NCBI GenBank assembly: GCA_030532405.1
Contig: JAUNLF010000004.1
Span: 126,342-190,341, forward strand
Direction: 5' to 3'
Length of the DNA stretch: 64,000 bases
DNA from: Actinomycetaceae bacterium
Lineage (GTDB): Bacteria > Actinomycetota > Actinomycetes > Actinomycetales > Actinomycetaceae
The position numbers were made by a program, and so were the translations under genes. How positions within the stretch are numbered: the stretch's first letter is position 1; every line of letters begins with the position of its first letter. Positions 1 to 64,000 of this stretch are shown here, piece by piece. The notes under the pieces were generated by a model. It did not search any database. It saw nothing but the letters and a program-made list of their open reading frames with translations, and was not told the origin of the DNA.

Positions 1-1
1 A

Positions 2-814
2 GCGTGGGAAGAGATGGCTGAAGCCGGATTCGAGATTATCGAGACCGGACCGTTTGGCTACTTCCCAACCGATCCCAAAGAACTTCAAAAGTGGTGCGAC
101 GAGTTCGGCATGAAGGTCGTTGCCGGCACCGGCTGGGGCATCTTGCACAAGGAAGAAGCTTGGCAGGACACCCTAAAAACCTTCCGCGCCATTGGCGAAA
201 CGCACGCGGCGGTTGGTGCCGAGTATGTCGTCCACCTACCCCCGCTGTACAGGGATGACAAGACCTGGGAGTGGACCGATGACCGTGTCCTAAGTGACGA
301 CGCGTGGAAGCTCTACGTGCAGCACGCAAACGAGCTCGGCCAGATGCTACTAGATGAGTACGGACTGAAGATGGTCCTGCACCCGCACGGCGATTCCCAC
401 ATTGAAACCCCGGCTGAAATTGGCCGCATCCTAGATAACACGGATCCGACGTACGTGAACCTGTGCCTCGACTCCGGCCACGTCGTCTACGGTGGCGGCG
501 ACCCCGTCCAGCTGGTGAAAGACTACCCCGAGCGCGTCACCTACGTGCACATCAAGGCGTTCGATGAAGACATCACCAGGGAGGCCCACGAAAAGGACTG
601 GCCGTTCGGTGAGGCCGTTACCAAGGGTGCGTCTGTTCGTCCTCCGGCGGGAGCACCCGACATGAAGGAATTCGTGGATGCACTTTCCAAACTGGATCGC
701 GACGTTTACTGCATTTGCGAGCAGGACTGCTACCCGTGCGACCCGAGCTTCCCGAAGGTAAATGCAATCAAGATGCGCGAATACCTGGCCGAGTGCGGTC
801 TGGGCCTTAAGTAA
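2..814 (+). CDS. iolE: Inosose dehydratase-like protein (5' end outside window)
   Basis: The reading frame is open from the first bases, so the true start lies upstream; the first ATG inside the window is at 14. IolE dehydrates 2-keto-myo-inositol in cytosolic inositol catabolism. What is seen: a TIM-barrel sugar isomerase-like fold with the metal-site segments HPHGDSH, LCLDSGHV and EQD, plus the IolE-like start EMAEAGFEIIETGP and end MREYLAECGL. It is followed 10 bases later by an inositol dehydrogenase, which supports the assignment. Another xylose-isomerase-like barrel enzyme is possible, but the end-to-end pattern fits IolE well. Confidence 0.8.
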   Translation, partial: AWEEMAEAGFEIIETGPFGYFPTDPKELQKWCDEFGMKVVAGTGWGILHKEEAWQDTLKTFRAIGETHAAVGAEYVVHLPPLYRDDKTWEWTDDRVLSDDAWKLYVQHANELGQMLLDEYGLKMVLHPHGDSHIETPAEIGRILDNTDPTYVNLCLDSGHVVYGGGDPVQLVKDYPERVTYVHIKAFDEDITREAHEKDWPFGEAVTKGASVRPPAGAPDMKEFVDALSKLDRDVYCICEQDCYPCDPSFPKVNAIKMREYLAECGLGLK

Positions 815-824
815 GGAGAATCCA

Positions 825-1844
825 ATGAGCGAACAAGTACTACGAATTGGCCTGATCGGTGCGGGTGGAATGGGCCGCGCGCACGTAGACCGCATTGAAA
901 ACGAGTTGTCTGACGGCAAGATCGTCGCCGTCGCAGACATTAACGCCGAAGCCGCCAAGGCCGTTGCCGAGCCGCTGGGTGCAAAGGTATTCACCTCCGG
1001 CACCGAACTGATTAACAGCGACGAGGTCGATGCGGTCCTAATCGCAACGTTCGGTAAAGTCCACGAGCCCGACGTGATTGCGGCGGTGGAGGCCGGCAAG
1101 TACGTGCTTTGCGAAAAGCCGCTGGCCACCACGGTTGAGGCCTGCAAGAACATCATGGAGGCCGAACAGAAGGCCGGTAAGAAGCTCGTCACCGTTGGCT
1201 TCATGCGTCGCTTTGACGAAGCGTACAACCAGATGAAGACCGTCCTTGAGGCCGGAGACCACGGGTACGCAACCCTCGTTCACAACCGCCACCGCAACCC
1301 GTCCGTCCCCGAGTCGTACACGTCTCGAATGGCGATTGACGACACGGCTATCCACGAGATTGACACCATGCGCTGGCTGCTTGGCGAAGAGATCGTGTCG
1401 GTACGGGTGGATCGCCCTCGATTCACATCCGAAAAATTCGAACACCTAATGGACCCGATCGTCGTGGTCATGTACACCGAATCCGGAGTGCGGATTGATG
1501 ACGAAGTAAACGTGAACATCCAGTTCGGATACTCCATCGAGTGTGAACTCGTGTTGGAAAAGGGCACCGTTCGCCTGGGGGATCAAGAAAAGATCCACAT
1601 CCGCGACAGCTTTGGAGATCGCAACGCGATTTGTAACTCGCACATCGACCGTTTCCACGCGGCCTTCAACCAGGAAGTTCAAGAGTGGATCCACGCGGTG
1701 CAAGAAGATCGCCACACCGGCTCCGACGCCTGGGACGGCTACACGGCAACCGCGGTAGTCGACGCGGCAGTGGAATCGCTGAACGACGAGACCTCGCCCC
1801 TGATCGCTGTAGACCTTATTGAAAAGCCCGAGCTGTACAAGTAA
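825..1844 (+). CDS. iolG: Gfo/Idh/MocA oxidoreductase, probable myo-inositol 2-dehydrogenase
   Basis: This enzyme oxidises myo-inositol to 2-keto-myo-inositol with NAD, the step before IolE. The 339-residue protein starts at the ATG preceded by AAGGAGA; an in-frame upstream extension to 762 would run into iolE and is rejected. The Rossmann motif GAGGMG is at residues 12-17, the family EKP motif with Lys98 at 97-99, and a catalytic-type IHEID segment (His177) at 176-180. These match the Lys/Asp/His triad of inositol dehydrogenases. The gene is directly downstream of iolE and probably co-transcribed. A related dehydrogenase for scyllo- or chiro-inositol cannot be excluded. Confidence 0.8.
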   Translation: MSEQVLRIGLIGAGGMGRAHVDRIENELSDGKIVAVADINAEAAKAVAEPLGAKVFTSGTELINSDEVDAVLIATFGKVHEPDVIAAVEAGKYVLCEKPLATTVEACKNIMEAEQKAGKKLVTVGFMRRFDEAYNQMKTVLEAGDHGYATLVHNRHRNPSVPESYTSRMAIDDTAIHEIDTMRWLLGEEIVSVRVDRPRFTSEKFEHLMDPIVVVMYTESGVRIDDEVNVNIQFGYSIECELVLEKGTVRLGDQEKIHIRDSFGDRNAICNSHIDRFHAAFNQEVQEWIHAVQEDRHTGSDAWDGYTATAVVDAAVESLNDETSPLIAVDLIEKPELYK

Positions 1845-1853
1845 GTCCATCAA

Positions 1854-1894
1854 GGTGTTTGCTGGCGCAGCCGTGCTGCTCGCCGGCAAACACC
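1854..1894 (+). terminator. Stem-loop between iolG and iolH
   Basis: The arms at 1854-1867 and 1881-1894 form a 14-bp stem with one G-U pair around a 13-base loop. No T tract follows, and iolH has a strong SD shortly after. It may therefore be an RNA-stabilising or partial attenuation hairpin rather than a full terminator. Confidence 0.5.
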
Positions 1895-1949
1895 ACCGAA
1901 CACCGGGCGGCAACCGGATGGAAAGTCACATAAATCTTAAGGAGGAATC

Positions 1950-2819
1950 ATGGTAAAGATCGCGCTAGATCCGAACATGTACTACATGACCATGTCCACG
2001 CCGGAAACGCTACACAAAGCGGCTGAACTTGGATTCAAGTACGTGGAGCTCTCACCGCGTTCAGATTTCCACTTCTGGCACCACTACCCCAAAGCCGACG
2101 ATAAGTTCATCGCGGAACTTAACCAGGCTCAAAAAGACACCGGCGTTAAAATCGCCACCCTAAATCCCGTGTTCAACTGGTCGGCAGTTGACGAGCAAGA
2201 ACGGCAGGCGCAAGTTCGCAACTGGCGTCGCCTGCTCGAAATCGCAGATCAGCTGGACGTGCGCGAAATTACCTCGGAGTTCTCCGGAGACCCGAACACG
2301 CCGCGCCAGTGCGAACACCAGTGGTACAAGTCGATCGAAGAACTGACCCCACTGTTTGAACGCTACGGAATCCGCCTCAACATGGAGGCTCACCCGTACG
2401 ACTTTGTGGAGCTGCACGACCCGACGATCGAAATCATTCGGGGCGTAAACAAAGACTGGATCGGCTACGAATACTGCGGGCCCCACACCTTCCACCTGTC
2501 GGATGGCAAGGGCGACGTGGAGCGCATGATCAGGTCGTCTGCCGACCTGCTTCGCGAGGTTCACATCTCGGACGCCTTCAACCACAAGGCAAACGACGGC
2601 AACCGCTACATCGTGAACCCGCCCGGTGTTGACGCAAGGATTCACCAGCACAACGAAATCGGAATGGGAGAAGTGCCCTGGGCCGAACTGTTCGACACGC
2701 TTCGGGACGTCAACTTTGACGGCATTTTCTCGGTTTGCGTATTCGGTTGGCACGAGCGTGCCGACGAAATCAACAAGAAGATCCTTGATCGATTGACAAA
2801 GGAATTTCCAGACCACTGA
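1950..2819 (+). CDS. iolH: Sugar phosphate isomerase/epimerase, IolH-like
   Basis: This 289-residue TIM-barrel protein (AP endonuclease 2/xylose isomerase-like) lies in the inositol cluster. It opens with MVKIALDPNMYYMTMS, contains the metal-site style blocks NMEAHP and HISDAFNHK, and ends with a VFGWHERADE region. This resembles the IolH proteins that accompany iolE and iolG in actinobacterial and enterobacterial clusters. The exact reaction of IolH is poorly defined, so no specific chemistry is claimed. The start is chosen on AAGGAGGA five bases before ATG. It is separated from iolG by a hairpin and from the transporter by two more. Confidence 0.65.
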   Translation: MVKIALDPNMYYMTMSTPETLHKAAELGFKYVELSPRSDFHFWHHYPKADDKFIAELNQAQKDTGVKIATLNPVFNWSAVDEQERQAQVRNWRRLLEIADQLDVREITSEFSGDPNTPRQCEHQWYKSIEELTPLFERYGIRLNMEAHPYDFVELHDPTIEIIRGVNKDWIGYEYCGPHTFHLSDGKGDVERMIRSSADLLREVHISDAFNHKANDGNRYIVNPPGVDARIHQHNEIGMGEVPWAELFDTLRDVNFDGIFSVCVFGWHERADEINKKILDRLTKEFPDH

Positions 2820-2917
2820 TTAAAAGTGGACATGAGAAAGGGCGGTGCCCAGCTGCCACTTGGCGTGATCTATGGGGAGATGAACACGCCGGTAGATGGT
2901 GGTAGCTGCCCCGTCAA

Positions 2918-2945
2918 GGCGGCGCGGTTTCCTTCCCGCGCCGCC
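2918..2945 (+). terminator. Perfect 10-bp GC stem-loop upstream of inositol porter
   Basis: Arms at 2918-2927 and 2936-2945 pair without mismatch around an 8-base loop. No T run follows. It lies 38 bases before the porter start, so it may attenuate read-through from iolH into the porter. Confidence 0.5.
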
Positions 2946-2952
2946 ATATTAC

Positions 2953-2972
2953 AACCGTCAAAGAGGACGGTT
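2953..2972 (+). promoter_or_regulatory. Second hairpin abutting the porter SD
   Basis: A 7-bp perfect inverted repeat (2953-2959 and 2966-2972) with a 6-base loop ends one base before the SD AGGAGA at 2974-2979. Folding could change ribosome access to the porter mRNA. No mutual exclusion with the 2918-2945 stem is evident. Confidence 0.35.
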
Positions 2973-2983
2973 TAGGAGACATC

Positions 2984-4609
2984 ATGAGTAACCCTTCAGC
3001 CGGCGCTAGCTATGCGAATCGGGAGCGGCAAGTCGGAAATCTTGACCCCGAGCACATACGCCACCTGGTGGAGACGACACCCGCTTCGGGGAAGAGAAGA
3101 AACATCGGATTTGTAGCGTTCGTTGCAACGCTCGGATCTTTACTGTTCGGCTACGATACCGGCGTCATTTCGGGCGCATTGCCGTACATGCACATGCCCA
3201 ATGCGGCTAGCGGGCTCGCCCTCACTGCCGTTGAAGAAGGCCTTGTCGGTGGCCTGCTACTGCTGGGTTGTGCTTTTGGGGCGATTTTTGGAGGGCGGCT
3301 ATCCGACCGGTACGGGCGACGCCACAACATTTTGCTACTGGCGGTAATCTTCTTTGTCGGAGCGATCGCGTGCGCGGTGTCGCCGAACATTTGGGTGCTG
3401 TACCCGTCGCGCTTCGTGCTCGGCTTGGCCGTTGGCGGTGCATCCGCAACGGTTCCGGTCTACCTTTCGGAAACCGCGCCCAAGCGGATCCGCGGCACGC
3501 TTGTTGCCGTTGATCAGCTGATGATTGTTACCGGCCAGCTACTAGCATTCTCGGTGAACGCGATCTTGGCTAACGCTATGGGCGGACCCGAAGTGCACAT
3601 TGAGGGTGACGCCGAGGGGGCGCTGCAAAGCTGGGATGCTGTCCAACACAACGCCGAGCTGATCAACGCGATTGACGGTGGTAACGGCAACGTTTGGCGG
3701 TGGATGCTCGTGCTGTGCTCCATTCCGGCAATCGCACTTTGGATCGGCATGCGCATGATGCCCGAATCTTCACGCTGGTACGCCGCCAACCTCCGCATTG
3801 TTGAAGCTATTGGAGCCCTCAAGCGCGTACGCTCCGAAAAGGACGACGTCGCTGCCGAGATTGACGAAATGATCGACATTCATCGTCAAGAGCAAGCCCA
3901 AGAGAAGATGCGGTTCAAGGATTTGTTTAAGGAAAAATGGATCCGAAACCTCGTGATTATTGGCGTGATGCTTGCTATCTTCCAGCAGACCACCGGCGTG
4001 AATACCATGATGTACTACGCTCCCAAGGTCTTGCAGGCAACGGGACTTGGCGCGCAGGCCGCAATCACCCTCAACGTTCTAACGGGTGTTGGATCCGTGA
4101 TCGGAGCGGCCCTTGGACTGTGGGCGATCAACAAGTTCTCGCGTCGCACCGTGCTACTCGTGGGCCAGTCGGGGCTCACACTGATGCTTATCTCAATGTC
4201 ACTGACCTTCAAGTTTGGGATCCAGCCCTACGTGATGGAGGACGGGTCGATAGATGCGGCCGCAATGAATCCGATGCTGCCATTCGTAGTTATCGGCATA
4301 ATCATGGTGTTCATGCTGTTCATGCAAGGCGGCCCCGGACCGGTCGTGTGGGTTATGCTCGCCGAAATCTTCCCGACCAAGGCGCGCGGCGTTGCAATGG
4401 GCTTCGCGGTGTTCATGATGTGGATCGTAAACGCCCTCATCACCTTCGGATTCCCGATTTTAATGGAAGAGGTCGGACCGGTAGGCACTTACGTCCTATT
4501 CTCGGTCATTAACATCGGTGCACTTTTGTACCACTACTTCAAGGTTCCAGAAACCAAGTACCACTCGCTGGAAGAACTCGAAATCGAGTTCCAGCGCCGC
4601 TACTCCTAA
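2984..4609 (+). CDS. iolT: MFS sugar porter, probable myo-inositol transporter
   Basis: A 541-residue major-facilitator sugar porter family symporter predicted to span the membrane 12 times. Seen: GYDTGVISGALPYM in TM1, the signature GGRLSDRYGRR between TM2 and TM3, PVYLSETAPKRIRGT, MPESSRW before the central loop (residues about 250-320), TTGVNTMMYYAPK in TM7, and the C-terminal VPETKYHSLEELE. The cluster context makes inositol the likely substrate, but hexose porters look alike. The start is an ATG with AGGAGA. It is the last gene of the inositol block before its regulator. Confidence 0.75.
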   Translation: MSNPSAGASYANRERQVGNLDPEHIRHLVETTPASGKRRNIGFVAFVATLGSLLFGYDTGVISGALPYMHMPNAASGLALTAVEEGLVGGLLLLGCAFGAIFGGRLSDRYGRRHNILLLAVIFFVGAIACAVSPNIWVLYPSRFVLGLAVGGASATVPVYLSETAPKRIRGTLVAVDQLMIVTGQLLAFSVNAILANAMGGPEVHIEGDAEGALQSWDAVQHNAELINAIDGGNGNVWRWMLVLCSIPAIALWIGMRMMPESSRWYAANLRIVEAIGALKRVRSEKDDVAAEIDEMIDIHRQEQAQEKMRFKDLFKEKWIRNLVIIGVMLAIFQQTTGVNTMMYYAPKVLQATGLGAQAAITLNVLTGVGSVIGAALGLWAINKFSRRTVLLVGQSGLTLMLISMSLTFKFGIQPYVMEDGSIDAAAMNPMLPFVVIGIIMVFMLFMQGGPGPVVWVMLAEIFPTKARGVAMGFAVFMMWIVNALITFGFPILMEEVGPVGTYVLFSVINIGALLYHYFKVPETKYHSLEELEIEFQRRYS

Positions 4610-4808
4610 TAGGCCCGCCTGCCCCTAGCTTTCGTGCAACCCGCGAGTGCGCCACGCCCTCGTATGCATGTAAAATTTGAGCTGGGGGCAGGCGTTATCT
4701 TTAAATACGCTGTCGCCGCACTGTTACTCTTGAGGCAAAGTGGCTTCGGTAAGAGCATCGCATCCGATAAGCCCGGTATTTCAACAGATTCGGAGGCTGA
4801 CGACACTT

Positions 4809-5807
4809 ATGGTTCGTGCTGTAACGCAAGCAGATGTCGCACGCGAAGCAGGTGTGTCAAGGCAGCTTGTATCGCTAGTAGTTCAAAACGATAAGCACGT
4901 GTCAAAAGAACGCCGCGCGGCCGTCCTGGAGGCCATGGAACGCCTGGGATACCGGCCTAACTGGGCGGCGCAATCACTTGCCAGCAAGTCCACGGGAAAC
5001 TTCGGCCTGCTAGTGCCCTCGTTCGCAAACCCCTTCTACGGGGAGTTCGCAGAATCATTCACCAACGCGGTCAGGCGCAGAGGATTCACAACCAGCCTCG
5101 CGGTATCACTCGAAGACGAAGAATTCGAGAACAAGTCAATCGAACGATTCTTAGAACTTCGAGTTAGCGGTTTAGCCATGATCTCGCCAAAAATCGAGCA
5201 CACCAGCCTGGAGCGAATCGCCCAACTAATGCCCGTATGCCTCGTTTCAAACAACGCGGCACCCAGTAACTGCGACCTCGTGCACACAAAAGACTTCGAA
5301 GCGGTAAAACTAGCAACCAAGTACCTCGCATCCAAAGGGTACGAAAACCTTGTTTACCTCGGACAATTCCGCTCCATTCCCGGCGACACCACTCACGAAC
5401 GCATCCGCGGATACAAGGCGGCCATGGCTGAACTAGGAGAAGAACAGCGAACAACCGTCATTCTTATCGACGAATCCGTATCGGAAGCCGCCCGCCAAGT
5501 CATTGAAGAATTCGGGCCCGGCACCGGCGTCATCGCACACAACGACCTTGTTGCCATGGAACTGCTAATGGCCGTCCACGACGCCGACTATACGCCCGGC
5601 AAAGACATTGGCATCACCGGCTTCGACAACACGCGCATCTCGGCAATGCCGACCATTTCTTTGTCCACAATCGACCAGCAGCTCGACCTCATGGCTGAAA
5701 AAACCATTGACCTGCTGATCTCCAGGGGCAACAACCTTCGCGCGGCCCAGCAGGACGTGGTTATCGAACCCCGGTTGATCGAGCGTTCCTCGACCATCGT
5801 TCGCTAA
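4809..5807 (+). CDS. LacI-family transcriptional regulator
   Basis: A 332-residue repressor-type protein. The N-terminal helix-turn-helix is VTQADVAREAGVSRQLVSLVV (residues about 5-25), followed by a hinge with GYRPNWAAQSLASKSTG and a periplasmic-binding-like effector domain with GLLVPSFANPFYGEFAESF and ITGFDNTRIS. An ATG at 4740 in the same frame would add a non-family extension; the ATG at 4809 is preceded by GGAGG and begins right at the HTH. By position it probably controls the inositol genes, the downstream dehydrogenase, or both, with an inositol derivative as a possible effector (inference). Confidence 0.85.
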   Translation: MVRAVTQADVAREAGVSRQLVSLVVQNDKHVSKERRAAVLEAMERLGYRPNWAAQSLASKSTGNFGLLVPSFANPFYGEFAESFTNAVRRRGFTTSLAVSLEDEEFENKSIERFLELRVSGLAMISPKIEHTSLERIAQLMPVCLVSNNAAPSNCDLVHTKDFEAVKLATKYLASKGYENLVYLGQFRSIPGDTTHERIRGYKAAMAELGEEQRTTVILIDESVSEAARQVIEEFGPGTGVIAHNDLVAMELLMAVHDADYTPGKDIGITGFDNTRISAMPTISLSTIDQQLDLMAEKTIDLLISRGNNLRAAQQDVVIEPRLIERSSTIVR

Positions 5808-5902
5808 CGCCCTCACGGCCGATATTTCGACCCCGGCTAGCTAACGCCCCCACCGCCATTAGAAGGCCGTCCCGAAATCAATAAAATGATAGAACAAATG
5901 AC

Positions 5903-5931
5903 TGGACAAATGCGTCAAACGGGGTTAGGCT
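5903..5931 (+). promoter_or_regulatory. Candidate promoter of the zinc dehydrogenase
   Basis: TGGACA at 5903-5908 and TAGGCT at 5926-5931 are separated by 17 bases. The element ACAAATG occurs twice just around the -35 box. The inferred leader would be about 80 bases. This is pattern evidence only. Confidence 0.35.
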
Positions 5932-6014
5932 GATACTAACAAAGCGGTTGAGGTGCGTTGATGCGCTAGATTTCGCCGTTAAGTTGGCTAGATGCCTGAG
6001 TCGAAGGAGACCAC

Positions 6015-7148
6015 ATGTCAGCACAAATTCCAGAAACCATGAAGGCTGCGGTTCTTAGGGACTACGAAAAGGGATTGCAGGTTGAGCAGATCAAGACTCC
6101 GAGGCCGAAGTCTGGCGAGGTTCTGGTAAAGGTCTCCGCGTGCGGAATGTGCCACTCGGACCTGCATGTAATCTCGGGTGCCATCGCTTTCCCACTTCCC
6201 TGCGTACTTGGCCACGAAGTAGCCGGCGAAATCGTAGAAGTCGGACCGGGCAACGAACACACCGGTCTGAAAGTCGGACAGCGCGTAGCCGGTGCATTCC
6301 TAATGCCCTGCGGTCAGTGTGAAGCATGCTCGCAAGGTCGCGACGACCTGTGCGGCCCGTTCTTTGAACTAAACCGCCTGCAGGGCAAACTGTATGACGG
6401 CACCACTCGCCTTGAGAGCCTCGACGGTGAAGAAATCGCCATGTACTCCATGGGTGGCTTGGCCGAATACTGCGTGATCCCCTCAACTTCAGTAGCCGTG
6501 GCCGACGAGAACCTGGATCCGGTGGCCGGATCGATCCTCGGATGCGCTGCAATGACCGCCTACGGTGCGGTACGCCGCGGCGCCGACCTCCACTACGGCG
6601 AGACAGTAGCAGTTGTCGCAACCGGAGGCGTTGGGTCGAACATCATCCAGATCTCCAAAGCGTTCGGCGCAAAGCAGATCATCGCCATCGACGTCTCTGA
6701 CGAAAAACTCGAAGCCGCTAAAAAGCTTGGCGCAACCGACGTAGTCAACTCCACCAAACAGGACGTTCACGACGCCGTCTTTGAACTAACCGGTGGTCGC
6801 GGTGTTGACGTCGCGTTCGAAGCGCTCGGTCGCCCCGAGACCTGGACATCCGCCCTCGACGCCCTAAAGGACGGCGGCCGCATGGTTCCGATCGGCCTGG
6901 GTGCCGGCGTGCAAACCGCGGGCGTAGAAATCAACCGCACGGTCCGACGCTCGCAGTCAATCCTTGGCTCCTACGGCGCGCTGACCCGTCAGGACCTGCC
7001 CGAAGTAGTTCGCATGGCAGCCGCCGGTGTCATTGACTACAGGGGAATCGTGTCGGAGCACTACTCGCTAGAAGACGCGGGTAAGGGCTACCAAAACCTC
7101 GCCGAAGGCAAGATCCGCGGCCGCGCAGTCGTGGACATGTCGCTGTAG
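6015..7148 (+). CDS. Zinc-binding alcohol dehydrogenase, MDR family
   Basis: A 377-residue medium-chain dehydrogenase/reductase. Catalytic-zinc residues are Cys43 (ACGMCHSD) and His67 (LGHE). Structural-zinc cysteines are at 99, 102, 105 and 113 (CGQCEACSQGRDDLC). The Rossmann loop is ATGGVGSN, followed by an aspartate-containing IAIDVSDEK that favours NAD. The start is an ATG with GAAGGAG. Position after the LacI regulator suggests a role with inositol or another polyol, but the substrate cannot be read from sequence. It is transcribed alone and ends at a strong bidirectional terminator. Confidence 0.8.
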   Translation: MSAQIPETMKAAVLRDYEKGLQVEQIKTPRPKSGEVLVKVSACGMCHSDLHVISGAIAFPLPCVLGHEVAGEIVEVGPGNEHTGLKVGQRVAGAFLMPCGQCEACSQGRDDLCGPFFELNRLQGKLYDGTTRLESLDGEEIAMYSMGGLAEYCVIPSTSVAVADENLDPVAGSILGCAAMTAYGAVRRGADLHYGETVAVVATGGVGSNIIQISKAFGAKQIIAIDVSDEKLEAAKKLGATDVVNSTKQDVHDAVFELTGGRGVDVAFEALGRPETWTSALDALKDGGRMVPIGLGAGVQTAGVEINRTVRRSQSILGSYGALTRQDLPEVVRMAAAGVIDYRGIVSEHYSLEDAGKGYQNLAEGKIRGRAVVDMSL

Positions 7149-7211
7149 CCCTACAAAAAATCGTCCCTACAGGTAGGGGACCAAGCTTGCACACTCGAGC
7201 TTGAAAACAAA

Positions 7212-7258
7212 TCGTGGGCAGTCCCCGGGGGTGACTGCCCACGATTCGTTCTTATTTA
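7212..7258 (+). terminator. Bidirectional rho-independent terminator
   Basis: A perfect 12-bp stem (7212-7223 with 7233-7244) is followed by T-rich sequence to about 7258. It lies between the convergent dehydrogenase gene and the small membrane protein gene. Confidence 0.85.
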
Positions 7259-7260
7259 AG

Positions 7261-7506
7261 CTAGTTGCACTCAGCGCTACGCAAAATGGTGTGCACCGTG
7301 AATGCGATAGAAGTTGCAACGGTAAGTAGGCCGCCCGCGATAACCGCAAACGGGGTGGAACCAAACGCTCCAACAAGCGCAAGCACAGCTGCGGCAAAGA
7401 AGACTGCTGCGAAGCTGAAGATTTCGACGTTGCGCTTAGCGGCATTTTCCGGCTTTTGAGCGCATTCGGGGTAAACGGACGTTGGAACAGTGGCCAATGA
7501 AGTCAT
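7261..7506 (-). CDS. Small two-helix membrane protein, unknown function
   Basis: An 81-residue protein that I do not recognise. It has a short polar N-terminus and two hydrophobic segments (about residues 29-47 and 51-70), so it is probably an integral membrane protein. The start is the ATG with AGGAGCTCAAT before it. In-frame starts further upstream exist; one would give a Glu-rich leader running through two perfect hairpins. The SD is buried in one of these hairpins (7510-7539), suggesting translational control. It is isolated between two terminator-like or promoter-like regions. Confidence 0.65.
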   Translation of the reverse strand: MTSLATVPTSVYPECAQKPENAAKRNVEIFSFAAVFFAAAVLALVGAFGSTPFAVIAGGLLTVATSIAFTVHTILRSAECN

Positions 7507-7509
7507 ATT

Positions 7510-7560
7510 GAGCTCCTCTTCTTCTTCGTGCAGGAGCTCTGTCCGTGCTCCCGCACGGAC
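7510..7560 (-). promoter_or_regulatory. Double hairpin leader that hides the ribosome binding site
   Basis: Read on the minus strand, an 8-bp hairpin with a four-base GGGA loop (7541-7560) is followed by an 8-bp stem (7532-7539 with 7510-7517). The 3' arm of that second stem is AGGAGCTC, the SD of the small membrane protein. Both stems are perfect. Such a leader could act as an RNA thermometer, protein-binding site or riboswitch-like element. Confidence 0.5.
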
Positions 7561-7607
7561 GTTGTGCATGCCAGCTTTAATCGCCGGCCTTTCCAGATAC
7601 AACACAA

Positions 7608-7635
7608 TTGTTAGCACATGAGGCCTTCAACGCAA
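7608..7635 (-). promoter_or_regulatory. Candidate promoter for the small membrane protein
   Basis: On the minus strand TTGCGT (7630-7635) and TAACAA (7608-7613) are 16 bases apart, which gives a leader of about 95 bases carrying the two hairpins. Confidence 0.35.
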
Positions 7636-7919
7636 GTATTGTAAGCATGTTTGTTGTGAAGCTTACAAAAACTAGCCCGCAGTTCAGGGGTCTCGGGTTC
7701 GACCGGCGCGTGTCTGAGTGTGCGAAACAGGCCGGACCGGAGGGGCAGGCGGGGTGAAGCTGGCCGGGGTGGCGCACGTATGAGCCCGCGCCGTGCCTTG
7801 CATTGATAAATTCGGGGTGGACACAGTTTGAAACCGTCGAGTGCGCGCCGCCTGGACCCCGCAAAAACCTGAGGCAGGCTCGCCCTCGTCGACAAAAATA
7901 CTGCAGCGAAGGAGCACCC
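7618..7919. other. Intergenic region of about 300 bases
   Basis: It separates the divergent small membrane protein and ridA-like genes. It holds the minus-strand promoter candidate at its left end, a GC-rich stretch with GGCCGG-type short repeats near 7730-7760, one copy of the frequent CGCCCTC heptamer (7881) and the SD of the next gene. Short overlapping frames here lack an SD or family features. Nothing else is recognised. Confidence 0.5.
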
Positions 7920-8375
7920 ATGAGCGTTAGTGAACGCCTGAAAGAACTAGGAATCGAATTGCCCCAGGTGGCGGCTCCCGTGGCGGCCTACGTGCCCGCA
8001 ATGGTCGTTGGAAACACCGTGCGCACGTCCGGCCAGTTGCCTTTCCAAAACGGTGAACTTGTCTCCCGAGGGCGAGTGGGCGCCAACCGGACAAGCCCCG
8101 CCGAAGCCTACAACGCCGCCCGCGTATGCGCGTTGAATGCGCTCGCGGCCGCCGCCGACGCCGCCGGAGGAGTCGACAACCTCAAGGGCGTCATCAAGGT
8201 AATGGGATTTGTGGCGTCCTCCCGCGGATTCCACGGCCAACCAGCCGTCATCAACGGCGCATCAGAGCTGTACCAGGAGATCTTCGGAACCCAACACGTG
8301 CGCTCCGCGGTCGGCACGCCCGCGCTACCGATGAACGCGTCAGTAGAAGTTGAGGTCGAGTTCGAACTCGCGTAG
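7920..8375 (+). CDS. RidA/YjgF-family protein
   Basis: A 151-residue member of the Rid superfamily. These trimeric cytosolic proteins hydrolyse reactive enamine/imine intermediates made by PLP enzymes, or have related roles. Seen: VVGNTVRTSGQLPF, the central helix with ALNALAAAAD, and the C-terminal active-site block HVRSAVGTPALPMNASVEVEVEFEL. The block has the conserved Arg and the Glu-rich last strand. The length is that of the longer Rid subfamily rather than the 125-130 residues of classic RidA. The ATG follows GAAGGAGC; an in-frame start at 7803 would add an unsupported extension. Confidence 0.85.
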   Translation: MSVSERLKELGIELPQVAAPVAAYVPAMVVGNTVRTSGQLPFQNGELVSRGRVGANRTSPAEAYNAARVCALNALAAAADAAGGVDNLKGVIKVMGFVASSRGFHGQPAVINGASELYQEIFGTQHVRSAVGTPALPMNASVEVEVEFELA

Positions 8376-8388
8376 CCGAAGCCGGCAC

Positions 8389-9159
8389 TTACTGAATGCG
8401 TTCGCGCAAGATCGCCTCTAGCGGCGCGTAATGGTACAGCACGGCCTCACGGTAAGCTTTGAGGTCGCCGGAAACGGCGGCCTCAAGCATCAGCCGGTGG
8501 GCGTGGGCCGTATCGTCCAACCGGTGTGAAATCTCCAGACCCAACTGCGGAACCACCGCCATGTGGACCAGCCACAAACTGTGCACCAACTGTTTAACCA
8601 CCAGGTTCGCAGTGTTGGCAAGCAGGCCAAGATGGAAGTTCAGGTCCTCTTCTTCGAAAGTGTGCCCGACCTTAGCCTTCTCTTCCATGACACTCACATA
8701 GTTGAAAAGCTCAGGCTGATCGGTGCCGTGCAACGACTGGACCACCTGTTCAGCACACCCAAGATCCAAGTAGCGGCGAACTTCCACCACGTCGCTAAGC
8801 CCACGCAAGTCCTCCGTGCCGTAAATCGAAGCGCGAAACGCCAAGGTTTGCACCAGCGGATCCAACGACAGAGAACCCACAAACGTGCCCTTACCGTGTT
8901 CGACCGACACGATATTCAAAGCTTCCAACTTGCGGATTGCCTCGCGGACCGAAGACCGGGAAACCCCCAGCGTCTCGCACAGCTGCGTCTCGGTCGGCAA
9001 ACTGTCCCCCGGAAGCAGGTTCTCTTGCAAGATGAACGCCTTTATAGCATCCATCGTCGCCTCAGCGCGGCTTTGCTGGCGCGACTTCGGCTCGTAAGGG
9101 CCCCCAATACTCGGAAGCGAATACGCGCCGTTAACCCCTGTCGTTGCCGGACTCGACAT
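8389..9159 (-). CDS. nanR: GntR/FadR-family (FCD) regulator, probable NanR
   Basis: A 256-residue regulator. The winged-helix N-terminus contains LLPGDSLPTETQLCETLGVSRSSVREAIRKLEALNIV, followed by GKGTFVG, and an all-helical FCD ligand domain whose metal-type residues include the DLNFHLGLLANTANL segment. It lies at the 3' end of the sialic-acid type operon and is separated from the lyase by a terminator-like hairpin, so it may have its own promoter as well. Regulation of the operon by a sialic acid or amino-sugar phosphate is inferred from context. The start is taken at ATG 9157-9159. Confidence 0.7.
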   Translation of the reverse strand: MSSPATTGVNGAYSLPSIGGPYEPKSRQQSRAEATMDAIKAFILQENLLPGDSLPTETQLCETLGVSRSSVREAIRKLEALNIVSVEHGKGTFVGSLSLDPLVQTLAFRASIYGTEDLRGLSDVVEVRRYLDLGCAEQVVQSLHGTDQPELFNYVSVMEEKAKVGHTFEEEDLNFHLGLLANTANLVVKQLVHSLWLVHMAVVPQLGLEISHRLDDTAHAHRLMLEAAVSGDLKAYREAVLYHYAPLEAILRERIQ

Positions 9160-9278
9160 CAACAACCCCAATCATCTGGTGACGCAAGGTGGCAAAGCAC
9201 GTACCAACACGTTCAGGCACCTGCCCAAATAACAAGGCTACCGCCCCACCTGGAACGTCACGAAAATCCGAAACTGAA

Positions 9279-9322
9279 AGCCGGGGTGGCCGAAGGACAC
9301 GCCCTCGCACCAAACCCCGGCT
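9279..9322 (-). terminator. Terminator-like hairpin downstream of the nanA-like gene
   Basis: 8-bp perfect arms (9279-9286 and 9315-9322) have extra pairing inside the loop. T-rich sequence follows on the minus strand. The loop carries a GAGGGCG heptamer. It probably ends most transcripts of the operon before nanR. Confidence 0.5.
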
Positions 9323-9332
9323 CTCATAAGCG

Positions 9333-10256
9333 TTAGTCCGCCAGCAAACCAGTGTCTACGAGGACCTTTCGAATAGCTTCCACGTTTTGTCCTTCAAGAG
9401 GCAAAACGGGTGGCGTCATCTGATTCGACTCAAACACGCCTAGCAGCATGAGGGCGGTCTTGAAACTGCCCACGCCAGCGCCGTAACCCACTACGCCTTG
9501 CGAAACAACGGCGATCTGCATCAGCTCAGCCAGACGGTCCTGCTCCTTGCGAACAGTTTCCCAATCGCCCTCCTTGTACGCCATCCACTGGCGAACATAG
9601 CCATCGGGATCCACATTTCCAAGGCCCGGAACACACCCGTCGGCGCCCGACATGTAAGCGCCGTCCACTACCACCTCGTGGCCCGTCAACACGGACAGTG
9701 GGGAGCCCAAGAACTTGTTGCCCCGGACAAGGTAGCGGAAGCTCACGTCGTCACCGGAAGAATCCTTCACACCGGCAATAACGCCCTCGGAACCCAACTT
9801 CAAAAGCAGGTTCGTCGGCAACTTCACGTGCACGCACACGGGAATGTCATACGCGAAAACCGGCAGGTCAGTGGCGGCATGCAAGGCGCGGAAGTGCCTC
9901 TCCACCTCTTCCATACCCGCGAGCGCGTAGAACGGGGCGGTCGCAACCACCGCGTCCACGCCGACCTCTTCGGCAACGCGAATATGGTCAATCACGCGTT
10001 CAGTTTGAGTGTCAATAACACCCGCAAGAAGCGGAACGCGACCATCCACCACGCGCTTTGCGACCTCCAGAACCTGGCGACGCTTGTCGTCGGTTAAGAA
10101 CACGACCTCAGACGACGACCCTAAAACGAACAGGCCGTTAACGCCCGCGTCGAGCATCCTGCGAAGGTGACGCTCATACGACGGCACATCCAACTCTCCA
10201 GACGGCAGCAACGGTGTCACTACCGGCGGTATAACACCGCTAAATTTCGTGCTCAT
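9333..10256 (-). CDS. nanA: DHDPS/N-acetylneuraminate lyase family protein
   Basis: A 307-residue class I aldolase-type TIM barrel. Seen: GVIPPVVTPLLPSGELD, the substrate-binding loop GSSSEVVFLT, Tyr136 in VFAYDIP and the Schiff-base Lys164 in GVKDSSG. In this operon (NanE, NanK and a peptide-type ABC importer) the likely reaction is cleavage of N-acetylneuraminate to N-acetylmannosamine and pyruvate. The GSSSE loop departs from the GSTGE of well-known lyases. The subfamily also contains dihydrodipicolinate synthases and sugar-acid aldolases, so the substrate rests on context. Confidence 0.7.
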   Translation of the reverse strand: MSTKFSGVIPPVVTPLLPSGELDVPSYERHLRRMLDAGVNGLFVLGSSSEVVFLTDDKRRQVLEVAKRVVDGRVPLLAGVIDTQTERVIDHIRVAEEVGVDAVVATAPFYALAGMEEVERHFRALHAATDLPVFAYDIPVCVHVKLPTNLLLKLGSEGVIAGVKDSSGDDVSFRYLVRGNKFLGSPLSVLTGHEVVVDGAYMSGADGCVPGLGNVDPDGYVRQWMAYKEGDWETVRKEQDRLAELMQIAVVSQGVVGYGAGVGSFKTALMLLGVFESNQMTPPVLPLEGQNVEAIRKVLVDTGLLAD

Positions 10257-10267
10257 TTACCTTTCCT

Positions 10268-11077
10268 CTAATCAATAGTGGGATGCAATAGTGAAGGCGC
10301 GGCACCCAGAAGCGTCCTCGTGTAAGGATCCTTCGGGCTATTCAAAATCTGCTGCGCGGGCCCTTCTTCTACGACAACACCCTTGTTCATGACCGCAATA
10401 CGGTCAGACACGTAACGCACTGTTTGAATGTCGTGCGAAATGAAAACCATGCCCAGCCCCAAGTCGTTCTTCAAGTCCGTGAGCAGGTTCAGAATCTGCG
10501 CGCGAACAGAAACGTCCAGGGCGGAGGTCGGCTCATCCGCGATGATCGCATCCGGGTTCAAAGACAGGGCGCGCGCGATGGCGACGCGCTGACGCTGACC
10601 GCCGGACAGTTGGCCCGGAAGGGCATCGAGGGCGGAGTCGGGCAGGCCGACCATCTGAATCAGGTCGTGAACGCGCGCATTCCGGTCAGCTTCGGAGCCG
10701 ATCTTGTGCACCACCAGAGGATCTTTCAACTGGTCGCGCACGGTCATACGCGCATTCAACGCGGTTGCCGGGTCCTGGAACACGACTGAAACGACGCGGC
10801 CAATCCGGCGACGTTGCGCCGCGGAGCGCTTCGTGACCTCCTGGCCACGGAAGAACACCTTGCCGGAAGTCGGCATCTGCAGGCCGCACATCACGTTAGC
10901 GGTCGTGGACTTACCGCAGCCGGACTCGCCCACGATGCCGAGCGTCTGACCGGCCTTAACCTCCATGTTCACCCCGCGCACGGCGTAAACCTTGTTCGGG
11001 TTAAAGATCGAACCCGTGCGCGTCTTGAACGTTACGTGAACGTCCTCGAGGCGAATGATCGATTCAGCATTGCTCAT
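10268..11077 (-). CDS. Peptide/sialic-acid type ABC transporter ATPase (DppF/OppF-like)
   Basis: A 269-residue cytosolic ABC ATPase with Walker A GESGCGKST, signature LSGGQRQRVAIARAL, Walker B and switch region IIADEPTSALD, and the H-loop ISHD. The C-terminal EGPAQQILNSPKDPYTRTLL block is typical of the DppD/F family and is shorter here, without extra cysteines. Its start overlaps the stop of the fused permease-ATPase by four bases (ATGA), indicating translational coupling. It forms the ATPase dimer together with the ATPase half of the fusion protein. Confidence 0.85.
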   Translation of the reverse strand: MSNAESIIRLEDVHVTFKTRTGSIFNPNKVYAVRGVNMEVKAGQTLGIVGESGCGKSTTANVMCGLQMPTSGKVFFRGQEVTKRSAAQRRRIGRVVSVVFQDPATALNARMTVRDQLKDPLVVHKIGSEADRNARVHDLIQMVGLPDSALDALPGQLSGGQRQRVAIARALSLNPDAIIADEPTSALDVSVRAQILNLLTDLKNDLGLGMVFISHDIQTVRYVSDRIAVMNKGVVVEEGPAQQILNSPKDPYTRTLLGAAPSLLHPTID

Positions 11078-13158
11078 GACAGGCTCCCATCCGTTAGTTC
11101 ACTGCCATCGGCCGCGGCAGCCAAGGCTGCGACCTTGCCCTCGTCGGACGGGTTTGCAACCTCGCCCTCGTCAAGCGTCGTGATTTGCGCGGCGTAATAG
11201 TGGTCGGTTCCGCGAACGCGCATGCGGGCGGGTCGAATATCCAAGCCGATATGCGGGTGCGATGAGCGCGGCGCGAAACGGTCGCCGTCGGGGAAGTCTT
11301 TCGGCGACGGAACCGTGCCCGGAACCTGGTGCAGTCGTCCCGATCCGGATTCGATCGAGAGGACGGAGCCCAGCAAACCGCGAGTGTATTCGTGCACGGG
11401 GTTGGTGAGCAGCTCCGACGTGGGGGCTTGTTCCACAACCTGACCCGCGTACATGACGGTCACGGAGTGAGCGACTTCGGCAACCAGGGCGAGGTCGTGC
11501 GACACGAACACCATGGCGAAGCCCAGCTTGTCGCGCAACTCGTTCAGCAAGTCGATTACCTGCTTTTGGACGGTGACGTCCAGCGCCGTGGTCGGCTCGT
11601 CCGCAATGACGAGCTTCGGGTCGCGCGTGAGCGCCATAGCGATGAGTGTGCGCTGACGCTGACCGCCGGACAACTCGTGCGGGTAGGACTCCAGCGTGCG
11701 CTTGGGGTCCAGGCCGACCAGCTCGAGTAGTTCCTCCGCGGATCGGGTGCCGCCGCGACTGGTTAGCTGCTTCATTTGCGAGCGGATCAGCATCGACGGG
11801 TTCAGCGAGGACAGGGCGTCCTGGTAGATCATGGCCATGTCGTGGCCGAGCAGGCTCTGACGTTCCTTGACGGACATCTTCAGCAGGTCGCGACCCTCGT
11901 ACAGGATCTCACCGGTGATCTCGGCACGCGGATCCAGCAGGCCCATCACTGCGAGCGAAGTGATCGACTTACCACAGCCGGATTCACCCACCAGACCCAT
12001 GGTCTCACCGGGGTGAACCTTGAAGCTCACGTGGTCCACAACGTTCACGTCACCGTGGCGGGGGAACTTGATGCACAGGTCGCGCACTTCGAGTAGCGGT
12101 TCGCCCTCGTCGTCGCCCGGAACGAACCGGTCGGTGCGCTTCGTTTCAACGACCTTCAGGTCGGACAGGCGCTGGTTAAGCGATTCGCGCTGCGCCTTGT
12201 AAGCGTTCACCGGGTCGGCGATTAGGAGGTCGGCTTCGCGGTCGGAATCGGTTCGCGGCTTGTCCTCAACGGATGCGGAAGGTGCGGCCACCATGGCGTC
12301 CGTGATGCCCTCGGAGAGCACGTTCAAGCACAGGACCGTAATCATGATCATGATGCCGGGGAACAGGGCCTGCCACCATTCGCCGCGAAGCACGCCGGGC
12401 TGGGCGGCCGACAGGACGTTACCCCAGGTCGGAACCATTGTTTCTTGCAGGCCCGCACCAATGAAGGTTAGGGATGCTTCCAAGATGATTGCGTCTGCGA
12501 CGAGGACGGTTGCGAACACCAGGATTGGTGCGGCAACGTTGCGAGCCACGTGCTTGGTCAAAATCCACGGTGCGCGAGCACCGGAGACGACAACCGCGTT
12601 CACGTAGTCTTCGCCGTACGCGCTCATGACGTTTGCGCGAACAATACGGGTTAGCTGCGGCGTGTAGACAAAACCGATGGATGCGACGATCACGAAGATC
12701 AGCGCTTCGGCGGATACTGCCTTTTGGAATACGACGACGGTAACAGCAACGAGTGCGATACCGGGGATGGACATGATCACGTCCATGAGTCGCATGATGA
12801 TTTCGGAGATCGACTTGCGAACAACCGCCGCAATGGAGCCGATAATCGAGCCGAAAATGAGAGCTAGTAGCGTGGAGCTGATACCCACCATCAGCGAGTA
12901 GCGGCCACCGTACAGCAGGCGTGAGAGCACGTCGCGACCCGCGTGGTCGGTACCAAAAATGTGCTGCGCGGACGGAGCCTGACGTGAAATGTCAACAGTT
13001 TCCGGCGCGTATGGTGCCAAGACCGGTGCGAAAATCGCGGTGAGGATGACTAGCCCAAGAACAATGAGGGCGAGCTTGGAACCGAGGTTCATTCGAGAGA
13101 AGCCTTTAAGCTTGATCGCTCCGGCTTCGCTCAGTTGGTTAGTGAGCTTTTTCCGCAT
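11074..13158 (-). CDS. Fused ABC permease (DppC-like) and ATPase (DppD-like)
   Basis: A 694-residue fusion. Residues about 1-285 form a DppC/OppC permease with an N-terminal OppC_N region, HIFGTDHAGRDVLSRLLYGGR, and the EAA-like motif SGARAPWILTKHVARN. After a charged linker (about 285-350) comes an ABC ATPase with GESGCGKS, LSGGQRQRTLIAMAL and VIADEPTTALD. Such permease/ATPase fusions occur in actinobacterial dipeptide-type importers. The gene begins three bases after the DppB-like permease stop. Together with its neighbours it forms a complete importer, probably for sialic acid in this operon, as in SatABCD-type systems (inference). Confidence 0.85.
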   Translation of the reverse strand: MRKKLTNQLSEAGAIKLKGFSRMNLGSKLALIVLGLVILTAIFAPVLAPYAPETVDISRQAPSAQHIFGTDHAGRDVLSRLLYGGRYSLMVGISSTLLALIFGSIIGSIAAVVRKSISEIIMRLMDVIMSIPGIALVAVTVVVFQKAVSAEALIFVIVASIGFVYTPQLTRIVRANVMSAYGEDYVNAVVVSGARAPWILTKHVARNVAAPILVFATVLVADAIILEASLTFIGAGLQETMVPTWGNVLSAAQPGVLRGEWWQALFPGIMIMITVLCLNVLSEGITDAMVAAPSASVEDKPRTDSDREADLLIADPVNAYKAQRESLNQRLSDLKVVETKRTDRFVPGDDEGEPLLEVRDLCIKFPRHGDVNVVDHVSFKVHPGETMGLVGESGCGKSITSLAVMGLLDPRAEITGEILYEGRDLLKMSVKERQSLLGHDMAMIYQDALSSLNPSMLIRSQMKQLTSRGGTRSAEELLELVGLDPKRTLESYPHELSGGQRQRTLIAMALTRDPKLVIADEPTTALDVTVQKQVIDLLNELRDKLGFAMVFVSHDLALVAEVAHSVTVMYAGQVVEQAPTSELLTNPVHEYTRGLLGSVLSIESGSGRLHQVPGTVPSPKDFPDGDRFAPRSSHPHIGLDIRPARMRVRGTDHYYAAQITTLDEGEVANPSDEGKVAALAAAADGSELTDGSLS

Positions 13159-13161
13159 TGG

Positions 13162-14112
13162 TTACACCGCCCTGATACGTGGGTTGATGAGTACGTATAG
13201 GAGGTCGACGATGATGTTCACAACGATGAATGCCATCGCGACGACCAGTGTTGCGCCTTGAACAACGAATACCCAGTTGTTCGTGATGCCTTCGAGCAGG
13301 ACCTGTCCCATGCCGCGGATACCGAAGATGATTTCGATAACGACCGCGCCACCCATGAGGTAACCGACGCGCAAGCCTAGGACGGTAACCGGGGTGATTA
13401 GTGCGTTACGCAGAACGTTGCGTGAAACAACGATGTTTTTGGGGATGCCTGCGCCGAGTGCGGTGCGAACGTAGTCGCGGTCCAGTTCTTCCACCATTGA
13501 CGTGCGCACAATACGCGTCATTTGGCCGATGACGGGAACTGCAAGAGCGAATGCGGGTAGGAGCATGCGTGCAAACCAGCCACCCGGATCCGAAGTGAAT
13601 TCCGGTAGCGCACCCGAAACGGGGAGTATGCCCATGAAGGCGAGTACTAGCAGCATTGCTAGCCAGAAAGAGGGCGTGGCGATCGACGCTACCGACAGGA
13701 CACGAATGACCTGGTCGGGCCACTTGTCACGGTACAAAGCGGCAACTACGCCTAGCGGGAACGAGAAGATTACTGCGATGAACAGGCCGAAGAAAGTTAG
13801 GCCCAGTGTGATTGGAAGAGCTGCGAAGACCTTATCGGAAACTTTGTTACCCGAGCCCACACCATAGGTGCCCAAGTCGCCTTGCAGCATGTTGATGATG
13901 TAGTTGCCGTACTGGACGAAGAACGGGTCGTTCAAACCGTTGTCCAAACGGAACTGTTCAAGCATTTCGGGGGTCGCGTTTTCGCCGAGTGCGACGTACG
14001 CGGGGTCGATGGGCGAAAGCGACATGATGAAGAACACCAGCAGCGTCACGCCGAGGACCATTAGCGGAAGGGCGACCAGTCGCCTTCCGATAAGCCTGAT
14101 GAGATTGTTCAA
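13162..14112 (-). CDS. ABC transporter permease (DppB-like)
   Basis: A 316-residue integral membrane permease with about six helices. Seen: an N-terminal hydrophobic helix with PLMVLGVTLLVFFIMSLSPIDPA, the DppB-type LDNGLNDPFFVQYGNYI, the EAA coupling loop DYVRTALGAGIPKNIVVSRNVLRNALIT, and the closing helix VAMAFIVVNIIVDLLYVLINPRIR. It starts at TTG (14110-14112) after a GAGG-type SD. It lies between the binding protein gene and the fused permease-ATPase, and a strong hairpin separates it from the former. Confidence 0.85.
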   Translation of the reverse strand: MNNLIRLIGRRLVALPLMVLGVTLLVFFIMSLSPIDPAYVALGENATPEMLEQFRLDNGLNDPFFVQYGNYIINMLQGDLGTYGVGSGNKVSDKVFAALPITLGLTFFGLFIAVIFSFPLGVVAALYRDKWPDQVIRVLSVASIATPSFWLAMLLVLAFMGILPVSGALPEFTSDPGGWFARMLLPAFALAVPVIGQMTRIVRTSMVEELDRDYVRTALGAGIPKNIVVSRNVLRNALITPVTVLGLRVGYLMGGAVVIEIIFGIRGMGQVLLEGITNNWVFVVQGATLVVAMAFIVVNIIVDLLYVLINPRIRAV

Positions 14113-14147
14113 GGTTCTAGCCTCACCTGCGTTTTGACTGTTTATTT

Positions 14148-14177
14148 AGTTGGGAGGGGCGCTCGCCCCTCCCAACT
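14148..14177 (-). terminator. Strong hairpin between binding protein and permease genes
   Basis: A 14-bp perfect inverted repeat (14148-14161 with 14164-14177) has A-rich rather than U-rich sequence after it on the minus strand. Hairpins in this position often raise binding-protein mRNA over permease mRNA by protecting the upstream transcript or by partial termination. Confidence 0.6.
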
Positions 14178-14195
14178 TGATCGGGCTAATGCCGA

Positions 14196-15761
14196 TTACT
14201 TGGTTTGTGCACCTACTAGCCACAGGCCAGTAGTGGAGATCGGCTTAACGTTGTCCAACTGGTCAGCGTTGTAAGCGGTGATCATGGTGCGGTGGAATAG
14301 CGGGTATAGCGGAACTTCCTGAGACAGGATGTCTTGGGCTTCGTCCCACTTAGCCTGCTGTTCTGCGCCCTCAAGGGCGGTTGCCTCGTTAACAACGGCG
14401 TTCAGCTTGTCGAATGCCGCCTTGTCGGAGGTCTGCCAGAAGGTGCGCTTCTGGGTCCAAACGTTGTCGCCGTACCACCAGGACATGAGCAGTGCCGGGT
14501 CGTAGCCGAATACGGACGGGTCGCCCGGGGCGAGTGCGAGATCGAAGGTCGGGGTGCCTTCCACGTCAAGGTTGTTGGAGTACAGCGATGCGGAAGCCTC
14601 AGCCTGAACGTTGACGGTGAAGCCCAGCGCCTCAAGGTCGGTGCGGATCTGCGGCGAGAGGTTAGCAATCCACGGGTGGTCCGTGGTTAGCAGCGTGATT
14701 TCGCCGCCGGTCACACCGGCGTCGGCAAGCATCTGCTTTGCCTTTTCCGGATCGTAGTCGAACTGAACTTCAGCCTTCTTGTAGTTCGGGTGGCTCTCGG
14801 GCAGGAACGAAGTAGCAACGGTTGCCTTACCAGCCATCGCGTTGTCAACCAGCTTCTGGCGGTCGATCGCGTAGTGGAATGCCTGGCGAACCTCGGGCTT
14901 GTCGAACGGAGCCTTAGTCGTGTTGAACAGCAGGAACGGCATGTTGAAGCCGGGCTTTTCCTCAACGGTCAGGCCGGCGCCCTCAAGTAGCTCAACGTTT
15001 TCAGCGGGGACAGCTTCCATCACCTGGATGGTGCCGTCAGACGCTGCGGTCGTACGGGTCGTGTCGTCCTTTTGAACCATCCAACGCATTTCGCTTGCGC
15101 CGGCGGGGAACTGGCCGTTGTAGTGCTCGTTCGGTACGGCGGTGATCTCCGTGTCGGTGATCGACGTGTACTTCCACGGGCCGGAACCGGTCGGCATGGC
15201 GGTTAGGTCATCGTCCGAAGCGTCCTTCGGGACGATCTTCACAACAGCGAGGCGCTCCTTCAGCAGGGTGAAGGGCTGCTTTAGCTTGATGGTGACCGTC
15301 GTGTCGTCCTTAGCTTCAACCGAGTCGATGAAGGTTAGGAACGACTGGTAGAGGTTGCCGTCAGCCATTGCCTTCTCGAAGGAAACGACAACGTCCTCGG
15401 CGGTCACATCGGTGCCGTCGGAGAACTTCGCGCCGTCGCGCAGAGCGATGGTGTATTCGGTGTCGGATACCTGCTCCGGGTCGCCCGCTGCTAGCGCGTC
15501 GTACAGCTCGTAGTTCGACATGTCGAACTCGTACAGGCCTTCCATGACGTGCCAGTTGGTGCCCATCGCCAGTGCGGACGACGTGTTGGACGGGTGGTAG
15601 TTAGTGGTTTCGTAAGCTACACCAGCGGTGATCGTACCGCCTTCGCCGCCACCTTCGCCGGCGGAATCGGCTCCGCCACCACAAGCGCTCAGTACGAGCG
15701 CTCCCGCGGCAACGAGGCCGGTGAATGCAGCCAACCGAGACCTACGGTTGAGAGGTTGCAT
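14196..15761 (-). CDS. Solute-binding lipoprotein, family 5 (peptide/sialic-acid type)
   Basis: A 521-residue extracytoplasmic binding protein anchored by a lipobox (VLSAC, Cys27) after a basic-hydrophobic signal peptide, followed by a Gly/Ala/Ser linker. The SBP_bac_5 fold is shown by ISAGV-type start TITAGVAYETTNYHPSNT, LRDGAKFSDGTDVTAEDVVVSFEKAM and RQAFHYAIDRQKLVDNAM. It probably delivers sialic acid or a related sugar to the DppB/DppCD/DppF importer, because nanK and nanE precede it and a nanA-like gene follows. A peptide ligand remains possible. The SD AAAGGAG precedes the ATG. Confidence 0.8.
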   Translation of the reverse strand: MQPLNRRSRLAAFTGLVAAGALVLSACGGGADSAGEGGGEGGTITAGVAYETTNYHPSNTSSALAMGTNWHVMEGLYEFDMSNYELYDALAAGDPEQVSDTEYTIALRDGAKFSDGTDVTAEDVVVSFEKAMADGNLYQSFLTFIDSVEAKDDTTVTIKLKQPFTLLKERLAVVKIVPKDASDDDLTAMPTGSGPWKYTSITDTEITAVPNEHYNGQFPAGASEMRWMVQKDDTTRTTAASDGTIQVMEAVPAENVELLEGAGLTVEEKPGFNMPFLLFNTTKAPFDKPEVRQAFHYAIDRQKLVDNAMAGKATVATSFLPESHPNYKKAEVQFDYDPEKAKQMLADAGVTGGEITLLTTDHPWIANLSPQIRTDLEALGFTVNVQAEASASLYSNNLDVEGTPTFDLALAPGDPSVFGYDPALLMSWWYGDNVWTQKRTFWQTSDKAAFDKLNAVVNEATALEGAEQQAKWDEAQDILSQEVPLYPLFHRTMITAYNADQLDNVKPISTTGLWLVGAQTK

Positions 15762-15833
15762 TTAGAACTCCTTTGTTTCCTCAAGAGAATCCGAGTAAGA
15801 CACTCGAATATCACTGCGACTTAACGCGTTTCC

Positions 15834-15852
15834 CATTGCGCCAGTCGCAATG
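15834..15852 (-). promoter_or_regulatory. Inverted repeat in the nanE-SBP gap
   Basis: CATTGCG and CGCAATG are separated by five bases, 73 bases upstream of the binding-protein start. It could be an operator or a short hairpin. The 188-base gap also holds a weak hairpin at 15900-15934, just after nanE, that may end or attenuate the nanKE transcript. Confidence 0.35.
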
Positions 15853-15949
15853 AAGCGTCGTTGTCTTCTGCCATATTCAGTTATATTTACGAGGGCGCCT
15901 CCGGGCTCTGATGAGTGAAGGGAACAGGCCCGGACGCGTCCTCTATTGG

Positions 15950-16651
15950 TTAGCGGGCGTCGCCGCCGGCTTTAACCGCTTTGGCGAACCAACTTGTGAT
16001 TGATGTTGGGTGGGTGATCGCAGTTCCAACGACTGCCGCCCACGCGCCGGCTTCCATGACCTGGCGGGCGTGGTCGAGGGTGTGGATGCGTCCTTCGCAC
16101 AAAACGGGGAACTCAGGGAACTCTTTGACCATTTGGGTCAGTAGTTCAATGTCGGGGCCTTCGGTTTTGGCCCGGTCGGGCGTGTAGCCGGCCAGCGTGG
16201 TTGACAGGATGTCGGTGCCGGCTTCGGCGGCTTGCACGGCGTCTTCGAACGATCCGCAGTCCGCCATTACGATTGCGCCGTCAGCGTGGAGTGCTTTGAC
16301 GGTTTCCGCGTACGTTAATCCATCTGGGCGAGGGCGTGTTGTGGCGTCGATTGCTACGACGTCAGCGCCGGCCATGACGCACGCGCGTGCGTGTTGCAGT
16401 GTGGGGGTGATGTAAACGCCCTCGCTACCGTCTTTCCACAGGCCGAGGACGGGAACTTGTACTTGGCCGCGGATTGCGGAAATGTCGGCCAGGCCCTGGC
16501 ATCGGATGCCGACCGCACCGCCTTGCTCGGCAGCTAGCGCGATTTGCGCCATCGTTTCGGGGTGACGCATCGGCTCGCCCGGGTAGGCCTGCACCGATAC
16601 GATCAGGCCGCCCTTAATCGAGTTGATGATCTCGTCTTTCCTAGCGTTCAT
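15950..16651 (-). CDS. nanE: N-acylmannosamine-6-phosphate 2-epimerase
   Basis: A 233-residue NanE-type TIM barrel that converts ManNAc-6-phosphate to GlcNAc-6-phosphate. Seen: GGLIVSVQAYPGEPMRHPETMAQIALAAEQGGAVGIR, VPVLGLWKDG, DVVAIDATTRPRPDG, IVMADCGSFEDA and VLCEGRIHTLDHARQVMEAGAWAAVVGTAITHP, covering the family from end to end. It overlaps the end of nanK by 11 bases, so translation is probably coupled. Sialic acid catabolism is the clear reading when combined with nanK and the lyase. No nagA or nagB lies in the window. Confidence 0.9.
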   Translation of the reverse strand: MNARKDEIINSIKGGLIVSVQAYPGEPMRHPETMAQIALAAEQGGAVGIRCQGLADISAIRGQVQVPVLGLWKDGSEGVYITPTLQHARACVMAGADVVAIDATTRPRPDGLTYAETVKALHADGAIVMADCGSFEDAVQAAEAGTDILSTTLAGYTPDRAKTEGPDIELLTQMVKEFPEFPVLCEGRIHTLDHARQVMEAGAWAAVVGTAITHPTSITSWFAKAVKAGGDAR

Positions 16652-17711
16652 TGCTACCTCCAGCGGTGCGGGCAGTGTTGATGTTTGAAGCTTTCGCGTG
16701 CGCGGCTACGGCGGCGCCCAGTAGGGGAGCGGAGCCTGCGAGCTCGCCCTCAAGAATGTCAATCTTTCGAATAGCGGGCAGAGCCCCGTTTGTAAATGCG
16801 GCTTTGAGGGCGTTCCACCACTCTTCGCCCGACCGCGTGACGGAGCCGGACAGGACGACGGCTTGGGGGTCAACACAGTTCGCGACTCCGGCGATGGAGT
16901 CGCCCAGTGCCGCGCCGGAGGCGATTAGGATACGGCGGGCAAGTTCCTCCCCGGCCTGCGCGGCGGCGGTGAGCTGTTTGCCACTGGTGATTTGCGGGTC
17001 GGTTTCGCGACGGCGCGCGTTGTAGAGCATGACTTGGCCGGTTCCCGAAGCTACGGACTCGATGTGTCCGGTCGCGCCGCACGAGCACGGCATTCCGGAA
17101 GCTAGCGGGTGGGGCACGTGGCCGACGTGACCGGCGGCGAAGTGGGCGCCCATGTGGATCTCGTTGCCGAGCACTAGCGCGCCGCCGATACCGGTTCCGA
17201 CCGCCACCGCTAGCACTGAATCAAAGTTGCGGGCCGCGCCGAACCTGGATTCGCCAAGCGCGTGCGCGTGCACATCGTTTAGGACCGCTACGGGCAGTCC
17301 GAACTCGGCCTCCACGCGGCCAGCCACGTCGGTTCCCGTCCAGCCTTTGATTAGGTCGGTGGCCGAAATGATCGTCCCGGCAGTCGTGTCAACCACGCCG
17401 GCGGATGCGATTCCAATCGCGTTTACAGCCCCGTCCTCGTCATTATTATTTTTGAGGGCGTGGCGGATCGCGGTGAATACGGCCTCGATGACGGCGTCGG
17501 CGCCATCCTGGGCGGGTGTGGGGATTTCGTGGATTTCGGTTAGGTCCGGAAGGGCGTCGGGCGCGGAAGTGTTTACGGTCGCGAGGGCGGATGCGATCTT
17601 GGTGCCGCCCAGGTCAACAACGGCGTAGCGGTTTTGGGCGTGCAAGAGCGGGGCATGCGAGGTCGCGGAGGCTTCTTGAGTGAAGTTCTCGCGGTTAAGG
17701 GTGCTTCCCAT
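16641..17711 (-). CDS. nanK: ROK-family kinase, probable N-acetylmannosamine kinase
   Basis: A 356-residue ROK sugar kinase that would phosphorylate ManNAc before NanE. Seen: the ATP loop DLGGTKIASAL, GIASAGVVD, the catalytic VLNDVHAHALGE with its Asp, AVGTGIGGALVLG, HVGHVPHP and a zinc-site segment CSCGATGHIES. In most ROK proteins the segment is CxCGxxGCxE; here the third ligand position is His. The ATG follows GAAGGAGC. It is the first gene of the minus-strand operon. Kinase specificity is inferred from linkage to nanE. Confidence 0.8.
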   Translation of the reverse strand: MGSTLNRENFTQEASATSHAPLLHAQNRYAVVDLGGTKIASALATVNTSAPDALPDLTEIHEIPTPAQDGADAVIEAVFTAIRHALKNNNDEDGAVNAIGIASAGVVDTTAGTIISATDLIKGWTGTDVAGRVEAEFGLPVAVLNDVHAHALGESRFGAARNFDSVLAVAVGTGIGGALVLGNEIHMGAHFAAGHVGHVPHPLASGMPCSCGATGHIESVASGTGQVMLYNARRRETDPQITSGKQLTAAAQAGEELARRILIASGAALGDSIAGVANCVDPQAVVLSGSVTRSGEEWWNALKAAFTNGALPAIRKIDILEGELAGSAPLLGAAVAAHAKASNINTARTAGGSNER

Positions 17712-17793
17712 TGCCGGCTCCTTCGCTGGCTAACGTCGTCGTTAAGGTGCAAAACCGTAGTTTGTAAACTGTGTTACAGAACATAAAGCTAAC

Positions 17794-17813
17794 ATGTCAG
17801 ACATCTTATGTCT
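17794..17813 (-). promoter_or_regulatory. Candidate regulator site upstream of nanK
   Basis: ATGTCAGACAT (17794-17804) overlaps a second inverted repeat, AGACAT-CTT-ATGTCT (17799-17813). The GT-N3-AC core is the style bound by FadR-type GntR proteins. It lies about 85 bases upstream of nanK and also upstream of the divergent glycerate kinase gene. Further GTAAAC/GTTAC elements lie at about 17760-17780. Confidence 0.35.
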
Positions 17814-17926
17814 ATGTCGTTAGGTAACTTTTTGGTCTCGGTTTGTTCACGTAAGCTGGAGGCGGCGTTTCGATCAAAGGCCAGATCGCCCAAGACAAAC
17901 TTTCGCACCGAGTGAATGGGGTTCGA

Positions 17927-19747
17927 ATGCGGATTCTCGTGGCTCCCGATTCGTTCAAGGGATCGCTATCGTCACAGCAAGCGGCAGCGGCAATACGCGC
18001 CGGCCTGCAAGACGCCCTCGCGGACGCCAATACCCTCGCGGACGTCAACGCTCCCACGACCGCCAATACCCTCACGGACGCCAACGCCGGCGGTGATCTG
18101 GAAATCGTCACCATCCCACTGTCTGACGGAGGGGAAGGATTCGTAACCGCGTACGCCACCGCGCGGGGCGCCGGCCAGATTATCGAAGTGGAAGTAGCGG
18201 ACTGTGCGGGCAATCCGCGCGTTGCAAAATACTTTTTGGAGGGCGAGCGCGCCATACTTGAAGTCGCCGAAGCCGTCGGCATCGAATACGTCGACTGGGA
18301 AACTCACGACGTGTGGCGGGCAAACACGTCGGGCGTCGGGCAAATGATCGCCGACGCGCGCGCTCGCGGGGCGCGCGAACTCATCGTCGGCCTGGGCGGA
18401 TCCGCTACCACCGACGGCGGAATCGGCATGCTGTCCGCACTGGGTGTTCGTTTCCTGGACGAGGACGGTGCGCCGGTTGCCCCAATCCCGGCGGAACTCA
18501 AAAGCATTGCGCGCGTTGACACCTCGGACTTTGACGTCAGCGGCCTGCGCGTCATCGCGGCGGCCGACGTGCAAAACCCGCTCACCGGAAGCAACGGAGC
18601 CGCCGCGGTGTTCGGCCCGCAAAAGGGAGCCACCACCGAGGACGTGGCCGCTCTAGATGAAGGTCTGCGAAACCTTGCCGCCGTCACAGACCCGGACACG
18701 CCGCGTTTTCGCGACGCGCAAGGAGCGGGAGCCGCGGGCGGGCTCGGCTGGGCACTCATGCGATTCCTTCAAGCAACCATCACCCCCGGTTTCGACATCA
18801 TCGCGGCCGCCGCGCGCCTAGACGCCCTCGTTGCCGGGTCGGACCTCGTGATAACCGGCGAAGGCAAAGTCGACTCCCAAACCCTGTCCGGCAAAGCCCC
18901 CGCAGGAATCTGGAACCTGTGTCAAAAACACGGCGTACCCCTAGTCATCTTCGGTGGAGTCATAGACGAATCCTTCACAGTCACCGCGCCGGACGGCCCC
19001 GCCCTCGTCGGCATAAATCCCCCCGGACAATCATTGGAGGACGCAATCGAAGCCGCGGAACACAACATGCGACAAGCCGCCCGCGAGCTTGGGCGGAGCA
19101 TCGCGGGGGCAGGGCAGGACGCTCCCGCCACCCCCGCGCAGAGCGCAATCATTCTTGCCGGCGGTAGCGGCCAGCGGTTGGGGGGAGTTTCAAAATCCGA
19201 CCTCACGATCGGTGGCGAGCGTTTCCTGGACCAAATCGTGCGCACCCTGCGCGAGGACGGCATCCCCGACAGTCGCATCGTCGTTGTCGGACCCGATTCG
19301 CTGCGAGTTCCCGAAGGCATCGCCCTCACATTCGAAGACCCGCCGCGCGGCGGACCGGGCGCCGGCATTTTCGCCGGACTCAAGTTTTTGGGGTACGAGG
19401 ACGTGTCTAGCGGGGCCGACGACCTCGTGCTCGTCACAACGTGCGACGCGCCGTTTTCCGCGTCAGCTCGCCGAGTACTGGTGGATGCCGTGACAGCCAC
19501 GGGCGCCGATGCGGCGGCCGTGCGCGACCGCAGCGGGGTAGTGCAGCAACTCCTTGCCGTCTACCGCGTGCAAGGCCTGCTGGAGGCCGCGCAAAAAGCC
19601 CAGCGGACCCACAACCGCGCAGTCAAAAAGCTCGTCGCCGGCCTTAACTTCGTCGAAGTGGAAGTTGATCCGCACGTAGAAATCGACGTCGACACGTGGG
19701 AAGACCTGAAGCGACTAGAGGCCGCCACGCCCTCCAAATATTTATAA
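17927..19747 (+). CDS. Glycerate kinase fused to a MobA-like nucleotidyltransferase
   Basis: A 606-residue fusion. Residues 1 to about 392 are a glycerate kinase of the GlxK/GarK type, which uses ATP to phosphorylate D-glycerate: RILVAPDSFKGSLSS, LSDGGEGF, GLGGSATTDGG (155-165), TGEGKVDSQTLSGKAP (310-325). Residues about 405-606 form a MobA-like NTP transferase: IILAGGSGQRLGGVSKSDL, PRGGPGAGIFAGL, DAPF. An Ala/Asp/Asn-rich repeat insertion (about 31-57) interrupts the kinase N-terminus. A GTG at 17912 could also start it; ATG 17927 fits the family. Why the two activities are joined is unclear. It is divergent from nanK. Confidence 0.8.
   Translation: MRILVAPDSFKGSLSSQQAAAAIRAGLQDALADANTLADVNAPTTANTLTDANAGGDLEIVTIPLSDGGEGFVTAYATARGAGQIIEVEVADCAGNPRVAKYFLEGERAILEVAEAVGIEYVDWETHDVWRANTSGVGQMIADARARGARELIVGLGGSATTDGGIGMLSALGVRFLDEDGAPVAPIPAELKSIARVDTSDFDVSGLRVIAAADVQNPLTGSNGAAAVFGPQKGATTEDVAALDEGLRNLAAVTDPDTPRFRDAQGAGAAGGLGWALMRFLQATITPGFDIIAAAARLDALVAGSDLVITGEGKVDSQTLSGKAPAGIWNLCQKHGVPLVIFGGVIDESFTVTAPDGPALVGINPPGQSLEDAIEAAEHNMRQAARELGRSIAGAGQDAPATPAQSAIILAGGSGQRLGGVSKSDLTIGGERFLDQIVRTLREDGIPDSRIVVVGPDSLRVPEGIALTFEDPPRGGPGAGIFAGLKFLGYEDVSSGADDLVLVTTCDAPFSASARRVLVDAVTATGADAAAVRDRSGVVQQLLAVYRVQGLLEAAQKAQRTHNRAVKKLVAGLNFVEVEVDPHVEIDVDTWEDLKRLEAATPSKYL
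18007..18096 (+). repeat. Degenerate in-frame repeat inside the glycerate kinase
   Basis: The block CCTCGCGGACGCCAA and close variants recur at about 18014, 18032 and 18068. They encode an Ala-Asp-Asn-Thr-Leu-rich loop absent from typical glycerate kinases. Copies include the frequent CGCCCTC heptamer. Confidence 0.6.
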
Positions 19748-19769
19748 AAACCACGCAAAGCACAGCTAT

Positions 19770-19818
19770 TGCACCGTATATGGACGGTGTACCTGAGAGC
19801 CTTCAAAACGGATATAGT
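19770..19818 (+). promoter_or_regulatory. Inverted repeat and -10 box before the HTH regulator gene
   Basis: CACCGT (19772-19777) pairs with ACGGTG (19784-19789), extending to 19770-19791 with weak pairs. TATAGT at 19813-19818 is a good -10 box whose -35 position (about 19790-19795) overlaps the right arm. The arrangement suggests repression by a dimer, possibly autoregulation. Confidence 0.4.
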
Positions 19819-19894
19819 TAAAGAACCTTAGAGACTGGCCACGCATACGAAACGTAGATATTACGCCAGTGAACGCCGTGCTAAAGAGTGAAAA

Positions 19895-20671
19895 GTGAGC
19901 GAAGCAGAACCGAAGACGCCAGGCACCGTCGACGTTCCGACCATGATCGGCAACGTTGCGGCTCTGACTCATGCGCAAAACACGACGCTCACAGCGCTTT
20001 CGAAATCCGTCACGCCAATGACGGTTGCGGAACTGGCCAGTGAACTCGGCCTGCACCACAACTCGGTTCGTGAAACGTTGGATGCGCTGGTCAAGCGGGG
20101 CCTAGTTGCGCGAAACCGTAAGGCTCCCGAAGGGCGCGGCCGCCCGTCGTGGGTTTACGAGGCCATCGCACCCGCGTCGCTGGAGAGTTTTGCGCGCCAA
20201 CTAACCTCCATGATCAGTGCGCTTACCGACTACCTGCGCGAAAACACGGATGACCCCGTCAAAGAAGCTGTGAAACTTGGCCGCATGTGGGGCGAAGAGG
20301 TCATGCTAAACACCGGCGTGCCCGACCACGCCAACATCGACCACGCGGAAGAAGCCAAACGCCTCGACGTGCACACCTCCAAGGTGCGCCTATTCCTGTC
20401 GTCCATGGGGTACGGAGCTGCTCAAACCAGCGACCCGCACGCCTTCGAACTTCGCCACTGCCCGCTACTAGGCGCGATTGAGCGTGGCCAGAAAGCGGGC
20501 GACAAGTATCCGCTCGCGTGCGCAATGCACAGGGGCCTACTCGAAGGCGTCCTTCAAACCACCGCTCACGGCCATGTCGGCGTCGAACTAAAAGCGCAAG
20601 TCCTTCCCGGCGTGTGCTCCGTGCGTTTAACCGCCACCGAACCTTCCGATTCCAAACCGTTATCAGAATAG
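19895..20671 (+). CDS. Winged-helix regulator with C-terminal cysteine domain
   Basis: A 258-residue ArsR/MarR-like regulator. The HTH is MTVAELASELGLHHNSVRETLDALVKRGLVARN (about 42-74) with the wing RGRPSWVY. The C-terminal domain has Cys189 (RHCPLL), Cys209 (ACAMHRGLLEGVL) and Cys241, a layout like SufR-type actinobacterial regulators that bind an Fe-S cluster. Metal or redox sensing is therefore likely but unproven. GTG start with a weak AAAGAG SD. It points toward the SQR-like and transhydrogenase genes, which are convergent with it and could be targets (inference). Confidence 0.75.
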   Translation: MSEAEPKTPGTVDVPTMIGNVAALTHAQNTTLTALSKSVTPMTVAELASELGLHHNSVRETLDALVKRGLVARNRKAPEGRGRPSWVYEAIAPASLESFARQLTSMISALTDYLRENTDDPVKEAVKLGRMWGEEVMLNTGVPDHANIDHAEEAKRLDVHTSKVRLFLSSMGYGAAQTSDPHAFELRHCPLLGAIERGQKAGDKYPLACAMHRGLLEGVLQTTAHGHVGVELKAQVLPGVCSVRLTATEPSDSKPLSE

Positions 20672-20736
20672 TTTTCGAGGGCGATCCTGCCGCCCCGTTT
20701 GCTTACGCGCTGCCTTGAATCTTGGCTGAACATGAC

Positions 20737-20768
20737 TTTGGGGGAGCACCTTTCGGTACTCCCCCAAA
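20737..20768. terminator. Bidirectional terminator between convergent genes
   Basis: 14-base arms (20737-20750 and 20755-20768) pair with one C/A mismatch on the plus strand. On the minus strand this becomes G-U and the loop is GAAA. It serves the HTH gene on one side and the 60-residue protein gene on the other. Confidence 0.7.
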
Positions 20769-20782
20769 ACCTTTAGTTTCAG

Positions 20783-20965
20783 TTAGCCACGACGCACGAT
20801 GTCAAGCGTGCGAAGGTTGAACGCCATAAAGCGGACTAGCTGGTAGGGCACAAAGCTGCGCTTGAAGTTGGTGAAGCGGGTCGGAAGCGGTGCACGTGCA
20901 ATGCGCTCCGCGGTTACCGGATCCAGTTCCTCAACTGTTTTCTTCGTTGCTGTCTGTTCACTCAT
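20783..20965 (-). CDS. 60-residue basic protein downstream of SQR-like gene
   Basis: I do not recognise this protein. It is short, with an acidic N-terminal third (VEELDPVTAERIARAPLP) and a basic-aromatic remainder (TRFTNFKRSFVPYQLVRFMAFNLRTLDIVRRG). The start lies eight bases after the stop of the SQR-like gene, so it is translated from the same mRNA. It ends just before a strong terminator. A partner or assembly factor for the flavoprotein is a reasonable guess from position only; it might alternatively be a membrane-surface peptide, because its second half is amphipathic. Confidence 0.65.
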   Translation of the reverse strand: MSEQTATKKTVEELDPVTAERIARAPLPTRFTNFKRSFVPYQLVRFMAFNLRTLDIVRRG

Positions 20966-20972
20966 TTTTAGA

Positions 20973-22433
20973 TCACTCCGGCAGCAGGCTCCAGCCCGGC
21001 AGGGCCTTAGCCTTGTAAATGAATAGGTAGTGGTAGAGGTTCTTTACCCAGTGGCCGAACAGGCCGAGCTCGCCCTTAGTCAGGTCGGGGTGACGACCCG
21101 TCTCGGGGTAAACCGTCTTGTCCGGTACAACCGGGTACATGATCATCGCGGCAGCGGAGCCGTTCAGCATGCTACGACCCGTGGACGCGTCACAGACAGC
21201 GCCAAGGCCACCGAGGGGAGCCTCACGCAACGGAGCGTTCGGATCCTTCAAGCGATCGAGGACGGACTCGGCAACAACCGCAGCCATCGTGCCCGACGGC
21301 TGGCCGGTGCGCGGCGGAGCCGGAGCAATCACAGTGCCATTCGGCGTCTTGTGCGGCTTCGAAATGCCGTGCGGCGGAGCGAACGCAATACCAACAGCAA
21401 ACATGTTGCCGTAAGTCTGGTTCTGGTAGGTGCGCGGCCAGTCCTTGGAACGCCACTCGTCGTAGCCCTTCGGCGTGTAGTCCGCATCCACCTTCATGAA
21501 GCCAGCCGGGTTGAAGATAACATCGGAAATGTCGTTACCCTCGCGGTCAAACGCCTTCATCGGAATACCCGTGAACGGAGGCAGAAGCATCGCGAAGTCG
21601 TAGTCGAGATCGTGCATCTCGCCATCAGAATCTTCGTACGTAAGCTTATCCGGCTCAATATTCTTAACAGCCACACCCGCAATCGACTTGACGCCACGCT
21701 CGCGGTAAATGGACTCGGTCCACAACTGCGACGTAGTCATGTAGCCATCCTGCTTGAACATCATGCCGTCCATGCCAAGGTCGCCCAGCTTAGGCTCGTT
21801 GGTGACGTACACGATTTCAGCCATGTCGCGAACGCCGTGCTGGCGGAGCTCGAAGTCAGTGTTGAAAGTGAACTCGAAAGCAGCGCCCTGACAGGTACAG
21901 TTGCCCGCACCCATGCCAATCACGAAGCGCATGCGCTCACCGTTCTTCATGCGGTTAACAGCGTTCATGAACTCCTGGCCACAAACCTCAGCGTGTGCGT
22001 CGGTGCAAACAGACTGAGTGTAGCCCTCGTCAGGTCCAAGACCCGGCGTGGCCGCAAAGTTCAGCTTCGGGCCAGTCGCGTTAATCAGGTAGTCGAACTC
22101 AACACGATCGGTCATGCCCTTGCGCGCCGGATCGGTGTATTCGAACTCCACCTGCGGGCGCGGGTTATCCGCGGTGCCCTCGGGGTAAATGTTGTGAGCC
22201 GCAGCCTGGCGGAAATCGATCCCGTACTTCTCGTACAGAGGACGTAGTTCGAAAATCACCTTTTCACGCGGCATGCTTCCGGTGCCCACCCAAATGTTTG
22301 AGGGGACCCAGTTCCACGTGGGCTTCGGCGATACGACCACAACCTGGTGTTCCGTGTCTTTTAGTTCCCTGGCAAGGATCATCGTCGCCGTGTGACCAGC
22401 GATACCTGCGCCAAGAACGACAATTTGAGCCAC
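20973..22433 (-). CDS. FAD-dependent oxidoreductase, sulfide:quinone reductase-like
   Basis: A 486-residue flavoprotein starting at GTG. Dinucleotide-binding GAGIAGHTATMILARE lies at the N-terminus, WNWVPSNIWVGTGSM and the FAD block YLINATGPKLNF follow, and a second part contains GMGAGNCTCQGAAFE, MLLPPFTGIP and MFAVGIAFAPPHG. Cys pairs VCTDAHAEVC and CTC could be redox-active. The C-terminal region HWVKNLYHYLFIYKAKALPGW is amphipathic, as in membrane-bound SQR. The closest family is type III-like SQR, which passes electrons from sulfide to quinone, but other substrates are possible. It is co-transcribed with a 60-residue protein. Confidence 0.7.
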   Translation of the reverse strand: MAQIVVLGAGIAGHTATMILARELKDTEHQVVVVSPKPTWNWVPSNIWVGTGSMPREKVIFELRPLYEKYGIDFRQAAAHNIYPEGTADNPRPQVEFEYTDPARKGMTDRVEFDYLINATGPKLNFAATPGLGPDEGYTQSVCTDAHAEVCGQEFMNAVNRMKNGERMRFVIGMGAGNCTCQGAAFEFTFNTDFELRQHGVRDMAEIVYVTNEPKLGDLGMDGMMFKQDGYMTTSQLWTESIYRERGVKSIAGVAVKNIEPDKLTYEDSDGEMHDLDYDFAMLLPPFTGIPMKAFDREGNDISDVIFNPAGFMKVDADYTPKGYDEWRSKDWPRTYQNQTYGNMFAVGIAFAPPHGISKPHKTPNGTVIAPAPPRTGQPSGTMAAVVAESVLDRLKDPNAPLREAPLGGLGAVCDASTGRSMLNGSAAAMIMYPVVPDKTVYPETGRHPDLTKGELGLFGHWVKNLYHYLFIYKAKALPGWSLLPE

Positions 22434-22486
22434 TGTGTATCCAATCGTCGATGTTTGAGAAAATTACTTGTGGAACTACGGTCGAT

Positions 22487-22496
22487 ACATCGATGT
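22487..22496 (-). promoter_or_regulatory. Palindrome upstream of the SQR-like gene
   Basis: ACATCGATGT is a perfect 10-bp palindrome 54 bases before the start. A further CGATGTTT element at 22449 repeats one half. It is a possible operator; no regulator can be assigned. Confidence 0.3.
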
Positions 22497-22598
22497 TTCA
22501 GCCGCAGTCTTGTGCCTCAGTTTATCAGCCTGGTCATGTGTAGGCGACCACACTATGAAGCTGAGGCGACATCATCATATGTTACTTCATATATGACA

Positions 22599-22642
22599 AT
22601 TTGGGGCGGTTGAAACCTTTAACAGTTCCAACCGCCCCAAAT
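22599..22642 (-). terminator. Terminator of the pntAB transcript
   Basis: A perfect 14-bp stem (22599-22612 with 22629-22642) with a 16-base loop lies 18 bases after the pntB stop. The sequence after it on the minus strand is moderately AT-rich. Confidence 0.75.
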
Positions 22643-22660
22643 CTTAGGGTTTGAAAGTGG

Positions 22661-24139
22661 CTATAGGGCGCCCAGGATGTTGTCGACTGACGCCTTCGCG
22701 TCACCGAACAGCATGTGCGTGTTCTCCTTGAAGAACAGCGGGTTTTGTACGCCCGCGTAACCGGTTGCCATGGAGCGTTTGAAGACGATGACGTCTTTCG
22801 CGTTCCACACCTTCAAAACGGGCATTCCCGCGATCGGCGAGCCGGGCTCTTCGGCCGCCGGGTTCACCGTGTCGTTCGCGCCGATAACCAAGACCACGTC
22901 TACTTCGGGGAAGTCGTCGTTAACCTCGTCGAGTTCCTTCACAATGTCGTAGGGGACCTTCGCTTCGGCCAGGAGGACGTTCATGTGTCCGGGTAGGCGT
23001 CCGGCAACGGGGTGGATGCCGAACTCGACTTCTACGCCGGCCTCACGCAGGCGCCTGGTCAGGTCCGCTACCGGGTATTGTGCTTGCGCAACAGCCATGC
23101 CGTAGCCGGGCGTGATCATGACGCGCTTCGCGTCCTTCAACATTTCGGCAACTTCGCCGGCCTGGATTTCCTGGTGGGTGCCCTGCTCTTCATCACCCGC
23201 GGTGACGGCACCGTCGGAGCCGAAGCCGCCGAGGATAACCGAGATGAACGAGCGGTTCATCGCCTTGGACATGATGTAAGACAGGTAGGCACCGGAGGAG
23301 CCGACCAGCGCACCCGTGATGATCAGCAGGTCGTTGTTCAGCATGAAGCCCGCCGCGGCGGCAGCCCAGCCGGAGTAGGAGTTCAGCATTGACACGACCA
23401 CCGGCATGTCGCCACCACCGATCGCGGCAACCAGGTGGACGCCGAAGACCAGTGCGATCACTGTCATGACGATCAGCAGTGTGGTGTTCAGCGGCGAAAC
23501 TCCGCCCTCATTAATGAAGAACACCATAAGAACGATCGTGACGATGAGGGCGATTAGGTTCAGCCAGTGGCGACCCGGAAGCATGAGGGGCGCGCCCTTG
23601 ATCTTGGCCGACAACTTCAGGTAGGCAACAATCGAACCGGTGAAGGTGACGGCGCCGATGAAGACGCCCAGGTAGACCTCGCCGAGGTGGAAGCCGCCGA
23701 GTAGTTCAGCTTCCGCGTCGGGGGCCAGGTAGGAGTTGAAACCAACCAGGACGGCCGCCAGACCCACGAAGGAGTGCAACAGTGCGATCAGTTCGGGCAT
23801 TCCCGTCATTTCGACGTTGCGTGCCTTCCAAATACCAATCACGGCGCCAATCAGCATTGCGACTGCGATCAGCAGGGCGGTGGTTAGGACACCGCGGTCG
23901 GGGCCCGACGTGAGCGCCAGGGTGATGGTTGCTACCAGGGCGATCGTCATGCCGACAATGCCGGCATTGTTGCCCTTTTGTGCGGTTTCGTGCTTGGACA
24001 GGCCAGCTAGCGCACGGATGAACAGGATCGCGGCGACGATGTACGCCAGTGCCACGCCCTTGTCGACCCAGCCCGCGTCGGCGATGGACGCGACTGTCGG
24101 TTCAAAAGATACGTTCGCGTTAGTCAGAGAAGTCAACAT
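22661..24139 (-). CDS. pntB: NAD(P) transhydrogenase subunit beta
   Basis: A 492-residue integral membrane subunit of the proton-translocating transhydrogenase, which uses the proton motive force to make NADPH from NADH. About eight or nine helices occupy residues 30-300, followed by the NADP-binding domain III with [49 protein letters not shown] and [18 protein letters not shown]. All the family hallmarks are intact. It starts six bases after the pntA stop. The domain order and length are standard. Confidence 0.95.
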
Positions 24140-24145
24140 TTAGCA

Positions 24146-25699
24146 TCAGTCCTTCTTAAACATCGCGAGCATGCGGTGCGTGACAGTGAAGCCACCAAAG
24201 ATGTTGATGGACGCCACGACAATCGCAATGAACGACAGTGTTGAAACGAGTAGGTTCCCCGACCCGACCTGCAGTAGCGCGCCGACCAGGATAATGCCGG
24301 AAATCGCGTTCGTTACAGACATGAGCGGGGTGTGTAGCGAGTGCGTCACTGCCGTAATCACGTAGAAGCCCACCACAATCGCGAGGGCCAAAACCATGTA
24401 GTGTCCAATCACCATTGAAGGTGATACGAGGACGAGGGCGGCTCCGAGCGCTACCGCGATGGCTGTCCACAGGGCGCGGTTGCGCTTCTTGCGAGCCTCG
24501 GCGCGCGACTCTTCGGCCGCGCGGGCGGCTTCTTCGGCAGGATCGGGCTTGGGTGCCGCGGGCGCTGCGGGAGCAGCGGAGACCTTAACCGGCGGTGGCG
24601 GCCACTTCACCTCCCCAACCTGGGTGACGGTGATGCCGCGGACGATTTCGTCTTCCATGTCGAGGACGAGTTCGCCGTCCTTTTCCGGCGTCATCAGCTT
24701 CAGCAGGTTCACAATGTTTTGGCCGTAAAGCTGTGAGGACTGGGCGGGTAGGCGGCCGGCAAGGTCGGTGATGCCGATGATGATCACACCGTTGTCGGTG
24801 ACGATGCGTTCGCCCGCGACGGTGAGTTCACAGTTGCCACCGTTCGCGGCAGCCATGTCAACGATGACGGAGCCCGGCTTCATGCCCGCGACGGCCTCCG
24901 CGGTAATAAGCATCGGAGACTTGCGGCCGGGCACGTTCGCCGTGGTGATCACGATGTCGGACTTCGCGGCCTGCTCGGTGTACAGGTTGATTGCGGCGTT
25001 GCGCTGGTCTTCGGTCATCTCCTTGGCGTAGCCGTCAGTGGAGACTTCCTGCGCGGTGGGGATTGCGATGAAGTTCGCGCCCATCGACTCGACCTGTTCG
25101 CCTACCTCGGGGCGCACGTCGGTTGCGTAAACTTCAGCACCCATCGAGTTAGCCGTACCGATTGCTGCGAGGCCGGCAACGCCCGCGCCGATCACGTAAA
25201 TCCGCGCGGGAGGCATTTTGCCCGCCGCGGTTACCTGACCGGTGAAGAGGCGACCGAACTCGGAGGCGGCCTCGATTACCGCGCGGTAGCCGGCAACGTT
25301 CGCCATGGACGACAGGACGTCCATTGACTGTGCGCGTGAGATTCGCGGAACAGTGTCCATCGCGAGGGCGGTGATCCTCTGGTTGGACATCGCTTCGATC
25401 AGCTCGGGGTTTCGCGCGGGTGCTAGGCGCGAGATTAGTGTGGCGCCCTCTTTCATTGAACCGAGTTGGTCCGGCGTTGGATCGTCGAGGGCGAGGACGA
25501 TGTCGGCACCCCAGACGGTGTGAGCTGACGCGATCTGTGCGCCGGCCTCTTCAAATTGGAAATCAGGATAGTTGGCCTGGTCGCCGGCGCCGGACTCGAT
25601 GGTGACGTCGTAACCTAGGCTGATTAGCTTTTTAACTGTGTCGGGAGTGGCGGCCACTAATGGCTGCGACTCCCGCTCTCTTGGCACGCCTATGCGCAC
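24146..25699 (-). CDS. pntA: NAD(P) transhydrogenase subunit alpha
   Basis: A 517-residue alpha subunit with the whole NAD-binding domain I ([80 protein letters not shown]-type end) and, after an Ala/Pro linker at about 370-405, the four transmembrane helices of domain II. Thus it is the fused form rather than the split PntAA/PntAB form. GTG start after GGAG. It is first in a pntAB operon, with a perfect palindrome upstream. It is likely to supply NADPH for biosynthesis and redox defence. Confidence 0.95.
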
Positions 25700-25773
25700 G
25701 GACAGCTCCTTTGCCTATCTATTTACTCGGGGGCTCACCCTCTGTCGGGGTTTATTCCGCCAGAGGCTAACGT

Positions 25774-25787
25774 GGGTGTTAACACCC
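25774..25787 (-). promoter_or_regulatory. 14-bp perfect palindrome upstream of pntA
   Basis: GGGTGTTAACACCC lies 75 bases before the pntA GTG and about 45 bases after the hemL stop. It is too short for a terminator without a loop and fits an operator for a dimeric regulator. Confidence 0.4.
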
Positions 25788-25833
25788 TGAGATGAGAATA
25801 TCGCGAAGTATCTCGATTGCGAGAGATTTCGCA

Positions 25834-27354
25834 TTAGTCCATCTCAATCGCGGCAGCGCGAACTGCTGCGGGAAGCGCGTCGAGGATGTTTGAAATGTCC
25901 TCATCTGTGTGTGCGCTCGATACAAACCACGCTTCGAAGGGTGAGGGGGGCAGGTATATGCCGGCCTCTAGCATCGAATGGAAGAACGCCGTGTAGGCTT
26001 CCTTGTTTTGCGATTTGGCTTGCTCGTAGTTGTGGACGCCGGTTTCGGCGGGCTTTTCGCCGAAGAATACGGAGAATAGGTTGCCGGCGTTGTTCATTGC
26101 GTAGGGGACGCCGTCCGCGTCGAGGGCGTCGCGAACGCCGCCTCGGATCACTTCTGACACGGAGTCGATCCGCTCGTATACCAGCGGTGTCGCGAGCTTT
26201 AGGGTGGCTAGGCCCGCGGCGGTGGCGAGTGGGTTACCCGACAGTGTGCCGGCCTGGTAGACGGGGCCGAGGGGCGCGAGTAGATCCATGACGTCCGCGC
26301 GGCCGCCGAGCGCGGCGAGCGGCATGCCACCGCCGATTACTTTTCCGAAGGTGAAGATGTCAGGCACGTAGCTGGGCACTTGGCGCGTGTTTCCGTAGTT
26401 CAGCGACCCGTTCACGCCGGGCAGGGCGTCGTAGCCCCAAAAGCCCGCGGCTGATACGCGGAAGCCGGTTAGGACTTCGTCGAATATGACGAGGGCGCCG
26501 TGTCGGTGGGCGAGTTCATGCAGGGCCTGGTTGAACCCCTTGGGTGGCGTGATGATGCCCATGTTGGCGGGGGCGGCCTCGGTTATGATTGCCGCGATTT
26601 CGTCGCCGCGAGTGTTGAATACTTCTTCGAGCGCTTCGAGGTCACCGTACGGGACGACGATTGTGTCTTTAGAAGTACCTTCGGTTACGCCCGCGGATCC
26701 GGGCATTCCCGCGGTTGCAACACCGGAGCCGGCTTCGGCGAGGAGCGAGTCGGAGTGCCCGTGGTAGCAGCCCGCAAACTTTACGAGGACGTCGCGCCCG
26801 GTTGCCCCGCGGGCCAGGCGGATCGCGGTCATGGTGGCTTCAGTACCGGTGGACACGAACCGAACTTTTTGGATGCCCTTGACGCGGCGGATCACTTCTT
26901 CAGCGAGTTCGACTTCGCCAACGGTGGGAGCGCCAAACGACAGGCCGGCTTCGGCGGCGCGCTGGACGGCCTCAACTACCTGCGGGTGAGAATGCCCAAT
27001 CAGGGCGGGCCCCCACGACCCGACCAGGTCAATGTAGTGGCGTCCTTCAATGTCACGAATGATGGACTCGAAAGCGGACTCAATGAACGGGGGCGTTCCT
27101 CCCACCGAGCCGTATGCGCGAACCGGCGAGTCCACACCGCCGGGGATCACCTGCTGGGCGCGGTTAAACATTTGCGTGTTCGTAGTCTTTTGCTGCGGCT
27201 GGCGCTGCTCCGCGAGCTGGTCTTGCCAAGGTCTGGCAAGTCCTCCGCTCATCGCCCCGTCGGGGCTGAGCATCTCTTCGTTAAACTCCGCGTCGAGGTC
27301 GTCAAAGTTCACCGGACGGTCAGAATATGAATGCTGATCACGCTCAAAATCCAT
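25834..27354 (-). CDS. hemL: Glutamate-1-semialdehyde 2,1-aminomutase
   Basis: This PLP enzyme makes 5-aminolevulinate from glutamate-1-semialdehyde, the product of HemA. It has 506 residues, about 60 longer than usual, because of an acidic, Gln-rich N-terminal extension before MFNRAQQVIPGGVDSPVRAY. Seen: FVSTGTEATMTAIRLAR, the Asp of VIFDEVLTGFRV, the PLP lysine in FTFGKVIGGGMP and QAGTLSGNPLA. An AGGATGGA SD supports the long start, though a later ATG (residue 62) would give a standard protein. It is separated from hemB by brnQ, a methyltransferase and the inserted gene. Confidence 0.92.
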   Translation of the reverse strand: MDFERDQHSYSDRPVNFDDLDAEFNEEMLSPDGAMSGGLARPWQDQLAEQRQPQQKTTNTQMFNRAQQVIPGGVDSPVRAYGSVGGTPPFIESAFESIIRDIEGRHYIDLVGSWGPALIGHSHPQVVEAVQRAAEAGLSFGAPTVGEVELAEEVIRRVKGIQKVRFVSTGTEATMTAIRLARGATGRDVLVKFAGCYHGHSDSLLAEAGSGVATAGMPGSAGVTEGTSKDTIVVPYGDLEALEEVFNTRGDEIAAIITEAAPANMGIITPPKGFNQALHELAHRHGALVIFDEVLTGFRVSAAGFWGYDALPGVNGSLNYGNTRQVPSYVPDIFTFGKVIGGGMPLAALGGRADVMDLLAPLGPVYQAGTLSGNPLATAAGLATLKLATPLVYERIDSVSEVIRGGVRDALDADGVPYAMNNAGNLFSVFFGEKPAETGVHNYEQAKSQNKEAYTAFFHSMLEAGIYLPPSPFEAWFVSSAHTDEDISNILDALPAAVRAAAIEMD

Positions 27355-27452
27355 GGGTCCATCCTAACGGGTTTATTGACACCCTTGTTTGCCCGGTCCG
27401 CATCGGGTCAAGCATGATTGTTGCGTACACACCGCGCTGCAAAGGAGGGACC

Positions 27453-28358
27453 TTGACCGATCACGGCAACGCTTCACCCGTCCCGTCCGGCACGTCCGCT
27501 CCGCGCGGCGCTTCGCCAGACCCGTGGGATCCGTCCGCTCCGCGCAATGCCTTTGAAAGGGCCACCAGGGAGTACAGCGACTTTCGTCCTTCGTTTCCAG
27601 ATTCATCCGTGAGGGCGGCCCTGCAGCTCGACTCACCACAAGACACGCCCAGGCTCGCCCTCGAGGTCGTTGAACAAACAGGTGGCCACGGTCAGCGAAA
27701 CCACGCGCGGCCGGGTGGGAGTGCCAGGCGCGCCCTCGAGGTCGTTGATATTGGTGCCGGAACTGGAAAGTTCACCGCAAAACTTTTGGAATTTGGAACC
27801 TCCGTGGTGGCGGTGGAACCCGCGGCGGCAATGCGAGAACAACTCGCTGACCTGGCGGCAAACCCGCGGTGCGAAGTTGTGGATGGAACCGCGGAAGCCA
27901 CGGGTCTGGAAAACCACAGCGCGGACGTGGTGACCTACGCGCAAAGCTGGCACTGGCTGGACGGGCAGGCGGCGCTGTCGGAGGCGCGGCGCATTTTGCG
28001 ACCCGGCGGTCACGTGGCAATCGTTTTCAACCAAATGGACGTGTCCGTGCCGTGGGTGCACAGGTTGACGCGGATAATGCGCTCCGGTGATATTCACACG
28101 CCCTCGCGGATTCCAGATACTGGACGGGCATGGACAAAACCGGTCCTGTTTAAAACGGACTTCACGTCGACGTTAAAGCCCGCGCAAGTCATGGGACTAG
28201 CGCGCACACGATCCTCTTATTTGAAGTCAACCGCGGCGAATCGCGCGAAAATGCAGGAAAACCTGCGGTGGTACCTCCACGACCACCTCGGATACGGCGA
28301 AGACGACGATGTGGAAATCCCGTACTACACGCTCGTGTGGATAACTCGCCCACTGTGA
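27453..28358 (+). CDS. Class I SAM-dependent methyltransferase with N-terminal insertion
   Basis: A 301-residue methyltransferase of the Methyltransf_11/25 type. The SAM motif is VVDIGAGTGKFTAKLLEFG, motif II VVAVEPAAAMREQL, and a YAQSWHWLD plus RRILRPGGHVAIVFNQ block follows; the DWHW-type tail is common in putative methyltransferases that act on small molecules. The start is TTG 27453, three bases after AAAGGAGGG; earlier in-frame starts overlap the divergent hemL. An unusual 25-residue duplication (LALEVV... RALEVV) sits between the AAL helix and the SAM motif. The substrate is unknown. Confidence 0.75.
   Translation: MTDHGNASPVPSGTSAPRGASPDPWDPSAPRNAFERATREYSDFRPSFPDSSVRAALQLDSPQDTPRLALEVVEQTGGHGQRNHARPGGSARRALEVVDIGAGTGKFTAKLLEFGTSVVAVEPAAAMREQLADLAANPRCEVVDGTAEATGLENHSADVVTYAQSWHWLDGQAALSEARRILRPGGHVAIVFNQMDVSVPWVHRLTRIMRSGDIHTPSRIPDTGRAWTKPVLFKTDFTSTLKPAQVMGLARTRSSYLKSTAANRAKMQENLRWYLHDHLGYGEDDDVEIPYYTLVWITRPL
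27656..27748 (+). repeat. 18-bp direct repeat spaced 75 bases apart in the methyltransferase
   Basis: The same 18 bases, starting with the frequent CGCCCTC heptamer, occur at 27656-27673 and 27731-27748. The 75-base period keeps the frame and produces an extra segment in front of the SAM motif. Confidence 0.8.
28336..28344 (-). promoter_or_regulatory. Perfect DnaA-box sequence
   Basis: TGTGGATAA (TTATCCACA on the minus strand) lies inside the methyltransferase 3' end. It is one of two perfect copies in the window; a chance match is possible. Confidence 0.3.
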
Positions 28359-28458
28359 CGGCCATTACCACAGATTTGTTCACATTTTTAAAGGTTTGTA
28401 GCCCATTTGATAGCGTTTAGTACATCAACAATGACTTAAGTGAAATACCTGGATCAAA

Positions 28459-29820
28459 ATGCGCAAAAGCCGCACTTACGTGCTATTAATAACCGGCCTC
28501 GCCCTGTTCGCCATGTTTTTCGGCGCGGGCAACCTGATTTTCCCGGTCATGATCGGAGTGAACGCGGGAACTTCGATAACACCCGCGATCCTCGGATTCC
28601 TTGGCACAGGCGTTTTGCTCCCGATTCTGGCCATTATTGCGGCCGCCACCGCGCAGGAGGGCGTGACGGGGATTGCCTCGCGAATCGGTAAATATCCGGG
28701 CCTCGTGTTCACCATCGTGATCTTCCTGTCCACAGGCATGCTGTACGCGATTCCGCGTGTGGCGACGGTGAGTTACGAAATGGCCGTCGTGCCGCTTTTG
28801 GATTCGGGGAATCCGAACGGGTGGCCACTGTTCTTGTACACGGTCGTGTTCTTTGCGGTTACGTTCCTGCTCGCGCTTAACCCAAAGGGGTTCTTGGACC
28901 GCATTGGTGGCTGGCTGACTCCGGCGCTACTACTTCTGCTGATCGTTTTGATCACCGCCGCGGTGGTTCGCATGCCGGCCGCGCTCGGCGAACCCGCCAA
29001 AGAGTACACGCAAACCCCGTTCGCAACCGGCCTGCTGCAGGGCTACTTCACCATGGACGCGATCGCTTCACTGGTGTTCGGCATCGTCATCATTTCTTCG
29101 CTTCGCCACCGCGGCTTCAACACCAAGAGCCAAGTATTCACAGGAACCGCTATTGCCGGCCTGATCGCGGGTGTAGCGCTCGCCCTCATATACATTGGAC
29201 TGACGCTAATCGGCACGCGCGTGGGGGTATTTGGCGTAACCAACGGCGCGGAAGCGCTGGCGCGCGCGGCAACCGAACTGTTTGGCACCGGCGGGCAGGC
29301 ACTGTTCGGCCTGATCGCCCTGCTGGCATGTTTGACCACCGCCGTGGGTTTGACGGGCGCATCTTCGGAATACTTCCGCACCCTGTTCCCGCGTATCTCG
29401 CGTCCAAAAATGGTGGCAATCCACGCCCTGGTTTCGCTGGCACTGGCAAACCTTGGCCTGGAGGTCATCCTCGACGTGGTCGCACCCGTCAACCAGCTGA
29501 TCTACCCCGTCGTTATCTGCGTCGTATTCATCGCACTGTTCGACATTTTCGTACCCGGCCAGCTGTACTGGACCTACCGCCTATCCGCGTGGCTGGGAGC
29601 CTTCTTCGGCCTATTCGAAGCACTCTGGTCCACCAAGCTGCCCCAGTTCGCGATGCTGCGTGACTGGCTGGACATGCTCCCGCTGGGGTCCGTGAACATG
29701 CCGTGGGTTGTGCCCGCACTGGTCGGCTTCGTCATCGGCCTCATCCTCGACACCGTTCAAGGCGACGACATTTGGAAGCGTCGCGCCACCGAAATTGAGG
29801 GCGCCGAAGCGGCAGCCTAA
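28459..29820 (+). CDS. brnQ: Branched-chain amino acid transport system II carrier protein
   Basis: A 453-residue LIVCS-family sodium symporter for Leu, Ile and Val with about 12 helices. Seen: LLITGLALFAMFFGAGNLIFPVMIG at the N-terminus, GIASRIGKYPGLVFT, GYFTMDAIASLVFGIVIISSL and the late GLTGASSEYF region. These are family hallmarks and the length is normal. The ATG has only a weak upstream GGA. It is transcribed alone with a strong terminator after it. Position between hemL and hemB has no clear functional meaning. Confidence 0.92.
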   Translation: MRKSRTYVLLITGLALFAMFFGAGNLIFPVMIGVNAGTSITPAILGFLGTGVLLPILAIIAAATAQEGVTGIASRIGKYPGLVFTIVIFLSTGMLYAIPRVATVSYEMAVVPLLDSGNPNGWPLFLYTVVFFAVTFLLALNPKGFLDRIGGWLTPALLLLLIVLITAAVVRMPAALGEPAKEYTQTPFATGLLQGYFTMDAIASLVFGIVIISSLRHRGFNTKSQVFTGTAIAGLIAGVALALIYIGLTLIGTRVGVFGVTNGAEALARAATELFGTGGQALFGLIALLACLTTAVGLTGASSEYFRTLFPRISRPKMVAIHALVSLALANLGLEVILDVVAPVNQLIYPVVICVVFIALFDIFVPGQLYWTYRLSAWLGAFFGLFEALWSTKLPQFAMLRDWLDMLPLGSVNMPWVVPALVGFVIGLILDTVQGDDIWKRRATEIEGAEAAA

Positions 29821-29827
29821 AACGCTT

Positions 29828-29869
29828 AAACGCGGGGGGCGTGGCAGTTTTGTCACGCCCCCCGCGTTT
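29828..29869 (+). terminator. Terminator of brnQ
   Basis: A perfect 16-bp stem (29828-29843 with 29854-29869) with a 10-base loop begins eight bases after the brnQ stop. Confidence 0.85.
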
Positions 29870-29901
29870 GCACACCCTTGGTTTACGCGCGGCTGGGCCC
29901 C

Positions 29902-29919
29902 GCGCGCCGTTAGGTCAGC
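29902..29919. repeat. Left copy of the island-flanking direct repeat
   Basis: GCGCGCCGTTAGGTCAGC is identical to 31972-31989 and covers the stop codon of the 614-residue protein gene. Looser similarity extends about 25 bases further left (GGCTGGGC and beyond). Confidence 0.8.
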
Positions 29920-31759
29920 GGTCTACTCTCATAATTAGATTCTCACCACGCGAAGGTGTGCTTTCTATGGCAATACTTTCCTCTGTCTGTATGAACTGGA
30001 AAAACTCTTCGTCCCTTTCGCCAGGAAGGCTACAACTACCGGAAAACTTAGTGAAAACACCACCTTCGTAAAACTCGTACTCGCGACACGTGTCTTGCGT
30101 ATACATGAATACGGGCAATACGTAGGGGTTTTCTGGCGCTTCAGGGTTCGCGAACAATATATCCACATAGAACATGTCGGATACATATGGCCAGGTCACG
30201 GTACTAGATATCAGCACATCGGTATAACCATCGCCGTTAAAGTCTGCATACTTTGGATCTTCAGGACGGAGCTTAATGTACTTTCCGGAAGTGTATTCGG
30301 TCGTGTAAGTGCCTTCGGATTCCCCGTACTTTACTGACTGCCAGCATTCGTTCGCATCATTTGGCATCGGGAAAGCAAGAGGCGAAACGTCCGTTATGCT
30401 CTGGCCTGCCCACTCGCAACTCGACTTATCTATGCCAAAAGTAGGGGAGTTCGCCCTGATGTCATAAGGCAACCGCAAATCATTTAAGTCAACCGCCTCC
30501 TTAATGAAGTCGGGTGAAACCTTAGGTTCTTCTAGTTCAAACAGCGTAATCAAGTCGTCCGTATCGAAGAGTGTCGCTTTTAGAAGCTCGATCGAATCGG
30601 ACTTTGTAAACGGATTGAATCCAGGAATTTCAAGAACAAACTGACCTGTTATAGGTAGCGTGATTTTTGCCTTCACGTGGCCTTGATATGTTGTGGATCC
30701 GATATTGAACAGTAAAGACTTAGTGCTGGGCTTGGGCTTTTGGAATCCCGCAGCGATCTCACACTCTACGCTTGCATCGATTTTGGGGCCCGCCACATCA
30801 TAGAGCAAAAAGGCATACGAGATTCCGAGGCCCCCGTCGGCTTGGATCGCAACCCGTTCCTTGTCTAGCTCGAAAATCTTCGTTTCGGAGTTATCCTCGT
30901 TAACTTCTGTAAGGCCCTTACCTGATTTGTATTCAAAACCGTATTGTCTATCAATATTTATCTTTAGCGGTTCTAATGATCCATCAACCGTAGAAGTAGC
31001 GTCGAGGTCGATGTTTATCACGTTGTTCCAAACCACTGGAATCGGACCAACCAAAGCTGTGCCGGGAACTTGCTTTTCAAATAGCGTAACGTCCGCTTCG
31101 AAGTTCACAGGCTTGACTGATAGCAATCCTTGGGTGTGAAGAACCGTTCGAAAATTGGTGACCCCGTTGCTGATTTTAAGGTCGACGTCGAGCCGAAGCC
31201 CAGCTGATAGCGAAACCTCTTTGGTTTCGTTTGTGAGGTCCAAAAGATTATCTACGCTGTCTTCCGCGTAGGCTCGGGTTGCAAACAGATCGGCACCTGA
31301 CCAGCCGAGCTCTGACGTGGCGGGAATCAGATCGCCGTCCTGAGTGACGAAATAGGAAAAGTGCTCATCGCATTCCTTAATTGCCTCATCGAGGGCTGCG
31401 GGGACCGTTGTTAGTATCAGATTGTTGTTAGACCTATCAACCGACACAACCCTCCGTAACAGTCCGTAGGGGGTAGCGTTGTCAATCCCCGCAGATATTA
31501 TCGCCCCAACACCAATCTCGCCCTCAGGCGCGATAGTGACTGTGTTTTCATCGGCCGCAATTAGATCAACGTATCCGGCAGGACCTCCTTCCTGCCCCGC
31601 AGGCTCCTGGTCTACCGAATCGGAGTTTGCAACCCACACGTTTGGTTGTAGTAACACCCGGGGTTCCTTAGCGTTTCCCCAATTGGCGAATATCCATATC
31701 GCGGTGATTACTATCGCTATACCGAGGACTATGTCCAGAAGTATTACTGCGCGTCTCAA
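29915..31759 (-). CDS. Membrane-anchored secreted protein of unknown function, lower GC
   Basis: I do not recognise a specific family for these 614 residues. An N-terminal hydrophobic helix (about 5-25) acts as signal anchor; the rest is predicted outside the cell and rich in beta-type sequence. Near the C-terminus YADFNGDGYTDVLIS is an FG-GAP/VCBS-style Asp-rich calcium-binding repeat, and four cysteines lie in the last 160 residues. It begins at TTG 31757-31759. The gene is visibly more AT-rich than its neighbours, uses ATA, AGA and TTA codons, and is bracketed by a duplicated hemB tail, which suggests horizontal acquisition. Confidence 0.7.
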   Translation of the reverse strand: MRRAVILLDIVLGIAIVITAIWIFANWGNAKEPRVLLQPNVWVANSDSVDQEPAGQEGGPAGYVDLIAADENTVTIAPEGEIGVGAIISAGIDNATPYGLLRRVVSVDRSNNNLILTTVPAALDEAIKECDEHFSYFVTQDGDLIPATSELGWSGADLFATRAYAEDSVDNLLDLTNETKEVSLSAGLRLDVDLKISNGVTNFRTVLHTQGLLSVKPVNFEADVTLFEKQVPGTALVGPIPVVWNNVINIDLDATSTVDGSLEPLKINIDRQYGFEYKSGKGLTEVNEDNSETKIFELDKERVAIQADGGLGISYAFLLYDVAGPKIDASVECEIAAGFQKPKPSTKSLLFNIGSTTYQGHVKAKITLPITGQFVLEIPGFNPFTKSDSIELLKATLFDTDDLITLFELEEPKVSPDFIKEAVDLNDLRLPYDIRANSPTFGIDKSSCEWAGQSITDVSPLAFPMPNDANECWQSVKYGESEGTYTTEYTSGKYIKLRPEDPKYADFNGDGYTDVLISSTVTWPYVSDMFYVDILFANPEAPENPYVLPVFMYTQDTCREYEFYEGGVFTKFSGSCSLPGERDEEFFQFIQTEESIAIESTPSRGENLIMRVDR

Positions 31760-31971
31760 TTTTACCCTCGGTCAAAGTGTCGTCGAGATAATTGGTCAAA
31801 TCATAGCGCAAACTTTGCACAAATCGGGGTAAAGGCTAAAAAGAGTCTGCTCCTTTTTACCCACAACATACGTTGTGCCATGCCGCCCCTGCTGGTCCGA
31901 ACCGTCAGCGTGCAGTTGCGCGCGCTTACCTGCCGCTTCTGCGCGCCTTCGGTTCATGTGCGGGCTGGGCT
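31760..31971 (-). other. Leader and promoter region of the inserted gene
   Basis: These 212 bases lie between the inserted gene and the hemB tail. They include TATGAT on the minus strand (31800-31805) as a possible -10 box and an inverted repeat CACAAC-N4-GTTGTG near 31864-31879. The AT-rich half next to the gene contrasts with the GC-rich half next to hemB, marking an insertion boundary near 31890. Confidence 0.35.
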
Positions 31972-31989
31972 GCGCGCCGTTAGGTCAGC
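31972..31989. repeat. Right copy of the island-flanking direct repeat
   Basis: It is identical to 29902-29919 over 18 bases and spans the hemB stop codon. With the left copy it brackets about 2.05 kb. Confidence 0.8.
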
Positions 31990-32980
31990 TAAGCACGCCC
32001 TCGTCTAGCGCAAAATAGGTGAGCACAATGTCGGCCCCCGCGCGCACGATTCCCGTGATAGATTCGCGCACGACGCGGTCGCGGTCAAGCCAACCGTTTG
32101 CGGCGGCCGCCTGAATCATCGCGTATTCGCCGGAAACCTGGTACGCGGCGACGGGCACTTCGGACACGGCGGCCACGTCGGCCAGCACGTCCAGGTAGTA
32201 GCCGGCCGGCTTCACCATAACCATGTCCGCCCCTTCGGCAAGGTCGAGCATCGTTTCGCGCATGCCCTCGCGCCGGTTGGCCGGATCCTGCTGGTAAGTC
32301 TTGCGGTCCCCCTGCAAGCCGGAGCCCACCGCGTCGCGGAACGGCCCAAAGAAAGCGGACGCGTACTTCGCGGAGTAAGCCAGGATCGCCACGTCCTCAA
32401 AACCCTCATCGTCCAGGGCTTCGCGGATCACGCGAACCTGGCCGTCCATCATGCCCGACGGCGACACGATGTGAGCGCCCGCGCGGGCCTGCGAAACGGC
32501 CTCTTTCGCGTAAAGCTCAAGGGTCGCATCGTTGTCGACAGCGCCGCGGTCGTTCACGACTCCGCAGTGACCGTGGCTTGTGAATTCGTCCAGGCACGTA
32601 TCGGCAATGATTACGAGGGCGTCGCCCACCTCATCCCGGATGACCTCCAGGCCGCGGTTCAAAATGCCATCCTTGGCCCACGCCACCGAGCCTTCGGCGT
32701 CCTTATCCTCTTCCTTCGGCACGCCAAACAGGTCGATGCCTCCAATGCCCGCATCCACGCAGCGGCGAGCGAGCTCGCGCAAAGACTGCTCCGTGTGTTG
32801 AAACTGGCCGGGCATAGACGGAATCTCGACCGGCGAGTCGATCCCGTCGCGAATGAAAGCCGGCAAAACCAGCTGGCGCGGATGTACCCGGGTTTCCTGC
32901 ACTAACTCGCGCATTGCGGGGGTTGTGCGCAGGCGGCGCGGCCGGTCGGTCGGCGTCCACGGTTCGCGACGGTTAAGCAT
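31985..32980 (-). CDS. hemB: Porphobilinogen synthase
   Basis: A 331-residue enzyme that condenses two 5-aminolevulinates to porphobilinogen. Seen: RRLRTTPAMRELVQETRV, a cysteine-poor metal region DTCLDEFTSHGHCGVV, and the two Schiff-base lysine segments AILAYSAKYASAFFGPFRDA and MVMVKPAGYYLDV. The start is an ATG with AAGGAG. It is the last gene of the minus-strand heme operon hemE-cgoX-hemCD-hemB, 93 bases after hemCD. Its 3' end was duplicated when the neighbouring gene arrived. Confidence 0.95.
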   Translation of the reverse strand: MLNRREPWTPTDRPRRLRTTPAMRELVQETRVHPRQLVLPAFIRDGIDSPVEIPSMPGQFQHTEQSLRELARRCVDAGIGGIDLFGVPKEEDKDAEGSVAWAKDGILNRGLEVIRDEVGDALVIIADTCLDEFTSHGHCGVVNDRGAVDNDATLELYAKEAVSQARAGAHIVSPSGMMDGQVRVIREALDDEGFEDVAILAYSAKYASAFFGPFRDAVGSGLQGDRKTYQQDPANRREGMRETMLDLAEGADMVMVKPAGYYLDVLADVAAVSEVPVAAYQVSGEYAMIQAAAANGWLDRDRVVRESITGIVRAGADIVLTYFALDEGVLS

Positions 32981-33018
32981 GTTTGCTCCTTAGCTGTGTG
33001 TGAAACAAATGTGTGACT

Positions 33019-33062
33019 AGTTGGGTTTGCACCAAGTGGGTTTGGATTAAGTGGGTTTGTAC
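33019..33062. repeat. Three short tandem repeats between hemCD and hemB
   Basis: AGTTGGGTTTG, AGTGGGTTTGG and AGTGGGTTTGT recur with a period of about 15 bases in the 93-base gap. No pairing or promoter consensus is evident. Confidence 0.6.
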
Positions 33063-33073
33063 GAGGCGCGCCT

Positions 33074-35143
33074 TCACTCGGCCTCGAAAACTTCCTGAAG
33101 TGCGGTGATGATGCCTTGTGCGTTTTGGGTAGGCGCGATGGCTCCGACTTTCATGCCGAGCTCGCTTATTACCTTCGCGGACGGGTCACCAAAGGCCACG
33201 ACCTTAATCGACGGGGCGGGCGGTCCTAAGAGTTCCACTGCCGCCCGCGCGTTTGATCCCGCCGTGAACACGACAGCGTCAATGAGGGCGTGCGTCCAGC
33301 CCGTGCGCGCTTGCTCACCGATTTCGCTGCTGGCGGCGGTTGTGTACACGGACGTGCGGTCGACCTCCCAGCCGCGCAGGGCCCACTCGTCGGCCAGGTA
33401 CGACCTCGCTAATGAAGAAGCGGGGAACCACGCGCGCGAATAGTACTGGCATGACGGGCCAGTCGAGAAGGCCTTCGAGAGTTCCTCCTGGGACGCCTTT
33501 GCCCCAGTGCTAAGGTCAGGTTCGATGCCGATGTCGCGCAAGGCCCGCGTGGTTGCTTCACCTAGCGCCGCAAAGTTTGTTCCGGCCTGTTTCGCAGATT
33601 TTAGGAGGTCGGAAAGCGCGCCGGTGGGCACGTCCTCATCGAAATTTCGAACGCCCTGCACGTGGCACGCCAGCGCGGTTAGTGTGCGCGGGGAGGTGAT
33701 CACGACCCACGTGTAACTGCCATCCGCGAGGGCTTTCAGTGCGGGTTTCACGTCAAATGAGGGAGTTAGGATCGTGCGCGTGAAGGGCTGCGCTATCACG
33801 CGCGCACCCGCGTTTTCGACGGCTTTAACCAAGTGGTCGCCCGCGGGGCGGGGCATCAGGACGGTTCGGCCCGTCAACGGACGCTCGCGCTGAGTTTGCC
33901 CGAGCGGCAAATCCTTCGACCCCCACCGGGACGCGTTGGCTTCGTGTTCGCTCGACGCGTGTGCACCCGTTTCAGTGGTTCGAGTTTTTAGCGTTCCTGT
34001 GTCTGGGTTCTGGGTTTCGCCGGAGCGGGTATCGGGGGTCCCCGCCGCAGACTGTGCGGGTTTAGGAGCTTCGTGCGAGGCGCGCGTGGGTTTGGTCGCC
34101 GCGAGGTCGGTGACCTCGCCGGCCCCCAGGCGAAGTAGCTCGGCGGCCAGGTCGAGGCCCAACCGGGTAGCCGCGCGGTCGCGCGCGGGCCGGTCGGAAG
34201 CCGGCGGTGTCGCGCTTTGCTGGCCCGCACCTTCGACGGGCATGGACGCGTCAGCCGCGCCCGCGGTATCGGCCGGGCGCGGGCGTTCTCCGGGCGTGGG
34301 CTCGGGAAATTCAGTGGCGGTCGTGAGGTCAACGCGGCGCTGCCCGTCGGTGGACAGGACAGTGGCCGACAGGGCCAGCGTGCCGTCAGATAGGGAAGCG
34401 TAGGCTCCGACCGGCGCAGCGCACCCGGCTTGAAGCCCTGCCAAGACTGCGCGTTCAGCGAATGCGCACGCCCTCGTTTCCATATCGTCAAGGGCGCTCA
34501 CGGCGGCGATAACTTCCGCATCGTCGCTGCGAACTTCCACGGCCAGGGCGCCCTGCGCGGGGGCGGGCAGGCCGGGCAGAACTTGTGCATCCGCGTGCTT
34601 TGAACCCAGGCGTTGCAGGCCCGCTCGTGCCAGAACCACGGCGTCCAAGTCTCCCGCCCCTTGTGCATCAATGCCCGCGACGCGTCCCAAACGCGTGCCA
34701 ACATTGCCCCGAATATCAACGATCTGCAGGTCCGGCCGCAACGCGAGCACCGACGCGGCCCGACGGGGAGACCCGGTGCCAACACGCGAACCGGCGGGTA
34801 GCGATTCCAGGTTCAGCCCGTCGCGGCAAACCAGCACGTCAGAAAAGTCGGCGCGGCGCGGAACCGCGCCAATCATCAGGCCCGGAACCGGCGCGGTCGG
34901 CAGGTCCTTGAAGCTGTGCACCGCAATGTCACAGTCGCCGGTCAGCAACGCGAGCCGGAGCGCGGCCGCAAAAACGCCGACCCCACCGAGCGACTTCAGC
35001 GACGCCTGCACCACGTCACCCTGAGTGTGGATAGGCACGACCTCAACATCAAAACCAAGTTCGCGCAGTGAATCCGCAACCGTGTTGCTCTGCGTGAGTG
35101 CAAGCTGTGACGACCTCGTGCCGAGCTTCAAAATCCGCTTCAA
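33074..35143 (-). CDS. hemC-hemD: Porphobilinogen deaminase fused to uroporphyrinogen-III synthase
   Basis: A 689-residue bifunctional heme enzyme. The HemC part starts LGTRSSQLALTQSNTV, carries HSFKDLPTA, the Arg-rich GTGSPRRAA, and the dipyrromethane-cofactor Cys241 in LQAGCAAPVGAYA. A 40-residue Pro/Ala/Glu-rich insertion (about 280-322) precedes the last HemC helix, and a 70-residue Thr/Ala/Gly linker (350-420) leads to HemD (423-689; TVLMPRPAGDHL, VITSPRTLTAL, VVFTAGSNARAAVELL). Channelling of unstable hydroxymethylbilane is the obvious advantage. The start is TTG 35141-35143 after GAGGGA. An ATG-like start at 35230 would run into cgoX. Confidence 0.9.
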   Translation of the reverse strand: MKRILKLGTRSSQLALTQSNTVADSLRELGFDVEVVPIHTQGDVVQASLKSLGGVGVFAAALRLALLTGDCDIAVHSFKDLPTAPVPGLMIGAVPRRADFSDVLVCRDGLNLESLPAGSRVGTGSPRRAASVLALRPDLQIVDIRGNVGTRLGRVAGIDAQGAGDLDAVVLARAGLQRLGSKHADAQVLPGLPAPAQGALAVEVRSDDAEVIAAVSALDDMETRACAFAERAVLAGLQAGCAAPVGAYASLSDGTLALSATVLSTDGQRRVDLTTATEFPEPTPGERPRPADTAGAADASMPVEGAGQQSATPPASDRPARDRAATRLGLDLAAELLRLGAGEVTDLAATKPTRASHEAPKPAQSAAGTPDTRSGETQNPDTGTLKTRTTETGAHASSEHEANASRWGSKDLPLGQTQRERPLTGRTVLMPRPAGDHLVKAVENAGARVIAQPFTRTILTPSFDVKPALKALADGSYTWVVITSPRTLTALACHVQGVRNFDEDVPTGALSDLLKSAKQAGTNFAALGEATTRALRDIGIEPDLSTGAKASQEELSKAFSTGPSCQYYSRAWFPASSLARSYLADEWALRGWEVDRTSVYTTAASSEIGEQARTGWTHALIDAVVFTAGSNARAAVELLGPPAPSIKVVAFGDPSAKVISELGMKVGAIAPTQNAQGIITALQEVFEAE

Positions 35144-35165
35144 TTCGACTCCCTCAAAGCGCCCG

Positions 35166-36569
35166 TTAGGCCAGGTCCCGCACGGCTTGGCGCGCGTGCG
35201 GCACGACGGCCGCGAAACCGGACCCGGCAATCCAAGCGCCCGTAACCTTCAAACCCTCGTAGCGCTCAAGTGCCTGCAGGAGCTTCGCAACATTCTCGCG
35301 GTGCTTCGGCGTTTGCGGCGCCAACTGTCCGTCCCAGCGCACCAGCATGTGCGCGACAACGTCGTCTTCGACCAGCTGTGTTCCAAGTAGCGTATTTACG
35401 TCCTGCAGGGCGCTGGCAAGCGTCGGTTCGGGGTACGGCTCGCCGGGACGGCCGTAGGAAACGCGCAGGATGTGGCGTCCGGGAGAGAGCACTTCGCTCA
35501 TCCAACCCCACTTGTACGACAGGTGCGACAGGGCTTTGGCCCGCACTTTTGGCTCCCCTTCGGGGATGGATACCAGTAGGCCGGATCCGCGTGGCCCGTC
35601 GTCGAGGGCGTGACTGTCGATCATGAGTACCTGGTGGGCGATAGGCGCGCCGAGGGGCAGCTCCCACGCGGGAATATCCAGGCGCTTATCTAGCATTGGC
35701 ATCGCGTTTGGGCCCGGGAGGGCGATTACGAGCCTTTTGGTTTCTAGTGTTTGCACCGGGCCTTCGGGAACCGGGTCGGCGGCCGGGTCCGCGCCTCGAA
35801 CGGTCGGCTGAATGTCGACGCTCCAACCGTTGTCGGTGCGTTTGAAGTCGACGACGGCGTGGCGGGTCGCCATCTTGCCGCCCTTAGCTACAACCTCGGT
35901 TTCTAGGGCTTCGATCAGGCGGAACATTCCGCCGCGAGTTTGCGCGACCTTTGCGCCCGGGTTGCGCTGCGCCAGCAGGGCCGCACCCTTTAGCAGCGAG
36001 CCCGTCTCTTTCATCGCGGCGCGCAGGCCCGGCGTGACGGTGTCAACGGCCAGGACCGACGGGTCGGACGTGTGGATTCCGCCGGCCACGGGCCGCACTA
36101 AGTGGTCCAATACCGCTGAACCTACGCGGGTTTCAATGAAGGTGGCCAGGTCCTTGGCGTCCGCTCCGAGCGCGGGGTCCATCGTGAGGTCTTCCTTCGC
36201 GCGCGCAACGCCCTCGTCCCCAATGGCTTCCCTAACTTCGGGGGCGTCGATGTCGGCGGGTAGCCCCAGGGTGCCTTCGGGGATGGGGTAGGCCTTGCCG
36301 AGGTTCTCGTTCCAAATCCAAGACCGCCCCGTGGGTTCGGTGACTTCCAGGCCGAGCTCATCCACCAGGTCGCCTACAACCGGGTTGCGTGTTGCCCAGG
36401 ATTCCGCGCCAATGTCGAAGGGGACGCCGCCCAGTTTTGCCGATGCGATCAGGCCGCCGGGGCGCCCTCGTGTCTCGATGACGACGGGTCGCAGTCCCTG
36501 TTTGGTGGCTTCATACGCGGCGGTCATGCCGGCCAGGCCGCCTCCGACGATGACGATGTCGGCTTTCAT
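35166..36569 (-). CDS. cgoX: Coproporphyrinogen III oxidase (HemY/HemG-type flavoprotein)
   Basis: A 467-residue FAD enzyme with the N-terminal dinucleotide motif VIVGGGLAGMTAAYEA, the GRPGGLI turn, and the C-terminal FAD block VTGAWIAGSGFAAVVPHARQA. The family oxidises protoporphyrinogen or, in Gram-positive coproporphyrin-pathway bacteria, coproporphyrinogen III. Because a chdC is present next door, CgoX is the better name. Its start overlaps the hemE stop by one base (TAATG), so translation is coupled. It ends 22 bases before hemCD. Confidence 0.9.
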   Translation of the reverse strand: MKADIVIVGGGLAGMTAAYEATKQGLRPVVIETRGRPGGLIASAKLGGVPFDIGAESWATRNPVVGDLVDELGLEVTEPTGRSWIWNENLGKAYPIPEGTLGLPADIDAPEVREAIGDEGVARAKEDLTMDPALGADAKDLATFIETRVGSAVLDHLVRPVAGGIHTSDPSVLAVDTVTPGLRAAMKETGSLLKGAALLAQRNPGAKVAQTRGGMFRLIEALETEVVAKGGKMATRHAVVDFKRTDNGWSVDIQPTVRGADPAADPVPEGPVQTLETKRLVIALPGPNAMPMLDKRLDIPAWELPLGAPIAHQVLMIDSHALDDGPRGSGLLVSIPEGEPKVRAKALSHLSYKWGWMSEVLSPGRHILRVSYGRPGEPYPEPTLASALQDVNTLLGTQLVEDDVVAHMLVRWDGQLAPQTPKHRENVAKLLQALERYEGLKVTGAWIAGSGFAAVVPHARQAVRDLA

Positions 36570-37615
36570 TAGTTGTCTCCTTCATGCTCGGCATCGAGCT
36601 GGCCGGGCGTCAAACTGTGGATAAATGCGACTAGTTCGGTCAAAACTCCCGGGTCCGTGTCTTTGGGGACGCCGTGGCCGAGGTTCACGATGTGAGCGGG
36701 CGCGCTGGTGCCGCGTCGCACCACGTCCAACGCGTGCTCGTGCAGGGCCGCCTGGCCTGCGAACAGCATCGCAGGGTCGATGTTTCCTTGCAAAGTAACG
36801 CCTGGAACCATTTTCGCGGCCTCATCCAGCGGCGTGCGATAGTCCACCCCAATCGCGTCTACACCAACCTGCGCCATCAAGTCCAAGAACGGCGCCGTGT
36901 TGGTGCCAAAGTGAATTCGCGGACCGGTAACGCCCTCCAACGTCAATTTTGAATACGGGAGGACGTGCTTGGCGTATGTTTCACGTGAAACACTGCCGGC
37001 CCACGAGTCAAATAGCTGTACGGCGTCCGCACCCGCGGCGACCTGCACTTTCAAGAACAGGTTCGACACCGTCGCCGCCCAAGTCATCAGTTGGTCCCAC
37101 ACCAGCGGGTCCGAATGCATGAGCGCACGCGCGCGCAGGTGGTCCTTGGACGGGCGGCCCTCCACCATGTAGGCCGCCAGAGTGAACGGCGCGCCCGCAA
37201 ACCCCAGCAGGGCCTTGTGGTCGGGCAGTTCCGCGCGGATCAGCTCAATCGCCCTCGTGATCATGGATGCATCGGCAAAATCAGGGGCCGGCAGCTTCGC
37301 GACGTCGTCGCGCGTTCTAATCGGGTCGTCGAGGACGGGGCCGACGCCGGGCTGGATTTCAACGCCAACTCCGGCCAGGCGCAGCGGAATCATGATGTCA
37401 GAGAAGAAAATCGCGGCATCCACATCGTGACGGCGCACGGGTTGCATCGTGATCTCCGCGGCCATTTCAGGGTTAAGGCACGAGTCGAGCATCGACGTGC
37501 CGGCGCGCAACTCGCGATACTCGGGCAGAGATCGGCCCGCCTGCCGCATGAACCAGACGGGTAGGCGCTCGGGGCGCCGGCGGGCGAGGGCTTGCAGGAT
37601 CGTTGACTTCATCAT
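36569..37615 (-). CDS. hemE: Uroporphyrinogen decarboxylase
   Basis: A 348-residue enzyme producing coproporphyrinogen III. Seen: LPVWFMRQAGRSLPEYRE, FFSDIMIPL, GFAGAPFTLAAYMVEG, LFDSWAGS, PRIHFGTNT, LQGNIDPAML and VNLGHGVPKDTDP. It is first in the minus-strand heme operon and is divergent from hemA. The gene contains a perfect parS palindrome (36977-36992) and a DnaA-box match (36616-36624) within coding sequence. Two adjacent ATGs could start it. Confidence 0.95.
   Translation of the reverse strand: MMKSTILQALARRRPERLPVWFMRQAGRSLPEYRELRAGTSMLDSCLNPEMAAEITMQPVRRHDVDAAIFFSDIMIPLRLAGVGVEIQPGVGPVLDDPIRTRDDVAKLPAPDFADASMITRAIELIRAELPDHKALLGFAGAPFTLAAYMVEGRPSKDHLRARALMHSDPLVWDQLMTWAATVSNLFLKVQVAAGADAVQLFDSWAGSVSRETYAKHVLPYSKLTLEGVTGPRIHFGTNTAPFLDLMAQVGVDAIGVDYRTPLDEAAKMVPGVTLQGNIDPAMLFAGQAALHEHALDVVRRGTSAPAHIVNLGHGVPKDTDPGVLTELVAFIHSLTPGQLDAEHEGDN
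36616..36624 (-). promoter_or_regulatory. Perfect DnaA-box sequence in hemE
   Basis: TGTGGATAA equals TTATCCACA on the minus strand. It is a single isolated copy; it is not an origin by itself. Confidence 0.3.
36977..36992. promoter_or_regulatory. parS chromosome-partition site inside hemE
   Basis: TGTTTCACGTGAAACA is a perfect 16-bp palindrome that matches the ParB-binding consensus TGTTNCACGTGAAACA at every position. In bacteria these sites cluster around the replication origin, and they are tolerated inside genes. Here it encodes part of VSRET in HemE. No parA, parB or dnaA gene lies in the window. Confidence 0.9.
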
Positions 37616-37690
37616 CGCCTATCGAGTAAACGCGTGGAACACGCGGCCGTGAATATCGGGCCACTGGCGCCCATTCTAAGGCGATCCGCC

Positions 37691-37719
37691 CCGCCGGCAA
37701 TCGCGGTTTCGGCCGGCGG
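37691..37719. promoter_or_regulatory. Inverted repeat in the hemE-hemA divergent region
   Basis: CCGCCGGC and GCCGGCGG (8 bp, perfect) are separated by 13 bases within the 192-base divergent promoter region. It may be an operator or leader hairpin for hemE. Confidence 0.35.
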
Positions 37720-37807
37720 GTTTAATGACGAGCCGTCAGTATCGATATGACCAACTGTCACAAAAGAGGGGCCAAAACATTCAGACAAATTTGCTTGGAT
37801 AGGTCGA

Positions 37808-39214
37808 GTGGGCCTCAAGCTTTTTAGTGTCAATCACCGCGATCACAACCTGCGAGCGGTCGAACAGCTGACCCCGCGCATCCACGACGACCTTGAGCGC
37901 GACCTTCGCGCCGCCCACGGCGTTCGCGGCTCCGTCGTCCTTTCCACGTGCAACCGTATTGAAATTCTTCTTGATGTCGACGAGGACGCGTCTGCGGATC
38001 GCGCCATCGAAGGCCTCTTCGACGGTTTAGCTTCCCCCGCGGACGTAACTCCCGGTGAGATCGCGCCCGGTGAGATAGCCCCCGGTGAGGCCGACAGTTC
38101 GGCCAGCGAGCCGGATGGAGTGCGGCTTTCAAGTGACGCCGCGCCGCCTGCCGCGTCGGAGGTTGGCGCGCATGCGGGCCTTGGCGGAGCATCCCAGCTC
38201 GCCCTCGTGAATCCACGCGAATTTAACGATATTGAGGCCGTGCGGCACCTGAGTTACTTGGCGTCCGGGTTGGAGTCGATGGTGGTTGGTGAGCGTGAGA
38301 TTACCGGTCAGCTTCGGCACGCGCAGCATCGGGCGCGCAGGCGTGACACGCTGTCGCCGGCAATCTCGGAGGCTTTGGACGCCGCGTTTAAGACCGCGCG
38401 CAAAGTGGAGCGCGAGACCGGGCTTTCGGGAATGGGACGCTCGGTAGCGGCGGTTGCACTGGACCACGCCGCCCAGTTTGTGGGCGACTATGCGGATGCA
38501 AACGTCACGCTGTTCGGGACGGGCTCGTACGCGGGCGCAACGGTCACGCAGCTCAAGGAGCGCGGTTGCAGGAATATCGCGGTGCACTCCGCGTCCGGAC
38601 GCGCCGAAGCGTTCGCGAGAGGGCGCGGCCTGCGCGTCGTGAAAACCGAAGACTTAGCCGAAGTGCTGGCGCAAACCGACATGATCGTCTCGGCGCGCGG
38701 AACCGGATCGCCAACGGTCACAACCAAACACGTTAAAGCGGGTGTGGACGCGCGTGAGCCGGGCCGCCCGCTGGTCGTACTGGACCTGGCGATCGTGCGC
38801 GACGTCGAACCCGAAGTCGCGAACATTCCCGGCGTCACGTTGATCGACCTGGACACCATCAGGAGCCTGGTTCCAAAACTAGAACCGGCGAAAACCGCCC
38901 GTGCCCGGCAGATCGTCGGCAGCGAAGTGGACGCCTTCGAAAAGCGAACCGCCGCCCGCGCCCTCGACCCGGTCATCATCCAAATGCGCACGCATTTAAA
39001 TAACTACATCGACCAAGAAATGGCGCACCTGCCCCAGCGCGAACTGGGACGCGAGGACGTAGAGCGCGCCCTCCACCGGCTTGCCAACAAGCTTTTACAC
39101 CACCCGACAATCGCCGCACACGCCGAGGGCGCTCGCGGAAACGCAGACGAGTTCAAAGCCGCCCTCGAACTTGTAACCGGCATGACTTTCAACGAAGAAC
39201 AGGAGCAGGATTGA
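37808..39214 (+). CDS. hemA: Glutamyl-tRNA reductase
   Basis: A 468-residue enzyme reducing glutamyl-tRNA to glutamate-1-semialdehyde. The catalytic Cys48 is in VVLSTCNRIEILL, the NADPH domain includes LFGTGSYAGATVTQL (a variant of the usual G-G-G motif), and the dimerisation helices close the protein. An insertion (about residues 76-130), including a threefold PGEIA repeat, lies in the substrate-binding domain; normal GluTRs have only a short loop there. GTG start. It overlaps the next gene by four bases, so HemA and CpfC-ChdC are co-translated. Confidence 0.92.
   Translation: MGLKLFSVNHRDHNLRAVEQLTPRIHDDLERDLRAAHGVRGSVVLSTCNRIEILLDVDEDASADRAIEGLFDGLASPADVTPGEIAPGEIAPGEADSSASEPDGVRLSSDAAPPAASEVGAHAGLGGASQLALVNPREFNDIEAVRHLSYLASGLESMVVGEREITGQLRHAQHRARRRDTLSPAISEALDAAFKTARKVERETGLSGMGRSVAAVALDHAAQFVGDYADANVTLFGTGSYAGATVTQLKERGCRNIAVHSASGRAEAFARGRGLRVVKTEDLAEVLAQTDMIVSARGTGSPTVTTKHVKAGVDAREPGRPLVVLDLAIVRDVEPEVANIPGVTLIDLDTIRSLVPKLEPAKTARARQIVGSEVDAFEKRTAARALDPVIIQMRTHLNNYIDQEMAHLPQRELGREDVERALHRLANKLLHHPTIAAHAEGARGNADEFKAALELVTGMTFNEEQEQD
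38051..38095 (+). repeat. Three 15-bp tandem repeats inside hemA
   Basis: Units at 38051, 38066 and 38081 begin CCCGGTGAG and encode the pentapeptide Pro-Gly-Glu-Ile/Ala-Ala/Asp. The period of 15 keeps the frame. Confidence 0.85.
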
Positions 39215-41145
39215 ACACCGCCCCCGACCCAATGGCGCCGTTTGACGCGATTTTGCTGGCCACGTACGGGGGCCCTGACGGCCCGCAGGCCGTGGTCCCG
39301 TTCATGCGCAACGCCACGAAGGGTAAGAACATTCCTGACGAACGCCTTGCCGAAGTGGGTACGCACTACGAGCGTTACGGCGGCGTATCGCCCATCATTG
39401 CGCGCAACAATGAGCTGGTAAACGCCCTGCAAGACTCGCTTCGCGCCGCGGGGTCTGCCACTGAAGTCTATTTGGCGTGCCGCAACTGGCACCCGTACTT
39501 TAAGGACACGCTCCGCCGCATGATTCACGCCGGCCACCGCCGCATCCTGATGATGCCGACCGCGGCGTACGCGTCGTATTCGGGATGCCGCCAGTATCGC
39601 GAAGACGTGTGGAATGCCAGGCAGGAATTAATTGACGAGGGCGTGGCGGGCGCGGATCAGGTGCAGATTGAACGCGCGCCGCTTTACTACACGGATCCGG
39701 GGTTTATCGCGGCGAACGCGGATGCGATTGAGCGCGCGTGGGATGAGCTTGCCCAGCGTGGCGCTGAGCCGCCGAAGATCCTGTTCGTCACCCACTCGAT
39801 TCCGGTGGGTATGTACGAGGCGTCGGGCCTGCCGGGTAACGATTACATCCGCCAGCATGAGGACGCGATCGACGCGGTGATGAACGCGTTGCCGGATCGC
39901 ATTCGGGGCTCGCAGTGGGAGCTCACGTACTGTTCGCGCTCCGGCCCGCCCATGGCGAAGTGGCTTGAGCCCGACATTAACGACGCTATCGAGGCGCAGG
40001 CCGCGCGCGGCGTCAAATCGGTGCTGGTCAGCCCGATTGGGTTCATTCAAGACCACATGGAGGTCGTCCACGACCTCGACACGGAAGCCGGCGAAACTGC
40101 GGCGGCAGTTGGGGTTGATTTTGTTCGCGCGGACACGGCGGGTATTGATCCGCAGTTTGTCCAGTCCTTGCGTGACATTTTATTGACGAGGGCGGACGCC
40201 GCACGGTCCGGGCTCGACCCGCGGCTTACGGGTTTGGACTGGCACGACGCGGACCCGGATCACTGCTGCATTCAACGGCCCGGCGCGGCCGTTCCAATGG
40301 CTATTTCGCAATCAAAGACGATAGAAGGAAGTAACATGACACCTGCACACACTCACGGCGCACACCCGGGCGGGCACCCCGGAGGTCACCCCGGCGGGCA
40401 TCCGGGTGGACACCCCGGCGGGCACGCGCATCCGACGGGGCATCAGGAAGGGCCGGCGGACCCGCGCGACCACAAGGTGGATCCCGATGAGGTTAACTCT
40501 CACGACCACTACTTCCTTTTCGCCGTGTTCAAGGATTTGGGCGGTTATAACGCGGGTGATGCGCAGCAGCTTGCCGAAGAGGTGCAGGAAGCTATCGCGG
40601 CCACCGGCGTGGAGGTTCGCGGGTTCTACAACACGGAGGGGTTCAAGAAGGACGCGGACTTGATGGTCTGGTTCTACGGTGACCGTGCCGACAAGGTGCA
40701 GGCCGCGTACCGCGCGTTGCGTCGCTCGAAGTTGGGCGAGTTTTTGGAGCCGCACTGGAACTCGATGGCCGCGCATATTCCGGCCGAGTTCGATGCCCGC
40801 CACCTGCCGGCGTGTATTGCGGGGGCGGCTCCGCGCGAGTGGATTGCGGTCTACCCGTTCGTGCGTTCCTTGGACTGGTACTACTTGAATCCGAACCGCC
40901 GCCGCGCGATGCTGCGTGAGCACGGCATGAATGGTTCGGACTACCTGGACGTGAAGGTGTCCACGCTTGCCGGCTTCGCCCTGGGGGACTACGAGTGGAT
41001 GCTCGCCCTTGAGGCCGACACTCTTGACCGCGTCATGGGCGTGCTGCGCAAACAGCGCGAAGTTGAAGCGCGCGTTTACACGAGGGTGGACACGCCGTTC
41101 TACACCGGCCAGCGCATGGAACTGGCCGACTGGATCGCACGCTAG
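39211..41145 (+). CDS. cpfC-chdC: Coproporphyrin ferrochelatase fused to coproheme decarboxylase
   Basis: A 644-residue fusion completing heme b synthesis. Residues 1 to about 365 are the ferrochelatase: LLATYGGPDGPQAVVPF, PTAAYASYSGCRQYRED, FVTHSIP, SPIGFIQDHMEVVHDLD, and CC of DPDHCCIQRP; with the earlier Cys these fit the [2Fe-2S] ligands of actinobacterial enzymes. A His/Gly linker with five HPGG units (385-404) joins ChdC (about 415-644), which has YPFVRSLDWYYL and the proximal-histidine type block MLREHGMNGS. TTG start overlaps hemA. A GAAGGA SD and ATG at 40336 could also make free ChdC. Confidence 0.9.
   Translation: MNTAPDPMAPFDAILLATYGGPDGPQAVVPFMRNATKGKNIPDERLAEVGTHYERYGGVSPIIARNNELVNALQDSLRAAGSATEVYLACRNWHPYFKDTLRRMIHAGHRRILMMPTAAYASYSGCRQYREDVWNARQELIDEGVAGADQVQIERAPLYYTDPGFIAANADAIERAWDELAQRGAEPPKILFVTHSIPVGMYEASGLPGNDYIRQHEDAIDAVMNALPDRIRGSQWELTYCSRSGPPMAKWLEPDINDAIEAQAARGVKSVLVSPIGFIQDHMEVVHDLDTEAGETAAAVGVDFVRADTAGIDPQFVQSLRDILLTRADAARSGLDPRLTGLDWHDADPDHCCIQRPGAAVPMAISQSKTIEGSNMTPAHTHGAHPGGHPGGHPGGHPGGHPGGHAHPTGHQEGPADPRDHKVDPDEVNSHDHYFLFAVFKDLGGYNAGDAQQLAEEVQEAIAATGVEVRGFYNTEGFKKDADLMVWFYGDRADKVQAAYRALRRSKLGEFLEPHWNSMAAHIPAEFDARHLPACIAGAAPREWIAVYPFVRSLDWYYLNPNRRRAMLREHGMNGSDYLDVKVSTLAGFALGDYEWMLALEADTLDRVMGVLRKQREVEARVYTRVDTPFYTGQRMELADWIAR
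40336..40338 (+). promoter_or_regulatory. Internal start with SD at the ChdC junction
   Basis: GAAGGA lies six bases before this in-frame ATG at the boundary between the two domains. It would give a 269-residue ChdC carrying the His/Gly repeat at its N-terminus. It looks like the original chdC start retained after loss of the cpfC stop codon. Confidence 0.5.
40363..40422 (+). repeat. Five 12-bp units encoding HPGG
   Basis: The units encode His-Pro-Gly-Gly five times, with silent differences between copies. Neighbouring residues add more histidines (HTHGA before, HAHPTGH after). The stretch could bind iron or another metal. Confidence 0.9.
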
Positions 41146-41147
41146 GC

Positions 41148-41239
41148 CTGCAAAGCCAGGCCTAGAAGGTCTGCAATCTCCGGGTTGTAAGGTCTGCAAA
41201 GTCCGGCCTGAAACCTCTGCAATCTCCCGGTTGGTGCTA
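41148..41239. repeat. Left array of four 23-bp repeats flanking the ATPase gene
   Basis: Units start at 41148, 41171, 41194 and 41217 and alternate A-B-A-B. A begins CTGCAAAG and has the core CCGGCCT; B begins CTGCAATC and has CCGGGTTG. The period is exactly 23. Over 64 bases (41148-41211) the array matches 42516-42579 with four differences. Confidence 0.95.
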
Positions 41240-41250
41240 GAATTGCCTTA
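41238..41250 (+). promoter_or_regulatory. Probable leaderless promoter of the ATPase gene
   Basis: TAGAAT at 41238-41243 lies six bases before the ATG at 41250, the spacing of leaderless actinobacterial mRNAs. The expected -35 position falls in the last repeat unit, so a protein bound to the array could control it. Confidence 0.45.
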
Positions 41251-42512
41251 TGAAATCAGACAATTCGCGCAGCCGGGAGTATCGCCCTCGAGTTATTGAT
41301 TCTTCGGTTCAAGAACTGCTACAGATTTCTGGGGCGGTAGTGCTTGAAGGTCCGCGTGCATGCGGCAAGACGAGTACCGCGTTGGAGCACGCGAATACTG
41401 CTCATTTCTTGGACGCAAGAGAAACTCGCGCGCTCGCGGAGCTGTCTCCGGGCATGCTTTTGGAGGGCGAACCGCCGATCCTGCTCGACGAATGGCAGTT
41501 AGACCCGCCGCTGTGGAACGAGGTCCGCCGTTCCGTTGATGTTTCAGGCGCGCCCGGGCGGTTCATCCTCACCGGGTCTTCGGTGCCTTCGGATGACGCT
41601 ACTCGCCATACGGGGGCGGGCCGGTTTGTGCGTTTGCGTATGAGGACGATGACTTGGCAGGAACGCGGTGTGGGTCATCCAGGTGTTTCGCTGCGGGCTC
41701 TAAGTGAGGGAGAACCGGTGGCGCCCTCGCAAATCAAAATGGAATACCCGCAAGTGGTGAACGCCCTTTTGACGTCGGGCTTTCCCGCACAAATTGGGTT
41801 TGAACCCAAGGCGGCGCGGCGCCTGTTGGACGCGTATCTGACGGAGATCACGCACACCGATGTTTTCCGCCTGGAGCAGCTAAACACCGAGCCGCGCGTG
41901 ATCGAACACTTGATTAGGTCTCTGGCTAGGAACACGGCGTCGGAAGTCACGTATGAAACCTTGGCCAAAGACGCGCGCGTCCTGGCACCGACGTTGAGCG
42001 CCGAAACGGTTTCCAAGATCGTTGCACTACTTGAACGCCTATTCGTCGTGGAACGAGTTCCCGCATTTTCTGCGAGACTACGCTCCAAAGCGAGACTTCG
42101 AAGGTCACCAAAATTCCACTTAATGGATCCGGCGTTCGCGGCGGCGGCATTGAGGGCGACGTCGGAGGATCTGGCGAAGGACCCGCTCACTGCTGGATTC
42201 TTGTTCGAATCCGCCGTTATCCACGACCTGCTTGTTTACGCGCAGGCCCTGGGGGCCGAGGTGTGGCATTACCGGAATTCGTACGGGCAAGAAATAGACG
42301 CGATCCTGACCTTCCCGGACGGTGGATGGGCGGGCGTCGAGATCAAACTGGGAGCATCGCAAATTGCGTCCGGCGCTAAGTCACTGCGGGATGCGGCTGC
42401 TTCAATTGACGCGGGGGAACCCAAGTTCTTGGCCGTAATCACGGGCACGGGCATCACCGCGGACCTTGGGGACGGCATGGTCACATTCCCGCTGGCCGCC
42501 CTCGGGGCGTGA
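41250..42512 (+). CDS. AAA_14-type ATPase with DUF4143 nuclease-like domain
   Basis: A 420-residue protein of the large, poorly understood AAA_14/DUF4143 family. Walker A GPRACGKT is at 34-41, Walker B ILLDEW at 77-82 and sensor ILTGSS at 106-111. The C-terminal DUF4143 part has FLFESAVIHDLL, GQEIDAIL and WAGVEIKLG, which give the Glu, Asp and Glu-x-Lys pattern of a PD-(D/E)XK nuclease fold. It probably binds and cuts or remodels nucleic acid (inference). It is bracketed by near-identical repeat arrays and disrupts the path between the heme genes and envelope genes. Relatives are often patchily distributed. Confidence 0.8.
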   Translation: MKSDNSRSREYRPRVIDSSVQELLQISGAVVLEGPRACGKTSTALEHANTAHFLDARETRALAELSPGMLLEGEPPILLDEWQLDPPLWNEVRRSVDVSGAPGRFILTGSSVPSDDATRHTGAGRFVRLRMRTMTWQERGVGHPGVSLRALSEGEPVAPSQIKMEYPQVVNALLTSGFPAQIGFEPKAARRLLDAYLTEITHTDVFRLEQLNTEPRVIEHLIRSLARNTASEVTYETLAKDARVLAPTLSAETVSKIVALLERLFVVERVPAFSARLRSKARLRRSPKFHLMDPAFAAAALRATSEDLAKDPLTAGFLFESAVIHDLLVYAQALGAEVWHYRNSYGQEIDAILTFPDGGWAGVEIKLGASQIASGAKSLRDAAASIDAGEPKFLAVITGTGITADLGDGMVTFPLAALGA

Positions 42513-42515
42513 ACT

Positions 42516-42607
42516 CTGCAAAGTCCGGCCTAGAAGGTCTGCAATCTCCGGGTTGTAAGGCCTGCAAAGTCCGGCCCGACAGCTCTGCAAAGTTCGGTCC
42601 GAGGTCT
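42516..42607. repeat. Right array of four 23-bp repeats flanking the ATPase gene
   Basis: Units start at 42516, 42539, 42562 and 42585 in the order A-B-A-A. The first array unit begins three bases after the ATPase stop. A 34-base block (42527-42560) is identical to 41159-41192. Confidence 0.95.
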
Positions 42608-42646
42608 CAAAGGGTCGCTTGGTGTGGCTTCGGATAGTATGAGGAC

Positions 42647-44443
42647 GTGAAAGAGCCCCAGAAGATTACGCCGCATGACGGGGTAGATGACCAGTCGGAT
42701 AAGACTGCGCGCGAGCTTGCACTCGGCGGGTTTCTTTCACGGCGCACACCCGCATCCACGACCGGTATCGTGGCGGCGGCAATCATGTACGTGGTCTCCA
42801 TGTCACCCTCGCTGCTGCCAAGAACGTGGTGGTGGCAAGGGGTTGCAACGGGCATATTGATTGCTCTGGCTTACGGTGTTGGCTCGCTGGTGGGGTGGTT
42901 GGCGTCCTCGATATGGAATGCTGCGGAGCTGAAAGTCTCCGCGAACCACACGTGGGTCAAGTGGAGTACCCGCGCGCTTTACGCCGCCGCATTCATTTGG
43001 GTTGTGTGGTTCTTGGTGCGCTCCTACGCGTCTAATAATCGCGCGGCGGAAGTCATGGGAATGCAACGCATGACAGTGTTCGACTACCTGCTGGCCACGG
43101 TTACGGCACTCGTGATAGCAACGGCGATAACCGGCATAGCGGTAGCGATCCGCGGCCTGTGGCGCATTGTTAGACGACACGCCCGTAAAGTGATGCCCGA
43201 CTGGATTGCGGGGCTTGCCGCAACCGTCGTCGTCCTCGTCACCGTTGTCTTCGTAACTTCTGACGTCCTGTTTGAAAAAGGCATGGAGTTTGCCTACGGG
43301 AAGTTTGCCGAACAAGATCGCGCTGAAGTTCCCGGCGTGGAGCAACCCAAGGAGGTCGAGAGGTCCGGTTCGACCATCTCTTTTGAACAGTGGGAAAACA
43401 TTGGCGTGCAGGGAAAGCAATTCCTCGCCTCTGGCCCGCGGGCCGAAAAAATCAGCGAGGTTACCGGCAAGCCCGCTAAGGAACCCATCCGCATTTACGC
43501 GGGCCTGACCGAGGGGCGCACACTTGAGGATGTCGCCGAGGTCGTGGTTGACGAGATTCGGCGTACCGGAGCGTTTGAGCGTTCCGTCCTCGTCCTCACA
43601 ACTGCGACCGGCACGGGTTGGATTGAGGAATGGGGCGTGCAGCCCGTCGAATATTTAACGCGCGGGGATTGCGCTACGGTCACGATGCAGTATTCGTACG
43701 TGCCTTCTGCGGTCGCGTTCCTGCGCGAGTTCGATAAGCCCGCCCAGGCCGGCAAGGTTCTGTACGACGCCGTCATGGCTGAACTTGAAAAGCGTCCCGA
43801 GGACGATCGGCCCGCCGTTTACCTGCACGGCGTGTCGCTTGGTGCGTTCGGGTCGCAGGCCATGTTTGAGGACGAGACTCAGCTGCTTGAAGGTGTTGAT
43901 GGTGCGGTGTGGGCGGGAACTCCGAATACGACTCCGCTTTGGAAGAAGCTGACGGCTGGGCGGCACGCGGGTAGCCCTGAGATCGCCCCGGTTGTGAACA
44001 GTGGCCATAACGTGCGGTTTGCTACGAAGCCGGAGGATTTGCAGACTGACATTTACGGGCGGGCTCTGCCGACTTGGCAGTTCCCGCGGGTCGCTTACTT
44101 GCAGCACGCGACGGATCCGGTGGTTTGGTGGGAGCCTTCTCTGATTTCGCAGCAGCCGGACTGGTTGCAAGAACCGGCCCAGGCTGATTTGAATCCGGAT
44201 ATGCAGTGGACCAGGGGCGCGACTTTCATTCAGGTGAGCGCCGACCTGCCTATCGCGGGTCTTGCCGCCGACGGGCACGGTCACACGTACCACCGTGAAC
44301 TGATCCCAATTTGGATGGATGTGCTCGGCTTGCGGGGCCCAACTGTTCCGGGAAATGCTTATAAGTCTGCGGACGGTTCGTGGGTAGATCAGCAGGTGAT
44401 TGACCGGATTGTTCGCGAGATTGAGATCGAACTTTACGAATAA
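42647..44443 (+). CDS. Membrane-anchored alpha/beta hydrolase (Abhydrolase_9 type)
   Basis: A 598-residue protein with four or five N-terminal helices (about residues 40-215) containing SPSLLPRTWWWQGVATGI, followed by a large hydrolase domain predicted on one face of the membrane. Seen: VLTTATGTGWIEEWGVQP, nucleophile elbow LHGVSLGAFGS, GAVWAGTPN, LQHATDPVVWW and the final GHGHTYH histidine region. This is the actinobacterial DUF/Abhydrolase_9 family, whose substrate is unknown but which is thought to act in the envelope. GTG start after GAGGA, 40 bases after the repeat array. Confidence 0.8.
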   Translation: MKEPQKITPHDGVDDQSDKTARELALGGFLSRRTPASTTGIVAAAIMYVVSMSPSLLPRTWWWQGVATGILIALAYGVGSLVGWLASSIWNAAELKVSANHTWVKWSTRALYAAAFIWVVWFLVRSYASNNRAAEVMGMQRMTVFDYLLATVTALVIATAITGIAVAIRGLWRIVRRHARKVMPDWIAGLAATVVVLVTVVFVTSDVLFEKGMEFAYGKFAEQDRAEVPGVEQPKEVERSGSTISFEQWENIGVQGKQFLASGPRAEKISEVTGKPAKEPIRIYAGLTEGRTLEDVAEVVVDEIRRTGAFERSVLVLTTATGTGWIEEWGVQPVEYLTRGDCATVTMQYSYVPSAVAFLREFDKPAQAGKVLYDAVMAELEKRPEDDRPAVYLHGVSLGAFGSQAMFEDETQLLEGVDGAVWAGTPNTTPLWKKLTAGRHAGSPEIAPVVNSGHNVRFATKPEDLQTDIYGRALPTWQFPRVAYLQHATDPVVWWEPSLISQQPDWLQEPAQADLNPDMQWTRGATFIQVSADLPIAGLAADGHGHTYHRELIPIWMDVLGLRGPTVPGNAYKSADGSWVDQQVIDRIVREIEIELYE

Positions 44444-44523
44444 TACTGAGCCTGCCATTGTCGCTTTTCTGCGCTGTGGCGCGGTATTGTGTTGTGTGTT
44501 CCATTGCTAACGAGCACACAGTT

Positions 44524-45780
44524 ATGAAGTCTTTTAAAAAATTATTCCCCCTAATTCTTGCCGGTGCCCTCCCGTTGACCGCGTGTTCTTCTTCCGCCGA
44601 CGAGGGCGCCTTTGGTGAACCTTTAAACATAGAGGTGCCAACCTCGGGTGAGGTCTCCGAACAGGCTCCCACTGAGGCCGAACCAACTGAGCCGCCCGTG
44701 CCCGAGGTGACGTTCACTGTTGTCGGTACGGGTGATGTGCTGTCGCATATGCCGGTGGTTGAGAACTCGATTCAGGCTGATGGATCCTACGATTATGCGC
44801 CGCTGGTTGCGGATATTAAGCCGTATATTGAGGGCGCGGACCTGGCTTTGTGCCACCAGGAGGTTCCGCTTACTCGCGATGAGGCTAGTGCTAGTGGCTA
44901 CCCCGTGTTCGCGGCGCCGGCCGGGTGGGCGCGTTCGACGAAAGAGCTTGGCTACGACGGGTGTTCGACGGCCTCGAACCATTCTTGGGATCGCGGATGG
45001 GACGGTTTGGTTGAGACTTTGGACGTGCTGGAAGAACAGGGGCTTGGAAGCACCGGCACTGCGAAGTCGGCCGAGCAGGATCCCATCCAGTACTACACGG
45101 TTACGAAGGATGGGCGGGAGATCACGGTTGCGCACTTGTCTTTTACGTACGGCTTGAACTTTGAGGTTGTTCCGCAGGTTGATGAGAACCCGTGGCTCGT
45201 GAACCGAAACAACCCGGAACGCATGATCGAGTTATCCAAGCAGGCGCGCGAGGAGGGCGCGGACGTAGTGATTGTGTCGTCGCACGGGGGTGTTGAGTAT
45301 CAGGCGGAGCCCTCCGAACAGCAGCTTGAGTGGGCGCAGGCGTTTGCGTCCTCCGGGGTAATCGACTTGTATCTTGGCCACCACGTGCACGTGCCGCAGC
45401 CGATTCAAAAGTTTGATGGCGGCGTGGACGGCAAGGGCATGTGGGCGTTCTTTGGAACGGGAAACTTGGTCTCTAACATGCACCCGGGAATGGGGTTTGG
45501 CACCCAGAATGGTTACATTGCGCACGCTACTATCACGGTGCCACCGCAGGGTAGTGCGCATGTTGACGCGGCTAAATACACGGGCGTGCTGCTCGATACC
45601 AACACTAACCAGGTGTTTGTGGCCTCAAGCTATAGCCAGGCAGACCACCCCGGATCGTACTTGACGGACGCGGACGCGCAGGTGTTCTACGACGACCTGA
45701 AGTCGGTCATGGGGGATGCACAGGAACTCACCGAGGCGCCCTCAAATATCGCAGATCCTGTAAAGGTTGCGAAGCGGTAG
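44524..45780 (+). CDS. CapA-family lipoprotein (PGA_cap metallophosphatase-like)
   Basis: A 418-residue lipoprotein with lipobox LTAC (Cys21) and a Glu/Pro-rich spacer, then the CapA/PgsA-like domain: FTVVGTGDVLSHMP, LALCHQEVPLT, TASNHSWDRGWDGLVETLDVL, VVIVSSHGGVEYQ, LYLGHHVHVPQPI and FFGTGNLVSN. The histidine and asparagine motifs match the metal site of the calcineurin-like fold. The family is linked to capsule polyglutamate synthesis, but many actinobacterial members lack capsule genes nearby, as here. ATG 44524 is chosen because it begins the signal peptide; earlier in-frame starts add 22 residues. Confidence 0.82.
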   Translation: MKSFKKLFPLILAGALPLTACSSSADEGAFGEPLNIEVPTSGEVSEQAPTEAEPTEPPVPEVTFTVVGTGDVLSHMPVVENSIQADGSYDYAPLVADIKPYIEGADLALCHQEVPLTRDEASASGYPVFAAPAGWARSTKELGYDGCSTASNHSWDRGWDGLVETLDVLEEQGLGSTGTAKSAEQDPIQYYTVTKDGREITVAHLSFTYGLNFEVVPQVDENPWLVNRNNPERMIELSKQAREEGADVVIVSSHGGVEYQAEPSEQQLEWAQAFASSGVIDLYLGHHVHVPQPIQKFDGGVDGKGMWAFFGTGNLVSNMHPGMGFGTQNGYIAHATITVPPQGSAHVDAAKYTGVLLDTNTNQVFVASSYSQADHPGSYLTDADAQVFYDDLKSVMGDAQELTEAPSNIADPVKVAKR

Positions 45781-45785
45781 CGCGA

Positions 45786-46595
45786 TTAGACCATCACTAA
45801 GAAGACGGATATGAACAGGCCTTGCGCTACGATTGGCGCCCATAGGGTTGTGAACATGCGTCTCAGGGCGAACGCGGGAATGGTGAGTAGCGGTCCGTAG
45901 AGTAGTAGCACCAGCATGCGGGTGGGTGTCGACGCGGTGAGGGTGAGTGGCACCATCCACGGGATGGATAGCAGCATGGACATGATGATTGGCCAGCGGG
46001 CGGCGCGCGTGAGGCGGCGCATTTCAGCGATGACGAGGCCGCGTAGCAGATACTCTTGGACGAATGCCCAGCTGAATGCTCCCAGTATTCCTGTGATTGC
46101 ACCACCGAGGGAGACGTTAGTGCGGTCAAACCCGTAGATGATAACCAGGATTGCACCCAGCGCGGTTAGTGACCCCGTCAGCCACCAGAGCCTAGAGATG
46201 CGCGGCTGCACGTGCAGGTCGTAGTACGGTTCCGGCTCCGAAGACAGTGCGGACCCCATTAGGATGTCGTCATTCATATCCAGGGGAGGCGCGTAAGTGG
46301 GGGCCTTACCGCCCTTCTCGGGAGGTACGTATTCCGGTTCGCGCCACACGACGTGCGACAGTTTGCGCCGGTGCACGATAAACCGCGTCAGAAAAGCGCC
46401 AACCAAACTTGGGATGACGATTTCAACAATCGACGTGATAGGTTCTCGAAGCTTTAACAGGGCGGGAACAGGCTCGTAGCCGCGTGTTTCCAAAATGGCA
46501 CTGCCGCCAAAACTCAGCGCAATCATGATTGCGAGCACGGTGAAAAACTCACCGAACAGGCGGATCAATCCCCAGCGCTGCTTACTTGTCACCAC
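45786..46595 (-). CDS. CPBP-like intramembrane protein
   Basis: A 269-residue protein with about seven hydrophobic segments. The region AFVQEYLLRGLVIAEMRRL resembles the EExxxR motif of the CPBP/CAAX-type proteases, but the first glutamate is Gln, so activity may be altered. LSIPWMVPLTL corresponds to the later His-containing motif yet lacks a clear histidine. Its start overlaps the ccdA stop by 14 bases, indicating one transcript with the thiol-redox pair. It could be a bacteriocin-immunity or membrane protein-processing factor; this is not certain. Confidence 0.65.
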   Translation of the reverse strand: MVTSKQRWGLIRLFGEFFTVLAIMIALSFGGSAILETRGYEPVPALLKLREPITSIVEIVIPSLVGAFLTRFIVHRRKLSHVVWREPEYVPPEKGGKAPTYAPPLDMNDDILMGSALSSEPEPYYDLHVQPRISRLWWLTGSLTALGAILVIIYGFDRTNVSLGGAITGILGAFSWAFVQEYLLRGLVIAEMRRLTRAARWPIIMSMLLSIPWMVPLTLTASTPTRMLVLLLYGPLLTIPAFALRRMFTTLWAPIVAQGLFISVFLVMV

Positions 46596-47430
46596 TTCGC
46601 CTTTCCTTTACGGATACAGCGATAATAGCGATTATCACGGCCGCAAAGGCAAAGAACAACCATCCCGGGACGCCACTGACGGCGTCGATTATCTTAGATT
46701 CAACTTCAACCTGCTGGCTTGCCGTGAACACGCTGGGCAGGCCCGCGTAGCCGCCAAAGAACACCAAAATGATTCCCAGCACCACGAATATAATGCCTGA
46801 AACCACGTTCATCACGGTGGTCCAACGGCCAAAAATCTTGACCGGCTTGGGGCGTAGCCACGACTTTTCAGACAGGTTGAATACTTCCCATAGGAGGGCG
46901 AGCAGGCCAACTGGAACAACCATTCCAATCGCGAAGGTGGCCATCAGCAGGGCGCCCGACCAGACGCTACCACCCAGGGTGGCGAACGAGAGTACGGCCC
47001 CTAGGATCGGGCCGGAACACCCGACGCCCGCAATCGCGTAGCCAATACCCAGAGCAAAAGTTGCGATGTTCGACGGAGCGCCGGCCTCATCGCCCTCATT
47101 ATCCTTTGGCGTCATGAGTCTGGACGCCCACTGCGGGATCGGGAACGAGATCGCGAAAACCTGCAAAATACCCAGCACAATCACGATGATCCCGGCTACC
47201 AGGGTCACGGTTTGTGCGTTCTCGCGGATGAACGCGCCCAGCGTGCCGGCAAACGCGCCCAGCGGCACGAGTACCAACAGCACGCCCAGGGCAAACACGC
47301 CGGTGCGCGCAAGCAGGGTCGTGCGGGACGTGAACGCGTAGGCGAAGAACGCTGGCAGTAGCATGGCGGCGCACGGTGCGAAAAGCATCAGCAGGCCGCC
47401 AATGAAGGCTGCTAGGTAGGAGATCTCCAC
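46582..47430 (-). CDS. ccdA: CcdA/DsbD-type thiol-disulfide transmembrane protein
   Basis: A 282-residue polytopic protein carrying electrons across the membrane to extracellular thiol-disulfide proteins. Redox cysteines are Cys20 (FAPCAAMLLP) and Cys138 (AGVGCSGPILG), one in each repeat of the CcdA fold. Six or seven helices are predicted, plus an extra C-terminal helix. GTG start, three bases after the DsbA-like gene. The pair probably supports cytochrome c maturation or disulfide exchange in secreted proteins. Confidence 0.85.
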   Translation of the reverse strand: MEISYLAAFIGGLLMLFAPCAAMLLPAFFAYAFTSRTTLLARTGVFALGVLLVLVPLGAFAGTLGAFIRENAQTVTLVAGIIVIVLGILQVFAISFPIPQWASRLMTPKDNEGDEAGAPSNIATFALGIGYAIAGVGCSGPILGAVLSFATLGGSVWSGALLMATFAIGMVVPVGLLALLWEVFNLSEKSWLRPKPVKIFGRWTTVMNVVSGIIFVVLGIILVFFGGYAGLPSVFTASQQVEVESKIIDAVSGVPGWLFFAFAAVIIAIIAVSVKERRSGDK

Positions 47431-47433
47431 GGG

Positions 47434-48240
47434 TTACTTGGCTTCCTCAAGTTGCTTTTCGATCGTCTTCAAGAAGTAAGGAGTCGGCTGCGCGCCGGTT
47501 ACTACCGCGTTATTCACGATAAAGAAGGGCGTGCCCGTAATCCCCAGGTTGTACATGCCGTGTTGGGTTTCAGCGTTAACGGCCTCTTTGACCTCGTCGG
47601 ACTCGTAGTCGGCCTCAAACTTAGCCATGTCGGGCACACCAACTGTCTTAGCGATTTCGAGGACGGTTTCCTTACTGTACGTCGGGTGGTTACCCGCACC
47701 CGCCTGGCCGTACGCGGTGGTTACGAACTCCCAGAACAATCCCTGGTTCGCAGCTGCGCGAGAGGCGCGGGCCGCGTGGTCGGAACCATAGTTCGGGAAG
47801 ATTACGAGGTCGCGGAACTCGATGCGAAGGTCACCGCTATCAATCAGATCCTGCAGTTCAGGGAAAGTCTGCTCGAAGAACACGGTACACATGGGGCACG
47901 AGAAATCCTCGTAGCTAACCATTACGACCGGTGCGTCCACGCTACCGATAGCGCGCGGATCGCCCTCTTCGCGCTTAATCTGCTCCTGCAAACGTTTGAT
48001 GAGTTCCGGGTCGGTTTGAGACTCGGCGAACTGGGGCCGCTCCTCAGGGGCTTCAGGATTGGGAGCCGTATCCTCCGCGGAGTCCTGCTGACCCGCCTGG
48101 TTAGTTCCGTCAGTTTCGGGGGCTGCAATTTGCGGTGCAGTTGCCCGTCCCATGAAGAACGCGATACCCATCGCGAGGATCACGGCGATGACGATTAGCA
48201 CGTTCTTAAGTGCTGCTGATGAAGATTTACTCGTAGCCAT
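47434..48240 (-). CDS. DsbA-like membrane-anchored thiol oxidoreductase
   Basis: A 268-residue protein: one N-terminal helix (12-30), an acidic Pro-rich spacer, then a thioredoxin_4/DsbA domain with the active site Cys115-Pro-Met-Cys118 (EDFSCPMCTVFFEQTFPEL) and the cis-proline region GITGTPFFIVNN. It catalyses disulfide formation or reduction outside the membrane. The ATG is chosen; a GTG five codons earlier is also open. It is the first gene of the operon with ccdA and the CPBP-like gene. Confidence 0.87.
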   Translation of the reverse strand: MATSKSSSAALKNVLIVIAVILAMGIAFFMGRATAPQIAAPETDGTNQAGQQDSAEDTAPNPEAPEERPQFAESQTDPELIKRLQEQIKREEGDPRAIGSVDAPVVMVSYEDFSCPMCTVFFEQTFPELQDLIDSGDLRIEFRDLVIFPNYGSDHAARASRAAANQGLFWEFVTTAYGQAGAGNHPTYSKETVLEIAKTVGVPDMAKFEADYESDEVKEAVNAETQHGMYNLGITGTPFFIVNNAVVTGAQPTPYFLKTIEKQLEEAK

Positions 48241-48416
48241 ACAATGCAGAATCACATAAAACAGGAAGTTTTTCGACTCTTAACCATGTTTGTGAGAGCG
48301 GAACCGCTCACACCTCGGGGCTTCCCCCGCCTTGGACGCGTCGGGTGCAGACCGGCGGTGGTGCGTTCTGTCGAGCGCGGGTGCGTTTGCCCGGGTGTGT
48401 CGGGTGCGGGCTGGAT

Positions 48417-50987
48417 TTAGACGAGGTCTTTCTTTTGCATGACGCGAAGGGCGATCCAACCGAGGGGGGCTCTCGCGTAGAAGGTGACCAGGCGGTATAC
48501 GAGGGCGGTACTGATCGCGATGCCCGACGGGATGCCAGCTACGGTCAGGCCCGCGGTGAGTGCAGCTTCAACAGGGCCGATGCCGCCGGGGGAGGGCACT
48601 ACGGATCCCAGTGATGTTGACGCGAGGAACGTGATCGCAAGGGTCGTCGGGTCCAGCGTGTAGCCGAACGCGGCGAGGGATGCGCCAAACGCCGCCACGT
48701 ATGACACGGTCATGATCAGGTTGCCTAGGATGCCCATGGCGAGGCGGCCGGGCTGTCCGGCCACCCACACTAGGCGCTGCCAGATCTGGTTCCAGGTGGG
48801 TTCGAAGCGTTTCCAAATCTCACCGCGAATCTTTGGAATGGCCAATACGATTACGATGATGAGGGCGATCGCGCCGAGGGTGTAGATCACCGTGGTGGAG
48901 GGTAGCTCCAAGACTGTGGAGCGTCCGGTGATTAGCACTACGAGTAGCAGGGTGGCCACTGTTGTTACGAACTGGGTGAACTGTACGAGCGCGACTGTTG
49001 CAACGGCCAGAGGGGTGGCGACGCCACGCTTGTTCAGGTAGCGCAGGTTAAGCGCCGCGGGCCCAAGCCCGGCCGGGGCGACTAGCGAAACGACGGACGC
49101 ACCAACTTGAACCATCGTGGTTTCGCGCAGGCTGAGCCTTTCGGGCACGAAGTACGAAAGTGGCATTGCCGCGCCAAAGTACGTGACCAGGCCGAGGGTG
49201 AACGAGGCGAGAATCCACCACGGGTTCGCGTTTCTTACCGCCTCCATGATCGACTCGAAGTTCAGTGTGCCCAGCACCGCCCACAGTGCGACCACGCCGA
49301 TCAGCGCGACAATCAGGGTCTTTAGCGAAAAGCGCGTGACGGGTAGTTCGGGCACGTGTTGCTGGGGGATCTCGCCAACCATGCTTTGGCGAAGCTGTGG
49401 CAAAATGTTGTCTTCGCGGCGCAGCTGCTTGCGCGTCTTGGACGGCAACACAGCCTTTTGCATCACCGGTGTGGCCAGCTGCAGAGTGCGCCTGTCGAAT
49501 ACGCGTAGCGCGGAAGCCAGCGCGCGCTCTTGCCCCACTGCAAGCGCTAGAACGGTGATGAGCTGCGCCAAGTCGATCCGGCGGTTCAGGTTCGAAGTTG
49601 CAACCTGGCCCTCATCCCAGTTCAAAATCCACGCGCGATCCCCCGAATCGAGCGCCAGTGCCGACTCGTCGAGGGCGCGGTGCGAAATCCCGCGCCGGTG
49701 CGCGGCCTTCAGCTCTTTGTAAAACCGGTCCAAAACCTCGTCGGTTAGCCGCTCGCGGGGGACATCGGCCAGCAGCAGAGCTTCTTGCACGGGATGTTGC
49801 ACGGTGAACACGGAGTCGCCGGCCGCTGTTACACCAACAGTTTTAGGGGTCATAACTCCGGCCTCATGGGCGGAAATTTTGACGAGGGCGGCGCGCTCCG
49901 CGGTGGCCTGCAGGGATGGGGCGATCCAACGCCCAAGGTTTTTGAGGCGAATGTTGCTCCACACGTCGTGGGCTAGTGACTTTAGTTCCGTGTCGGGGTC
50001 GAGCACGATCAGGTCGTACTGGTTGCCCGCGGTGTCCCAGCACACGTAGTGGCGGTCAGAATCCGCGGAAGACGTCGGCAAAGTGGAGAACTCGACGTCC
50101 CCGGTGTCCAGGTCGGCGGCGGCTTCGGGGTCTTCCACAAGCGGATAGTACGGTTTTGACCAGGATGCGGACGCCGAGCCCGTTCCTTCCACAACGCACG
50201 TGGTTTCCAGCGGTTCAATGGTCGTATCGAGGTCGACCCGCACGATCTTGGTGGGCACGATGCCAATCAGGAGTAGCCCGTCCACCAGGTCGACGGCCCC
50301 GCCGCGGTTGTCGTCGAACCCGAACAGGTAGCGCGCCAGCGACCCGATCATGCGTCCGATCAGCACGGACACGAGTGCGGACGTTAGCGTCAGTGAGCCG
50401 CGCAACACGTATATAAAGGACAGCCCAATCAAAAACGCCCACGAGTATCGGATCGTCCTCGACTGGCTGGCCTCACCCGCAACCGTGAGGAATGATGCGA
50501 GCACTCCGATTAGCACATCCAACGCGATGAACGTCCCCACGCGCGTGGTAATCGTTAGCGACGACGTCACGCCCTCGGGCATGTAAGGCGCCACTGCGAT
50601 CAGAGCGGTCATTAGCAAACTGGTCACAACGCCCGCGCCAATCGATTCAATAATCTGGCGTAGCCGGCGCCTGGTCGCGAGCATCGCAATGACGGCAAGA
50701 GGGGCGGCGAGGACGAACAGGGACTCAAACAAGGTGAGGGGGAGCAGCAGAATCTGGCGCAGAACTCCGCCGAACGCGGTGCGAACGTCCTCCGTCACGG
50801 CGGTGGTCGTCCCCTGCGCGTATGCGCCAAGTAGGAGGACGAGGGCGACCGCGGTCATCGATAGGAATAGGTCAAACAAATCCTGCGTGCGGTGAATGCG
50901 CTGCGCGACACGGTCGGCAACCAGCACGGGATGTCCCAAACGGGAAGTCAGTGCCGGCTCTGTCGAGGCCGTATCCGCAGCAGTCAT
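48417..50987 (-). CDS. Large membrane protein with LPG-synthase/UPF0104 flippase domain
   Basis: An 856-residue protein in three parts: an N-terminal membrane region of about six helices (to residue 235), a soluble centre (about 250-540), and a C-terminal lysylphosphatidylglycerol synthase TM (UPF0104) domain of about eight helices with APAGLGPAALNLRYL and STSLGSVVPSPGGIGPVEAALTAGL. The centre has RRGISHRALDESALALDSGDRAWILNWDEG, which resembles a degenerate protein-kinase catalytic loop and DFG-like strand. Lipid transport or modification is likely. It is divergent from dedA. Confidence 0.75.
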   Translation of the reverse strand: MTAADTASTEPALTSRLGHPVLVADRVAQRIHRTQDLFDLFLSMTAVALVLLLGAYAQGTTTAVTEDVRTAFGGVLRQILLLPLTLFESLFVLAAPLAVIAMLATRRRLRQIIESIGAGVVTSLLMTALIAVAPYMPEGVTSSLTITTRVGTFIALDVLIGVLASFLTVAGEASQSRTIRYSWAFLIGLSFIYVLRGSLTLTSALVSVLIGRMIGSLARYLFGFDDNRGGAVDLVDGLLLIGIVPTKIVRVDLDTTIEPLETTCVVEGTGSASASWSKPYYPLVEDPEAAADLDTGDVEFSTLPTSSADSDRHYVCWDTAGNQYDLIVLDPDTELKSLAHDVWSNIRLKNLGRWIAPSLQATAERAALVKISAHEAGVMTPKTVGVTAAGDSVFTVQHPVQEALLLADVPRERLTDEVLDRFYKELKAAHRRGISHRALDESALALDSGDRAWILNWDEGQVATSNLNRRIDLAQLITVLALAVGQERALASALRVFDRRTLQLATPVMQKAVLPSKTRKQLRREDNILPQLRQSMVGEIPQQHVPELPVTRFSLKTLIVALIGVVALWAVLGTLNFESIMEAVRNANPWWILASFTLGLVTYFGAAMPLSYFVPERLSLRETTMVQVGASVVSLVAPAGLGPAALNLRYLNKRGVATPLAVATVALVQFTQFVTTVATLLLVVLITGRSTVLELPSTTVIYTLGAIALIIVIVLAIPKIRGEIWKRFEPTWNQIWQRLVWVAGQPGRLAMGILGNLIMTVSYVAAFGASLAAFGYTLDPTTLAITFLASTSLGSVVPSPGGIGPVEAALTAGLTVAGIPSGIAISTALVYRLVTFYARAPLGWIALRVMQKKDLV

Positions 50988-51067
50988 GACTCCAGCTTAC
51001 GCGGTGGACGGGCCTGGGTTTGAGGGGCCCAGCGGGTGAGTCTAGCTACACTTAGCGGTGTTCACTG

Positions 51068-51095
51068 TGGAGTTTTAAGGTAGTGCGATTAGGCT
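51068..51095 (+). promoter_or_regulatory. Candidate promoter of the dedA gene
   Basis: TGGAGT (51068-51073) and TAGGCT (51090-51095) are 16 bases apart. TAGGCT also serves as a likely -10 box at 5926 and 63878. Confidence 0.3.
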
Positions 51096-51127
51096 GGAAT
51101 CCACTATCACTTCAGGAGGAAAGCACT

Positions 51128-51886
51128 GTGAACCTTGCGCTAAGCCTGGCTGACAGTTTTTCAAGTATCGCAACCGTCCCGATGGCTCCGACGGAGTCCG
51201 CCTCGATACTCGAGACGATCATCGGGTGGTTCAAAGACCCGGAGAGCTTGCTACTCGCCCTCGGACCGTGGGTACTAGTCGGCGTCGCGCTGATCGTTTT
51301 CATCGAGTCGGGCGTGCTGTTCCCCGTGCTCCCCGGCGACTCGCTGGTATTCTCCGCGGGACTACTGCACACCCAGTTGGGGCTTAGCCTACCGGTGCTG
51401 GTCATTACGATCACGCTGTGCGCAGTCGCGGGCTCGCAGGTCGGCTACTGGATTGGCCACCGCTGGGGTCGGCGCCTGTTCAAGGACGACGCGAAGTTCC
51501 TAAAGACCGAGTACCTGGTTCAAGCCGAGAACTTCTTTGCCCGCTACGGTGGCCGCTCGCTTGTAATCGGACGTTTCGTGCCGTTCGTGCGCACATTCGT
51601 ACCGATTGCCGCGGGCATCGCGGAATACAAGCATTCGCGCTTCACGCTGTGGAACCTGCTGGGCGCCGTACTTTGGGGAACCGGACTCACACTGCTGGGC
51701 TCCGCCCTCGGCGACGTCGCATTCATCCACGACAACCTCACGGTCATCATCTTGGTGATCATCTTCGTTTCGATAATCCCCATGATCGTCGAGTTTGTGC
51801 TACACAAAGTTCGTGGCCCCAAAGAGTTCGAAGTAGCCGAATCCATCGCGGACGCGGTCACTTCCGAAGATAGTGAAACGAAGTAA
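51128..51886 (+). CDS. DedA-family membrane protein
   Basis: A 252-residue member of the DedA/SNARE-associated family (undecaprenyl-phosphate or phospholipid translocation in characterised members). Seen: FIESGVLFPVLPGDSLVFSAGLL with the conserved Glu and Asp, GYWIGHRWGRRLF, FARYGGRSLVIGRFVPFVRTFVPIAAG with the two functional arginines, and NLLGAVLWGTGLTLLGSALG. GTG 51128 is preceded by AGGAGG at good spacing; an earlier in-frame start is not. It lies 21 bases before a large envelope protein gene. Confidence 0.9.
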   Translation: MNLALSLADSFSSIATVPMAPTESASILETIIGWFKDPESLLLALGPWVLVGVALIVFIESGVLFPVLPGDSLVFSAGLLHTQLGLSLPVLVITITLCAVAGSQVGYWIGHRWGRRLFKDDAKFLKTEYLVQAENFFARYGGRSLVIGRFVPFVRTFVPIAAGIAEYKHSRFTLWNLLGAVLWGTGLTLLGSALGDVAFIHDNLTVIILVIIFVSIIPMIVEFVLHKVRGPKEFEVAESIADAVTSEDSETK

Positions 51887-51907
51887 TCCGTAACAAAGCG
51901 AGCCTGA

Positions 51908-53887
51908 ATGAACTGGATTTTGCAACTGCCGATCCTGGTCGCCATGCTGATCGTCGCGTGGGCACCGGGCTGGGCTTGGCTTCGCGTAGCTAGCCACCGG
52001 TTCGCCGACACTCGCGTAAATACGCTGACCCACATTGCGATCGCGCCGCTCATTACTTTCGCGCTGGTAACTGTGATGTCGGTGGTTTTCACGCCGGCCC
52101 GAGGTATGCGCTGGTCACCTAGCCTGGTTATCACGTCGCTACTTTTCCTTGCGGTTGCAGGGTTTATAGTCGATTTCTTTATTCGACGAGGGCGCCGCGG
52201 GATCCGCTATTCCAGGGCACCCTGGCGTTGGGATTGGACCCTGCTTGGGGTCCTAACCGGCTCCGTAGTTTTGGCGTCCCTGCCGCTGCTTGTATTTGCA
52301 AACCCGGCAAACCCGCTTCAGCAGTGGGATCCGTCGTTCCACAACAACGGGGTGTGGACGATCGTGCACACGGGTAACGCCAATCCGCTGTCCGCGCTCT
52401 CCCCGCTCCTTACAGTTGAGGGCGGCTATTCCGTGTACTACCCGGCCGCGTGGCACGGCTTCACCGCGCTATTCGCGACGCCTGGCACGGTTGTACAGAC
52501 GGTAAACACGTCCTCGCTGGCGGTAATCATTTGGTGGATCGTAGGGATCGCGGGATTTGCGAACTACCTGTGGAATGACCGCGCGCGCACGCTGATCGCC
52601 GCGGTGCTGGGCTCGCTTACGCTGAGCTTCCCCGCCGACTTTGTTTCCATGTACGCCCAGTGGCCGAACGCGACGTCGATGGCGCTGCTACCCGGCCTGC
52701 TGTTGCTCGCGTGGATTGTGGGTAACGCGTGGGTGCGCAGCCTGTTTTCTTCCGGACAGTGGGGCAAGACGGCGCTGTGGACCCTGGTTTTTGTGGTTGC
52801 CGGGGTCGGGGCTGTGGGCGTGCACCCGATTTCGTTCTTTAACGCGCTGGCCGTCGTCGTGGTTCCGCTAAGCGCGGCCGTTTGGCGCTTATTCCAAGGG
52901 GCGCGGCGCAGTGGACGCACGCTTCACCAGGTTTTGTTTGCCCTGTTCTACGCGGGCGTAGTCGGGGTTGTCTCCGTGATCGTGTTGCATCCGCGCATGC
53001 AGGCGACAGCGGCGTTTGAGCGCGGACGATCCTGGCTGGACGCGGTGGTGCGCCCGTTCATGCCGATCCCGCCGTTCCCACTGACGGTGGGGCTAGTCCT
53101 TGCGATCGCCACTTTCGCTGTGTTGCTGGTCTTGGGGCTGCGAAAGGCGTGGAAGACGCCGCGTTCACGGTGGCTGGTTGGCGCCTGGGCGCTGTTTGCG
53201 GTGCTCGTGTTCTTGTCGTACGCGCCGAACTTCGGCCTGCAGTTCTTGACGGGGCCGTGGTATTCAGATCCGCGCAGAATCATGGGCGCCATGCAGGTGA
53301 CCATGGTTTTGGTGTTCACCCTGGGGGTCGTGTGGCTAAAGGGTTGGGCGCGTCAAAAGTGGTCGATGCACTCCGCGCTGCCCGTGCTACTCGTGGTTGC
53401 CCTGTCGGGTGTTGGGGCGGTGGATGCACGCTCCGTTGCCGTGCAGCGCGTGTACGATCCGGAAAACTTAGGGCCGGCCGGCATGGCCAGCCAGGCCGAG
53501 CTAGACCTGTTTAGATCCGCGGGCCAAATACTGCCAGAAGACGCCCTCATAATCGGGGATCCTTCCGCAGGAACGGTTTACTTCCAGGCTCTGGGCGGGC
53601 GACGGGTGGTATTCCCCCAACTGTCGATTGCGGACCGCAACAGCGCGATTAACGAGCTGACGCGTTCGTTCAGCTCGATCCACGACGACCCCGCGGTTTG
53701 CCAACTGGTCAACGAGCTTGGCATCACGCACTTCTACCAGGATGCCGATACGCCGTATTACAAGGTTTTGCGCTCTGAAACCAAGCCTGGATTCTACGGT
53801 GTTGACACGTCCGTTGGATTTAAAGAGGTCGTGAGGGCGGACTCCGGCGTCCTGTACGAAATCACCGCCTGCACTCCCGGCGAGTAG
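51908..53887 (+). CDS. Polytopic membrane protein, DUF6541/GT-C-like
   Basis: A 659-residue protein with about 13 helices followed by a C-terminal soluble domain (from about residue 520). Early loop WDPSFHNNGVWTIVHTGNANPLSALS has the Asp/His arrangement reminiscent of GT-C glycosyltransferases, and GGYSVYYPAAWHGFTALF follows. This actinobacterial family is annotated DUF6541 and is thought to modify cell-wall glycans, but no enzyme activity is established. It is probably co-transcribed with dedA (21-base gap). Confidence 0.75.
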   Translation: MNWILQLPILVAMLIVAWAPGWAWLRVASHRFADTRVNTLTHIAIAPLITFALVTVMSVVFTPARGMRWSPSLVITSLLFLAVAGFIVDFFIRRGRRGIRYSRAPWRWDWTLLGVLTGSVVLASLPLLVFANPANPLQQWDPSFHNNGVWTIVHTGNANPLSALSPLLTVEGGYSVYYPAAWHGFTALFATPGTVVQTVNTSSLAVIIWWIVGIAGFANYLWNDRARTLIAAVLGSLTLSFPADFVSMYAQWPNATSMALLPGLLLLAWIVGNAWVRSLFSSGQWGKTALWTLVFVVAGVGAVGVHPISFFNALAVVVVPLSAAVWRLFQGARRSGRTLHQVLFALFYAGVVGVVSVIVLHPRMQATAAFERGRSWLDAVVRPFMPIPPFPLTVGLVLAIATFAVLLVLGLRKAWKTPRSRWLVGAWALFAVLVFLSYAPNFGLQFLTGPWYSDPRRIMGAMQVTMVLVFTLGVVWLKGWARQKWSMHSALPVLLVVALSGVGAVDARSVAVQRVYDPENLGPAGMASQAELDLFRSAGQILPEDALIIGDPSAGTVYFQALGGRRVVFPQLSIADRNSAINELTRSFSSIHDDPAVCQLVNELGITHFYQDADTPYYKVLRSETKPGFYGVDTSVGFKEVVRADSGVLYEITACTPGE

Positions 53888-53901
53888 CCCGCTTCGGCGG
53901 G
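53888..53901 (+). terminator. UUCG-loop hairpin after the DUF6541 gene
   Basis: CCCGC-TTCG-GCGGG follows the stop codon directly; a second imperfect TTCG hairpin comes next (about 53910-53933). Confidence 0.55.
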
Positions 53902-53945
53902 ATGCGCCCACCCCGCTTCGGCGCGCGGTGGAGTCTTGAGACGCG

Positions 53946-53979
53946 AGTGGCCCCAGCCGGATAACCGACTGGGGCCACT
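53946..53979. terminator. Bidirectional terminator between DUF6541 and copA
   Basis: A 10-bp perfect stem (53946-53955 with 53970-53979) has extra inner pairs and an ATAA loop. It separates convergent transcription units. Confidence 0.8.
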
Positions 53980-53990
53980 TGGCTGTCTCG

Positions 53991-56393
53991 TTACTTCTCT
54001 GCGTTTCGAAGGCGAAGCGAGTTGGTGACTACCAGGATCGAGGACATTGCCATGGCGGCGCCCGCGATCATGGGGTTTAGCAGGCCTGCGATTGCCAGCG
54101 GAATGGCGGCAACGTTGTAGGCGAATGCCCAGAACAGGTTCTGCTTGATAACTCGCAGGGTTTTGCGCGAGATCCGAATGGCTTGCGCGGCGCTTCGAAG
54201 GTCTGAGCCAACCAGGGTGATGTCGGCGGCTTCGATGGCAACTTCAGTTCCAGAACCCATTGCCATACCCAGGCCCTGCGTGCCCGCTTGCGCGAGTGCG
54301 GCCGCGTCGTTCACGCCGTCACCGACCATCGCGACGACTCGTCCTCGTTCTTGAAGATCCGCAACGACGCTGCGTTTTTGGTCGGGAAGGACGTCCGCGT
54401 AAACCTTGTCGATACCAACTTGGGTGGCGACGTGCGCGGCGGCGCGTTCGTTGTCACCGGTCAGCAAGATAGGCTCGATCTCGAGGTCGCGAAGCTGCGC
54501 GATCGCGTCCGCGGAGGTCTCCTTGACCTCGTCGGAAACCGCGATGACCGCGGCGGCCGGCAGGCCCTCCACCTTCGGGTTGCGCCACTGCTCCAGCGTT
54601 AGCTGAACCGGCGCGTCCACGCGTTTACTCTGCACCTGCTGGCGGCCCTGCAAGGTAGCTGTGTAGCCGGCCTTCTCGATGGTTTCGATGAGTTGCTCAT
54701 TCGAAATCGAGTCGTCCTCCAAGGTGATGTGGGCGGCCTCGGTCGCCAGGTTCACCTGCGCGGTGACGCCGGGAAGCTTGCGCAGTTTACGCTCGACGCG
54801 GTTCACGCACGACGCGCACGTCATGCCGCCAACCATTACGTCAACCGTCCACTTGCCGTCCTCGGCCTCCAAGATTTCAACTTCGGGCTGTGCGCTGGCA
54901 GCTGCATCCGTAGCCGAATCGTCCTCGGGAATCTGAATATCAGACAGCGCAGCGCGCGCCACCACCGACACGGTCGCCCCGCGCGTCAAACTGTCGTCAA
55001 TCTGGGCCTGCACGGAGTCCAGCGAGAACCCAATCTGCGAAATCCACGCGGGACTTCCCACAAACACGCGATTTTCGCCAACCGTCGCGGAAACGCCTGA
55101 TCCCGCGTGGTTTACAAAGTCAGTTCCTTCGATTTTCGAGGGCGTGCTGGGCGCGAACGCCTCCACAATGGCTTCGGCCACCGGGTGGGAGGATCCGGCC
55201 TCCACGACCGCGGCATCGCGAAGCGCGTCCTCGTCGCCAAAGGAATCAACGACGTGCATTTGCGCCTTCGTGACCGTACCCGTCTTGTCAAGCACGATCG
55301 TGTCGATGCGGCGGGTGGATTCGAGGATCTCCGGGCCCTTAATCACGATGCCGAGCTGCGCGGCGCGGCCAGAACCAACCAGCAAAGCAGTAGGCGTGGC
55401 CAAACCGAGCGCACACGGACACGCAATAACCAGCACGGCAACGGCCGCGGTGAACGCGGGCTGGACGCCCGGCCCCCAGATCAGCCAGCCGATCAGTGTC
55501 AGTGCCGCAACCGCGATAACCGCGGGCACAAACACCGCGGAAATCTGGTCCGCGAGGCGCTGCACCGGAGCCTTTCCAGCCTGAGCTTGCGTGACCATCT
55601 TGCCGATGCGAGCCAGCGTGGTGTCTTCACCAACGCGAGTAACCCGAACAGTCAACTGGCCATCGGTATTAATAGTCGCACCGGTAACCTCATCGCCGGG
55701 GCCAACATGGACGGGCACCGACTCGCCGGTCAGCAAAGACGTATCCAACGCCGCATGCCCAGACTCAACAACAGCATCAACCGGGATCTTCTCACCCGGC
55801 TTCACGACGACACGGTCATCGACCTGCAAAGCATCAACAGCGACGACCTCAATACCACCTTCAGGTTTGACACGATTCGCAGACTTCGCGCCAAGCTCCA
55901 ACAGCGAACGCAAAGCATCGCCAGCCCGGTAACGAGTACGCGCCTCCGCGTAACGCCCCGCCAACAAGAACGTGGTAACCATCGTGGCCGCTTCGAAATA
56001 AATCTCAGCATGCTCCGTTGACGCGTGCTTAGGCATAAACGACATGTTCATCGTCATGCCAATCTCGCCCGCACCTCCAAAGAACAACGCCCACAGCGAC
56101 CACAGGGTCGAGGCAATAACACCCATCGAAACCAGGGTGTCCATCGTGGACGAACCGTGACGAGCCGCCCTAAACGCAGCCACGTGGAACGGCCACGCCG
56201 CCCACACAACCACCGGCATCGCGAGCGCGGCAACCACCCACTGCCAGCCCGCAAACTGCAGTGGCGCAATCATGGACAACACCATGACCGGCACCGCGAA
56301 AATCACGGCAACAATAAGACGTTTCTTAAGCTCCTCCGCGCGCTCGCGGGTAGCTTCTCCGACTTGAGGTACTTTTGATTCCTTGACAGCCAT
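53991..56393 (-). CDS. copA: Copper-type P1B ATPase with internal HMA domain
   Basis: An 800-residue heavy-metal exporter. There is no N-terminal metal-binding domain. Motifs in order: TGES 222-225, transmembrane CPC 325-327 (Cu(I) class), DKTGT 369-373, HP 403-404, GSGVSATVG about 431-439, then a complete HMA domain with MTCASC at 524-529 (about 515-585), then TGDN 645-648 and GDGVND 691-696. The HMA is thus inserted in the nucleotide-binding domain between TRGATVSVVA and AAAVIAVSDEVK. Its ATG overlaps the copZ stop by one base. Part of csoR-copZ-copA. Confidence 0.92.
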   Translation of the reverse strand: MAVKESKVPQVGEATRERAEELKKRLIVAVIFAVPVMVLSMIAPLQFAGWQWVVAALAMPVVVWAAWPFHVAAFRAARHGSSTMDTLVSMGVIASTLWSLWALFFGGAGEIGMTMNMSFMPKHASTEHAEIYFEAATMVTTFLLAGRYAEARTRYRAGDALRSLLELGAKSANRVKPEGGIEVVAVDALQVDDRVVVKPGEKIPVDAVVESGHAALDTSLLTGESVPVHVGPGDEVTGATINTDGQLTVRVTRVGEDTTLARIGKMVTQAQAGKAPVQRLADQISAVFVPAVIAVAALTLIGWLIWGPGVQPAFTAAVAVLVIACPCALGLATPTALLVGSGRAAQLGIVIKGPEILESTRRIDTIVLDKTGTVTKAQMHVVDSFGDEDALRDAAVVEAGSSHPVAEAIVEAFAPSTPSKIEGTDFVNHAGSGVSATVGENRVFVGSPAWISQIGFSLDSVQAQIDDSLTRGATVSVVARAALSDIQIPEDDSATDAAASAQPEVEILEAEDGKWTVDVMVGGMTCASCVNRVERKLRKLPGVTAQVNLATEAAHITLEDDSISNEQLIETIEKAGYTATLQGRQQVQSKRVDAPVQLTLEQWRNPKVEGLPAAAVIAVSDEVKETSADAIAQLRDLEIEPILLTGDNERAAAHVATQVGIDKVYADVLPDQKRSVVADLQERGRVVAMVGDGVNDAAALAQAGTQGLGMAMGSGTEVAIEAADITLVGSDLRSAAQAIRISRKTLRVIKQNLFWAFAYNVAAIPLAIAGLLNPMIAGAAMAMSSILVVTNSLRLRNAEK

Positions 56394-56623
56394 TACCTGC
56401 TTACGCTTACCAGTTCGAAACCGGCCTCTGCGATAGCGTCGCCCAGGGCGTCGTCGGTCACGTCAGCGGAGGTTGTGACGGTGACGCGGGAAGGCTCCTG
56501 GTCGCCACTTGCAAGTTCAACCGCAACGGATTCAACACCGTTGATCTCGGACAGCTCTTCTTCAACCGACATGACGCAGTGACCGCAGGTCATGCCTTTA
56601 ACTTCAAGATTAATCGTGGACAT
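56393..56623 (-). CDS. copZ: Copper chaperone
   Basis: A 76-residue free HMA domain with the metal-binding MTCGHC at 11-16 and the standard beta-alpha-beta-beta-alpha-beta length. It delivers Cu(I) to CopA. It sits 68 bases after csoR and is coupled to copA through a TAATG overlap. In this system it may compensate for the missing N-terminal HMA of CopA. Confidence 0.93.
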   Translation of the reverse strand: MSTINLEVKGMTCGHCVMSVEEELSEINGVESVAVELASGDQEPSRVTVTTSADVTDDALGDAIAEAGFELVSVSR

Positions 56624-56691
56624 TTGTGTTCCTTCCTAGATTGCGACTGCACGGTCAAACCCGGACGGGGGCAAAGCCGCCCTCGGGGAAA

Positions 56692-56976
56692 TTAGGATTT
56701 GACCAGCCGGGCAATGGTGGCGGTGACTTCGGCGACTTTTTCGCCTCCGGCCTCGTCGGACTGTTTGGCCGCGTCGATGACGCAGTGGCCGATGTGGTCT
56801 TCGGCAAGGCCGATCGCGACCGAGTTCAGCGCGGACCTGACGGCACTAATTTGGGTGAGCACGTCAATGCAATATGTGTCATCCTCAATTAGGCGTTGCA
56901 GTCCGCGAACCTGGCCTTCGATGCGGCGCAGGCGCACAAGGTAATCCTCTTTTCGGGGTGTGTAGCCGTGTGCCAA
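56692..56976 (-). CDS. csoR: CsoR-type copper-sensing repressor
   Basis: A 94-residue all-helical repressor. Copper ligands Cys36 (TYCIDVL), His61 and Cys65 (HIGHC) give the C-H-C set of true CsoR proteins. Helix start RRIEGQVRGLQRLIEDD is typical. TTG start after GAGGAGG. The upstream promoter has the CsoR-type GC-palindrome in its spacer, so the operon should be released when Cu(I) binds. First gene of csoR-copZ-copA. Confidence 0.93.
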   Translation of the reverse strand: MAHGYTPRKEDYLVRLRRIEGQVRGLQRLIEDDTYCIDVLTQISAVRSALNSVAIGLAEDHIGHCVIDAAKQSDEAGGEKVAEVTATIARLVKS

Positions 56977-57018
56977 TGTGCCTCCTCACCGATAATGGGG
57001 CTTTCCGCCACGGCCCTC

Positions 57019-57047
57019 AATATACCCCCCGGGGGTGTGTCTGTCGA
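57019..57047 (-). promoter_or_regulatory. csoR promoter with CsoR operator in the spacer
   Basis: On the minus strand TCGACA (57042-57047) and TATATT (57019-57024) are 17 bases apart. The spacer and -10 box contain the palindrome ACCCCCGGGGGGT (roughly 57020-57038), similar to known CsoR sites. A divergent -10 (TACACT, 57067-57072) with -35 TCGAGA at 57044-57049 may serve the gene at 57105. Confidence 0.75.
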
Positions 57048-57104
57048 GAGATAAACAACGCTGGACTACACTGAGAATGCCCTCGAAAACAGTTGGGAGG
57101 CCCC

Positions 57105-58787
57105 ATGAAACGCATCAAGCAAGCGTTTTCGCGCCTCCTTACGCGCCGAGGGCGCATACACGCCTCGCGGCCCGGTGAAATTCCCGCGCGCGGCGAGGAC
57201 GCCGACCTAAAAGTTGGCGCGGACACGCCCGACGCTTTCGGCGCGGATGCTTCTGACTCCGGTGCGGATGCGGGCGTCGAGGGTGAAAGTGTTGACTTTG
57301 AATCTCGCGCGGCGAAGAGGGCACCGGCAGCGGACGCGGATGTGACGGTGCGTCAGCGCAGGCCACTGCCGGGGTATTATCCGGCGCGAAGGATTCCCGA
57401 AACAATGTGGCTGGGAGACGCTGTGGACGTCCTCGCGCCACTGGTGGCCGCGGTGGGAGTGAACTCGCTGGTTGCATTGGTTGGCGAGCGGGCGCCGTTG
57501 CCGCCCCAGTTGTCCGCTCGGATTCGCGCGTTTGCGCACGCGCAGGGCGATGAGATTTTAGAAGAGGCGCAGCGCCGTTTCTTTGACAATCCCGGCCTGG
57601 ACACGTTGGTGATTCAGGCGGTTACCAGGTGGTGGAAGCTTCCCGTCGCGTTGGGGCGTGTTTATTTACGAGGGCGAATCGTGCTGGGCCTTGACCCAAG
57701 TGGGGTGGCGGCGAAGACTTTGCCGCGCATTCCGCGCCGCGACTACGAGTCGCTGATGGCGAGCTACCTGGCGATTGGCACGGCGATCGGATGGTTTCGC
57801 GGCGGCACCGTCGGCGTTCACCTGTGGTATCGAGACGGCAAAAAGTTTGAGCTCCCCGAAGGTCACCCCACGCCGCACGTGCGCAGGTTGGACGCTCCGC
57901 GAACTTTGGTTGATATGGCTGCCGACATTGACGACATGTATTGGGCCGAGACCACGGGCCAGGTTGTGAAGATTACGCGAGTGGGGCAGGGCCAGCGCCG
58001 CAGGTGGTTGATTTCTTTGCCGGGAACGGATCACGTGGATCCGCATTCGACGCCAAACCCGGCGGATTCGGAGACGAATGTTCGCGAGGTTTTGGGCCTT
58101 CGTTCCGCGGTTTACGTGGGCGTGGTGAACGCGCTTCGACACGCGATGGCATCCGAGGGCGTGAGCCCGCGCGATATGACTCGCGAACCGGTGGTAATAA
58201 TGGGGCACTCTCAAGGCGGCATGATCGCCCTTTCTTTGTTGGACCGTCACCCGCGCGAGGTCAACGTTCGCGGCGTCGTCACCATGGGCACGCCGGGGCG
58301 GCGGATGAGGGTGCCGCGCGATGTTGCCGTCCTCGCGCTCGAGCACGACCAGGACATCGTGCCGTCCATGGATGGGCGCCCTCGTAGGCAAACAAACGAC
58401 AGGGTAGTAGTCGGCAGGCGACTGAACCGCCCGCGGACGGGGCCGCTTTGGTACGCGCATTCGTCGGCAACGTACACCGAGACGATGCAGCTCACGCAGC
58501 GGCGAGCGCAAGTTTCGCCCGAGTCTAAAATCGGCCGCGTCGTCGCCCGCATGCAGCCCTACCTGCCGCAAGACGGTGAAGACACGAGCGTTTTTGTTTA
58601 CGAAATTGTGCAGGAACTACTTTCCGGTAAAAATCCGACAATGCGAGACACGATTAGCGTTTTTGGGGACGTTCCCGAGGGCGCCTTTCCTCCGCCAATC
58701 CGCGGGTTCGAGGCCGCACCCAAGGCGGGGTCGGCGTTAGGCGAGTGGATCGAGCGGGTCCAAAAATCACAGAAGGAGAAACCATGA
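57105..58787 (+). CDS. Lipase-like alpha/beta hydrolase (GHSQGG)
   Basis: A 560-residue protein. The first 80 residues are charged and low in complexity; a hydrophobic centre (about 105-130, 175-225) follows. The catalytic half has SLPGTDHVDPHS, the nucleophile elbow VVIMGHSQGGMIAL with Ser369, VVTMGTPGRRMRVPRDVAVLALEHDQDIVPSMDG (probable Asp) and YAHSSATY (probable His). It resembles the C-terminal domain of the protein at 61527. ATG 57105 follows GGGAGG. Next to the copper promoter, but no metal link is evident. Secretion route and substrate are unknown. Confidence 0.72.
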   Translation: MKRIKQAFSRLLTRRGRIHASRPGEIPARGEDADLKVGADTPDAFGADASDSGADAGVEGESVDFESRAAKRAPAADADVTVRQRRPLPGYYPARRIPETMWLGDAVDVLAPLVAAVGVNSLVALVGERAPLPPQLSARIRAFAHAQGDEILEEAQRRFFDNPGLDTLVIQAVTRWWKLPVALGRVYLRGRIVLGLDPSGVAAKTLPRIPRRDYESLMASYLAIGTAIGWFRGGTVGVHLWYRDGKKFELPEGHPTPHVRRLDAPRTLVDMAADIDDMYWAETTGQVVKITRVGQGQRRRWLISLPGTDHVDPHSTPNPADSETNVREVLGLRSAVYVGVVNALRHAMASEGVSPRDMTREPVVIMGHSQGGMIALSLLDRHPREVNVRGVVTMGTPGRRMRVPRDVAVLALEHDQDIVPSMDGRPRRQTNDRVVVGRRLNRPRTGPLWYAHSSATYTETMQLTQRRAQVSPESKIGRVVARMQPYLPQDGEDTSVFVYEIVQELLSGKNPTMRDTISVFGDVPEGAFPPPIRGFEAAPKAGSALGEWIERVQKSQKEKP

Positions 58788-59353
58788 GTAACGCACACTA
58801 CCCCTCGCCCGGGCAGGGCGCGAACCCGTGGCGCACAGTGTGGAAAAGTATGCGGGAGAACCTGCCTGTGAATAAGTTTCCCGGCCAGCGGCGGTCGGGA
58901 CGCAAAATGCCGAGCATTGAAAACCCGCTGATTGTTGGCGGGCTGGGGGTTGCGGCACTGGGTGCGGGGGCCGCGGTTAAGTACCTGCGGCCGATGGGCA
59001 CTTCGCGGCAGGACGCTCAGCTTCAGCAGATGCTACTGGAGAAACTCGGGCGCGTTCCCGGCCTCGCGCAAGTCGGTGTGGACACGAAGCAGGGGTTCGG
59101 CAAACCGCTACTTGTGCGCGTGGGCGTGGTGTTGAACGAAATGCCCGTTTCGCCCACCGACTTGCTGGAGCGCGCGTGCCACTACGTTTGGGACAACGCG
59201 CCCAAAACTCCCGTTGCCGTGTCCGTCACCGTAACCAGTCCCGGAGAGCAGTGGACCCTAGCGGATCTTGACTTCGAAGACGAAGTCGCACGCCCTCACG
59301 AACTTTACGAACGCTTCGGCGCACCCGCGTCTGACCCCGGTTGGAAACCGTAG
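58784..59353 (+). CDS. Hypothetical protein co-translated with the lipase
   Basis: I do not recognise these 189 residues. The ATG overlaps the preceding stop by four bases (ATGA) and has AGAAGGAGA before it, so it is made with the hydrolase. One hydrophobic stretch, NPLIVGGLGVAALGAGAAVKYL (about 46-67), may be a membrane anchor; an N-terminal basic segment and a C-terminal mixed alpha/beta-like domain follow. It might be an immunity, chaperone or anchoring partner for the hydrolase, on position alone. Confidence 0.6.
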   Translation: MSNAHYPSPGQGANPWRTVWKSMRENLPVNKFPGQRRSGRKMPSIENPLIVGGLGVAALGAGAAVKYLRPMGTSRQDAQLQQMLLEKLGRVPGLAQVGVDTKQGFGKPLLVRVGVVLNEMPVSPTDLLERACHYVWDNAPKTPVAVSVTVTSPGEQWTLADLDFEDEVARPHELYERFGAPASDPGWKP

Positions 59354-59395
59354 CGAGCGCTACTTAGCTGCGACGCGTTTGTTGTGCCGGCTTGC

Positions 59396-59433
59396 GTCCC
59401 GCGCGCTCCCGTTTTGTAGCGGGAGGGCGGGAC
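59396..59433. terminator. Hairpin between convergent hypothetical gene and purB
   Basis: Outer arms GTCCCG/CGGGAC (59396-59401, 59428-59433) and inner arms CTCCCG/CGGGAG (59406-59411, 59420-59425) form a two-part stem. It carries a GAGGGCG heptamer. Confidence 0.6.
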
Positions 59434-59469
59434 GATGCGCGGCAGTAACACGGAACCCGGTGTCGGGCG

Positions 59470-60918
59470 TTATTTCGCGAAGTCGATGATTTGCGAGGCG
59501 AGACCCACGTAGGTCGCGGGCGTGAGTTCCAGTAGGCGCTGTTCGACGTCGCCAGGCAGGTTGAGGCCGCGGATGAAGTCGCGCATTTCGTCGCCGGTGA
59601 CGCGGTGTCCGCGGGTGAGGTCCTTTAGGCGCTCGTAGGGGTCTTCCATGCCGGTTGCGCCCGCGATGGAGGCGGCGCGCATGGCTTGCTGGACGGCTTC
59701 GCCGAGGACTTCCCAGTTTTGGTCGAGGTCGGCAGCCATCTTGCCTGCGTTAATGTCGATGCCGGCAAGGCCGCGCTTCAAGTTATCCAGGGCTAGCAGC
59801 GAGTGGCCGAGTCCCGTGCCAATATTTCGCTGCGTAGTTGAGTCGGTGAGGTCGCGTTGCATGCGCGAAGTGACGAGCGTTGCCGCGAGGGTATCCAGCA
59901 GTGCGCACGAGATTTCTAGGTTTGCCTCCGCGTTTTCAAAGCGGATCGGGTTCACCTTGTGCGGCATTGTGGAGGACCCGGTGGAGCCTTGCGCCGCCAG
60001 GTTCTGGTGGAAGTAGTCCAGCGAAATGTAGGTCCACGCGTCGGTCGCAAGGTTGTGGGCGATACGGTTGAACCGCGCCACGTCGCTGTAGAGTTCGGCC
60101 TGCCAGTCGTGGCTCTCAATCTGGGTGGTCACCGGATTCCACGTGAGCCCAAGGTGCTCTACGAAGCCTTTCGAAATGGCGAGCCAATCCGCGCCGGGCA
60201 CGGCAACCACGTGTGCGCCGAGCGTTCCGGTCGCACCGTTTAGTTTGCCCAGGTACGTGGTCGCTTCGATGCGTTCGATTTGGCGTCCAAGGCGGTACAC
60301 AAAGACGGCTAGTTCTTTTCCGATTGTCGAGGGCGTAGCGGGTTGCCCGTGCGTCCTCGAAAGCATCGGTACGTCCGCGTTCTCTTCGGCCATCTTCAAA
60401 AGGTCGGCGCGTAGTTCGCGGGCGGAGGGTAGCCAAATGTTTTGGATTCCCGCTTGGATTACGAGCGCGTAGGACAGGTTGTTGATGTCTTCGGATGTGC
60501 AGAAAATGTGTACGACTTCGTGCAACTGCGGTAGCACGGTGTCGCCCAGGTGCTCCGGGGCGGCGTCAAGGCGGGCCTTAATGTAGTATTCGACGGCTTT
60601 AACGTCGTGGCGGGTGACGGCCTCAGTTTCGGCTAGTTCCGCGATAGCGTCAGCGTCAAAGTTTTTGACCAGGTCGCGCAGGTATTCGCGTTCCGCGTCG
60701 GACAGCTTCGGAGCGCCCGGCAGTACCTCATTGTCGAGCAAGTAGATCAGCCACTCGACCTCAACAAACACGCGCGCACGGTTCAGTCCGGCTTCGGAAA
60801 AGTAGTTTGTAAGTGGCGCGACTACGCCGCGGTAGCGGCCATCCAATGCGCCTAGAGCAATCGTCGGCTCAATCTGAGCCATATCCACCATTTCAGTTTC
60901 TGCAAAAGTTTGAGCCAT
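59470..60918 (-). CDS. purB: Adenylosuccinate lyase
   Basis: A 482-residue (or about 470 if the later ATG at 60882 is used) enzyme of purine synthesis that releases fumarate from SAICAR and adenylosuccinate. Seen: ALGALDGRYRGVV, LSRTHGQPATPSTIGKE, and the fumarase-superfamily signature SSTMPHKVNPIRFENAE. The pattern follows the longer PurB subfamily typified by the E. coli enzyme. An in-frame extension upstream to 61026 enters the repeat region and is rejected. No other pur gene is adjacent. Confidence 0.95.
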   Translation of the reverse strand: MAQTFAETEMVDMAQIEPTIALGALDGRYRGVVAPLTNYFSEAGLNRARVFVEVEWLIYLLDNEVLPGAPKLSDAEREYLRDLVKNFDADAIAELAETEAVTRHDVKAVEYYIKARLDAAPEHLGDTVLPQLHEVVHIFCTSEDINNLSYALVIQAGIQNIWLPSARELRADLLKMAEENADVPMLSRTHGQPATPSTIGKELAVFVYRLGRQIERIEATTYLGKLNGATGTLGAHVVAVPGADWLAISKGFVEHLGLTWNPVTTQIESHDWQAELYSDVARFNRIAHNLATDAWTYISLDYFHQNLAAQGSTGSSTMPHKVNPIRFENAEANLEISCALLDTLAATLVTSRMQRDLTDSTTQRNIGTGLGHSLLALDNLKRGLAGIDINAGKMAADLDQNWEVLGEAVQQAMRAASIAGATGMEDPYERLKDLTRGHRVTGDEMRDFIRGLNLPGDVEQRLLELTPATYVGLASQIIDFAK

Positions 60919-61257
60919 AGCCCAATCGTTACACATCAACGCCCACCAAGTCGCGCAGTTCCACCACTCGACTTTTGCGCCGCCCAGCTCGGACCGCCCG
61001 ACCTCCTCTATCCCACCGGGGGCCACCTTGGTCGGCGTGGGGGCCGCCTTGGTCCGTCATGTTCCGCCCTGGTCGGCGTGGGGGCCACCTTGGTCCGCGT
61101 GGGGGCCGCGTTGGTCCGTCGCGTCCTATTTTGGTCCATCGCGTTCCGCCTTGGACCATCACGTCCCACCCTGGTCCACCGAATCCCACCGGGTCTACGT
61201 AATCCACAGGGGCTGGAAGTGGCCGGGATTCACAGCCCCGCCCTCGTGGATGAAATG
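60919..61257. other. Divergent region with a tandem repeat array
   Basis: This gap separates purB from the WXG100 gene. Most of it is the 20-bp repeat array (61018-61198). Frames through it on either strand are repetitive, Pro/Gly/Trp-rich and lack start signals. No clear promoter is seen; the left 90 bases next to purB should carry the purB promoter. Confidence 0.5.
61018..61198. repeat. Nine degenerate ~20-bp tandem repeats
   Basis: Units follow the approximate consensus GGGGCCRCCTTGGTCCRYCR, with GGGGGCC-type units on the left and GTTCC/GTCCC-type units on the right, so the array decays rightward. The period is 19-22 bases. Confidence 0.8.
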
Positions 61258-61530
61258 AATGCGGATTTGCGAAATAGCGTTTGGGGCATGGATTTGGTTT
61301 ATGAACTTGATGCTGGCGTTGCCAGGTTGGATTTGGCGATGCGCCAGTTGACGGCGATTTCGCTGGATTGGGAAGGGGCGGCCGCGAGTTCGGCGCGGCT
61401 GCAGATTAGGCAGCTTGCGGGGCAGGTTTATGTTGCTCAGGCGCAGTTGTCGCAGGCGCGAGACGAGTTGGTTGCGGCTCGCGCGCAGTTTGTGGAACAG
61501 GTAAAGAGGGCACTTTTGGGGGTCGGATGA
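61258..61530 (+). CDS. WXG100-type small protein
   Basis: A 90-residue helical hairpin protein. A Trp-Glu-Gly turn at residues 39-41 (SLDWEGAAASSARLQ) lies between two long helices, and no signal peptide is present. This is the layout of WXG100/EsxA-like proteins exported by type VII secretion, here close to the short end of the size range. It overlaps the next gene by four bases (ATGA), as expected for a chaperone-like partner. A GTG at 61246 is an alternative start; no strong SD is seen. Confidence 0.65.
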   Translation, partial: NADLRNSVWGMDLVYELDAGVARLDLAMRQLTAISLDWEGAAASSARLQIRQLAGQVYVAQAQLSQARDELVAARAQFVEQVKRALLGVG

Positions 61531-63416
61531 GCCGCTCAATTTTTATAGATTCGGGGCCTACGAGGGTTGACACGGCGAGCCTTTTAGAGGCGTCGTCCGT
61601 GTGTCAAAGTTCTGTTGACATGTTGGAGGACGTGTCCGCGCGCCTCCAAACCGCTGTGTTTACGGCAAATATTGAGGCAATGGTTCGGCAGATCGCGGGC
61701 GGGGTGGCATCCACATTTTCCGCGGTCGTGCCGATCGGGTTTGGATCCGCAGGGCTGAACGCGGCCGCTTTCGCGCAGGCCGTGGATGGCGCGGCTAGGT
61801 CGGCGGCCTTCTTAGATGACGTTGCAACCCAGATACAACGGGTGGGTGGATCCTTGAGCTTGGCGGCAAATGTGTATGATCGCGCGGAGGAAAAGTCTCT
61901 GGGCGTCCTGTTAGATAACTCCATGCCGGCGGGTTGGAAGGCTGAGAGCGTGATGGGCTGGATGGGTGACAACGTCTCGCCGGTCATTTCAGCGTTGGAC
62001 TGGGCGAAGCGTGTGGGCGCGGCGTACCTGTGGGGCGGGCCCGCCTTTTTGCTCGGCGATCAAAGCGTGTTTGAGCGCGCCCTGTTCGCCCTCGTGGTCG
62101 ATCGACTTCTGCTGACAAGGAATGCGGACCACCCTGTTGAAGAATCCGCGGCCTTGCTATCGCAGGTGTATCCGCGGCTGGAGAAAGCGGTCGGCCAGTA
62201 TCACGCGGGTTTGGTCATGCAGGCGTCAGTGGGGGCGCGGCACGGGTTGGAATGGTCGCGGTCTGAGTATCGCTACGGTCTGGAGGGCTTCAACCTGCGT
62301 GAGGACGCCACGTTGGCGCCAACCGTGGAACAACTCCTCGAGGAGGGGCGCGTTGGCGACCTGTATGAGTTGGGGTCGGACGAGCGCGGCGCACGTTTGG
62401 AGGCTTCGGGCGGGCTTGGGCTACGCGATTTGGGTGGGCTCCTGATCCCGGGGCTTTCGCCTGTAACGCAGGGGGTGGCTCGCGCGGCGATGGCTCCGCT
62501 GCTAGCTGTTGGAGGTTTGATTCCGCGGTCCGTTGCAGAGGGTCTTTCGCGTCCGGAGGCGCGGACGCTTTTGGATTCGATTGGGCGTTCGCGGCGTATT
62601 TCGAGGGCGATCGCACTTCCGGTGACCATCGGTGGCAGCCAAGCTGGCGGAGATTTAGCGAGTCAGGTTCGTGCATCCGAGACGGAAGTGGAGACGCCGA
62701 GGAAGGCATCTGACTTGGTAGCCAGGGTTAAGGAGTTGCGTGATAATCCTTCGGGCGTTGGTGTTAAGGGTGATGATGGTCCATCTACGCACGGGGAGTT
62801 TGAGATTCAGCGTCATGAGACACCGGGGGAGGATCGGCCGTCGTGGTCGGTGATTATTCGCGGTACGCAAGAGTGGCTCCCAACCACGCATAACCCGAAG
62901 GACATGCAGTCGAATCTTGCGCTGGTTGGCACGGTTACAAGTGATGAGCAGTCAGCGATTTTAGCGGCTATGGAAGTTGCGGGAGCTCAATCGGGCGACA
63001 CCGTCGAGTTGGTTGGACATTCCCAGGGCGGCCTCGTTGCGGGCGCGATGGCGTCAAACAATGTGTTCACTTCGAGGTATAACGTTGCCGGAATAGTCAC
63101 CGCGGGAGCGCCCATACAGGGTATGGACATTGCACCGGATTTGCCCGTGCTCGCATTTGAGCACACCGGTGATTTCGTGGCTGGTTTGGATGCGCAACCG
63201 AGCACGCCCTCGTCGAATCAAATCACGATTTATTCATCCGGAGGTGACGTTTTCGCACACGACTTGGGCGGCTACGTTGATGATGCGCAGGCGGCGGACG
63301 CGTTGGGGAATGCGGACCTGCGGGCGTGGAATGACAATCGCACGCGCGCGATGGGGTTTGGCCAGGATACGAAAACGACCCAGCAGCGCTACACGATCAC
63401 GCGAGTTGATCAGTAG
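61527..63416 (+). CDS. Possible type VII secretion effector with lipase domain
   Basis: A 629-residue protein. The first 130 residues are mostly helical, ESX/LXG-like (SVCQSSVDMLEDVSARLQTAVFTANIEAM). A middle region (about 160-370) includes a long helix and Gly-rich LGLRDLGGLLIPGLSP. The C-terminal domain (from about 400) is an alpha/beta hydrolase: SVIIRGTQEWLPTTHNPKDMQSN, VELVGHSQGGLVAGAM with Ser499, VTAGAPIQGMDI, VLAFEHTGDFVAGLDAQPS and VFAHDLGGYVDDA. It shares the hydrolase pattern of the 57105 protein. Secreted toxin or host-lipid enzyme is the working idea; export is unproven. Confidence 0.65.
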   Translation: MSRSIFIDSGPTRVDTASLLEASSVCQSSVDMLEDVSARLQTAVFTANIEAMVRQIAGGVASTFSAVVPIGFGSAGLNAAAFAQAVDGAARSAAFLDDVATQIQRVGGSLSLAANVYDRAEEKSLGVLLDNSMPAGWKAESVMGWMGDNVSPVISALDWAKRVGAAYLWGGPAFLLGDQSVFERALFALVVDRLLLTRNADHPVEESAALLSQVYPRLEKAVGQYHAGLVMQASVGARHGLEWSRSEYRYGLEGFNLREDATLAPTVEQLLEEGRVGDLYELGSDERGARLEASGGLGLRDLGGLLIPGLSPVTQGVARAAMAPLLAVGGLIPRSVAEGLSRPEARTLLDSIGRSRRISRAIALPVTIGGSQAGGDLASQVRASETEVETPRKASDLVARVKELRDNPSGVGVKGDDGPSTHGEFEIQRHETPGEDRPSWSVIIRGTQEWLPTTHNPKDMQSNLALVGTVTSDEQSAILAAMEVAGAQSGDTVELVGHSQGGLVAGAMASNNVFTSRYNVAGIVTAGAPIQGMDIAPDLPVLAFEHTGDFVAGLDAQPSTPSSNQITIYSSGGDVFAHDLGGYVDDAQAADALGNADLRAWNDNRTRAMGFGQDTKTTQQRYTITRVDQ

Positions 63417-63433
63417 CCGCTGGGTCGCTCGGG

Positions 63434-63814
63434 TTAGTTGGCGGTTTGGTCCAGGATTCCGCCGATGATTGCGGAGACGATCGCGGTTACCAGTGCGCCG
63501 AAGAGGGCCGCCCAGAATCCGGAGACCTCCAGGCCGAACCCGATCTGCTGGGTCATCCACCCGGTAAGCATGAAGATCAGCGCGTTCACGACGAGCGCGA
63601 AGATGCCGAGCGTCAGCACGTAAATCGGGAACGTCAAGAACTTCAGTAGCGGCCGGACGATCATGTTCAGCAAAGTGAAGACCAGGCCAATGACCAAGAG
63701 CGTGAGCAGGGTCTGCGGTATGCCGTCCGAAACGGGAAGGTCAATACCGTTGACGAGTACGCTGGCAAGCCACAGGCCGACCATGTTTCCAATGAGTTTG
63801 AATAGAAAACGCAT
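63434..63814 (-). CDS. YvlD/Phage_holin_4_2-family membrane protein
   Basis: A 126-residue protein with four hydrophobic helices, MRFLFKLIGNMVGLWLASVLVNGI at the start and LNMIVRPLLKFLTFPIYVLTLGIFALVVNALIF in the centre; the IVRPLLK...P block is the family signature. These proteins are common chromosomal genes in Firmicutes and Actinobacteria and, despite the name, are not evidence for a prophage. A longer frame to 63910 would overlap the hisC start; ATG 63814 begins the first helix. Confidence 0.85.
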   Translation of the reverse strand: MRFLFKLIGNMVGLWLASVLVNGIDLPVSDGIPQTLLTLLVIGLVFTLLNMIVRPLLKFLTFPIYVLTLGIFALVVNALIFMLTGWMTQQIGFGLEVSGFWAALFGALVTAIVSAIIGGILDQTAN

Positions 63815-63877
63815 GTCTTCAGTGTCGCAGGTTTGCCCAGTTTGTGAAAACACCACGGCCGCGATCCGTGCCGGCGC

Positions 63878-63891
63878 TAGGCTGGGCTTCA
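63878..63891 (+). promoter_or_regulatory. Probable leaderless promoter of hisC
   Basis: TAGGCT (63878-63883) is seven bases before the ATG at 63891, which places the transcript start at or next to the start codon. No good -35 box is present. Confidence 0.4.
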
Positions 63892-64000
63892 TGGTTGAAA
63901 GGTCGCCCATGATGGTTGAAAAGTCGCCGATTGTTGATATTCGTGAGGACGTGGCGGGGTTGCCGCGTTACATTCCGGGTGCTCTGCCGGATGCGCCGGA
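63891..64000 (+). CDS. hisC: Histidinol-phosphate aminotransferase (3' end outside window)
   Basis: Only about 36 residues are visible: IVDIREDVAGLPRYIPGALPDAP, the N-terminus typical of actinobacterial HisC before its L-S-x-N-E region. The first 21 bases are repeated imperfectly (ATGGTTGAAAGGTCGCCC then ATGATGGTTGAAAAGTCGCC), so the start could be 63891 or the later ATG pair near 63909. Function (imidazole acetol-phosphate to histidinol-phosphate) is inferred from this short segment. Confidence 0.6.
   Translation, partial: MVERSPMMVEKSPIVDIREDVAGLPRYIPGALPDAP

Follow-up and report, generated by a model that had tools for sequence, protein, structure and literature searches.

Direct-repeat arrays upstream of AAA_14/DUF4143 ATPase-nuclease genes are best explained as binding arrays of the neighbouring protein

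The window analysed here is a 64,000-nucleotide stretch of contig JAUNLF010000004.1 from an Actinomycetaceae bacterium; the features of the locus described below lie on its + strand. The gene of interest (41250..42512; ATG at 41250, stop codon at 42510-42512) encodes a 420-aa protein in which Pfam recognizes AAA_14 (E 9.8e-11) and DUF4143 (E 1.9e-31), both above the cut-offs, and which the PADLOC model PDC-S01 matches over residues 10-418 (E 4.1e-68). It is preceded by a left array of four 23-bp units in the order A-B-A-B (41148..41239) and followed by a right array of four 23-bp units of the same family in the order A-B-A-A (42516..42607). Both arrays are apparent on reading the sequence and both are detected by Tandem Repeats Finder. 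The CTGCAA cores advance in exact 23-bp steps, at 41148, 41171, 41194 and 41217 on the left and at 42516, 42539, 42562 and 42585 on the right. The initial annotation had described this arrangement, the likeness of the two arrays over 64 bases with four differences and the close spacing of the right array to the stop codon, and all three are seen directly in the sequence. The occurrence of the array is far from chance.

The upstream neighbour (39211..41145) is a fusion of ferrochelatase with the chlorite dismutase-like HemQ, and its stop codon abuts the stretch that appears to have been gained (see below). The downstream neighbour encodes an Abhydrolase_9 protein (42647..44443) and has kept a promoter-like sequence of its own in the interval that separates the right array from its start codon. 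The ferrochelatase-HemQ fusion is encoded in one frame, the two parts are joined in the congeners L057 and L061 too, and the linker (40362-40425) is itself a tandem repeat encoding HPGG motifs. Elsewhere in the window, two adjoining tandem repeats with periods of 21 and 20 bp lie at 61018-61190.

The AAA_14 ATPase domain spans residues 29-138 (41334..41663) and carries a Walker A motif with G39, K40 and T41 and a Walker B motif with D80 and E81. In an alignment of 127 relatives, G39 and K40 are invariant (127/127), as is E81 (127/127), and D80 is found in 126/127. The C-terminal domain had been suspected of carrying a PD-(D/E)XK-like pattern; the residues concerned (E320, D350, E364 and K366; 42207..42347) are real and conserved across the relatives, at 126/127, 126/127, 125/127 and 123/127, respectively. 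Both sets are intact in the window protein. Between the ATPase and the nuclease, at about residues 205-300 (41862..42149), a winged helix-turn-helix is possible; the matches to HTH families are weak and sub-threshold, the best being FUR in five of 12 aligned members and TrmB in three. A search for relatives of solved structure returned none that was convincing, and NCBIfam gave no family for three proteins. AAA_14/DUF4143 proteins carry the label COG1373.

According to the accessible part of PMC12988326, PDC-S01 is a single-gene combination of an ATPase with a PD-(D/E)XK domain found in bacteria and archaea (29,494 bacterial and 9,986 archaeal systems), and ranks fourth in frequency among prokaryotic defences; we treat it as a candidate anti-phage defence system. 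The window protein agrees with it in the full-length profile match, in the pairing of ATPase and PD-(D/E)XK domains and in being a single gene. What the accessible parts of the two reports (PMC12988326, PMC13356809) give is counts, phylogeny and domains, with no DNA element; the array is added here. Within its accessible text, PMC12988326 names neither a target nor a regulation of PDC-S01 and contains no mention of tandem, promoter, palindrom- or autoregulat- terms.

We searched for the window's unit elsewhere, using patterns that would miss strongly diverged units. A 14-base pattern (up to two mismatches) gave 57 matches in the genome itself, clustered only at the window locus, and a 16-base pattern (up to one mismatch) gave clusters in 213 genomes of the family only at the window locus and before a gene whose protein is 55% identical. 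Clustered orphan arrays of this unit were thus found neither in its own genome nor in the 213 family genomes, so the repeats are not scattered about without such a gene. Family relatives at other sites carry arrays of different units: a congener (52% identity) and a Collinsella genome (40%) have 23-bp arrays, and a second family copy in the window's own genome (22-27% identity) has 22-bp units. Downstream of the Collinsella gene (L022, 4299-4362) there is also a 29-bp repeat unlike the array upstream of that gene.

The survey of the family started from 151 hits; after removal of partial genes, duplicates and genes with less than 300 bp upstream, 127 unique full-length genes remained, mostly from 200 genomes of the window's family, in 108 of which the domain is present. 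The loci are mostly the best-scoring matches per search rather than a random draw. Arrays were called by one self-offset score with a threshold of 18 in the region from -350 to +60. A direct-repeat array lies near the start codon in 89/127 relatives, compared with 6/99 other genes of the same loci. Its period is 23 bp in 55 cases and 22 bp in 23 (together 78 of the 89), 32 bp in six, 33 bp in two and 31, 21 and 19 bp in one each; two of the 89 are unconvincing, namely L027 (period 19) and L088 (a simple repeat). Among the 38 genes below the threshold, the best period between 16 and 39 is 22 or 23 in 19. Fic genes of the family genomes, taken as an accessory-gene control, exceeded the threshold in 2/30 cases, none with a period of 22 or 23. 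Sister ATPase-nucleases with DUF234 did so at one of six usable loci, an AT-rich simple repeat, and are too rare to judge. In a second control set, scores of at least 18 were more frequent than the 6/99 of the first: 18/194 in the window's family, 3/37 in Bacteroidota and 2/16 in Methanobacteria, with five, two and one, respectively, at a period of 22 or 23; the exclusion zone around family genes was narrower in this set, and some of these may be the arrays of a neighbouring family gene.

With the threshold unchanged, a new set from Methanobacteria showed arrays in 22/23 genes, 21 of them with a period of 23 (shuffled sequences, 2/115), and a Bacteroidota set showed direct arrays in 5/27 (shuffled, 0/135). 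All four IMG/VR contigs, representing three distinct proteins, carry 23-bp arrays. Three of the eight plasmid and phage records examined have arrays (from Bacteroides, Collinsella and a faecal phage contig), and the other five, plasmid copies of which two are from Agrobacterium and one each from Rhizobium, Rhodoferax and Thermus, showed neither array nor palindrome. The Thermus DUF4143 gene TT_P0211 is described in the accessible part of PMC4406477 as induced 6.6-fold only when Argonaute and plasmid are both present; since it has no array, we do not take this induction as support. The expectation that the repeats accompany DUF4143-type genes thus holds for upstream arrays as such, which stand before most surveyed relatives, but not for a common unit, which differs between genes. 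Nor is the layout special to this locus: in bacteria and archaea alike, upstream arrays are a property of the gene family and not of this one site.

The spacing of the units is strict. When the core only was matched and the spacing left free, 226/235 pairs of neighbouring units were exactly one period apart and three were off by 1-3 bp. Arrays contain three to seven units (75 arrays), more in some Methanobacteria and about nine in L241. Identity between units is 0.87 in the core and 0.56 in the spacer, a contrast that is partly circular as the core was chosen as the best-conserved stretch. The arrays mostly end 10-80 bp 5' of the projected start, where their sites overlap or abut predicted promoters. 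In the window's family, 42/65 array loci have a TAnnnT motif five to eight (nearly always six) bases 5' of a start codon that is close to the projected one; a similar count gave 24/327 in control ORFs, for which the choice of start codon was not exactly that applied to the array loci. Leaderless transcripts are common in actinobacteria. In the window, a -10-like TAGAAT (41238..41243) ends six bases 5' of the ATG, and a leaderless transcript is predicted for the gene on that ground. The left array would accordingly cover the -35 region of the promoter and lie outside the gene's own transcript. The promoter had been said to abut the left array: the TAGAAT is indeed at 41238, but the fourth unit, which runs to 41239, overlaps the -10 by two bases.

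This position bears on the possibility that the array is transcribed into an RNA that keeps the protein in check, in the manner of type III toxin-antitoxin modules. The layout, with a tandem array directly 5' of a nuclease gene, resembles that of type III modules. However, at the 42 loci just mentioned the TAnnnT follows the array, usually six bases before the start, so that the predicted transcript does not contain the array; in the window, array and gene lie too close together for a terminator to fit between them; and in other branches of the family a palindrome takes the array's place. The protein differs as well, being an ATPase with a PD-(D/E)XK domain and not an endoribonuclease of the ToxN type. 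An RNA antidote is in our view very unlikely, what disfavours it being the predicted promoters only.

The palindrome is about 35-40 bp long and lies near the start codon in 23/27 Bacteroidota genes. In the first survey it is present in 14/40 array-less genes versus 1/78 genes with 22- or 23-bp arrays. The threshold for these counts was picked in the script that made them. Real control genes reach this threshold as well (5/37 in Bacteroidota, 5/16 in Methanobacteria, 10/194 in the window's family), and support for the palindrome is therefore good in Bacteroidota but weaker in the other groups. In the pooled set, 150/180 genes have an array or a palindrome: 80 have direct 23-bp repeats, 24 direct 22-bp repeats, 39 a palindrome and seven repeats of 31-34 bp, with the remaining 30 having none of these. 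The type of element follows the protein tree, on which the distinction between direct and inverted requires five changes (34.6 when shuffled) and that of period 23 requires 11 (41.4 when shuffled); period 22 clusters as period 23 does, and the 31-33 bp class does not. At L083, a DUF4143 gene is preceded (669-935) by some eight units of 32 bp; several of these come close to being palindromes, and they are perhaps an intermediate between the array and palindrome types.

The units themselves are very different from gene to gene. None of 18 within-genome pairs shares a unit, all 18 being distant paralogues (at most 48% identity), and with no unit in common a single host factor is unlikely to explain the arrays. 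Closer relatives behave differently. Arrays match while their flanks are unrelated in 5/5 pairs at 80-90% protein identity and 16/17 at 70-80% (the pairs are not independent, as they involve nine and 17 genes, respectively), in 8/21 at 60-70%, in 8/49 at 50-60% and in 2/2632 at 20-50%, the last band omitting 36 pairs under 20%. The nearest array-bearing relatives of the window gene, L150, L012 and L151 (55, 52 and 51% identity), all have CTGCAAA units. L017, from a Methanobrevibacter MAG, and L019, from a Bacteroidota MAG, are 75% identical as proteins; they share 98 bp of array at 75.5% and have unrelated flanks. Units very similar to those of L017 recur in two further genomes of its class (L235, L236), which makes a mis-binned contig unlikely as the whole explanation. 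As to the part of the protein that units follow, their similarity across 115 pairs at 50-90% identity correlates best with residues 195-300 (rho 0.60; nuclease 0.47, ATPase 0.38), whereas across 703 pairs at 40-90% the nuclease leads (0.37, with 0.27 for residues 195-300 and 0.23 for the ATPase). The genome of L018 (G201) holds 31 DUF4143 matches in 2.8 Mb and is suited to asking whether many copies per cell keep separate units.

Units that diverge fast along with the protein would also be expected if the array tagged a DNA target, the nuclease loading on matching arrays and acting on the other elements that carry them, so that copies exclude one another, or idling on its own array until other DNA titrates it away. 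The absence of shared units among paralogues of one genome points the same way, and so does the triad D350/E364/K366, which is equally conserved in genes with arrays (86/89) and without (37/38). Against it, a blastn search with the window's left array (E up to 1) matched none of 50,697 phage or 72,556 plasmid records; cutting at its own promoter would require some further control; and in-genome pairs as distant as the 18 rarely share units anyway. We consider such targeting improbable.

The site of the cassette can be compared with two congeners, L057 and L061, in which the ferrochelatase-HemQ and Abhydrolase_9 genes adjoin and the array-gene-array cassette is missing. The distance from the ferrochelatase-HemQ stop to the Abhydrolase_9 start is 42 bp in L057, and about 124 bp separate the aligned ends of the two genes in L061; neither empty site holds a repeat array. 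In the window, 39 bp remain 3' of the right array, and the promoter-like sequence of the Abhydrolase_9 gene is retained in them. The Abhydrolase gene is present in seven congeners, five of which have no hemHQ neighbour in the stretch examined and are hence uninformative. Given the two empty sites, array, gene and array were apparently gained whole in the window, or else lost in both L057 and L061. The proposal of a self-contained cassette is borne out to that extent, while the fused single array expected in strains lacking the gene does not exist at either empty site.

The bracketing of the gene by two arrays does not extend to the family. Scanning 75 loci with each gene's own unit yielded eight extra matches in all (1.7 expected), and only two sets of these are units one period apart: those downstream of the window gene and those upstream of L123. 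In the latter, two more units of its own array lie roughly 1.18 and 1.16 kb 5' of the start with another gene between; they may be left over from an earlier position or mark a second site of regulation. Thirteen genes have a downstream score of at least 15, and only in the window is the downstream array one of the gene's own unit; at L150 and L119 a second family gene is located there, and in the remaining ten the periods range from 18 to 40. Behind the window's right array there is no second family gene. Two-sided flanking as a general rule is thus disfavoured by test (one of 75 loci, the window), and the upstream array is the rule.

These data also speak to the reading in which the arrays serve for recombination or integration and make the gene a mobile single-gene element, with the window showing the integrated form. 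The cassette is missing whole from the same site in L057 and L061, the two arrays are near copies in like order, array and gene share a history where their flanks do not, and L123 has two further cognate units 1.1-1.2 kb upstream. On the other side stand the restriction of an own-unit downstream array to the window among 75 loci, the lack of any array at the two empty sites, the lack of clustered orphan arrays in the 213 genomes and the Pfam result for the window gene, in which no integrase-like domain appears. We consider this reading improbable. The right array, with the unit family and the A-B-A order of the left one, is probably a local duplicate, and we take it as a remnant either of tandem duplication of the unit at the site or of an integration event that used the array.

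The genes of DNA-binding plasmid initiators likewise adjoin direct repeats of some 22 bp, the iterons, and by analogy the protein here could be the AAA+ initiator of a small replicon and the array its origin. Here, however, the protein has a PD-(D/E)XK domain, the window copy is a single gene in a chromosomal-looking contig of 240 kb, and the seven plasmids examined are all 27 kb or larger. We hold this reading to be very improbable.

From the position at the promoter, the exact spacing, the differences between paralogues and the joint inheritance, transfer and divergence of unit and protein, the element is best explained as a binding array of the neighbouring protein. We consider it probable that the array is a cis-acting docking site of the adjoining AAA+ ATPase/PD-(D/E)XK nuclease, inherited and horizontally transferred with the gene. 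That the repeats may be binding sites of the encoded protein was raised in the initial annotation; co-inheritance, position and specificity make this plausible, and the binding itself we infer. Several protomers would line up along units at an exact spacing of 22 or 23 bp or, elsewhere in the family, along a palindrome or units of 31-34 bp, contacting DNA through the probable winged helix. The bound array would cover the -35 region, and transcription from this promoter would begin at the start codon or close to it. Since the array overlaps the gene's own promoter, autoregulation would be the simplest role: the ATPase-nuclease would most likely control its own expression, in the majority of cases as a repressor, with the nuclease presumably acting on invading DNA.

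A precedent for such self-repression is RptR, a defence-island regulator which, as described in the accessible part of PMC12255303, shuts down its own promoter through three direct repeats that it binds there. RptR is a separate repressor and its repeats are 9 bp long around a 6-bp palindrome, whereas here there is the ATPase-nuclease alone with units of 22 or 23 bp.

Several observations do not sit easily with a docking array. No element was found in 30 of the 180 pooled genes, the five plasmid copies included; only five of the 27 Bacteroidota genes have direct arrays; and direct arrays are commoner in the second control set than in the first. Three to seven or more units exceed what a simple repressor needs, and the downstream array of the window is unexplained as an operator of that gene. 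In the 703 pairs at 40-90% identity, the nuclease region tracks the units better than residues 195-300 do. A further reading, to which we give a small but real chance, is that the array serves more than autoregulation: a filament of the AAA+ protein on it would distinguish own from rival DNA, and each copy would exclude or destroy elements with a matching array, or copy itself through it. If this were true, members of one of the most abundant unexplained gene families of bacteria and archaea would hold, in legible form, the DNA code recognized by their ATPase-nuclease.

As far as our searches reach, the element is undescribed in print: in the accessible literature on DUF4143, COG1373, PDC-S01, 22/23-bp repeats with ATPases and iterons or autoregulation, bioRxiv being outside the scope, repeats near the gene are not described. 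Being specific to its gene, and moving and changing along with the protein, the array shows the sequence that each protein probably recognizes, and short synthetic DNA would allow binding, expression and cutting to be tested jointly. Its type is clustered along the protein tree, and it is present in bacteria as well as archaea, which gives a means to sort the family. Being probably the protein's own binding sites, the upstream arrays offer a first way into the question of what this common candidate defence gene recognizes.
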